A stretch of DNA of 33,061 bases. Source: a virus. How positions within the stretch are numbered: position 1 is the stretch's first letter; every line of letters starts with the position of its first letter. The stretch lies in the IMG/VR virus record IMGVR_UViG_3300025872_000178, positions 1-33,061 of that record; one strand, 5' to 3'. Shown here piece by piece: positions 1 through 33,061 of the stretch. A model generated the notes under the pieces. The model did not search any database, was not told where the DNA came from, and saw only the letters and a program-made list of their open reading frames with translations. A program made the position numbers and the translations under genes.

Positions 1-1136
1 AGCGCCTTCACGTTGGAGGACTTCAGCGAGAAGATGTCAGTCGGGTTTCTGACGATAGACTCCAGCAACGCACGGTCGCGATCCGTTACTGTGCCGGGAC
101 CGATAATCTCAAGCCGCATGGCTCCCTGTGCAGCCTTGGCAAGCTGTTCCGCCTCGGACTTGATGACCGGATCCTGCTGCGCCAGCGTGCCCATGTTGGC
201 GATTTCAAGCAGACGGCCAATGTTGCGCTTACTCTCCAAGACGTTGGCGTACTGCTCCCTAAAGTCGTCCGCTGACTTCTCGGTCGGTGCAACGCCTTGA
301 TACTCTGGATAGTTGATTGTAAGAGCTTGCCGCTTTGCAATGTCTGTAAAGCTGGGCGTCTTCTGCTCAACCAGCTTCCTTTCGCCACCCATCGAGACCA
401 CAGTGCCAACCCCGGGGACCTCTTCGGTTGAAACCTGCGGCAGCTTTCCAGCAGCAATCAGAGCCTTGTCCAGAGCCTCGAGTTGAGGAGCTGCAACGCC
501 AAATTGACGGAAGACATTGACAGCGTCTGAGCGAATCTGCTCCGGAGTGCGCTGTACCGCAGGAAGCTGCTGAGCCGGCTGCATCTCAACTGGACCTCCA
601 GCTTCTTGAACCGGCATCGGCTGGAACTGAGGCATCTGGGTCGGAATGTTACCGATCTCACCCATGGCCTGACGCATTGCCTCTTCCTGCATCAGTCGAC
701 GTTGATCCTCAGCCAGCTTCAACTGATTCATCTGATACTGCTGACCTTGAAGCATCCCAGCGATTTTATTTTTTGCTTCTTGATCCTTTCTCTGCAGGAA
801 GAACTCAGCATCAGCAAGCAACGCCTTCTTCTTGGCATTGCTCATTCCGGAATACTTCTCCAGAGACGACACCAGCTTGGACTCTGGAGATCCCTGCTGG
901 ACGTTTCCAAGCGTTGCCTGCAGGTAGGGACTGAGACTCTCCAGACGCTGTTCCAGATACTGCGATTCCGCCTTGGCCTGACCATACCTCTCCAACGCCT
1001 GACCAATGTTTGCTCCGATGGAAGAGATGCCTTGGGCAAGGTATCGTCCCGGAGCAGTCGCGGCCTCCATGTAGCCGGGTGGAAGCGTGGGCTGCCTCTG
1101 TCCGGTATAGGGTGTTGAGTATCCGTATTGAGCCAT
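1..1136 (-). CDS. Internal virion / ejection-like protein, 3' end cut by window edge
   Basis: An open frame of 378 codons starts at ATG 1136 and runs off the left edge without a stop. The visible product begins MAQYGYSTPY and is rich in Gln, Ala and Glu. A long helical stretch (about residues 35-150) carries repeated Gln/Glu/Lys residues that look coiled-coil, followed by a Pro/Gln/Met-rich linker (about residues 165-195). I recognise no enzyme domain. Position after fibre genes and next to another Gln/Ala-rich virion protein fits the internal or DNA-ejection proteins that podoviruses encode late in the tail block; this is inference from place and composition. The start lies 18 nt after the previous stop. 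It could instead be a tail-needle or other structural protein. Confidence 0.7.
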   Translation of the reverse strand, partial: MAQYGYSTPYTGQRQPTLPPGYMEAATAPGRYLAQGISSIGANIGQALERYGQAKAESQYLEQRLESLSPYLQATLGNVQQGSPESKLVSSLEKYSGMSNAKKKALLADAEFFLQRKDQEAKNKIAGMLQGQQYQMNQLKLAEDQRRLMQEEAMRQAMGEIGNIPTQMPQFQPMPVQEAGGPVEMQPAQQLPAVQRTPEQIRSDAVNVFRQFGVAAPQLEALDKALIAAGKLPQVSTEEVPGVGTVVSMGGERKLVEQKTPSFTDIAKRQALTINYPEYQGVAPTEKSADDFREQYANVLESKRNIGRLLEIANMGTLAQQDPVIKSEAEQLAKAAQGAMRLEIIGPGTVTDRDRALLESIVRNPTDIFSLKSSNVKA

Positions 1137-1154
1137 GGCTGGAAGGTTGTTTGG

Positions 1155-1979
1155 TTACCTAAAAAATCCCTGCATGAAACCGCCACCGATGTTCCCGATA
1201 GCACCAAGTCCACCACCCAGCAGCGCGGCTTGGTTGGCTCCAGAAGCGGTACGTGCGGCAAGCTGTCCCTGATAGTTGCCACCGTAGATGTCCGCAGCGT
1301 ATTGGGACTCAGGATTGAACAACTGTCCCGGAGCCATGCTCTGAGATTGGCCAAACGCACCCGGCAACATGGAGAACGACTGCGAAGGACGCCCCAAGAC
1401 CTGCTGGAACACGTCACCATAGACACCCTGCTGGGCAGCGATGCCTTGAAGTGCCTGCTGACGCCGCTGCTGCTCGACTCCTGCGGACATGAGACGAGAC
1501 CTCAACGCCTCATCCAACGCACTGGAAGGCCCTCCAGCAAGCCCACGAGCCGCATAGGCCGCCCTAGACTCCTGCTGGGCCATACGGGCCTGCTCTGGCG
1601 TCAGACGCGATCCAGCGGCCAGCGCAGACTGGGATTGAGCCGCGAGCATGTCCGCCAGTGCAGATGCCTGCGGTGAGGCAGCCTGAATGGCCGCACGAGC
1701 GCGTGGCCCCAGTTTCTCAATGTCTCCGATGTCAGCAGCTCGCGAAATGCCACGGGTCTGAGCCTCGGTCTGAGCCAACTGCGGAGCAATCTGGCCATAG
1801 ATGGACGTCAGTTCGGGTGCAAGCTGACGAGCAATCTGGGCATTCAGAGCGGCATACCTAGGAGCAAACTCAGCCTCCGCCGCATACTTCTGCGGTGCTA
1901 GGTCAATCTGCGCCTGCAGCGTTTCCCGTGTCTCCTGCCCGTAATTCCGAGGCGGAGGTGCTTCAATGCTCGTTGCCAT
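1155..1979 (-). CDS. Ala/Gln-rich internal virion protein with glycine-rich hydrophobic tail
   Basis: A 274-residue protein starting MATSIEAPPP. Residues 20-210 are almost wholly Ala, Gln, Arg and Leu and should be helical. The C-terminus (about 245-274) is a hydrophobic glycine-rich segment containing LLGGGLGAIGNIGGG, which could enter or cross a membrane. This architecture (helical body plus Gly-rich hydrophobic tail) is seen in phage internal and ejection proteins, but no specific family is recognised, so the role is inferred. It overlaps the 3' end of the upstream 138-residue gene by 17 nt and is followed closely by another Gln-rich virion-like gene, so the two probably act together. Confidence 0.75.
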   Translation of the reverse strand: MATSIEAPPPRNYGQETRETLQAQIDLAPQKYAAEAEFAPRYAALNAQIARQLAPELTSIYGQIAPQLAQTEAQTRGISRAADIGDIEKLGPRARAAIQAASPQASALADMLAAQSQSALAAGSRLTPEQARMAQQESRAAYAARGLAGGPSSALDEALRSRLMSAGVEQQRRQQALQGIAAQQGVYGDVFQQVLGRPSQSFSMLPGAFGQSQSMAPGQLFNPESQYAADIYGGNYQGQLAARTASGANQAALLGGGLGAIGNIGGGFMQGFFR

Positions 1980-2379
1980 AGATCTTTTCTCCTGTCTTGT
2001 AGACCGCTAACGCTGTTCCGAAATGCCGGACTTTGCCATGCCTAACCCCGAAACTTGGTAGGCTGGACGACTCTGGACGACGTCGGAACATCTGTGCAAA
2101 TGCCGACATCAGTGCAATCGGATGATCCCCGGCGATCTGGTCCCAATACCAGAAACGCCCGTGCTTGGTGGGTTCCTGCCATCGGAATGACTCCACCTGC
2201 ATCTCCTCGGTAGGCCAGCCGATCACCACGGCCTTAACCTCTTCGTGCTCGTCCACGGCGGCGACGAGTTGGTTCCGTTCCATCTGCCACATGAGGTAGT
2301 CCTCCAGAGCTTCCTGAGTCCACCCCCTGAAGCTGTCCGGAAGTTTCTGCCGCACGTACGTTGTCAGTTTGTCGAGCAT
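1963..2379 (-). CDS. Conserved-looking phage protein of unknown function
   Basis: A 138-residue soluble protein starting MLDKLTTYVRQKLP. It is rich in Trp and Phe in the middle (GWPTEE, FRWQEPTKHGRFWYWDQ) and ends KTGEKIYGNEH. No signal peptide, membrane segment or catalytic motif is clear. The pattern of an amphipathic N-terminal helix, a short beta/aromatic core and a C-terminal RxGK-like region somewhat resembles small acetyltransferase-like phage virion proteins, but I cannot assign that. The ATG shares its A with the TGA of the upstream fibre gene (TGATG), so it is probably translationally coupled. It sits between fibre genes and ejection-like genes and is probably part of, or an assembly factor for, the virion. 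Confidence 0.7.
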   Translation of the reverse strand: MLDKLTTYVRQKLPDSFRGWTQEALEDYLMWQMERNQLVAAVDEHEEVKAVVIGWPTEEMQVESFRWQEPTKHGRFWYWDQIAGDHPIALMSAFAQMFRRRPESSSLPSFGVRHGKVRHFGTALAVYKTGEKIYGNEH

Positions 2380-3260
2380 CAGTTCCAGAGACTGAGGGTG
2401 ACTGATCGGAAAGCAAAGGCTGCGTCGCTTTCGGTGGTGTTGACCCAGACAAGTCTCCAGAGGACTTGCGTCGGAGTTGGGCTAATCGAAAGACTCGTAC
2501 TCGCATATAGAAACTCTCCGCTTGTACCGTTGGCGTTGACCACACTTCCAGCAACATCCGTCCAATCCGCTGCGTCGGCCTTATACTGAACCTTGAACCC
2601 AACCTGACCCGGATTGTTTCCGACACAGTTGGTACACCAAAGACTCAACTGCACGCTGGTGGGTGCAAATTGGGTTCGGAATACCGAGTAATCGTTGGAA
2701 TCCCTAAACGGCATCCCGTCATATCCAGCCGCAACTGGGCTCGCACCGCTAAACGAAACACCTGTGCCGTCCAAAACACAGAAGTCGGCGCGATACCTAG
2801 CCGTTGCCGTGTTGACCAATGCCCCGTCCTGAAACGCAAGCCCAGCACCAAGCGGTATTTCGGACATGGTGGCCGAGGATCCTGTGGGATTACCTAGCAG
2901 CCTCGACGCAGTCACCGGGACAATCTTAGCGTAGGCCACCTGCCCGTTGGTGATCTCGATTCCACCGACACCGGTGAAACCCAACCCTCCGCTGACGGTC
3001 AGCTCCTCGACATCTCCAGAACCAGACGTGTCCCTGCCAAGCAGTCGATCAGTTCCAATGGCTTGGATCTTCGGGAAGGTGACTGCTCTCGAAGCAAGTG
3101 CCGCAGTGGTCACCGACCCAGCAGCCAACGACAACGATCCGCCGTCCACAGTCCCATTGATGTCAATCGCCGGGTTGCCCAATAGGTTCAGCACAGTCGG
3201 ATCCAGCACGGTGCTCGAAGTCACCGTCGTCCCGGGAGTCACTGTGACGTAGAGAGGCAT
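2379..3260 (-). CDS. Tail fibre-like protein, downstream member of tandem paralogue pair
   Basis: A 293-residue protein starting MPLYVTVTPGTT. Residues 1-155 are a Thr/Ser/Gly/Val-rich repetitive beta shaft with units such as GTVDGGSLSLAAGSVTT, RLLGRDTSGSGDVEEL and RLLGNPTGSSATMSEI. The C-terminal half (about 155-293) is a different compact beta domain ending VTLSLWN. The N-terminal half closely matches the next gene upstream, while the C-terminal half resembles the end of the 184-residue fibre gene near 9.5 kb, which also ends LSLWN. This is the usual plan of a fibre with a conserved attachment/shaft part and an exchangeable receptor-binding head. Its start abuts the upstream stop. Specific receptor unknown. 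Confidence 0.8.
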   Translation of the reverse strand: MPLYVTVTPGTTVTSSTVLDPTVLNLLGNPAIDINGTVDGGSLSLAAGSVTTAALASRAVTFPKIQAIGTDRLLGRDTSGSGDVEELTVSGGLGFTGVGGIEITNGQVAYAKIVPVTASRLLGNPTGSSATMSEIPLGAGLAFQDGALVNTATARYRADFCVLDGTGVSFSGASPVAAGYDGMPFRDSNDYSVFRTQFAPTSVQLSLWCTNCVGNNPGQVGFKVQYKADAADWTDVAGSVVNANGTSGEFLYASTSLSISPTPTQVLWRLVWVNTTESDAAFAFRSVTLSLWN

Positions 3261-4087
3261 CAGCTAAACTTGATCGCCTTGAGAACCAGCTTCCACTTCG
3301 TGCTATTGACTAAAGTCGAGGATGAGGAGTACTGCCCGTTAATCTTGTTCGGGACCAGCAGGTAGTTGTTGCTCGTCGTGATGCAGTTGATCGAGGTCGA
3401 GTCAATATACTTACCAAAAGCCGGTGTTTCAGTTTCGTTGGTGTCGGATATCACCGCGTCGAGCGCAACCAAGTCGTTCTGAGCGTATGTAGCATCCCCG
3501 CCTGCATCGGTGCATTTAAGGAATCCAGTCAGGATGTCCGGAGCGCCTCCCAGAGTCGTGTCGGTGAACAGAACCGTCTGCTTGGAACCACCAGCAGGCA
3601 CTGAAAGCTCAGACGATGTCCAAGTCTTCACAGAAGCGCTCAACGTACCGGCATCACTCAGCGCCAGACCGGATCCCACCGTGATCTGCTGGACGTCGCC
3701 GTTGGTGGTAGCGTTACGCCCCAGCAGCTTCTTGGTGGTGACCTCAAACAGTTTGGCCTCGGTGACGCCTCTGGAAGCGATCTGAATCGTATCCGAACCA
3801 GTGAACTCAAGACCGCCACCGACGCCAATCTGAGATGCATCGCCGGTGCCAGCAGAATCACGACCGATCAGCTTGTCGGCTCCGATCTGCTGCAACTTGG
3901 CGAAAGTCACCGCATTCGCAGCTATGGTTCCGGTCGTAACAGATCCATCCGATAGCGTAAGCGATCCGCCATCGACCGTGCCGACCACGTCCACTGAAGG
4001 CGTGCCGAGCAGGTTCAGCGTGGTAGCGTCCAGCGTGGTGGAATTGCTGATCGTGGTTCCCGGAGTGACAGTGACAAAGAGTGGCAT
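3260..4087 (-). CDS. Tail fibre-like protein, upstream member of tandem paralogue pair
   Basis: A 275-residue protein starting MPLFVTVTPGTT. Its first 150 or so residues parallel the downstream 293-residue protein almost unit for unit (TLNLLGTPSVDVVGTVDGG; KLIGRDSAGTGDASQI; KLLGRNATTNGDVQQI). The C-terminal 120 residues are unrelated to that neighbour and form a separate presumed beta domain ending KLVLKAIKFS. The layout suggests gene duplication followed by head-domain exchange, giving the virion two fibre types or a heteromeric fibre. It lies 2 nt after the large tail gene and its stop abuts the next start, so all three are probably co-translated. Confidence 0.8.
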   Translation of the reverse strand: MPLFVTVTPGTTISNSTTLDATTLNLLGTPSVDVVGTVDGGSLTLSDGSVTTGTIAANAVTFAKLQQIGADKLIGRDSAGTGDASQIGVGGGLEFTGSDTIQIASRGVTEAKLFEVTTKKLLGRNATTNGDVQQITVGSGLALSDAGTLSASVKTWTSSELSVPAGGSKQTVLFTDTTLGGAPDILTGFLKCTDAGGDATYAQNDLVALDAVISDTNETETPAFGKYIDSTSINCITTSNNYLLVPNKINGQYSSSSTLVNSTKWKLVLKAIKFS

Positions 4088-4089
4088 GT

Positions 4090-6855
4090 TTAGACGTCGT
4101 TCTTTCCGTACAAACGGAAGGGTATTCCTACAACTTTAACGTTAGCGACTATCAGAGATCCGCGATCTGTGGTGAGGATTGGCTGTGCTGCGGAGGCGTG
4201 ACCCTTGAGCCGTGCCTTGTGTGCGTAGCTTTGGTGCAGTCCAGCCCGGAAACCGTTCTCGCCAGTCTTTAGCACCGGCAGCGTCGAATAGTCCTCACGA
4301 TAGGCCGTCAGGAAGTCGTCGTTGGCGTTGGACGTGTTGTACGCGCTGTATCCGTATTTGTAGTAGAGCGTCCGGTCCTTGGTGACGTTCTCGGCGATGT
4401 CCAAGCTCTCGGAGACACCATCAAAATCCACGCTGATGTCGTAGCGCGTGTCCCAATTCCGAAGTTCCAGATGAAGATCTGTCCACTGCTTGTGCTCGAC
4501 GGCATCTCCTGTGTATCCCCTGAACTCAACTCGGGTCGAGATCTGGTAGGACGTGCCGGTGGCGTTCCGGTCGAACAGAGCGTCCTTGTCGAAGTTGTGG
4601 ACGTAGCCCGACTCGTCCGCGAACACCAGCCGTTCGGTGCCTGAGACGATCACGCGCTCGAAAAACTTGGGATTGAGCAACTGACCTTCCCAATACCCTT
4701 CCCACGCTTGGTTCAAGAAGTTGTAGCTCAGGACCCGGTCGTTGGTGCCGTCTCCGCCTTCAGTCGGGTGGGCCAATAGATAGCGGTTGTCGAAGTAAGC
4801 CGCGCAGGACTTTTCCCAGTTCGTCTCGTCGATGTCGTCCACGAGGTTCTGAACCGAGTCCGACAGCGGCAAAATCACCGATTGGCTGACACCGTACTCG
4901 GTCTGCTTCAGCGAGATGATGCCGCGCTGCGATAGAAAGATCAGATCGGAGCCAGTGTTGACCACGCTGTTAGGTGCAACGCAGCCGAACTCACGGGTGA
5001 CCTCGGTGAGCCGCACCGCGCTCAGATCGCCGTACAGGTTCTCAACCGCCAGAACCGACCGCTGCTTGAAGATGACCAGCGTCGTGTTGTTGAAAGCGGC
5101 GATGGCAACCACACGGTCATTGGTTCCGGTGTTGAGCTTGAAGTCGTTGGTGACCTTGGCGTAGTGCAACGGATCCAGCACGTCCGAGACGGCGAGGAAA
5201 TCGTTGCCATAGATCATCAGCAGCCGGTTCTGGAAGTACAGACCCTCACGGCCAGCCGGGATGTTGGCTCCTGATGCGCTGGACTTCTTGATGGTGCCGG
5301 TGCCGCTTCCGGTGATGTCCACCAGCGTGTTCGGCATCGCGATGGTGACCGTCGGCGCGGAGCTGTAGCTGCCCGGGTTGGCCACATTCACCGAAGTGAC
5401 CTTGCCTTCACTCAACGTCGTCGTGGCAGTTGCAGCACCACTGGAGAACGTCACTGCAGGAGCCGTCAGATAGCCCTTGCCTTGGTTCAACACTGTGTAT
5501 GTGGCAATGCCTGTCGGAGGCGCTCCAGAGGCAAGATTGGCGATTGCAGTGGCCCTCTGCGCGTCATTGAGGCTGTCGGTCTCCTCGGTGTCGCCTTGGA
5601 ACAGCCGCAGAGTGTTCTCGTCGACCGGGTAGACGTAGTAGATGCCGTCCAGAGCAACCGCAGATGGACCAGTAACCGTGCAGTTGCTGATGGTAACCTG
5701 ATCTCCGGGAACGAAGTTGTGATTCGGAACAGTTACCGTGTCCGCAGTAGCATCCGCAGAGACTATCGACTGTGAAGCCGGAACCCGATCGAATCCTTTG
5801 TCCAGAGCCTGCACCTCACTGCCGGAGGCGTAGCTGGACTGCATGATGAGCGGAAGCCCGTCGTTCTGGTAGCTCTCCAACCCCTGCGTGATGTCGTAGC
5901 TGGTGGTGTTGTTCTGCAGCTCCAGCCAGAAGCGATTGGCGCTGGTCAGACCCGTAGCCAAGTCGAGCTTGTTGGTGCCAGCCCTAGCATTGCCCTCGGT
6001 CAGATGCAGGGTCACCGCGGTGCCGACCACGTTGATGTAAACACCGAACCCTTGTCCGGATGCAGTAGCTCCAACCCACAATGGCTTCTGCGTACCAGTC
6101 TGACCAACGATCACTCGGTCACCCGTCTGAAGGTCAGGTGTAACGTTGAGCGTTATGGTGTCTGTCGTCGCGTTAACGTCGGTGCCATTGAAGTAGTACC
6201 GCGCAGGACCCGGACGCAGCATGACCACCGAATCGCCGCACTGAATCAGCCGGACGTCGTCGTAAAAGTCGTGGCCATTCATCGGGATCTCCAGATGGGC
6301 CTGATTAGGACGCAGCAAGAAGACACGTCCCTGACCGCCGTCCGTGGTCCTAGCCACGTTGGAGGCGACGATGAGCGACTGCGTTCCGGTGGTCTTGTCC
6401 CGATACTTCAGCAGCGCAACGATGTCGGTGATTCCGGTCGTCGATGAATAGTAGGTAAAAGTCTGAGGGTTCGGAGTGGTGAACGAGTAGGCACTGGTAC
6501 TCATCACCGCGTTTGTGTTGTCCGACGACTTGGACAAGAGCCGCGTGCCGTTCTTGAACACCAGCTCGTTCGACACCTGATTGCAGGAGATGATGGTGTT
6601 GACGGCAACCTGCGACAACCCAACCGCAGTGTTGACCGTGCTGCTGCCATCCACGTTGGCTGTGAACGTGCCGTTGACCCACAGGCCACCCCACTTCGGA
6701 CGCACCACGCCCCAGCGATTCTTGATGTTTTGATCCTCGAAACGTCTATTGATAGCCAGCGAGACGTACTTGGGTGGCAACAGATCAGCGTTGATCCGTG
6801 AGTTCATCCCAAGGAACCCGTCATCCTGACCAACCAGTTGAGGAATGTCTGGCAT
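4090..6855 (-). CDS. Large tail protein (tail nozzle / tubular protein B-like)
   Basis: A 921-residue protein starting MPDIPQLVGQ, with an N-terminal region (INRRFEDQNIKNRWGVVRPKWGG) followed by long beta-rich sequence. Blocks such as VFLLRPNQAHLEIPMNG, YFQNRLLMIYGNDFLAVSD, VVAIAAFNNTTLVIFKQRSV and DLIFLSQRGIISLKQTEYG have the hydrophobic-strand rhythm of the beta-propeller seen in tail-nozzle proteins of podoviruses (T7 gp12-type and relatives). Length and position right after the tail-tube/connector gene agree with that role: the distal tube through which DNA leaves. A short insert near residues 440-520 (TVLNQGKGYLTAPAVTFSSG) looks like a fibre-type repeat. Assignment rests on pattern and order, not on a diagnostic motif. 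Confidence 0.7.
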   Translation of the reverse strand: MPDIPQLVGQDDGFLGMNSRINADLLPPKYVSLAINRRFEDQNIKNRWGVVRPKWGGLWVNGTFTANVDGSSTVNTAVGLSQVAVNTIISCNQVSNELVFKNGTRLLSKSSDNTNAVMSTSAYSFTTPNPQTFTYYSSTTGITDIVALLKYRDKTTGTQSLIVASNVARTTDGGQGRVFLLRPNQAHLEIPMNGHDFYDDVRLIQCGDSVVMLRPGPARYYFNGTDVNATTDTITLNVTPDLQTGDRVIVGQTGTQKPLWVGATASGQGFGVYINVVGTAVTLHLTEGNARAGTNKLDLATGLTSANRFWLELQNNTTSYDITQGLESYQNDGLPLIMQSSYASGSEVQALDKGFDRVPASQSIVSADATADTVTVPNHNFVPGDQVTISNCTVTGPSAVALDGIYYVYPVDENTLRLFQGDTEETDSLNDAQRATAIANLASGAPPTGIATYTVLNQGKGYLTAPAVTFSSGAATATTTLSEGKVTSVNVANPGSYSSAPTVTIAMPNTLVDITGSGTGTIKKSSASGANIPAGREGLYFQNRLLMIYGNDFLAVSDVLDPLHYAKVTNDFKLNTGTNDRVVAIAAFNNTTLVIFKQRSVLAVENLYGDLSAVRLTEVTREFGCVAPNSVVNTGSDLIFLSQRGIISLKQTEYGVSQSVILPLSDSVQNLVDDIDETNWEKSCAAYFDNRYLLAHPTEGGDGTNDRVLSYNFLNQAWEGYWEGQLLNPKFFERVIVSGTERLVFADESGYVHNFDKDALFDRNATGTSYQISTRVEFRGYTGDAVEHKQWTDLHLELRNWDTRYDISVDFDGVSESLDIAENVTKDRTLYYKYGYSAYNTSNANDDFLTAYREDYSTLPVLKTGENGFRAGLHQSYAHKARLKGHASAAQPILTTDRGSLIVANVKVVGIPFRLYGKNDV

Positions 6856-7775
6856 CAGCGTGTCGGTACAACGATCTGCCGCACCTGCATCTCCTGACGC
6901 GCCACCTTGTCGATCTCGTCGGTCAAGGCAGACTCGCCAAGTTGCAGGAACTCATTGCCAAGGTCGACCTTGCCGTCCACGCGCAGCATCTGGCCAGCCG
7001 CTCGGTACGCACAGATCTCTGAGAACTTGTAAGGAATTGTCGATGGATCCGCAGTGTACACCGGAGGCAACAATCGAGCCTCGATCCAGACGTACGGGAA
7101 CTGGTCCAGCACCACCATCCCGTCACTGTCGAACGTGTACTGGACGTTACGCGTCTGCGGAACCTTGGCCCTAGGGTCGTTCTGATAGACCGCGAAGATC
7201 TCGCCAAGCTCATTGGTGCGAGTCGTTCCGTCCGGAAGCTCTGTCTTGGAGACGAATCGGAAGAACGGATTTAGCACGCCCCAGTACGTCGTGTTGGTAG
7301 GCACCGTTCCCACGGAAGGAGTCGCCACGCACTGGTAGTACTGCTGCGTCACCGGATAGAGCACGATGTCTCCGACCGCATAGCTCTGTGTGGATAACCA
7401 GTTGCCAGTGCTGCTGCCGTAGGATGGCTGCGCCTCGGCCCAATAGGCTGAGTTCAGCGTACCGTCAGGGCCACCCGTCGTGGGATCGTTTCCGGTGCTT
7501 CCTGCTGCGTTGACGCACTGATAGTAGGTCTGCTCCGTCGGGAAGTAGACAACGTCGTTGAGCACGTAAGCTGTGGCAGAAGAGTATTCAGGAGCAAAGA
7601 ACTCCTGCTGTACGATCGTCTGATCTGGCCAGTCAAACGCCTCCCAAGCCTGCCGCAAGGCCGTCCCGATGAAGGTGCGGAAGAAGTTGGCCTCCTCAGT
7701 GGTGGGCGGATACGTCCGGCCTGTCATCTCGCAGGCTTTCCTCAGCACGTAGGAGTATGTAACGGTCTTGGCCAT
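6855..7775 (-). CDS. Tail tube / head-tail connector protein with two carbohydrate-binding-like inserts
   Basis: A 306-residue protein starting MAKTVTYSYV. The outer parts (1-60 and 170-306) look like a podovirus tail-tube or gatekeeper protein: an N-terminal helical segment (FFRTFIGTALRQAWEAFDWP) and a C-terminal helical region (PYKFSEICAYRAAGQMLRVD). Between them sit two related modules, residues 67-113 and 128-166, each with the pattern Y-x-x-G/N-D-V/I-V-x-Y/F...YYQCV...P...YW. That pattern resembles small chitin/cellulose-binding modules (CBM5/12-like). The gene ends on the first base of the 921-residue tail gene's start region, implying coupled synthesis. Structural role is inferred; the inserts may decorate the tail and bind host glycan. 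Confidence 0.75.
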   Translation of the reverse strand: MAKTVTYSYVLRKACEMTGRTYPPTTEEANFFRTFIGTALRQAWEAFDWPDQTIVQQEFFAPEYSSATAYVLNDVVYFPTEQTYYQCVNAAGSTGNDPTTGGPDGTLNSAYWAEAQPSYGSSTGNWLSTQSYAVGDIVLYPVTQQYYQCVATPSVGTVPTNTTYWGVLNPFFRFVSKTELPDGTTRTNELGEIFAVYQNDPRAKVPQTRNVQYTFDSDGMVVLDQFPYVWIEARLLPPVYTADPSTIPYKFSEICAYRAAGQMLRVDGKVDLGNEFLQLGESALTDEIDKVARQEMQVRQIVVPTR

Positions 7776-7778
7776 AGA

Positions 7779-8045
7779 TCACCACGCTTTGCAGGACCAA
7801 TACTTCGCCGACAGCTTGGTGCCGGGATTGTCGCAGCCATGACGAGCACGGAAGGACGCTCGACGCTCCGGGATGTGCTTCTTGATGGTCATGTTCGGAT
7901 CCCCGAAACGGACCAGCCGCACTTGATCTCCCTCCTTGGCCAAGACAGCAAACTTCTTGGACTCACCGGGAGTCCGTTTCGGCTTGTTGTAGCCGGAGAA
8001 GCGTTGGCCTTTGTAGTTAATCACGTCAGTCCTTCGGGAGCGCAT
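7779..8045 (-). CDS. Small conserved phage protein (DUF6321-like)
   Basis: An 88-residue basic protein. The block from about residue 30 to the end (KKFAVLAKEGDQVRLVRFGD, PNMTIKKHIPERRASFRARH, then CDNPGTKLSAKYWSCKAW) is a pattern I know from many phage and prophage genomes as a conserved protein of unknown function, recalled as DUF6321. Two Cys residues flank the KLSAKYW core and could bind metal, which is a guess. It overlaps the end of the upstream lipoprotein gene and precedes the tail-tube gene by 3 nt. Its exact start is uncertain because the first 25 residues overlap that gene. Confidence 0.75.
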   Translation of the reverse strand: MRSRRTDVINYKGQRFSGYNKPKRTPGESKKFAVLAKEGDQVRLVRFGDPNMTIKKHIPERRASFRARHGCDNPGTKLSAKYWSCKAW

Positions 8046-8241
8046 ACCACCCTGCAGGCAGCACTACGCGGTTGGAGGATCTGACGCTCTGCCCCTTTGA
8101 GTCGAGCACCCAGACCCGAACTTTCACATCCTCGGCCAACCTTACCGGCTCACCGCTTGGGACCAGTATCACCCGAGTCGCGCACCCGCTGCTCATGCTG
8201 GCGAATACGATCCAGCAGCTTGTCACGCAGGCCCGGATCAC
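8026..8241 (-). CDS. Small lipoprotein, outer-membrane spanin-like (Rz1-type)
   Basis: The mature part reads CATRVILVPSGEPVRLAEDV onward and ends VVLPAGWYALPKD, a pattern seen in small phage lipoproteins of lysis cassettes. With a GTG start at 8241 the product begins MIRACVTSCWIVFASMSSGC: a positive residue, a hydrophobic stretch and a lipobox-like SSGC, so the Cys at position 20 could be lipidated. The -3 residue is Ser, not the preferred Leu, and alternative starts (TTG 8286, ATG 8196) exist. Much of the gene is nested out of frame inside the upstream spanin-like gene, the classical Rz/Rz1 arrangement. Expected role: link the outer membrane to its inner-membrane partner and fuse the membranes at lysis. 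Start uncertain. Confidence 0.65.
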   Translation of the reverse strand: MIRACVTSCWIVFASMSSGCATRVILVPSGEPVRLAEDVKVRVWVLDSKGQSVRSSNRVVLPAGWYALPKD

Positions 8242-8323
8242 GCTTGGCGTCTTCACTGGTCTGGTCCTTTCGCAGCAGGTACTCAATGAACTTGAGAACC
8301 GCCAAGACCACCTGCTCGATCAC
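8150..8323 (-). CDS. Inner-membrane spanin-like protein (Rz-type)
   Basis: With the GTG at 8323, which overlaps the preceding stop as GTGA, the product is 57 residues: a short hydrophobic helix near the N-terminus (IEQVVLAVLKFIEYLLRK) followed by a charged helix rich in Asp, Lys, Arg and Glu. This is the shape of an inner-membrane spanin, though shorter than lambda Rz. It lies directly after two holin-like genes and the downstream lipoprotein gene starts inside it in another frame. An in-frame extension to 8371 exists but begins with a Ser run copied from overlapping coding sequence, so I prefer the coupled start. Function is inferred from architecture and neighbours. Confidence 0.6.
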   Translation of the reverse strand: MIEQVVLAVLKFIEYLLRKDQTSEDAKRDPGLRDKLLDRIRQHEQRVRDSGDTGPKR

Positions 8324-8505
8324 GGAGCTGGAGGAGGAGTGACGGCCTTCTTCTTGGACCACACGCCCCAAGCCGCAGCAGCGAGCGTAATAACCGCGCC
8401 AACGATCTCGGGAAGCTGGTCAGCATTGACAAGGCCCTTGGCCACCAAGAAACCGCCAGCAGCACTCAGAACGTGACGGATAAGGGATTTGATCGAGTCA
8501 TTCAT
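8320..8505 (-). CDS. Holin-like membrane protein (Pam3-gp28 type)
   Basis: A 61-residue protein MNDSIKSLIRHVLSAAGGFL... with one or two hydrophobic helices (about 10-24 and 32-48), a polar turn (NADQLPE) and a basic C-terminus KKKAVTPPPAP. The pattern of SIKSLIRHxLSAxGGFLVAKG then AWGVWSKK matches my memory of the Pam3-gp28 family of putative phage holins. Holins form inner-membrane holes at a set time and trigger lysis. The ATG overlaps the previous holin-like gene by 8 nt, and its TGA overlaps the spanin-like GTG. Two adjacent holin-like genes may be holin and antiholin. Confidence 0.8.
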   Translation of the reverse strand: MNDSIKSLIRHVLSAAGGFLVAKGLVNADQLPEIVGAVITLAAAAWGVWSKKKAVTPPPAP

Positions 8506-8692
8506 TGGAGTCCTTTTTCTCTTTGAGCTTCTTCCGCACCCACTTGTAGAAGGCCATCACCGCGAAAAACGCACCCACCGCAGCCGTGATGAACTGCAGG
8601 ATCGTGGTGAGCGTCGGAAGCAATGAAATGATGGTCATCACACCCGCAGCGGCCAATAGTCCACCGGGGCCATTGTGAGCTGTGGCGTCCAT
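8498..8692 (-). CDS. Second small membrane protein, holin or antiholin candidate
   Basis: From ATG 8692 the product is 64 residues, MDATAHNGPGGLLAAAGVMT..., with two hydrophobic helices (about 10-28 and 31-50) joined by a very short turn and a strongly basic/acidic tail RKKLKEKKDSNE. This fits a class II holin. An upstream in-frame start at 8716 would add eight residues but overlaps the end of the preceding gene. The next gene is another holin-like protein, so one may restrain the other. No endolysin gene lies in this cassette. Confidence 0.7.
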   Translation of the reverse strand: MDATAHNGPGGLLAAAGVMTIISLLPTLTTILQFITAAVGAFFAVMAFYKWVRKKLKEKKDSNE

Positions 8693-8693
8693 C

Positions 8694-8942
8694 TTAGTAC
8701 ATGCGATTGTGCGCAATGAAGGTTCCAGCGGAGGCAGCCACCGAGGTGAATACCCCGGGGATCTCGGTACCAGCAGCGATGGACACGCTGGTCGGGAAGT
8801 TGGTGATATTACCAGAGACCGCGCTGAACGTGCAGGCAGTCACGCACTGGATGCGCTGAAAGTTGCCAGTGACGGCACTCGTGTCGGTATTGGCAACGCC
8901 GCCGTACTCACCGGCAAGCTGACGATTGGCTCCTACATTCAT
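8694..8942 (-). CDS. Small virion-associated protein, likely decoration or tail component
   Basis: An 82-residue protein starting MNVGANRQLAGEYGGVANTD. It is Ala/Thr/Ser/Val-rich with no charged clusters, and appears beta-rich: the middle FQRIQCVTACTFSAVSG and the end GVFTSVAASAGTFIAHNRMY alternate hydrophobic and small residues. The opening xGEYGGVAN followed by a beta fold resembles small structural proteins found among phage tail genes, but I cannot name a family with confidence. It sits between the DUF7936-like gene and the holins. Confidence 0.65.
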   Translation of the reverse strand: MNVGANRQLAGEYGGVANTDTSAVTGNFQRIQCVTACTFSAVSGNITNFPTSVSIAAGTEIPGVFTSVAASAGTFIAHNRMY

Positions 8943-8947
8943 GGTGT

Positions 8948-9277
8948 TTAGCTGTTAGATGCCCAAGGCAGAGGAGGAACGATCACCGGAGGGTTGATGG
9001 CGTTCGCGATCTGCTGATTGACGCTGGCCTCGGTAGCCGCCTTGTCGATACCAGAGTCCCAAACCCACTGGAGCACCTCCGCCTGCGTCAGATTCGGGTA
9101 CGGCACGAAGGCGCTAGGATCCGGAGCCTCGAATGAGGCGGTTCCGTAGCAGGTGCCGGTGTAGGTTTTGCCACCACTGACCTGCTCGCCATTACAGCGC
9201 CAAGCAGCCGTGACGACGACGTTGGTGAGCGGCCCTTCGCTGGGCTTCACCCACATCTGTTCGATGATCCAATTCAT
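8948..9277 (-). CDS. DUF7936-like conserved phage protein
   Basis: A 109-residue protein starting MNWIIEQMWVKPSEGPLTNV. Key features are VVVTAAWRCNG, a YGTASFE strand, F-V-P-Y-x-N-L-T-x-A-E-V-L-x-W-V and a C-terminal PPLPW. I know this combination (two-sheet N-terminal domain, then LTexxVxxWV helix and a terminal PPLPW) from many tailed phages, recalled as DUF7936; function is not established, and it usually sits with tail or virion genes. It begins 3 nt after the stop of the 55-residue gene. Confidence 0.75.
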   Translation of the reverse strand: MNWIIEQMWVKPSEGPLTNVVVTAAWRCNGEQVSGGKTYTGTCYGTASFEAPDPSAFVPYPNLTQAEVLQWVWDSGIDKAATEASVNQQIANAINPPVIVPPLPWASNS

Positions 9278-9279
9278 GA

Positions 9280-9447
9280 CTATTCCTTAGGTTCTTTGTT
9301 GAGACTTTCCTCCTTGGCGGCAGCAGCCGCGATGAGGTCCGAGAAGAAGACGACAGCCTTTGCCGCCTGAATGCCACCCGCCTTGACTGAGATGTCGAGG
9401 AGGTTGAGCAACACTTGAGCTTGTTCCTTGTTCAGTTCGATGGTCAT
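9280..9447 (-). CDS. Small helical conserved phage protein, 55 residues
   Basis: ATG 9447 to TAG 9280 encodes MTIELNKEQAQVLLNLLDIS, then VKAGGIQAAKAVVFFSDLIA and a short charged tail ending KEPKE. The frame is clean and ends 3 nt before the next gene, which supports it. The pattern ELxxxQxQVLLNLLDxxVKAGGxQxA is one I know from many phages as a short helical protein of unknown role, often among tail genes. It predicts two amphipathic helices. Confidence 0.75.
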   Translation of the reverse strand: MTIELNKEQAQVLLNLLDISVKAGGIQAAKAVVFFSDLIAAAAAKEESLNKEPKE

Positions 9448-9486
9448 AGGAGCGCGATGGTAGCTAGAGAGTGAGCGGGGGCAAGG

Positions 9487-10041
9487 TTAGTTCCAGAGGG
9501 AAAGCACCAAGTTGTAGTGCTGAAAGCTGACGGAATCGTTGTATCCAGCGTTGTAGTAGTTGAATCGGAAAAACGTATTTGAAGGTGTTCCAGTGAAAGA
9601 AACCGATCCAGACGTTGATGCCCAACCGTCAATGTCTCGAAGATCCCAGTTGTACACGTTGCTCCAACTGCTTCCATCCGTGCTTTTCTCTAAAGCTAGA
9701 CCAACGGCACTTGTTACAACTGCTGAATCAATCTCGGTATACATAATTATCGAGATCTGATAATTAGTTGGAACAAAATTTAGTTTGTATCGTGTTGCAA
9801 ACTTATCAGCTCCGTTGAATGGATATGGATTTGTTCCGCTGTTGTAAGCTGGAATTGATGGAGATTGAGAAAGAGATGGGTTTGAAAACGCGAGGTCTGT
9901 TCTCTGGCTGGAAGACCCTCCACCACCCCCATCCGTCACCACCTGCGATGCCGTGCGTGACTTGACGGTGTTGCCATCCAGCACCAGCACCTTGGTGCTA
10001 GACGAGCTGGTTCCGAATGTTGCTACGTTAAGGAAGTCCAT
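9487..10041 (-). CDS. Tail fibre / receptor-binding-like protein with AT-rich 3' part
   Basis: A 184-residue protein. Residues 1-36 (MDFLNVATFGTSSSSTKVLV...) look like the N-terminal joint of a fibre. A poly-Gly linker (GGGGGSSS, about 38-45) follows, then a beta domain rich in Tyr, Asn and Ser that ends YNLVLSLWN. The 5' part has the base composition of the neighbouring genes, while the 3' part (about 9530-9900) is plainly richer in A and T, as if the head domain came from elsewhere. Its ending resembles that of the 293-residue fibre at 2379-3260. It starts on the last base of the stop of the giant fibre gene. Probably a host-range determinant. Confidence 0.75.
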   Translation of the reverse strand: MDFLNVATFGTSSSSTKVLVLDGNTVKSRTASQVVTDGGGGGSSSQRTDLAFSNPSLSQSPSIPAYNSGTNPYPFNGADKFATRYKLNFVPTNYQISIIMYTEIDSAVVTSAVGLALEKSTDGSSWSNVYNWDLRDIDGWASTSGSVSFTGTPSNTFFRFNYYNAGYNDSVSFQHYNLVLSLWN

Positions 10042-13000
10042 TATCCGATGACGGTGACGGTGTAGTCTGAACCAGTGACAGACGTAGCGAAGATCACAGT
10101 GACAGCGTTTTCGGTGGTCATCTGAACGTCGGTGTAGACCAGATCATAGGTGCTGCCCGACTTCCGAACCTGCACAGTGACATCGCGTGTCCCAAAGTTG
10201 TGCGTGACCGTGAACGAGGTGTTGGTTCCTGCCAAGGCCGTACTGTACTTCCTGCTAATTTGCTGGAACGCGCTGTTGTTGTGGTACTGGAGGGTGTTGC
10301 TGGTGCTGTTGTAGTACAGGTCACCCACCGCACCTGCGGGAGCGGAGTTGAGGCCAACGAGGTTGAGCTGGCCGGTAGACTTGATGCGGAGGCGTTCCGC
10401 GCCTGCGGTGTCGTCGTAGATCGAAAACTCTCCAGCTCCAGAAACGTAATTTGAACCAATTCTGTAGGTTCTTCCGTTTGTCGAAGTCGAAACAAACTGC
10501 ATCGAGCAGCCACCAGTGCTTGTCGATGACAACCTAGCCAACAAACCTGTGCTGTTGTCGCGAATGTCCAGCTTGTAGCCGGGGTTTGTTCCAATCCCAA
10601 CATTCCTGCTGCTATCAATGTAGATGGCATCACTCCCGCCCACCGCCAGCGCGAGGGTGTCTGCATCAGTCGGCCAGTAGAGACCTGTGTTGGTGTCGTC
10701 CGCGTTGGCAATGGTCGGTGCGGAGGCGGTGCCGTTGGTTTTGAGGAGGAGGACTCCAGAGTTATTTAACGTCAGTTTCGCTGTTCCTGCTGTGCGAAAT
10801 ACGAAAGACGAAGCGTCCAGTGTTAATGATGCAAGAGTGCCAGAGTTGTCAGAATACGCAGCTATGACACCGCCACTTGAATAGTAGTTGTACAACCCAC
10901 CACTTGCCGCGTCGAATGCTGAAAGTCCACCAGCCGAAACAGTGAATAATCCTGCCTTGTGATATCCAACATTTGACAGATTCCCCGAGGCGTCGAGGAC
11001 CATCTTCGGGTCGCCAAATGTCAGAGCATCACTTCCGGATCCATTCCAAGCAGGAGCCGAAAACCAATTATGAGCGCCAGCCACCTGCTGATACCATGTT
11101 GCCGCACCTGCAACCGAATACTTGAACGCGGCATTGTAGTACCAGTTAGCGCCCACATTCATGTAGGCACCCTTAGAGAACACACCGCCGTCGTTGACGA
11201 AATCCATGTGGCCTGCCCCAGACCAAGTCATTGGAGTGGCCGCAAGCCCAAGATTTCCGGCATCCGTCAACCGCATGTTCTGGGAGCCCTTGTTGGCTTT
11301 GAACCAGATGGTATCGTATGCGGAGTTGTCGGTGTAAAACTGGACATGTCCAGAAGCTCTAAACGATCCACCAGTAGAGTCTGCGCTAATGTAAGCAGAG
11401 CCAGCCGAAGAGGCTGTTTTAACTTCGACAGTTGCTGCCGGAGTCGCAGTTCCGATGCCCAGCCGACCAGAGGCGTCGAGGTACATCTTCAAGGATCCAG
11501 AATCGACAGGATCAAAGCCTTGAGCGGTCGACTGGTAGAACCCAAGATCACCAAACGCCTCAACGTTCGAGCGGATGCTCCAATTCCGAGCACTCGAAGA
11601 GGAACTATTAGATGTGAGCGTCAGCGCAGATTGAACTGCTCCGCCAATGTTGAGTTTCCTTACATTCGCAGTGTTTACCGGCGTCACCCCCAGCCCAAGG
11701 TTGCCGGACCCATCAATAATCAACCGCGCCGTCGCGTTGACCTCGTCCTGTATGTACAGCGTGTTGTTAGAGCCAGCGATTCCTATGGAAAACGTTCCAT
11801 TGACCGCACCGTTGCGCTGGATCCGAAGCTGCGAGTTTGGGTATGTGTCGCCGTAGATGTGGACTTTTCCGTCAATTGTGGAAGTCGTCCCGATGCCAAG
11901 GCGGTTGTTGGCGTTGTCCCAGAACAGGTTCGAGGAGAAGCCGATCGCAGATGTGCTCGATGCGAACGGAATTCGACCAGCGGTGTAAGCACTCGACTGC
12001 GCGAAGTGGAACACCCCACCCGACAGCACCATGCCGTTGCCTGCGGTGTACGAACCGGCTTGTGAGAACTTGACGAATGGAACCGGAGTCGTCCCAAGCG
12101 TGCCACCAGCATCTGCCGTACAGACCCAGCCAGAGTCTGCATTCGCCGTTCCGGTCTCGATGAACGTGAACGCACCAACCAGCTCGTCCCAAGTGTTGGC
12201 GTCCAGCGAACGGGTCATCGCGGAACCAGTGCCGTTCCAGATGTAGATGCCGTTCTGCTGCGACAGGCTCTGATCCTTCACCAAGATGCGGGTAGTTCCG
12301 CTTGTGAAGGTTGCCGGATCAATGCCGTCGATCAGCCCGGATCCGGGTGCGCTCAGGTTGATGTCCGCCGTGGACGCCACCAAGCAACTCGCCTTGATGT
12401 CCAGACCTTGAGCGACAGAGTCAACGTAGCCCTTGGTGGCCAGCGTGGAGCCAGACGATCCAGAGGTGACGTTTCCGCTGTTGATGATGTTGAACCCGGC
12501 AATGTCCAGATCCGCAGTCAGAGCGCCGAATCCGGTCAGCGAGATCGAGGACTTGGCAGTTGAAACGGGTTTATTAGATCCATCACCAACGTAGAGATTC
12601 CCATTATCCAACGCCAGCCGAGCCAAAGGCAGCAGACCGCTTGTGATGTTTGCAGCGTTGGTCGTGTCGGTAGTGGCGGAAGCAGCCAGACCAGAAACAG
12701 AACCAGCAGGAATCGAAGCAGACCACTTTGGCTTCGTATTGGTTCCGTCGTAGGTGAGGATGTAGCCATCCGTTCCAACGCCCAGCTTTGCAGTCGTAGC
12801 AAGACCGCTCTGGTAGAGGAGTTCTCCAGCAGCACCTCCAGCGACGTTGGTTGCAGTCGTAGCGGTCGTCGCTGTCGTGGCGTTTCCAGACAGGCTGGCC
12901 GTGATAGTTCCGGCGGAGAAGTTACCAGATGCGTCACGCGCTACTATCTTGCTGGCAGTGTTGGCGTCAGTGGCGTCTACCGCAAACGTGCGAGCAACAG

Positions 13001-13307
13001 ATCCATCAAATGTCCCACCGGACGTCAGATAACTGCCAGCGGTTAGGGCGTTAGCGACAAAACCAGATCCACCCGTGATGTTCCCACTAATCTGAGAACC
13101 GGAAATAGACGAAGATGTGTCGAGCACCGTGCGGACAGCAGAGCCATCCCACCACTTAAGGACCTTTGATCCAGAGGTGTCGGTCCAGAAGTATCCAATG
13201 TCGCCACCAGATGACAGTGTCGGATTCCCGGTGCCGATGTTGAAGACCTTAAAGTCCTGAACCTCGTTCTTGTTGAGCGTGATGGAGCTGAGAAACGGAA
13301 CTGCCAT
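10041..13307 (-). CDS. Very long tail fibre protein
   Basis: A 1088-residue protein starting MAVPFLSSITLNKNEVQDFK. Residues 1-300 are low-complexity Thr/Ala/Ser/Gly shaft (TTATTATTATNVAGGAAGE). Later parts hold many units of the type NRLGIGTTSTIDGKVHIYG, SGNLGLGVTP, GRLGIGTATPAATVEVKTA and NVGIGTNPGYKLDIRD, the recurrent LGIGTxxP/LxI motif of phage fibres and adhesins. The C-terminus SFTVTHNFGTRDVTVQVRK... ending YTVTVIG resembles the terminal domain of the neighbouring 202-residue protein (INHNL... motif). No S74 chaperone peptidase is visible. It probably forms a trimeric side or tail fibre for host attachment. Its start lies just after the 202-residue gene. Confidence 0.85.
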   Translation of the reverse strand: MAVPFLSSITLNKNEVQDFKVFNIGTGNPTLSSGGDIGYFWTDTSGSKVLKWWDGSAVRTVLDTSSSISGSQISGNITGGSGFVANALTAGSYLTSGGTFDGSVARTFAVDATDANTASKIVARDASGNFSAGTITASLSGNATTATTATTATNVAGGAAGELLYQSGLATTAKLGVGTDGYILTYDGTNTKPKWSASIPAGSVSGLAASATTDTTNAANITSGLLPLARLALDNGNLYVGDGSNKPVSTAKSSISLTGFGALTADLDIAGFNIINSGNVTSGSSGSTLATKGYVDSVAQGLDIKASCLVASTADINLSAPGSGLIDGIDPATFTSGTTRILVKDQSLSQQNGIYIWNGTGSAMTRSLDANTWDELVGAFTFIETGTANADSGWVCTADAGGTLGTTPVPFVKFSQAGSYTAGNGMVLSGGVFHFAQSSAYTAGRIPFASSTSAIGFSSNLFWDNANNRLGIGTTSTIDGKVHIYGDTYPNSQLRIQRNGAVNGTFSIGIAGSNNTLYIQDEVNATARLIIDGSGNLGLGVTPVNTANVRKLNIGGAVQSALTLTSNSSSSSARNWSIRSNVEAFGDLGFYQSTAQGFDPVDSGSLKMYLDASGRLGIGTATPAATVEVKTASSAGSAYISADSTGGSFRASGHVQFYTDNSAYDTIWFKANKGSQNMRLTDAGNLGLAATPMTWSGAGHMDFVNDGGVFSKGAYMNVGANWYYNAAFKYSVAGAATWYQQVAGAHNWFSAPAWNGSGSDALTFGDPKMVLDASGNLSNVGYHKAGLFTVSAGGLSAFDAASGGLYNYYSSGGVIAAYSDNSGTLASLTLDASSFVFRTAGTAKLTLNNSGVLLLKTNGTASAPTIANADDTNTGLYWPTDADTLALAVGGSDAIYIDSSRNVGIGTNPGYKLDIRDNSTGLLARLSSTSTGGCSMQFVSTSTNGRTYRIGSNYVSGAGEFSIYDDTAGAERLRIKSTGQLNLVGLNSAPAGAVGDLYYNSTSNTLQYHNNSAFQQISRKYSTALAGTNTSFTVTHNFGTRDVTVQVRKSGSTYDLVYTDVQMTTENAVTVIFATSVTGSDYTVTVIG

Positions 13308-13312
13308 AGTGT

Positions 13313-13921
13313 TTAGAAGTTGAGGTAAGCCGTGCCGGTCTGAGCACCGGGAAAGTGGACGTTCACAGTGTTTGCGTTGACGTATTCAACCTCGGTCCAA
13401 CCCGCACGACCAAGGGGATCAATGACCCAGACGGTCGGATAAGCGTTGAGGTTGTGGTTAATCACCCAAGGGTTGGCACTGACCGACTGCGTGTGCGTGT
13501 AGGTAGTCGCCCCGATGGTGCTGCGTTGCTGGGTAGCCGTTGCATCGTCTAGGATGGCCTTGCCCTGCGGAGTGATGTCGCCACCCAGCTTGGTCGTATT
13601 GACCACACCGGCTTGGATCGTGGTCGTATTGCTGTTAGCTGAGGCAGCGACATCGCCGGTCAGAGCCGCACGCTCGAAGGAGACCTGCCCAGCCGTGTCC
13701 CAGTTGGCAACCACCGTGGTCGAATTACCAACCACCCGCTCCAGCGTCAGCGTCCCATTGGCAGACTTAACGAGGTACTCCGCGTTTACAGGAGCACCAG
13801 CAGCCGAGACGAGATTGTACAGGTCCGAGAAGTTGTCGTTGCACTTGATGAAGGCATCACGCAACGGATCTCCCGTTCCATCATTGGGTACTGTCCCGAC
13901 GTCGATTGGCTGCTGTGCCAT
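13313..13921 (-). CDS. Fibre-associated virion protein with NDGTGDPLR motif
   Basis: A 202-residue protein. Its N-terminus has VGTVPNDGTGDPLRDAFIKC then NDNFSDLYNLV, a signature of many phage baseplate/fibre N-termini. Residues 45-130 are beta shaft (ALTGDVAASANSNTTTIQAG). The C-terminus (about 140-202) WVINHNLNAYPTVWVIDPLG... ending GTAYLNF is a domain shared by many fibre tips. It probably attaches to the tail and carries or caps a fibre. Located between the 129-residue presumed connector gene and the giant fibre gene. Confidence 0.8.
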   Translation of the reverse strand: MAQQPIDVGTVPNDGTGDPLRDAFIKCNDNFSDLYNLVSAAGAPVNAEYLVKSANGTLTLERVVGNSTTVVANWDTAGQVSFERAALTGDVAASANSNTTTIQAGVVNTTKLGGDITPQGKAILDDATATQQRSTIGATTYTHTQSVSANPWVINHNLNAYPTVWVIDPLGRAGWTEVEYVNANTVNVHFPGAQTGTAYLNF

Positions 13922-13924
13922 ACC

Positions 13925-14290
13925 TCAGTATTTCTTGCTGAACTTAGTGTTCGTCGGTGAGAAGCCGACCTGCAACTTGGTTCCCCCGCATTTCACGCGC
14001 ACCTCTGGGTTGTCTCGCTCCACCTCGCGAAGGAACTGGGAATCCTTCCAGCATTCGTAACCCAGTTTTGCGCCCCAGTGATGGTACAGCGTCGGGTCGA
14101 TACGCATCCGCAACCGACCAATGCCGTCGATGCTGCGGAGATCCTGCTGGCTGTCCTTGGCGATGCGTTTCTGATGCACCTCGGCATTCACTAGATCCGC
14201 GTGATATCCGGTGGCGAGTTCCTTGACCACATCCTGACGCAGTTGCGCCGGGAGTCCTTCGAGTACGTTGTCTAGTATGGGTGATTGCAT
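13925..14290 (-). CDS. Conserved phage protein after capsid gene, possible connector/adaptor
   Basis: From ATG 14290 the product is 121 residues, MQSPILDNVLEGLPAQLRQD.... The N-terminal half is helical and the C-terminal half is distinctive: RSIDGIGRLRMRIDPTLYHH, WGAKLGYECW, then DNPEVRVKCGGTKLQVGF. I have the impression of similar sequences beside capsid genes of other phages but cannot name a function. A GTG at 14314 would add eight residues but lies within the terminator stem; ATG 14290 begins just after its U-tract and has no Shine-Dalgarno. Position after the major capsid gene suggests a head-completion or host-DNA-independent virion role, which is inference. Confidence 0.65.
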   Translation of the reverse strand: MQSPILDNVLEGLPAQLRQDVVKELATGYHADLVNAEVHQKRIAKDSQQDLRSIDGIGRLRMRIDPTLYHHWGAKLGYECWKDSQFLREVERDNPEVRVKCGGTKLQVGFSPTNTKFSKKY

Positions 14291-14295
14291 GATAG

Positions 14296-14334
14296 AAAAA
14301 AGGGGAGCACCCACCGATATGGCAGATGCTCCCC
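14296..14334 (-). terminator. Intrinsic terminator after the major capsid gene
   Basis: On the minus strand GGGGAGCA (14334-14327) can pair with TGCTCCCC (14309-14302), an 8-bp GC-rich perfect stem with a 17-nt loop, followed at once by six T (14301-14296). It begins 13 nt after the capsid stop codon region and ends 5 nt before the next ATG. This is the standard form of a rho-independent terminator; a partial one would leave capsid mRNA far above downstream fibre mRNA. Confidence 0.85.
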
Positions 14335-14347
14335 GTTGAGTGATTGA

Positions 14348-15406
14348 TTACGACGCGCCAGCGAACATGCCGAAGCCACCGGGGTTCTTCACCACGAGAC
14401 CAGCAATGGCCTGCACGAGACGGATAGGACCGCCGCCAGCGTCAGGGAGATCCTTGACCTCGGGCAGCTTGCAGTACCGGATCTCGGTCATGTCCATGGG
14501 GATCACGTATCCACGATAGGCTTGAGAATCCAGCGTGGTGGTGCTCTTACCACCGATGAAGGTGGTGGGGTGCAGGATCAGACGACCGAAATCACCCTCG
14601 AACACGTCGATAGAAGACGCGAACGTCGAGCTGGACAGCTCCTGATTGAACGTGCGGACGCTGGTAGCAGCGATGCTGTTCGTGTTGGCAACCTGCGTGG
14701 CAGCGGCGCTGGTCAAGTTGGTGAAGGAACGCTTCAGGGTCGTTCCGAGAATGCAGTCGTAGTCACGATACACGCCAGTCTTGGAGTAGATGGCGGTGAG
14801 GACGTTCTGCACGGTGGACTCAGCGAAGTTCGCCGAGGTGACAGAGCTGATGGCATTGGTGGCCGCAGTGCCCGGGGTCACGCCGCCAGCAGGAGCAAAG
14901 GCGGAACCGGAGGCAAGAGCACCAATGTTGGAGCTGTTGGTGCCGAGGAGCCAGTTACCGAGGGATCCGGTCTGGTAGGCGTTGGTGGAACCGTTGTCCT
15001 GCTGCGCCGCCTGATTGGTGCAGAGGAACGTGGACTCCATGTCGCGCTTAATCTCAACGAGGAGCTTGGCGACGTTGTAGGCGACCTCAGAGGCAGCACC
15101 GGCAACGTTCTGGGTCTCGGCGATGAAGCCGACCCGGCTGTTGCGGCGGAAAGCCTGAGCGTAGTTGGTAACGCGCAGACGATTGGCGGATTCGTTCGTG
15201 TAGCTGGTGACGTCGGTACCGTCGATCACGCCACCGAGTTGAGGGGCGGAGTAGTCGTCCACCTGCCAGCTCATGATGACGTTCCCGAGGTCCTTGCCCT
15301 TGGGAGCCATGGACACGAAGGGAGTGCTCTTCGCGTCAACGTTTGCGATGTAGTCGGCCAGCTCCTCGCGGACGCCGACCTGATTGTTTACACCAAGATA
15401 TGCCAT
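14348..15406 (-). CDS. Major capsid protein (SU10-like)
   Basis: A 352-residue protein MAYLGVNNQVGVREELADYI.... The N-terminal pattern STPFVSMAPKGKDLGNVIMS, WQVDDYSAP, DGTDVTSYTNE, RVTNYAQAFRRNSRVGFIAE and the helix EVAYNVAKLLVEIKRDMEST follow the SU10-type major head protein family (HK97 fold). The C-terminal GDFGRLILHPTTFI and YCKLPEVKDLPDAGG fit the second half of that fold. It follows the scaffold gene by a few bases, has an AAAGG ribosome site, and is followed by an intrinsic terminator, as expected of the most abundant virion protein. It forms the icosahedral head shell. Confidence 0.9.
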   Translation of the reverse strand: MAYLGVNNQVGVREELADYIANVDAKSTPFVSMAPKGKDLGNVIMSWQVDDYSAPQLGGVIDGTDVTSYTNESANRLRVTNYAQAFRRNSRVGFIAETQNVAGAASEVAYNVAKLLVEIKRDMESTFLCTNQAAQQDNGSTNAYQTGSLGNWLLGTNSSNIGALASGSAFAPAGGVTPGTAATNAISSVTSANFAESTVQNVLTAIYSKTGVYRDYDCILGTTLKRSFTNLTSAAATQVANTNSIAATSVRTFNQELSSSTFASSIDVFEGDFGRLILHPTTFIGGKSTTTLDSQAYRGYVIPMDMTEIRYCKLPEVKDLPDAGGGPIRLVQAIAGLVVKNPGGFGMFAGAS

Positions 15407-15412
15407 GGTAGT

Positions 15413-16429
15413 TTAGCCTTTCAGAAGTGTGTGTTGAAGCAACCGCGACAGATCGGCAGTGCTCCCACTTTGGTTGAACGCCTTCTTGGCAGACCTCGCC
15501 GCATCGTTGGCCTTGTCAGACTTGACCGGACTCGCCTTGGGAGCCGCAGGCTGCTTAGGGGCCACCTTCACAGGAGCCTTCGCAACCTTCGCGCTCTTCT
15601 CGCGTTCCATTCGAGCCTTCCGACCTTCTAGGAAGTCACCGATTGCAATCTGGTAGTCAGGAAACGACGCAAGTTGTGGCATCTGCCGCAACACCTGCTG
15701 CGCTTCCGAATACGTCGGATTGCTACGGTCTTTCCACCAAGGGTACGCACTCTCCGCAACTGGCCGCACTTGTTTGTAAGTGTTGAGGAATTGGTGCCGC
15801 GTCGGAATGTGAACATCCAAGGCATCCTCGACTCGTCGCCGAATCGCCTTGATCTCATCCGCGCTGTACTCTTTCCCGCCCACTTCGCAGCCGTCAGCAT
15901 TGTCCTCGCACCATCTCTTCAACTCCCGGGCCTTGCGGTACTCATCGCTGAGTTTCGCCTCGTCCCAGATGTCAGAGAACGGATTGTCGGTCGTCGCTGC
16001 CGCCTGCGGTACTGCCGCCTGCTGCTCAAGAGCTTCCAGCTTCGTCCGCGCCTCATTCAGCTCCCGCTCCAAGGCTTCCGCTTTTGCTGCGGCCTCCTTC
16101 TTCTGAGCAACGAGCTTGTTGATGCGACGCTGAACTCCAGCCGGTTCGTCCTCGGTAGCGTCTTCAGTCTGCTGAGAAGTCTCTTCTTCCTCAGCGGGAT
16201 CCTCCACGGGTGTCGCCTCCCCGGTCTCAGCAGTCTCGGACGCTGACTCCTCGGCAACCGGCTCATCTGCACTCGCAGCGGCTGGTTCCGGTTCCTCGAC
16301 AGCTTTCGGAGTCTCGGAGAACCGAGTCTCCAACAGTTTCGCCAACGCCACCGTGTCGAGCGGGAGCGGGTTGAGCGGTTGTGCCGTGTTTTGGGAGGGT
16401 GTCGCTTCCCCGGTTTGTGTTGCTTCCAT
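15413..16429 (-). CDS. Capsid scaffold protein
   Basis: About 338 residues from ATG 16429 (MEATQTGEATPS...); an upstream ATG at 16456 would add nine. The N-terminal third is acidic and disordered (runs of Glu, Ala and Thr such as DPAEEEETSQQTEDATEDEP). A coiled coil follows (RRINKLVAQKKEAAAKAEAL and onward), and the C-terminus is strongly basic (KSAKVAKAPVKVAPKQPA), the part that usually binds the coat protein. Composition, and place between portal and capsid genes, identify a scaffold that templates procapsid assembly and then leaves. No protease domain is visible. Confidence 0.85.
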   Translation of the reverse strand: MEATQTGEATPSQNTAQPLNPLPLDTVALAKLLETRFSETPKAVEEPEPAAASADEPVAEESASETAETGEATPVEDPAEEEETSQQTEDATEDEPAGVQRRINKLVAQKKEAAAKAEALERELNEARTKLEALEQQAAVPQAAATTDNPFSDIWDEAKLSDEYRKARELKRWCEDNADGCEVGGKEYSADEIKAIRRRVEDALDVHIPTRHQFLNTYKQVRPVAESAYPWWKDRSNPTYSEAQQVLRQMPQLASFPDYQIAIGDFLEGRKARMEREKSAKVAKAPVKVAPKQPAAPKASPVKSDKANDAARSAKKAFNQSGSTADLSRLLQHTLLKG

Positions 16430-16465
16430 GCTTTTTAGGCCCTGCAAGTCGGGCATACTACGACA

Positions 16466-16523
16466 GGGTTTAACGCTAAACCCAGAAAGCTGAAGCCCTC
16501 ATGGACTACGTTACCGCTAACGT
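16466..16523 (-). repeat. Two small hairpins ahead of the scaffold gene
   Basis: In the gap between the 79-residue gene and the scaffold gene are two perfect short hairpins. In transcript order they are ACGTTA-gcgg-TAACGT (16523-16508) and GGGTTTA-gcgt-TAAACCC (16483-16466). They share the core TTAGCGNTAA with a 4-nt loop. Neither is followed by a T-run, so they are not ordinary terminators. They might slow decay or set expression of scaffold and capsid, or bind a protein. Confidence 0.55.
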
Positions 16524-16530
16524 CAACCAA

Positions 16531-16770
16531 TTATTCTTGGGGAGCTTCCAGCTTCAGACCCATCTCCACGAGGAACGAGCGTGCATCCGATAGAGCAGCC
16601 GCCCGTCCGCAGTTGTACGCCCTAGCCTCTGGAGTCAATGCCGAATTAATTGCTGCGGAGACCTCGTCAGCAATCAATTCACTGAGCACCTGCCGCAATG
16701 CACGCAGCACCGGCTCATGCTCACCCACGCCACCCAGCGCCATCTTGAGCTGTTCGTCAGTCATTCTCAT
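16531..16770 (-). CDS. Small helical protein between portal and scaffold
   Basis: A 79-residue, mostly helical protein: MRMTDEQLKMALGGVGEHEP..., then SELIADEVSAAINSALTPEA, GRAAALSDARSFLVEMGL and an acidic end. Its ATG overlaps the portal stop as ATGA. I recognise no domain. Similar small helical genes lie between portal and scaffold in many podoviruses, and their role is generally unknown. Confidence 0.75.
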   Translation of the reverse strand: MRMTDEQLKMALGGVGEHEPVLRALRQVLSELIADEVSAAINSALTPEARAYNCGRAAALSDARSFLVEMGLKLEAPQE

Positions 16771-18875
16771 TGAGGAGTCGATCCGGGTTGCACGCCAAGA
16801 CGGCCAGTGACTGCGTTTTGCTGCTGTTGCACGCTGAATTGCAGGTTCTCCACATATTTCTGCAAATTCGCTTGGAACAACGGATCAGACTGAACCTGCT
16901 GCTGATATTTCGGGTTCGCCTGCAGGATCTGCTGGGCAAAATTAAGCCTTGCTTGAGCTGTAGGATCGTTCTCACGCAGCTTGGGCGGATTTCCAAGGCT
17001 CATCAGGCCGAGTTCGTCGTTGGTTTCGTCGAACATCTTCTGACTCGCAGGTCCGGCCTGCATGATAAGCTCATTCGCAAGCGTCGGATCAATCGCACGC
17101 AGCGCCAGACCCACGAGCTTGGTGCGATCCACCACGCCAACGCTGTCCAGAGGCAGCACGAGGCTCGAAAGCGCCTTGAGTTTCTCGGTCACGAGGTCGG
17201 TCTGCAGCTCGCGCACGTCGAACTTGAGGCTGACATCGAACTCCTGAACGTTGGTGCTGAGAGGAACGTTGCTTCCGGTGATCCGAGCCACCTCTTCGGG
17301 TCCAGTGTACTGCAGCGTGAGGCTCAGGACCTGCCGGAACGCCTCGGTCCAGCCGTGCAGCCAGTTGTTCACGAGCCTCTGCTGCCGCATCTGGGTGAGC
17401 GCAGGAGGCACCTTCTCGGTGGGACGGCCAAAGTAACGGTCCACCTGCGTCTCGATGGCTGCGATGAGGTTAAACGCCACCGACGGCTCCCGGGCTGGCG
17501 GCTGCATGAACGAGATTTCACCCGGACGCAGCACCGGAATCTGCACCGCAGGCCCTAGGCGCAGGTTTCCGCCCCTCGTCTTAGGAACTTGTATCGGCGG
17601 AATCGTGTTCAGCGACGTGTAGTCGAAGATCGAGTCGCGCTGGGCCTTGATCTCGTTCTGCCAAGTGCTGCAGATCTCCGGCACGCCACGGCTCTCGACG
17701 ATCTTTCGGTGGATCACCTCAGAACGCCACACGATGAACGGGTACTGGCCGTGCTCGTAGTCGATCAGCTCGAACTTGCCCCAAGAATTGCCCACTTGTG
17801 GACAGAATACTGTGCAGTAAACGCCCGGGACACCGTCTTCATCCAGAGCCTTTTGATACGCATAGACGACCTCGATCAGGTTCTCACGGTCCAGCACCGC
17901 GTTGTTGGTCAGCCCAATCGTATAGGTGTAGTCGCTGAAGTTGCTGAACCGTCCCCTAGTGGCAATCGCCTGCTTGGCCCACTCCTCATCCCAGTCGTCG
18001 GTCTCGACATGCTGCATCACCTCGATCTCGGTCATGTAGCAACGCCTGAAAACAACACGCGCACTCTGGATGTCGGTCGTCTCCGGAGGGAACGCCAGCT
18101 CATCGTAGGGAGCCAACGCCGCAACACTCGGAGAGTTCTTCACCATCGTCGGCACGTAGATCTCGCACTCACCTTCCTCACGCAGATCCTTCACGCACTC
18201 CAGAGCCTTGCGCTTCTTGAGATTCGGGAAAGCCGCCATGAGCAGCTCGGCCAACTGATCGGTGGCATCCGGATTCGCTAGAAGATTCGGCAGGTCCGCC
18301 AGCACGCTTCCTTGAGGGCTCTGAGCCGCGATCTGCATGAGCTGCTCGACCGTGACGTACTGCTCCTTTTGCCCGATCTCCTGCTGCCAACTCACATGGC
18401 ACCCGGCCCAACCATAGGTCCACAGGTACTGACTCAGCAGCTCCACCTCACGGGTCATGTCCGTGTAGAGCTTCTGGTTCATCACCCAGTCCATGAGTGA
18501 ATGCGCCGTCACCGCAGTGTCCAGATTCCTCACGTTCGTCGGGGCCACACGCAGCATCGAACGCCAGAAGGCTGTGGAGCACACGTCAACCAGCCCATTG
18601 ACCACCTCGTCAGCCAGCGGGATCCGCGTATCGGACGCACCGTCCCAAGGGAACGCCATCTTCCCGTTCGGCTGGTTATCATTCCACTTCTTTCCGTCAC
18701 CGCTTTGACCGTCCCAGCGGCAGTACCGGGTGTTCTCAGCCTGACCAACCCGAGTCCCAAGACCATAGTCTGTGGCCGCACGACGCAGCTCCTCGTTCAG
18801 CGCACCCACGTCAGGCGCGTCACCCACGTGCGCCATTGCATCACCACTGGTCTTATAGCTCGTCGCGTAATTCAT
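16767..18875 (-). CDS. Portal protein
   Basis: About 702 residues from ATG 18875 (MNYATSYKTSGDAM...), preceded by AAAGGG; a TTG at 18911 would add twelve. The protein has the size and landmarks of a podovirus portal (P22-type length): WDGASDTRIPLADEVVNGLV, a long middle domain, YEHGQYPFIVWRSEVIHRKI and RGVPEICSTWQNEIKAQRDS (the wing/stem start), FGRPTEKVPPALTQ, and a Gln-rich helical C-terminus (QQILQANPKYQQQVQSDP), as in barrel domains. It is right after the large terminase and before scaffold and capsid genes. As a dodecamer it is the DNA gate at one capsid vertex. Confidence 0.9.
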   Translation of the reverse strand: MNYATSYKTSGDAMAHVGDAPDVGALNEELRRAATDYGLGTRVGQAENTRYCRWDGQSGDGKKWNDNQPNGKMAFPWDGASDTRIPLADEVVNGLVDVCSTAFWRSMLRVAPTNVRNLDTAVTAHSLMDWVMNQKLYTDMTREVELLSQYLWTYGWAGCHVSWQQEIGQKEQYVTVEQLMQIAAQSPQGSVLADLPNLLANPDATDQLAELLMAAFPNLKKRKALECVKDLREEGECEIYVPTMVKNSPSVAALAPYDELAFPPETTDIQSARVVFRRCYMTEIEVMQHVETDDWDEEWAKQAIATRGRFSNFSDYTYTIGLTNNAVLDRENLIEVVYAYQKALDEDGVPGVYCTVFCPQVGNSWGKFELIDYEHGQYPFIVWRSEVIHRKIVESRGVPEICSTWQNEIKAQRDSIFDYTSLNTIPPIQVPKTRGGNLRLGPAVQIPVLRPGEISFMQPPAREPSVAFNLIAAIETQVDRYFGRPTEKVPPALTQMRQQRLVNNWLHGWTEAFRQVLSLTLQYTGPEEVARITGSNVPLSTNVQEFDVSLKFDVRELQTDLVTEKLKALSSLVLPLDSVGVVDRTKLVGLALRAIDPTLANELIMQAGPASQKMFDETNDELGLMSLGNPPKLRENDPTAQARLNFAQQILQANPKYQQQVQSDPLFQANLQKYVENLQFSVQQQQNAVTGRLGVQPGSTPQ

Positions 18876-18913
18876 CCGAAGCCCTTTGGTCTGTTTGCAC
18901 TGAAAAAGCAATG

Positions 18914-20743
18914 CTAATACCCCCCTCCGCCGTAGCTATCCAGCCCACCAGCACCCACATGCTCGATCTTTGAGATCAAAAGCATGCCCAAGCAGTCGAT
19001 GGGATCCTTCGATGCACCCTTCTGCCCATCCCGCCCCGTATGCTCGCTCATGCACCAGATCAGGTTGTGCAGGTCATCCACCACATACAGCCTCGGCTCG
19101 TTCAGCGAAGTCATTGGCTTTGTAGCGTCGTAGCTCAGGTCCGAGTTGATGGCAGCCGTCCGCTGATCCACAGGCACACCCGGAGCTGGAATGAACGCCA
19201 TGCCATCGTCCTGATCGCTAGGCTCGGCCAGCAGGTCAATCAGCGTCGTGCCACCCTGTTCGCTCAGTGCCGGACTTCCACCTGCCCTGGGGTCGATCAG
19301 CCGCATCACCGGCTCACCACGACCAATCTCCTCCTCGATGGCCCGAAACAACTGACGGTACTCCACCACGCTCCGACCCGCCTCCAACGTCTGCGCTGGC
19401 CCCGGCTTCCCATCGGCCTTCTCACTCGGCAGCGCCCACTCTCCGTACCCGGTGAAGTCCGGGAACTCACGCGCCACCACCTTCCGGCCATCCTCGTAGA
19501 CCAATAGCCACAGGCAGTACCAATTACGGCTGCCAGCCGGGTCGCAGACCATGTACAAGGTCCCACCATCAGGAATCTTGCTTCTAGGGATGCAGTGCGT
19601 CTCCGGCCTGAACCTAGCAAAGGCCTTTCCGATGTTGTCACTCGCCCAGCCATAGGCACGCGTCAGGATCTGTCCCATCGGCGCACCAACCAGCTTGGAT
19701 TTCATCTCGTCCCACGGGTTGTACGGGTTGTCCTCGGAGTAGAAGAACACCGTGCTCCGATTCTGCTTCTCCAGCCGCATCACCCTAGGTGCCTTCCCTA
19801 CTGGCCAAGTGGGCAATCCCTGCTTCCCGGACAGCATCTGCCCCTTGTGCCACTCAGTAATTGCAGCCCCACCAGTGAACTCCTTGTACACGCTCGCCAC
19901 ACCCTCTAGCGGAGTCTGGGTCACCAAGAGCTTACCCCTACGTGTAACCAACCGGTACCTCAGCGTGTCTACCCAGCTCTGCGGCACCAGCTCGTCGCAC
20001 CAGATCAGGTCCGCCTCCCGACCCTCAATCGTGTTCTCCGACTGCGTGTAGTTCAGGAAGTCACAGCGGGAGCCGTTAGGCAGAATGAAGGACCCGTCGG
20101 TGAAGCCGTTCTTCCGGCTGTAGTTCAGGTAGTGGATCTTCCCCTTCTTCGTAGCTCGCAGACTCACCGGCAGATAGTTGTAGATCGCAGGCTGCTGCAC
20201 CGTGACGCTCGTGGCGTTGCTCGTATGGCAGCAGAGCACGTTGCAGTTCTCCTTCGAGAGCAGCGTCTCCACCACCCGCCTAGCTGCCCACAGGGTCTTC
20301 CCCGCCCGGTTGCCACCAGAGATCAGCAACTCCGAACACTCAGCCCAGACCCGGTTGGCCATCTCCCAGTGGTCCGGGACGAAGCCGTAGGTGAAGGGAT
20401 CAGCCTTCTCCAGCAGGCACAGCTGCGTCCGCTGGTCACGCAACTCCAAGGCTCGGGGGTGATCCGCACGGACCTTCGGGATCACCGGATGCTGCGGCTG
20501 CTCGTTCCACCACGCGATGTTGCACTTCTCCCGGCAGAAGCGGTTGGTCTCCTTGTCCGGTATGAACGACTTGGAGCAGGTCAGGCACTTCCGGGCAGGG
20601 CGGTTTGCAAAGTTTTTTCCGATTGGGGAATGCGTCGCCTTTGTCGGCCCCCCGGAATGCTCGACCCCCTCCCCCCCTATGCCTGACGCATCCGGTATGA
20701 CCGACTCGGATTCTTCACGATGATACTGGCTAATGCTTGGCAT
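18914..20743 (-). CDS. terL: Terminase large subunit with N-terminal zinc-finger-like segment
   Basis: A 609-residue packaging ATPase/nuclease. Residues 53-74 carry C53-x2-C56...C70-x3-C74, a zinc-finger-like motif not typical of TerL. The ATPase shows Walker A GGNRAGKT (143-150), Walker B DLIWCDE (245-251) and coupling motif TQTP (275-278). The RNase H-like nuclease shows D401 in VCDPAG, D484 in LIDPRAGG and D580/D583 near the end. It cuts concatemers and pumps DNA through the portal. A ribosome site GAGAGG lies ahead of the ATG. The C-terminus ends in a Gly/Tyr tail. The upstream LacI-like HTH gene is the likely small subunit. Confidence 0.95.
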   Translation of the reverse strand: MPSISQYHREESESVIPDASGIGGEGVEHSGGPTKATHSPIGKNFANRPARKCLTCSKSFIPDKETNRFCREKCNIAWWNEQPQHPVIPKVRADHPRALELRDQRTQLCLLEKADPFTYGFVPDHWEMANRVWAECSELLISGGNRAGKTLWAARRVVETLLSKENCNVLCCHTSNATSVTVQQPAIYNYLPVSLRATKKGKIHYLNYSRKNGFTDGSFILPNGSRCDFLNYTQSENTIEGREADLIWCDELVPQSWVDTLRYRLVTRRGKLLVTQTPLEGVASVYKEFTGGAAITEWHKGQMLSGKQGLPTWPVGKAPRVMRLEKQNRSTVFFYSEDNPYNPWDEMKSKLVGAPMGQILTRAYGWASDNIGKAFARFRPETHCIPRSKIPDGGTLYMVCDPAGSRNWYCLWLLVYEDGRKVVAREFPDFTGYGEWALPSEKADGKPGPAQTLEAGRSVVEYRQLFRAIEEEIGRGEPVMRLIDPRAGGSPALSEQGGTTLIDLLAEPSDQDDGMAFIPAPGVPVDQRTAAINSDLSYDATKPMTSLNEPRLYVVDDLHNLIWCMSEHTGRDGQKGASKDPIDCLGMLLISKIEHVGAGGLDSYGGGGY

Positions 20744-20785
20744 CAGATCCTCTCAACTAAATATAATACCTATTGTGAGCGGCTG

Positions 20786-21415
20786 TCAGGAGCCTTCGGG
20801 AAGCACCTCAGCGTTGGTCTCGACCTCGACAACGTCTTGTTGCCCCTTGGTGCCCAGCTCCTTCATCAGGTCCCTGTGACTCGCCGTTAACGATAAAGAA
20901 GCGTGTATACTGGTGGGTTGGCCCTTTAATGTGTTTAACTTATCAATAGCCACAGCCAGCGATATGGGAAGTGTCCTACTATCAATCTCCTCGATCGCCG
21001 TATCCGCTAGTCTTCTGGTCCCCTTCCAGATAGCCACCTCAAGGAACCCTGTGACATCTGACCGCCAAGCCTCTTCGTTGTCCGGGTAGTCCTGTGGCAC
21101 CTTTACGCCTCGCACGAGCTTGAACGCGGTGCCTTGGCATAGGCCGGTCTCGTTCGAGATCTTGGCAAGTGACTTGTTGGTCAGGACACCTTCCACGACT
21201 GTATCTGCGATCTCTTGGGTGAGCTTGGAGTTGTGATGCTGTCCCGGGTGATTGGTGACCTTGTAGTCGTGCTCCTCGGCTAGGGCCTTGATCTTATCCG
21301 CCAGAGCCTTCGGACAGCGTGGATCGTCACGCAGGGCCCAAGAAACCATGTTCCGGTCCGTGTTGGCCAGCTTGGCTAGGGTGTTCTGTGAGACCGCCTT
21401 GGTGGGCTTACCCAT
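20786..21415 (-). CDS. Probable terminase small subunit with LacI-type HTH
   Basis: A 209-residue protein. Residues 8-52 (SQNTLAKLANTDRNMVSWAL... ALADKIKALAEEHDYKV) match the LacI-type helix-turn-helix: TLAKLA, a turn, recognition helix MVSWAL and the hinge-like DKIKALAEEHDY. Residues 60-100 could be a second HTH-like segment (TNKSLAKISNETGLCQGTAF). The C-terminal part (ISLAVAIDKLNTLKGQPTSI) resembles the helical oligomerisation part of small terminases. Immediate position before terL makes the DNA-recognition subunit of the packaging motor the best guess; a transcription regulator is the alternative. Confidence 0.65.
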   Translation of the reverse strand: MGKPTKAVSQNTLAKLANTDRNMVSWALRDDPRCPKALADKIKALAEEHDYKVTNHPGQHHNSKLTQEIADTVVEGVLTNKSLAKISNETGLCQGTAFKLVRGVKVPQDYPDNEEAWRSDVTGFLEVAIWKGTRRLADTAIEEIDSRTLPISLAVAIDKLNTLKGQPTSIHASLSLTASHRDLMKELGTKGQQDVVEVETNAEVLPEGS

Positions 21416-21417
21416 TC

Positions 21418-21804
21418 CTAGATCTCCTTACCGCAGTGGGGGCATGTTCTACGCTTTGGGGTGGGCTGTATAGGCTCTGGCATGCCTAGGCACCGTGCGA
21501 GTTCCTTATGCCTTACCCAAGAGTAGCATCTGGGCCAGCGGCTTGGCTTCTCCTGATTCCACTTCAGGTACTGTTGCGTGACTTGTTCTTTCGTTTTGGC
21601 TTCTAAGTCGTGAAGGATGCTTAATGTCCTGTAGCTGAGTCCACGTTGCCAATCCTCCATCTTTTGAAGGTGCTTATACATCTGATCGAGCTGCATCGCG
21701 CGTGACGCTGTGACGCCTAGTGCTTCTCCGACCTTGCGATAGATGTTCCCAGCGGCTCGCAGTTGGTGCGCCTTCTCCGCCAACCTCATGGTGTTCTCGT
21801 TCAT
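21418..21804 (-). CDS. HTH protein with C-terminal CPHCGKE zinc-ribbon fragment
   Basis: A 128-residue protein. Residues 17-44 (AAGNIYRKVGEALGVTASRA...) look like a sigma-factor-like or MerR/Rep-type helix-turn-helix, Y-R-K-V-G-E-A-L-G-V-T-x-S-R. A long middle helix follows (QRGLSYRTLSILHDLEAKTK). The end is TCPHCGKEI, a single CxxC. It could dimerise to bind zinc. It sits between the glycosyltransferase and the probable small terminase, with 3-nt spacings on both sides. A late-gene activator is a plausible but unproven role. Confidence 0.65.
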   Translation of the reverse strand: MNENTMRLAEKAHQLRAAGNIYRKVGEALGVTASRAMQLDQMYKHLQKMEDWQRGLSYRTLSILHDLEAKTKEQVTQQYLKWNQEKPSRWPRCYSWVRHKELARCLGMPEPIQPTPKRRTCPHCGKEI

Positions 21805-21807
21805 AGG

Positions 21808-22524
21808 TCAGAGCGTGAAGTTGAAGTCGCCCCAGTGTCTGAGCTTCTCGATCGGGGTATACATGTACTGCTTGACCCCAGCGAGCATTAGGCGGGCAGA
21901 GGCTGCGTAGTCTTCGGAGAGGTAGTCCTTGCCCTTGTCGCACTTTAGCAGGAACGGCAGCCAGAGTGTGGGGAACATGCCGGACATCTCATCGTTAGCC
22001 CAGTCTATGCGATAGGGATGCGGCACGGCATCGGTGGCTAGGATCTCTAGGGACTGCTCTAGGGCCTTACGGGGTATGGCTACGGCACCACTCGCGAAGA
22101 ACAGGATGGGTGTGAGGCTGGGCTCATCCTCCAATGGAGTAGCCTCTGGTTTAGGGCGATAGGCTGGCCGGGGAGGTAGTGCTCGGCACGAGTATGGCAT
22201 GCACACCGCAGCTTGGTGCTTGTGCGCTAGGTCCGCCATGATCATCAGGTCCGCTGTGGAGAACTGGATGTCATGGTCCAATTGGATCCATACGTCCTTA
22301 TCATCATCCAAGAAGAACTTAGTGGCTCTACAACGTGATCTGCTAATCAGCGCATCCTCACGTATAGTACGCAAAGCAGCGTAGCGAGTACGTTGTGCAA
22401 AGTAGTTAGCCAGATCTATCCAAGAGGTTAATACCGCAGAGTGCATATCACCATAAGCGTAGCAGGTGACATGTACCGACGGTGGTTTCTCGATGATATC
22501 CACTGATTTGATCTTATTAGACAT
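21808..22524 (-). CDS. Glycosyltransferase-like protein (GT-A fold)
   Basis: A 238-residue protein. Its N-terminus VHVTCYAYGDMHSAVLTSW and the R-x-R-C-x-A-T-K-F-F-L then VWIQLDHDIQFS segment (D83-x-D85) are the nucleotide-sugar and metal-binding parts of a family-2-like glycosyltransferase. ILFFASGAVAIPRKALE is the usual acceptor-side strand, and LSEDYAASARLMLAGVKQY carries the late ED-Y catalytic-type motif. It may glycosylate phage DNA, virion protein or a host surface. It is unusual between replication and packaging genes, and an AT-rich palindrome lies at its start. No membrane anchor. Confidence 0.85.
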   Translation of the reverse strand: MSNKIKSVDIIEKPPSVHVTCYAYGDMHSAVLTSWIDLANYFAQRTRYAALRTIREDALISRSRCRATKFFLDDDKDVWIQLDHDIQFSTADLMIMADLAHKHQAAVCMPYSCRALPPRPAYRPKPEATPLEDEPSLTPILFFASGAVAIPRKALEQSLEILATDAVPHPYRIDWANDEMSGMFPTLWLPFLLKCDKGKDYLSEDYAASARLMLAGVKQYMYTPIEKLRHWGDFNFTL

Positions 22525-22525
22525 A

Positions 22526-22551
22526 TATACTTAGAGTATAGTTATACTTAG
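22526..22551 (-). promoter_or_regulatory. AT-rich palindrome and direct repeat ahead of glycosyltransferase
   Basis: Just before the glycosyltransferase ATG is an AT-rich block unlike its surroundings. It contains the palindrome AGTATA-gt-TATACT (22535-22548) and a 9-bp direct repeat TATACTTAG at 22526-22534 and 22543-22551. On the minus strand it holds TATAAC and TATACT, both near-consensus -10 hexamers, but no clear -35. It overlaps the 3' end of the 73-residue gene. It could be a promoter with an overlapping operator; there is no Shine-Dalgarno before the ATG. Confidence 0.45.
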
Positions 22552-22769
22552 TTCATCACCTTTTCAATCATTCGATACAGATAGGCTTCTGGTACTATCT
22601 TGATCCTGTCGAATCCTCGGATCATCGGCTGATAAGCCGGGTCAGACTCGGACATGGAGAACCTAGCGGCTACCTGCTCCGGTGAGGCGGTACCTGCTCT
22701 GACGCTACGGACCACCCAGTCCCTGTAGGAGGGCGGTATCATGCGCAGTGCGTACTCTAGGTCTTCCAT
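22548..22769 (-). CDS. Small protein of unknown function
   Basis: A 73-residue protein MEDLEYALRMIPPSYRDWVV... with helical segments and a RFSMSESDPAYQPMIRGFDR stretch that might be a degenerate winged-helix. I do not recognise it. No ribosome site is seen ahead of the ATG, which lies downstream of a strong inverted repeat (22785-22858), so translation may depend on that leader. It follows the SSB-like gene and precedes the glycosyltransferase. Confidence 0.55.
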   Translation of the reverse strand: MEDLEYALRMIPPSYRDWVVRSVRAGTASPEQVAARFSMSESDPAYQPMIRGFDRIKIVPEAYLYRMIEKVMN

Positions 22770-22784
22770 GCGATGCTGTTTCTT

Positions 22785-22858
22785 GGGGCTAGGATGCCCC
22801 TAGGAGGCGTTTTGATCTCTGATGAGGGTCACCATAGCGCAACTCATCTCCTAGGGGC
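22785..22858 (-). promoter_or_regulatory. Perfect 11-bp inverted repeat with competing hairpin (leader/switch candidate)
   Basis: The 99-nt gap 22770-22868 holds a perfect inverted repeat, GCCCCTAGGAG at 22796-22806 and CTCCTAGGGGC at 22848-22858. Inside is a smaller one, GATGAG (22821-22826) with CTCATC (22843-22848). The 22796-22800 arm can instead pair with GGGGC at 22785-22789 in a 5-bp, 6-nt-loop hairpin, so the two structures are mutually exclusive. There is no T-tract. A 15-codon frame (ATG 22847 region, ending in the far arm) could act as a leader peptide, but its Shine-Dalgarno-like AGGAG touches the ATG. Confidence 0.5.
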
Positions 22859-22868
22859 TTGTAGGGTC

Positions 22869-23132
22869 TTAGAACAGGTTGTCGTCTACCGGGGTGTGGG
22901 TAGCTGCAGGACGGGGAGCCTTGGTCGAGTGCTTCCAGCTCCCGATGATGGGTCCACGTTCACCGCGGTCACGGGCTTCCTTGGAGACGCCTTGGACCAC
23001 GAAGCCGTCATTGCCGTACTTATCCGGTCCGCTCTTGGATTCCAGAAGAGTTACTTCGAGGAACTTACCGGTCTTACCTTCATACAGATACTGCTTATCC
23101 ACCTTGCTGACGTTAATGTTGCATCTAATCAT
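22869..23132 (-). CDS. SSB-like DNA-binding protein with acidic tail
   Basis: An 87-residue protein. The beta-rich body (MIRCNINVSKVDKQYLYEGK, FLEVTLLESKSG, DKYGNDGFVVQGVSKEARDR) and the DDNLF ending match a very common small phage protein pattern whose C-terminus usually reads DDLPF, as in single-stranded DNA-binding proteins where this tip recruits partner enzymes. Here the tip is PVDDNLF, a slight variant. It immediately follows the DnaB gene, and its leader is an A/C-rich (AACATAACATAAC) stretch with no Shine-Dalgarno. It likely coats ssDNA during phage replication and recombination. Confidence 0.75.
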   Translation of the reverse strand: MIRCNINVSKVDKQYLYEGKTGKFLEVTLLESKSGPDKYGNDGFVVQGVSKEARDRGERGPIIGSWKHSTKAPRPAATHTPVDDNLF

Positions 23133-23152
23133 GTTATGTTATGTTGTGTTGT

Positions 23153-24457
23153 TTACGAATCCTGCAACAGCGCAGGTTCAAATCTACAATAGGCACCTTC
23201 GTAGTGGCAGGTCACCAGTCCACATTCGCCGTCTCGTTGCTTTGCGATTGAGATAGTGGCTTCACCTCTTGGTTCTACTCGGTTGCGGTCTAGCAGGAGG
23301 ACTGTGTCTGCGTCTCGTTCGATCTGTCCGGAGTCTGCTAGGTCACTGAGTCTCGGCTTACGTCCCTTCTCCTTCTCGGATTCACGGTTGAGCTGTGCGA
23401 GGGCCAGCATAGCCACTCCAGTTGAAGCTGCACAAGCCTTCAGCGTTCCGGATACCTCGGCCACCTCGTAGGTTCGTTTCTCGTAGCGTCCGCTGGCTCC
23501 GATCTTCTGCAGGTAGTCCACGATGACCAGCTTGATGCCATGCTTCCGGACAGCTCGTCGAATGGCTGAGGTTACCGTGCCGATCTTAGCCCCAGCGGAT
23601 AGGTCTAGGAAGTGGATCGGGGAGTTCTTGATCTTGATGTTGGCCGCTTGGATCCGGGCCATGTCGTTGTCCTTGAGCTGACCCGTCTTGATCGACTGCA
23701 TGGGTACGCCAGAGACGCAGGAGACGAGGCGTCTGGTGATGGCATTGGTGGACATCTCGCAGGAGACGAACAGGGTCGGGACTTTGTGCAGCACCGTAGC
23801 GTTGGCCACGATGGAGGTTCCCATGGCTGTCTTGCCGATGCTGGGACGTGCGGCGACTAGGGTAAGCTCGCGGTATTGCAGGCCATCGAGCATGGAGTCG
23901 AGCTTTGGGATGCCAGTCGGCACGCCGCTCAGTTCGCCATTGCGCTTCCAACGCTCCTGTGTGGCCTCGATGAAGCTGACGATGGCATCCTTTGCACTGC
24001 AGGAGTCGGTCTGTGGTGCCGAGTCTAGAACCATGCCGGATTCCACCTGCTTGAGCACCTCGTCGATGCTCACGGCTGAGTTCCCGGAGCCTTCGATGAT
24101 CTTGGAACCAAGCTCTCTCAGCTTACGACGTAGGTGAGCCTCGCGTATGCCGTCCGCGAAGTAGCTGACCATGCTGCTGGAGGGACACGAGGACATGGCC
24201 TCTGCCCAAGTGGCCATCGGGATCTCCAGCGAACCGTGAGCTTTGTTCCATTCCTTGGTGAGCCTCTCCATGGACGCCGGTTGGTTCTGGCGCACCAGTC
24301 CGGCTATAAGCTCCAGCGTGAACCTGACGTCCTCGTTGACCAGCATCTCCGGCTGAACCAAGGAGACCACCTCGGAGGCCACGTCCGTGTCTCCGGAGAG
24401 ACATGCCCCAAGGATTCCAAGTTCATCCTTGGGCGCAAAGTAGGCGTCCGAGTTCAT
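23153..24457 (-). CDS. dnaB: Replicative DNA helicase, DnaB family
   Basis: A 434-residue DnaB-type helicase. The N-terminal helical domain is in 1-110 (DELGILGACLSGD, ELIAGLVRQNQPASMERLTK), followed by a linker. The RecA-like domain holds the family signature SGVPTGIPKLDSMLDGLQ (177-194), Walker A ARPSIGKT (203-210), VSCEMS (231-236), Walker B VIVDYLQ (311-317), LAQLNRE (353-359) and LSDLADSGQIERDADTVLLL (370-389). It unwinds DNA at the phage fork. Its ATG overlaps the stop of the upstream replication-initiator gene (ATGA). No phage primase or polymerase is seen here, so host enzymes are probably recruited. Confidence 0.95.
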   Translation of the reverse strand: MNSDAYFAPKDELGILGACLSGDTDVASEVVSLVQPEMLVNEDVRFTLELIAGLVRQNQPASMERLTKEWNKAHGSLEIPMATWAEAMSSCPSSSMVSYFADGIREAHLRRKLRELGSKIIEGSGNSAVSIDEVLKQVESGMVLDSAPQTDSCSAKDAIVSFIEATQERWKRNGELSGVPTGIPKLDSMLDGLQYRELTLVAARPSIGKTAMGTSIVANATVLHKVPTLFVSCEMSTNAITRRLVSCVSGVPMQSIKTGQLKDNDMARIQAANIKIKNSPIHFLDLSAGAKIGTVTSAIRRAVRKHGIKLVIVDYLQKIGASGRYEKRTYEVAEVSGTLKACAASTGVAMLALAQLNRESEKEKGRKPRLSDLADSGQIERDADTVLLLDRNRVEPRGEATISIAKQRDGECGLVTCHYEGAYCRFEPALLQDS

Positions 24458-25230
24458 CCCATGGCCTCCATGAGAGCGATCTGCTCCGCCGTGTACTTGC
24501 TGGTGTCAGGAGCGTGGCGTTGTGGCTGGGGTTGGTACGACTCCTTGGGCGGAAAGATTCCAGACCATCCGCTCGCCATGGAGTGGTCAACCGCGGACGG
24601 GAACGTAGCCGCTGTGAACTCTCTGGACCACTTCGTCAGTGCCGCCTTGAGTCCGGTCTGCTTGTAACCCTCGCGACGCTCCGACTTGTACTTCAGCCAT
24701 AGCTTCACAGCCTCGAGGCAGTTCTCGGTACGAAGGCTCTCCGGCAACTCCACTCCGAAGGCAACCACCCATGGCGATATACTTGGTGTATTATTTATAA
24801 TAGGAGACGGAGACGGAGAGTTGAGTTCCGGTTGACCATGCGGTTGACCATCCGGTTGGTGGCTCGGTTCAACCGTAGTTCCAACCGCGGCTGAACCGTG
24901 GTTGACCGCTGATCTTGCAAGTGCTGATTTTAGGCCCTTTTCGCGTTGTTTGTTTCGGTACTCCTGTTGCTTCTCTCTTTCAGCCTCAAGCCTTGAGTTC
25001 CTCAAGAGACCGTCATCGCACAACTGGAACTTAGCCAGCACATCAACCGAGACTGAACCGCCAGCCAACCGCTGTTGCTTTTCGGTTTCAACCGGAATTG
25101 AACCGCGGCTCCACTGATGGCATAGCAATCGGATAAAAGCTCCGACGTCTGACTGACTCATTTCCAGCGTCCCGGCCAGAAAGTCATCCGCATAGAATTG
25201 GAACGCTGGGGATCTCTTCTTCTCGCTCAT
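24454..25230 (-). CDS. DUF1376-type replication initiator / YdaU-like protein
   Basis: From ATG 25230 (MSEKKRSPAFQFYADDFLAG...) the product is 258 residues. AFQFYADDFLAGTLEMSQSD then GAFIRLLCHQWSRGSIPVE is the DUF1376/YdaU pattern (helicase-loader/replication module of phages). The middle is a disordered linker with QPDG QPHG tetrapeptides coded by 12-bp repeats, then SPSPSP. The C-terminal helical part (ENCLEAVKLWLKYKSERREG) may bind helicase. The gene is directly upstream of dnaB with ATGA coupling. No Shine-Dalgarno precedes the start; a structured leader and a coupled uORF do. Confidence 0.85.
   Translation of the reverse strand: MSEKKRSPAFQFYADDFLAGTLEMSQSDVGAFIRLLCHQWSRGSIPVETEKQQRLAGGSVSVDVLAKFQLCDDGLLRNSRLEAEREKQQEYRNKQREKGLKSALARSAVNHGSAAVGTTVEPSHQPDGQPHGQPELNSPSPSPIINNTPSISPWVVAFGVELPESLRTENCLEAVKLWLKYKSERREGYKQTGLKAALTKWSREFTAATFPSAVDHSMASGWSGIFPPKESYQPQPQRHAPDTSKYTAEQIALMEAMG
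24829..24912. repeat. 12-bp periodic repeats inside the replication-initiator gene (origin candidate)
   Basis: Four copies at exact 12-bp steps start at 24829, 24841, 24853 and 24865: CGGTTGACCATG, CGGTTGACCATC, CGGTTGGTGGCT, CGGTTCAACCGT. Further imperfect copies or inverted CAACCG/GAACCG boxes run to about 24912, and another AACCG-rich patch lies at about 25060-25115. They encode a QPxG linker. Iterons within the initiator gene are how lambda's origin is built, so an origin is possible; slippage in a low-complexity linker is the simpler alternative. Confidence 0.55.
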
Positions 25231-25349
25231 GGTATGAAACAAAAGCACCAACCCAACCAACCCCGGGTAGCGTAGGCACAACGAAGAAGCAGAAGATGCT
25301 CCTTGAAGCCTGCCGGGATTGGCTGGGTTGATGGTTCTGGGTTGTTCAT
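25227..25349 (-). CDS. Possible 40-residue leader ORF coupled to the replication gene
   Basis: ATG 25349 to TGA 25227 gives MNNPEPSTQPIPAGFKEHLL..., ending WCFCFIP, with the TGA overlapping the ATG of the DUF1376 gene as ATGA. Codon use is not like the neighbouring genes and there is no Shine-Dalgarno; the start codon is the last base pair of one arm of the leader structure. It may be a translated regulatory uORF instead of a functional protein. Confidence 0.35.
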   Translation of the reverse strand: MNNPEPSTQPIPAGFKEHLLLLRCAYATRGWLGWCFCFIP

Positions 25350-25392
25350 TCGTTGTTTCGGGACGCTACTCCCGGTCCCTCACGCAAGGGAC
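25249..25392 (-). promoter_or_regulatory. Structured RNA leader with interlocking inverted repeats before the replication operon
   Basis: Three complementary pairs interlock. A: 25313-25330 with 25249-25266, 18 consecutive base pairs (two G-U). B: 25363-25369 with 25267-25273, 7 bp, extendable with a 2-nt bulge. C: 25349-25356 with 25278-25285, 8 bp, nested inside B. A crosses B and C, so they form a pseudoknot or compete. Two tight hairpins lie in front: 25375-25392 (GTCCCT/AGGGAC) and 25359-25374 (CGGGA/TCCCG, whose loop is the B sequence). A T-rich stretch follows A toward the ATG. This could be an attenuator, riboswitch-like element or origin. Confidence 0.6.
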
Positions 25393-25405
25393 AGTGCTGG
25401 GGATA

Positions 25406-25591
25406 CTAGCGGCGCATCAGGTTGTCAATCTGGGCGTCTGTAAGCCTGTACCGGGGCGGTTGGATCCAGCCCTTGAGGATAGCCCTCTCGACCAGTCTAG
25501 GGGCCATGACCAGAAGCTCCTTCACTTCCGCGTCCGAGAGCTTCGGGTCTCCTTGGACTTCGTTTCCTCGCTTTTTGCTGTGTAATGCCAT
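25406..25591 (-). CDS. Small helical protein
   Basis: A 61-residue protein, MALHSKKRGNEVQGDPKLSD..., then AEVKELLVMAPRLVERAILK and GWIQPPRYRLTDAQIDNLMR. It looks like a small helical DNA- or protein-binding factor; I recognise no family. It has a strong Shine-Dalgarno AAGGAGAGG 12 nt upstream of ATG 25591, inside the 3' end of the upstream HTH gene (70-nt overlap). It is the last gene before the structured leader. Confidence 0.65.
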   Translation of the reverse strand: MALHSKKRGNEVQGDPKLSDAEVKELLVMAPRLVERAILKGWIQPPRYRLTDAQIDNLMRR

Positions 25592-25806
25592 GTTGGGTAT
25601 ACGCCTCTCCTTCCATTCTGAATCCTGAACTTCCTCTGTTCAACCGTTCCCATGTCGATGCCTTTGCGGATTAACCTGATCGCGTGAGCTATACTGATTC
25701 CCCACTCTGTAGCCAGTTGCGACATGGTTTTCCACCCGCTCGGTACAACCTCCGGCTGACACGCGATAGCCTCCTTCAGGCTCTTTAGAAGTTTGGCAGA
25801 GTCCAT
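25522..25806 (-). CDS. Small HTH (winged-helix-like) DNA-binding protein
   Basis: From ATG 25806 (MDSAKLLKSLKEAIACQPEV...) the product is 94 residues. The segment SGWKTMSQLATEWGISIAHA then IRLIRKGIDMGTVEQRKFRI is an HTH with a wing (tmSQLAxEwGIS-x-A-x-x-x-I-R), and the C-terminus is a basic Ser/Thr/Lys tail. The first 21 nt overlap the metallophosphoesterase; an in-frame extension to 25890 is mostly that gene's sequence in another frame, so I chose the shorter start. Likely a regulator of the neighbouring replication unit. Confidence 0.65.
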   Translation of the reverse strand: MDSAKLLKSLKEAIACQPEVVPSGWKTMSQLATEWGISIAHAIRLIRKGIDMGTVEQRKFRIQNGRRGVYPTWHYTAKSEETKSKETRSSRTRK

Positions 25807-26534
25807 TGCTGCTCGTTCTGTGGCCACTGGTGAAGGTAGAGCTGGGCGCTGCTGTCCGAGTACTCTCCGAAGACGATGCCATGGCTCCACGCCAAGGTTG
25901 AGCGGCGGCGATGAGCGTACTCCATGGCAGGAAGATCGGCCAACGTTCCGGGGGACAGCGCGACCGGATTGTCACTCCTGCGACCGTAAGCGATACCAGC
26001 CCGGTGGGCATGAGCCACGACAACATTCCCGAAGGTCTCGGCGGAGTCTCTGAGGTAGTTCTCTCCGTAGAGGATACCGTGACCCCACTTGTAGCCTCCG
26101 AGGCTGAACCAACAATCTGGCAGGACTCCATACTTCAGGATCTTGACCCGACAATGTTTCTCGATCGGTGCCATCATCTTCTCCCAGACCGCCTCAGCGA
26201 AGCCACGGATGACCGCGTTGTGGTGGTTGAGGTATTGTCGAGCACGCTCGTCGTGGTTCCCGATCGTGAACACCGTCGGCTTGAGCTGGTTGAGGAACTT
26301 TGCGCCTTCACCGATGTCGTCGAGGTAGTCATCGGCTGCATCGGCTTGGTTGGGGTTGCCCAGTGAGCCTGCTCGGAGTGCCGCCAGATCGTATGCGTCT
26401 CCAAGATGGATAACCTCGTTTGGTTTGAAGCGTTCCCTGAAGCGTAGCACCGCCTCCAGCGCCTTAGGATTGGCTCTGGACCCATGGGAACAGCCTATGG
26501 CCATCACCCGTTTGCGGGCCTTGCTGATGTTCAC
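25785..26534 (-). CDS. Calcineurin-like metallophosphoesterase, first metal Asp replaced
   Basis: A 249-residue protein (GTG start) with motifs at: C15-S-H17-G where the usual D-x-H is expected (Asp replaced by Cys), G45-D46-x-x-D49, GNHDE at 92-96, H152, and A-H175-A-H177. The family hydrolyses phosphomono- or diesters, including nucleotides and 2',3'-cyclic ends, using two metals. In phages such enzymes may act in nucleotide or RNA metabolism or in defence evasion. The Cys15 substitution would weaken one metal site or alter the metal; H17 and the others remain. Located between small genes and the HTH gene, ahead of the replication unit. Confidence 0.85.
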   Translation of the reverse strand: MNISKARKRVMAIGCSHGSRANPKALEAVLRFRERFKPNEVIHLGDAYDLAALRAGSLGNPNQADAADDYLDDIGEGAKFLNQLKPTVFTIGNHDERARQYLNHHNAVIRGFAEAVWEKMMAPIEKHCRVKILKYGVLPDCWFSLGGYKWGHGILYGENYLRDSAETFGNVVVAHAHRAGIAYGRRSDNPVALSPGTLADLPAMEYAHRRRSTLAWSHGIVFGEYSDSSAQLYLHQWPQNEQQWTLPNF

Positions 26535-26572
26535 GAGCAGTCTTATTCAAGATTGACAAGCAATTTCCAAGC

Positions 26573-26791
26573 TTATTCAGGGAAACCGTAGCATTCTTGA
26601 ATAGTGGCGCAGACCATCGCATAGACCTCCATCAGGGCCTGCTCCGTGTTCTCGTAGTTGTGGCCGTACTTTACCTTGCAACGCAGCATCTCTCGAATCT
26701 CATCCAGTGCCATCCTGTACTCGGTGGCGTGGATGGCGTCGTAATGGAACGCATCCTCATCTGGCAGGTTGAACTTCAGGGTTGCTTGCAT
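26573..26791 (-). CDS. Small conserved phage protein of unknown function
   Basis: A 72-residue protein: MQATLKFNLPDEDAFHYDAI, HATEYRMALDEIREMLRCKV, KYGHNYENTEQALMEVYAMV. I recognise this layout (beta start FNLPxDxxxF, then DEIRxMLRxKxKY, then a helical end) as a widespread small phage protein of unknown role that usually lies among early genes. It overlaps the 54-residue gene by 35 nt and has AAGAAG as a weak ribosome site. Confidence 0.75.
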   Translation of the reverse strand: MQATLKFNLPDEDAFHYDAIHATEYRMALDEIREMLRCKVKYGHNYENTEQALMEVYAMVCATIQECYGFPE

Positions 26792-26921
26792 GGTTCTTCT
26801 TGTATTGTTCGATTTCTTCTAAGGCTATCTTGATTGCTAATGGAGTCGGTTCATCAGCACCGCATAGGATGCCAAGCCGCTCCTGCAGTCGGTACTGGAT
26901 CTCAATGTCCAGCTCGGTCAC
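26757..26921 (-). CDS. Small 54-residue helical protein
   Basis: GTG 26921 to TGA 26757 gives MTELDIEIQYRLQERLGILC..., followed by PLAIKIALEEIEQYKKNHAS. The GTG overlaps the preceding stop as GTGA, and the frame fills an otherwise empty 126-nt gap, which supports it. It is helical and charged, with no recognised domain. The end overlaps the next gene by 35 nt. Confidence 0.65.
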   Translation of the reverse strand: MTELDIEIQYRLQERLGILCGADEPTPLAIKIALEEIEQYKKNHASNPEVQPAR

Positions 26922-27448
26922 GGCACCCTCCGCAACTTCACGGCGTCTCCCTCCGGTATCACCACCGCAGCACGCAGCATGCAGGCATTGGTGACGAGCA
27001 CCGGCGTCTTGTAGAGCGCAGACAGGGCTGTGGGTTCCTTGCCATCTAGCGTGTAGCGCACCGGCAGGTTGCCCAGCGAGCAGACCAGACGGATCTGGCT
27101 AGGTCCACGGATGTCCACGGTGTCCCCGCGCACCTCGGTGTTGTTCACAAAGATCCGGATGACTCGCTGCCAACGCACCTTGTAGAGCGCAGAGTGACCG
27201 CTGGTGCTCTCCACACGATACGTTCCGGCATCAGCCTCCTGTGCCGCTGGGATCTCAAGGACGCGGTTAGTAGCGCCCGGGATTGGATGGCCACCCAGAG
27301 ACCACTGATAGTCCTCCGCGGTGTGCGGTGCTTCCAGACGCAGTGGCAGGTTCTCCAGCGCGATCTGGGCCGAAGCAGAGAAGGCAACGCAACTGACGAG
27401 TAATCCTCGGATGTTCATGTAACAAAAACTGGTCAGTGTTTGTTTCAT
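26918..27448 (-). CDS. Secreted protein with Ig-like and chitobiase-C-terminal-like domains
   Basis: From ATG 27448, which overlaps the previous stop as ATGA and follows a strong AAGGAGG, the product is 176 residues. The N-terminus (MKQTLTSFCYMNIRGLLVSC...) has basic residues and a hydrophobic stretch ending ASA-Q, a likely Sec signal cleaved at about residue 27. An Ig-like domain (about 37-95) shows Y47-x-W49, IPGATNRVLEI and D73-A-G75-x-Y77. A second beta domain (about 129-153, PVRYTLDGKEPTALS) matches chitobiase/hexosaminidase C-terminal domains. Both are glycan/surface-binding folds common in host secreted proteins. It may modify the cell surface after infection or be a virion decoration. 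Confidence 0.7.
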   Translation of the reverse strand: MKQTLTSFCYMNIRGLLVSCVAFSASAQIALENLPLRLEAPHTAEDYQWSLGGHPIPGATNRVLEIPAAQEADAGTYRVESTSGHSALYKVRWQRVIRIFVNNTEVRGDTVDIRGPSQIRLVCSLGNLPVRYTLDGKEPTALSALYKTPVLVTNACMLRAAVVIPEGDAVKLRRVP

Positions 27449-27711
27449 GGCTTGGCCTCCTTGGATGCTTTCCAATGTTGGATTAGCTTTTCTCCCCTTT
27501 CAAATAACAGGTCCCTCAGAAGCTCAATCGTATCTTTGAGTTCACGATTCTCTAGTTCCAAGCAAGTCATGCTCCTAGCCCACTGAGGCTTGAAGGTCTC
27601 GCAGTAACTGGAACCGCACCGATAGCCTTGGATCCCGTTCTGGTTGCGATCCGCAGGCAGGCCGCAGTGAGGGCAGACCAATTTGGTGGGCTCAACAATA
27701 TGGTCGCTCAC
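27445..27711 (-). CDS. Zinc-ribbon plus coiled-coil small protein
   Basis: An 88-residue protein. C13-x2-C16...C32-x4-C37 (CPHCGLP... YRCGSSYC) makes a zinc-ribbon; then residues 49-80 (CLELENRELKDTIELLRDLL) form a leucine-zipper-like coiled coil. The coil resembles that of the 29615-29872 gene (ENERLKDTIGFLLDKL). The ATG overlaps its neighbour's stop as ATGA on both sides. It could be a small regulator or scaffold; unknown function. Confidence 0.65.
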   Translation of the reverse strand: MSDHIVEPTKLVCPHCGLPADRNQNGIQGYRCGSSYCETFKPQWARSMTCLELENRELKDTIELLRDLLFERGEKLIQHWKASKEAKP

Positions 27712-27944
27712 GGCTTAGCCTCCACGATTCGGATCACCTCTGCCAGCGCCTTGGCATCTGCGGCGTGCTCTGGCTGTGTCTCCTTTGGATCAGTCCAACG
27801 TTCTCCCGTGAGCAGCGCCTCCAACTCCTCGATGCGTTCCTTGGCCTTCTCCAGTTCGTCGGCTAGTCGGTGCGCGAAGTCCGCGTCCACCACCCAGACT
27901 CCCGGGCGTGTCTGATACTCTCTGACGGTTACTCGTTCGCTCAT
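27708..27944 (-). CDS. Small coiled-coil protein, paralogue of upstream neighbour
   Basis: A 78-residue protein MSERVTVREYQTRPGVWVVD, then DFAHRLADELEKAKERIEEL. A short beta segment (GVWVVDAD) leads into a coiled coil. It resembles the 83-residue gene upstream (GKWVIETD, then HIEDEVRRLDKE), so the two look like duplicates. ATGA overlaps link it to both neighbours. Confidence 0.65.
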   Translation of the reverse strand: MSERVTVREYQTRPGVWVVDADFAHRLADELEKAKERIEELEALLTGERWTDPKETQPEHAADAKALAEVIRIVEAKP

Positions 27945-28192
27945 TTGGATTCCTTTGTAAGCATCAACTTCAGCTTCTTGTTTTCTTTCTTCATCTTCCC
28001 AAGCTCTCTTCCGAGCATTGATAGTTTGCCGTGGTATTTACATATCTGTTCGTTAAAAGACTTCGATTCCTTATCAAGTCTCCTCACCTCGTCTTCTATG
28101 TGTGCGGCACGGTCAGTTTCAATCACCCACTTGCCATCAGCGGTCTTGAACTCGTGAAGGTACAGTGTTGATTGAGCGCGTCTCTCCATCAT
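27941..28192 (-). CDS. Small coiled-coil protein
   Basis: An 83-residue protein: MMERRAQSTLYLHEFKTADG, GKWVIETD, then HIEDEVRRLDKESKSFNEQI and a lysine-rich coil (KLSMLGRELGKMKKENKKLK). Same layout as the 78-residue gene downstream, so it appears to be a paralogue with a longer, more basic coil. ATGA overlaps both sides. Function unknown. Confidence 0.65.
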   Translation of the reverse strand: MMERRAQSTLYLHEFKTADGKWVIETDRAAHIEDEVRRLDKESKSFNEQICKYHGKLSMLGRELGKMKKENKKLKLMLTKESK

Positions 28193-28464
28193 CTGGTTCC
28201 CCTCCTGTAGCGGTTGATGGTTGTCTGTGAGACTCCCAGCTTTAGTGACGCCTCGGCGGCAGATACCTCAGCAGGCAGCGCCTTGATCTGGTCTGCTATG
28301 TACTGCGGGATGCTTGGCCTTCCGATCTTGCTGGGCCTGTAGTTAACCGGGTTACGCAACTCGGCCAACTCCTGCTCCATCCGGCGTGCCTCGGCGATCA
28401 ATGACGGCATCGGAAGCTCTCTGCCCAGCAGCCGGAAGGTGTGGTTGTCTGTACGTGGTGTCAT
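28189..28464 (-). CDS. Small HTH protein
   Basis: From ATG 28464 (MTPRTDNHTFRLLGRELPMP...) the product is 91 residues. The C-terminal segment ALPAEVSAAEASLKLGVSQT then TINRYRRGTR is a helix-turn-helix with recognition helix SQTTINRYR. The middle has YRPSKIGRPSIPQYIADQIK, similar to resolvase-type HTH leader sequence (GRPS), so it may be a homeodomain-like DNA binder. Its ATG overlaps the stop of the 29-residue peptide as ATGA. Longer in-frame starts exist but would overlap that peptide gene. Confidence 0.7.
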   Translation of the reverse strand: MTPRTDNHTFRLLGRELPMPSLIAEARRMEQELAELRNPVNYRPSKIGRPSIPQYIADQIKALPAEVSAAEASLKLGVSQTTINRYRRGTR

Positions 28465-28550
28465 GCTCCGATCCTCCCGAGTACGTATCCCAGTGTCATC
28501 AGGGCCACTACTCCCCAGAGTATCAGGGCCATCTTCAGGTTCTGGTTCAT
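28461..28550 (-). CDS. 29-residue membrane peptide
   Basis: ATG 28550 to TGA 28461 encodes MNQNLKMALILWGVVALMTL then GYVLGRIGA. It is one hydrophobic helix (about residues 6-24) with a basic residue at each end. Both ends carry ATGA stop-start overlaps, with the 69-residue gene before it and the HTH gene after it, which is strong evidence that it is translated. Function unknown; possibilities are a holin-like or antiholin peptide, or an inhibitor of a host membrane protein. Confidence 0.7.
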   Translation of the reverse strand: MNQNLKMALILWGVVALMTLGYVLGRIGA

Positions 28551-28756
28551 GGCGTCTTCCCCCGTGTGTTCTTGTTGCGCCTGAACGACAGCTTGCTTCG
28601 GTGCTCGAAGGCTTTGAGTTCCTCAGCAAAGGCTGGATCGGTCAGTCCGCGACGTTGAAGCCAAGCCTTGTACTTCGCGTTCATGTATTCGGGGCTAATC
28701 ATCGGCTCCGCAGGAAGGGAGTCCGTGATCTGCATTGATGGTGGGCGCTGTCTCAT
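28547..28756 (-). CDS. Small basic protein
   Basis: From ATG 28756 (MRQRPPSMQITDSLPAEPMI...) a 69-residue protein: a helical middle (YMNAKYKAWLQRRGLTDPAF, EELKAFEHRSKLSFRR) and a basic tail (KNTRGKTP). A longer frame up to 28861 would run inside the lysozyme-like gene in another frame, so I chose the shorter start, which has an A/C-rich leader (CAACACAACACAGACACC) and no Shine-Dalgarno. Its TGA overlaps the ATG of the 29-residue peptide. Unknown function. Confidence 0.65.
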   Translation of the reverse strand: MRQRPPSMQITDSLPAEPMISPEYMNAKYKAWLQRRGLTDPAFAEELKAFEHRSKLSFRRNKNTRGKTP

Positions 28757-28805
28757 GGTGTCTGTGTTGTGTTGCGCTGCAAAGTTTGTAGGTGATGTCC
28801 ACCCC

Positions 28806-29144
28806 TCAGAAGTCGAGGCCGCTGATAGCCTTGACGTTTTTCTTCCAGTTGCGGTTGCCAACGGGATCCGCCGACTTGGGGCAGTAGCGGTCAGCGAGGA
28901 AGTCGAGGAACTTGCCGGGTTTGCCAGCGGCCTGCCAGCGACGGTGGTTGTTGCGGATGGTGTTCAAGCAGACCTTGCGAGCCTCTGTGGCGTCTTTGAC
29001 TTTGACCGACAGGATGCCGTAGGGAGCTTTGGCCCTAGCACCACCCTCAACACGGTAGATGGCGTCAGCGATGCGGTTGGCGTCTAGTGCGAGAGCGTTG
29101 GTTGCGACGAGAGCGAGCAGGACGAGATACTTGGTAAGATACAT
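28806..29144 (-). CDS. Sec-exported lysozyme-like protein (endolysin candidate)
   Basis: A 112-residue protein. The N-terminus MYLTKYLVLLALVATNALAL is a signal peptide, with cleavage likely after ALA. The remainder has ADAIYRVEGGARAKAPYGIL, then VCLNTIRNNHRRWQAAGKPG, FLDFLADRYCPKSAD and NRNWKKNV. The E33-G-G...PYGI segment is like the catalytic Glu and substrate strand of goose/SLT-type lysozymes. It would cut peptidoglycan in the periplasm, exported without a holin, or serve as a SAR-type endolysin. It lies 20 kb from the holin/spanin cassette, beside repeats in its leader. Tentative; no other endolysin is visible in the window. Confidence 0.7.
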   Translation of the reverse strand: MYLTKYLVLLALVATNALALDANRIADAIYRVEGGARAKAPYGILSVKVKDATEARKVCLNTIRNNHRRWQAAGKPGKFLDFLADRYCPKSADPVGNRNWKKNVKAISGLDF

Positions 29145-29148
29145 ACGA

Positions 29149-29175
29149 GTTACTGGTTAAGAGGTTACTGGTTAA
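29149..29175 (-). repeat. Tandem repeat in the leader of the lysozyme-like gene
   Basis: GTTACTGGTTAA occurs at 29149-29160 and again at 29164-29175, a 15-bp period. On the minus strand this reads TTAACCAGTAAC twice, ending 5 nt before the lysozyme-like ATG, where a Shine-Dalgarno would normally be. It may be an operator, a translational control site, or a -35/upstream element. Confidence 0.5.
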
Positions 29176-29217
29176 ACTAAGTCCGCGTGTGGGATGCGCG
29201 GCCCCCGTGGTGAATTT

Positions 29218-29454
29218 TTAGTCTAGGTTGTCAAAGTCTACTGTGACTCCACCTCCCAGATTCCGGTAAACCCTGCACTTGCACCCTATCACGATCGCAT
29301 CGAGATGCTTTCTGAGTCCTCGGATGTTTCCGGCAGGCAGTGACAGATCGTCTATTCTGACCATGTACCGAGGGAAGCTGCCTGCCGGAGATGGCTTGAA
29401 CGACTTGCAATGATCTAGAATCTGGTTGAGATCGTTGGTGATGCTGAAGGTCAT
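29218..29454 (-). CDS. Small protein of unknown function
   Basis: A 78-residue protein MTFSITNDLNQILDHCKSFK, then PSPAGSFPRYMVRIDDLSLP, NIRGLRKHLDAIVIGCKCRV and GGGVTVDFDNLD. Mixed alpha/beta with one helix (NIRGLRKHLDAIV) and two strands; no known motif. The leader is A/C-rich (AAGTAACCAACAACAAGAAC) without a Shine-Dalgarno. Located between the lysozyme-like gene and the coiled-coil pair. Confidence 0.65.
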   Translation of the reverse strand: MTFSITNDLNQILDHCKSFKPSPAGSFPRYMVRIDDLSLPAGNIRGLRKHLDAIVIGCKCRVYRNLGGGVTVDFDNLD

Positions 29455-29577
29455 GTTCTTGTTGTTGGTTACTTGCTACGGGGAACATGAAACCACAGGT
29501 CTCTCATGCCGTCTACAGAAAAATACAGAAATCTTTCAGCACAGTTCTGACTAGTGTTTACGGGCCTGTCGTGCGTG

Positions 29578-29766
29578 TCAGGACTGCGGCACCTTGCGGA
29601 ACTTCGCTTGGAACTCAGCCGTCCTGCGGATGTAGAGCTTTCCGTTTCGCTCGTAGACCGTGGCCCGCTCCTTCATCTCGCCCACCCTTAGCTCCGCCTC
29701 GCCCCACACGTCCACCACGGTGCTTGGTTTTGTCTTGCACTCCCAGAAGTCGTTCTTCGTTTTCAT
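29578..29766 (-). CDS. Small basic protein overlapping a coiled-coil gene
   Basis: A 62-residue protein MKTKNDFWECKTKPSTVVDV, WGEAELRVGEMKERATVYER, NGKLYIRRTAEFQAKFRK. The third codon positions are strongly G/C in this frame and less so in the overlapping frame, so it is likely the real frame of 29578-29766. It starts inside the coiled-coil gene in the +1 frame. Beta-hairpin-like ERNGKLYIRR followed by a helix; no family recognised. Confidence 0.6.
   Translation of the reverse strand: MKTKNDFWECKTKPSTVVDVWGEAELRVGEMKERATVYERNGKLYIRRTAEFQAKFRKVPQS

Positions 29767-33061: not shown

Follow-up and report, generated by a model that had tools for sequence, protein, structure and literature searches.

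The window, by which we mean the whole 33,061-base virus record that was analysed, carries at 28806-29144 on the minus strand an ATG-initiated gene for a protein of 112 amino acids, whose family we call A (Table 1). A preliminary description of this DNA had read the frame as a signal-bearing, lysozyme-like protein, and our analysis bears this out, with a signal-like N-terminus followed by a predicted lysozyme-like fold. Beyond the signal lies a 93-residue domain that includes E33-G-G...P41-Y-G-I. The gene's neighbours serve replication and recombination, and it lies outside the structural block and about 20 kb from the holin and spanin-like genes; this distance had been remarked upon before and is common to relatives. 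The holins and spanins that the preliminary description placed at 8 kb fared unequally: one protein there matches Phage_holin_10 and another is a two-TM holin-like protein, while the spanin-like pair matches no family.

Elsewhere in the window, a 185-aa product encoded at 26918-27475 (minus strand) has Ig-like and chitobiase C-terminal-like (CHB_HEX_C_1) domains, an unusual make-up amid replication genes, and a calcineurin-like metallophosphoesterase is encoded at 25785-26534 (minus strand; Pfam E 3.9e-7, PHROG 221 E 1.3e-16).

A repeat pair in the leader had been proposed to control the gene. The pair exists, as TTAACCAGTAAC occurs at both 29149-29160 and 29164-29175. Two copies were present only in L019 and L026 among the 10 close relatives viewed, however, and most of the others had a single copy, sometimes imperfect, beside the ATG. 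The leader RNA was predicted to fold more weakly than its shuffles (z +1.44), no sigma-70-like promoter was found in 28000-30600, and the window contained no Rfam match. We therefore dropped the repeat as a candidate regulatory element. Early expression of the gene, which had been suggested from its position, is a possibility only.

Table 1. Positions of the candidate lysis genes and associated features in the window
Feature	Position	Strand	Basis
Gene for predicted exported lysozyme-like protein, family A	28806..29144	-	ORF, translation, homologs, invariant residues
Signal peptide predicted to be cleavable (residues 1-19, AXA box at 17-19)	29088..29144	-	Sequence reading, hydropathy, short relatives
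Predicted mature lysozyme-like domain, residues 20-112	28809..29087	-	AlphaFold2 on residues 19-112 plus structural comparison
Codon of E33, presumed catalytic acid	29046..29048	-	Glu in 63/63 sequences
Leader repeat pair TTAACCAGTAAC	29149..29175	-	Repeat real; pair not conserved
Downstream small gene marking the locus, conserved part 28550-28735	28547..28861	-	Homolog adjoins G058 lysozyme
Phage_holin_10 (Pam3 gp28 type) holin	8320..8505	-	Pfam E 3e-17
Two-TM holin-like protein	8498..8716	-	Reading of the cassette
i-Spanin-like small protein	8150..8371	-	No family match; architecture and conservation
o-Spanin-like lipoprotein, nested in i-spanin-like gene	8026..8286	-	No family match; architecture and conservation

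Family members and the signal-like N-terminus

A direct search of viral contigs with the window protein returned 12 loci, and a small alignment (A1) used as query returned 70, widespread in uncultured phages. Because 11 of the 12 loci were 87-100% identical, the 70 loci more distant, and five residues invariant, we regard the reading frame, on sequence grounds, as a real gene and no product of chance. Among 50,697 phage records family A had four matches, and among 72,556 plasmid records it had none. Conservation was assessed in an alignment (A2) of the window protein with 62 of 67 distinct ORFs, L019 being identical to the window. Four sequences (L023, L039, L066, L069) were left out, L064, which is without the N-terminal half, had been dropped earlier, and the GenBank phage relatives L014 and L015 are not in A2. 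All 63 sequences share E33, G43, P89, W100 and N103; F82, L83, R86, Y87, C88, D93, G96 and N97 are near-invariant. The invariant Glu is followed by a [YF]-G-[IV] motif, with one member carrying C at the last position.

The first 19 residues, MYLTKYLVLLALVATNALA, have a single Lys, a core of Leu and Val and, at A17-L18-A19, an AXA box, and by reading and hydropathy they look like a type-I signal peptide, as had been proposed. A hydrophobic N-terminal stretch was present in 50 of the 63 sequences by our own hydropathy threshold; in at least four of the other 13 (L018, L079, L085, L088) the start is uncertain or such a stretch lies farther upstream. Six short relatives of 89-92 amino acids (L051, L052, L055, L056, L059, L063) begin no more than 1-2 residues from the mature start of the window protein, so the signal looks like a detachable module. 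The Leu/Val-rich segment with its AXA box, together with signal-less relatives starting at the mature position, makes a SAR anchor less likely. We make no claim of a disulfide switch, because C59 is kept in only 49 of 63 sequences (C88 in 62) and several signal-less members retain both cysteines. In L044 (7527-8294) and L053 (7521-8294) the family A domain ends proteins of about 255 amino acids with a long N-terminal part, and no signal peptide was seen in the stretch examined.

Cellular relatives were few. A scan of bacterial and archaeal genomes gave three loci. Two, L016:4022-4423 and L017:7995-8381, are homologs of about 61% identity with signal peptides on Verrucomicrobia MAG contigs, where the neighbouring ORFs read as cellular-looking; they may represent a host source or a domesticated phage gene. 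Because such cellular homologs exist, lysis may not be all that the family A gene serves. Among 387 Verrucomicrobiota genomes, a profile search gave four matches, one strong and three at 2e-5 to 9e-4. Verrucomicrobiota as the host is therefore no more than our guess. The third locus, L018:4776-5435, is on a contig labelled Candidatus Aenigmatarchaeota; it is a homolog whose N-terminus has a membrane segment, and the ORFs around it read as archaeal (EF-1 alpha, rubrerythrin-like). Such archaea are not known to have peptidoglycan, so a wall-cutting enzyme on this contig, if it is not misbinned, would need explaining.

Predicted fold

No family was found for the window protein in Pfam, PHROGs, NCBIfam or sequence searches of the PDB. 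None of the 63 members matched Pfam SLT, Phage_lysozyme, Destabilase or Glucosaminidase at E 0.1, and sequence searches of solved structures with family A gave chance matches alone. PHROG 1259, 'baseplate hub and tail lysozyme', was matched weakly by three of the 63 members (best E 0.0052). Nor did we find the family described in the literature searched, which comprised titles and the beginnings of abstracts, mostly of non-subscription papers. Family A is undescribed in the libraries searched, and its likely working mode is one already known from other phages.

The preliminary description had called for structure prediction and comparison with lysozyme folds. AlphaFold2 modelled the full protein with a pLDDT of 89.6 and residues 19-112 with 92.0. 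Compared with 52 chains by VIA-align, the mature model was closest to the glucosaminidase domain of the C. difficile endolysin Ecd09610, which we take to be GH73 (Z 8.0, 2.5 A over 87 aligned residues), although identity was 16% and no sequence-profile match accompanied it. Destabilase followed with Z 7.1 (87 aligned) and 7.0, and the next row fell to 3.9; thus, all three chains with Z of at least 5 were peptidoglycan hydrolases. The full model, compared with 62 chains, again gave destabilase (Z 6.7 and 6.6), then clam lysozyme (Z 4.8). Globins, phycobiliproteins, dehalogenases and further helical folds made up the rest of the structures listed, at low Z. The first row in BFVD was a phage transglycosylase SLT protein (probability 0.98, TMq 0.65, E 0.32), whereas Foldseek on the PDB returned nothing under 0.001 for either model. 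In the mature model the core helix spans 4-15, with the invariant E33 at its end. With moderate confidence, then, the model assigns family A to the lysozyme superfamily, in keeping with the lysozyme-like core first proposed.

The resemblance to i-type lysozymes and destabilase is one of predicted fold; these enzymes have no Pfam match to family A, and a comparison of A2 with an i-type template (A4, a thin one of three PDB sequences) by hhalign gave a probability of 0.65%. We accordingly rejected profile homology to this group. By reading of the two alignments, the mature protein shows RYCP where i-type enzymes have HNGGP, and it has few cysteines, namely two.

Candidate lysis genes and the exchange at one locus

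The preliminary description held that no endolysin accompanies the holins, and a search for one elsewhere in the window recognised none. Among the 48 other ORFs, no endolysin family was found in Pfam, nor in the 25 of 55 families listed from PHROGs, 'amidase' apart. We rejected the latter as an endolysin; its match falls on a 921-aa structural protein (4090-6855) that also matches head-closure families. We extended the search to 50 family A records of about 31 kb or more, namely the window, 47 IMG/VR contigs and two GenBank phages. Phage_lysozyme, Amidase_2 and Peptidase_M15_4 were each found in none of the 50, and SLT in one, below cut-off. That record, G042, is the exception: it has the family A gene plus a second secreted lysozyme. 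GH108 and GH19 gave 0 of 54 each, an uninformative result since the controls were equally silent. Eight further proteins of G002 and G011 contained no lysin domain. G011 is probably complete, judging by a 65-base terminal direct repeat with one copy 11 bases short of the contig end.

The second lysozyme of G042 (L089:1477-1947, minus strand) is a phage lysozyme with a membrane-signal N-terminus that scores 25.9 bits with Destabilase against a Pfam cut-off of 26.2. In the genome part missing from the window, G002 and G011 encode very large proteins of 1309 aa (L185:676-4605) and 1751 aa (L183:5861-11116), both of which carry, close to the C-terminus, an ART-PolyVal ADP-ribosyltransferase domain (E 5e-17 and 4e-19, respectively).

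We collected relatives of the window terminase and read eight of the contigs in full or nearly so. Identity between G058 and the window is 81% in the terminase, 90% in the portal, 77% in the holin and 69-79% in the spanin-like genes, but G058 has no family A gene. Its corresponding slot is occupied instead, immediately ahead of the downstream small gene's homolog, by a signal-less lysozyme of about 115 amino acids, which we call family B. The Pfam scores of this lysozyme, E 4.8e-4 with SLT and E 1.1e-3 with Destabilase, fall short of the cut-offs, and its ortholog in G077 passes the SLT cut-off (E 9.3e-5). The orthologs in G062, G077 and G080 adjoin a Holliday-junction resolvase gene. The absence tests described above can miss divergent lysins, since SLT leaves three of the four scanned family B proteins under its cut-off.

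Thirteen records were tabulated: the window, G002 and, among the best 80 of the 135 matches to the terminase, those of at least 30 kb. Family A was present in eight (window, G001, G002, G003, G011, G014, G016, G060) and family B in four (G058, G062, G077, G080); G081 had neither, and no record had both. The chance of zero overlap is 0.007 if the records are taken as independent, a figure that ignores shared ancestry. Mapped onto the terminase tree, the B label calls for two changes, and none of 200 bootstrap trees gets by with one; the well-supported branches alone, however, force just one change.

This swap at one locus is the best evidence for an endolysin role of family A. The two families share the slot (in G058) or lie nearby, and B likewise has an invariant Glu; B presumably does the same job. 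They differ in that B has no signal in G058 and G077, carries a WNGGP motif and has no detectable profile homology to A. A comparison of A2 with a thin five-row B template (A5) by hhalign gave a probability of 1.9% (E 0.026), around the Glu helix only, and we rejected sequence homology between the two.

The signal-bearing enzyme had been thought to need no large holin holes. Both kinds of enzyme, however, occur with either type of holin. The Pam3-type holin accompanies signal-bearing A in the window, G002 and G011 and signal-less B in G058 and G080; another type (KTTxAGxGxILVAIG) accompanies signal-bearing A in G060 and signal-less B in G062 and G077. The signal-less state is firm in G058 and G077, where no signal could fit into the reading frame, while the frames of G062 and G080 run 24-28 codons farther upstream. 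Signal and holin type thus vary independently, which does not support the view that export spares the phage large holes.

Proposed role and alternatives

We consider it likely that the family A gene encodes the phage's own endolysin, a minimal Sec-exported hydrolase of glycan strands with E33 as catalytic acid, triggered by the holins. The host Sec machinery would export the enzyme, and signal peptidase would remove the type-I signal peptide, residues 1-19. The mature enzyme of about 93 amino acids would then accumulate in the periplasm and wait until the holin pair 20 kb away triggers lysis by depolarising the membrane, possibly also releasing unexported enzyme; the spanin-like pair would complete lysis. 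In this scheme we infer endolysin catalysis, signal cleavage, holin triggering, timing and the bond cut, which may be that of a muramidase, a glucosaminidase or a lytic transglycosylase.

Endolysin genes away from the holin gene are familiar from T7 gene 3.5 and T4 gene e. In this they are like the family A gene, but they have no signal peptide and belong to other enzyme families. Close in working type is Lys44 of Oenococcus phage fOg44, which has a cleavable Sec signal, stays harmless outside the membrane until the membrane potential collapses, and comes from a phage that keeps its holin (PMC6116005, in excerpt). The host there is Gram-positive, and in family A cleavage and holin dependence are what we infer. 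The SAR endolysins P1 Lyz, phage 21 R21 and N4 gp61 are also Sec-exported and depend on holin for release (PMC12642591 and PMC8879335, in excerpt). In these enzymes the anchor is Gly/Ala-rich, has weak hydrophobicity and stays on the active protein uncleaved, whereas the family A N-terminus is strongly hydrophobic, ends in AXA and is absent from some relatives. Since this uncleaved anchor is the well-studied export signal in phages of Gram-negative bacteria, according to excerpts of the same two papers, a signal that is cleaved, as proposed for family A, would belong to a less studied kind. The portion of PMC12596118 available gave nothing on signal peptides.

The secreted lytic transglycosylase Tgl of Kayvirus, a phage enzyme of the lysozyme superfamily with an AXA signal, is encoded apart from the main holin-endolysin pair and possibly early; like Lys44, it does no harm before the holin dissipates the proton-motive force (PMC7150955, in excerpt). 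Family A might similarly be an auxiliary, early secreted wall enzyme that aids or tunes lysis or loosens the wall while another, unrecognised endolysin does the main work. Its place among replication genes, the cellular homologs on Verrucomicrobia MAG contigs and the two lysozyme-like genes of G042 fit such a role, as does the account of Tgl as an additional, early-transcribed secreted enzyme in the available text of that paper. However, Tgl is additional to LysK in Staphylococcus phages, and here no other lysin was recognised beside family A in the window, in G011 (probably complete) or, G042 apart, in the rest of the records; moreover, with A exchanged for B, 12 of the 13 records have a single lysozyme each. 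We therefore think the auxiliary role unlikely.

It is more improbable again that the protein has the lysozyme fold without catalysis and serves a periplasmic binding or regulatory function. The want of any sequence family match and the non-significant Foldseek E-values would suit such a protein, yet they must be set against an invariant Glu that closes helix 1 and has [YF]-G-[IV] after it, the peptidoglycan hydrolases that head the structural comparison, and replacement by a recognised lysozyme at one locus. A virion-associated lysozyme that opens the wall at DNA ejection seems to us hardly credible; the weak PHROG 1259 matches point that way, whereas most members have a signal peptide, and the gene lies outside the structural block and is fused to no structural domain in the window. 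Two members, L044 and L053, do have a long N-terminal part.

Our preferred reading, the phage's own exported endolysin, may form part of a wider picture, which we put forward tentatively and would not expect to hold in every part. Family A would comprise minimal exported endolysins, undescribed in the libraries searched, whose phages infect diderm bacteria, possibly Verrucomicrobiota, and whose signal is really removed, unlike a SAR anchor. Their slot, which is not linked to the holin, would have exchanged exported and cytoplasmic lysozymes repeatedly while the holin cassette stayed constant, so that export signal and holin type would evolve independently.

In conclusion, our analysis gives a likely function to a family absent from Pfam, PHROGs and NCBIfam, in phages otherwise apparently without an endolysin, and adds a very small candidate lysin domain of 93 amino acids. 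The holins are evidently able to serve an enzyme without an export signal. The swap of an exported for a cytoplasmic enzyme at one locus, with the holin cassette kept, offers a natural comparison for the purpose of an endolysin export signal.
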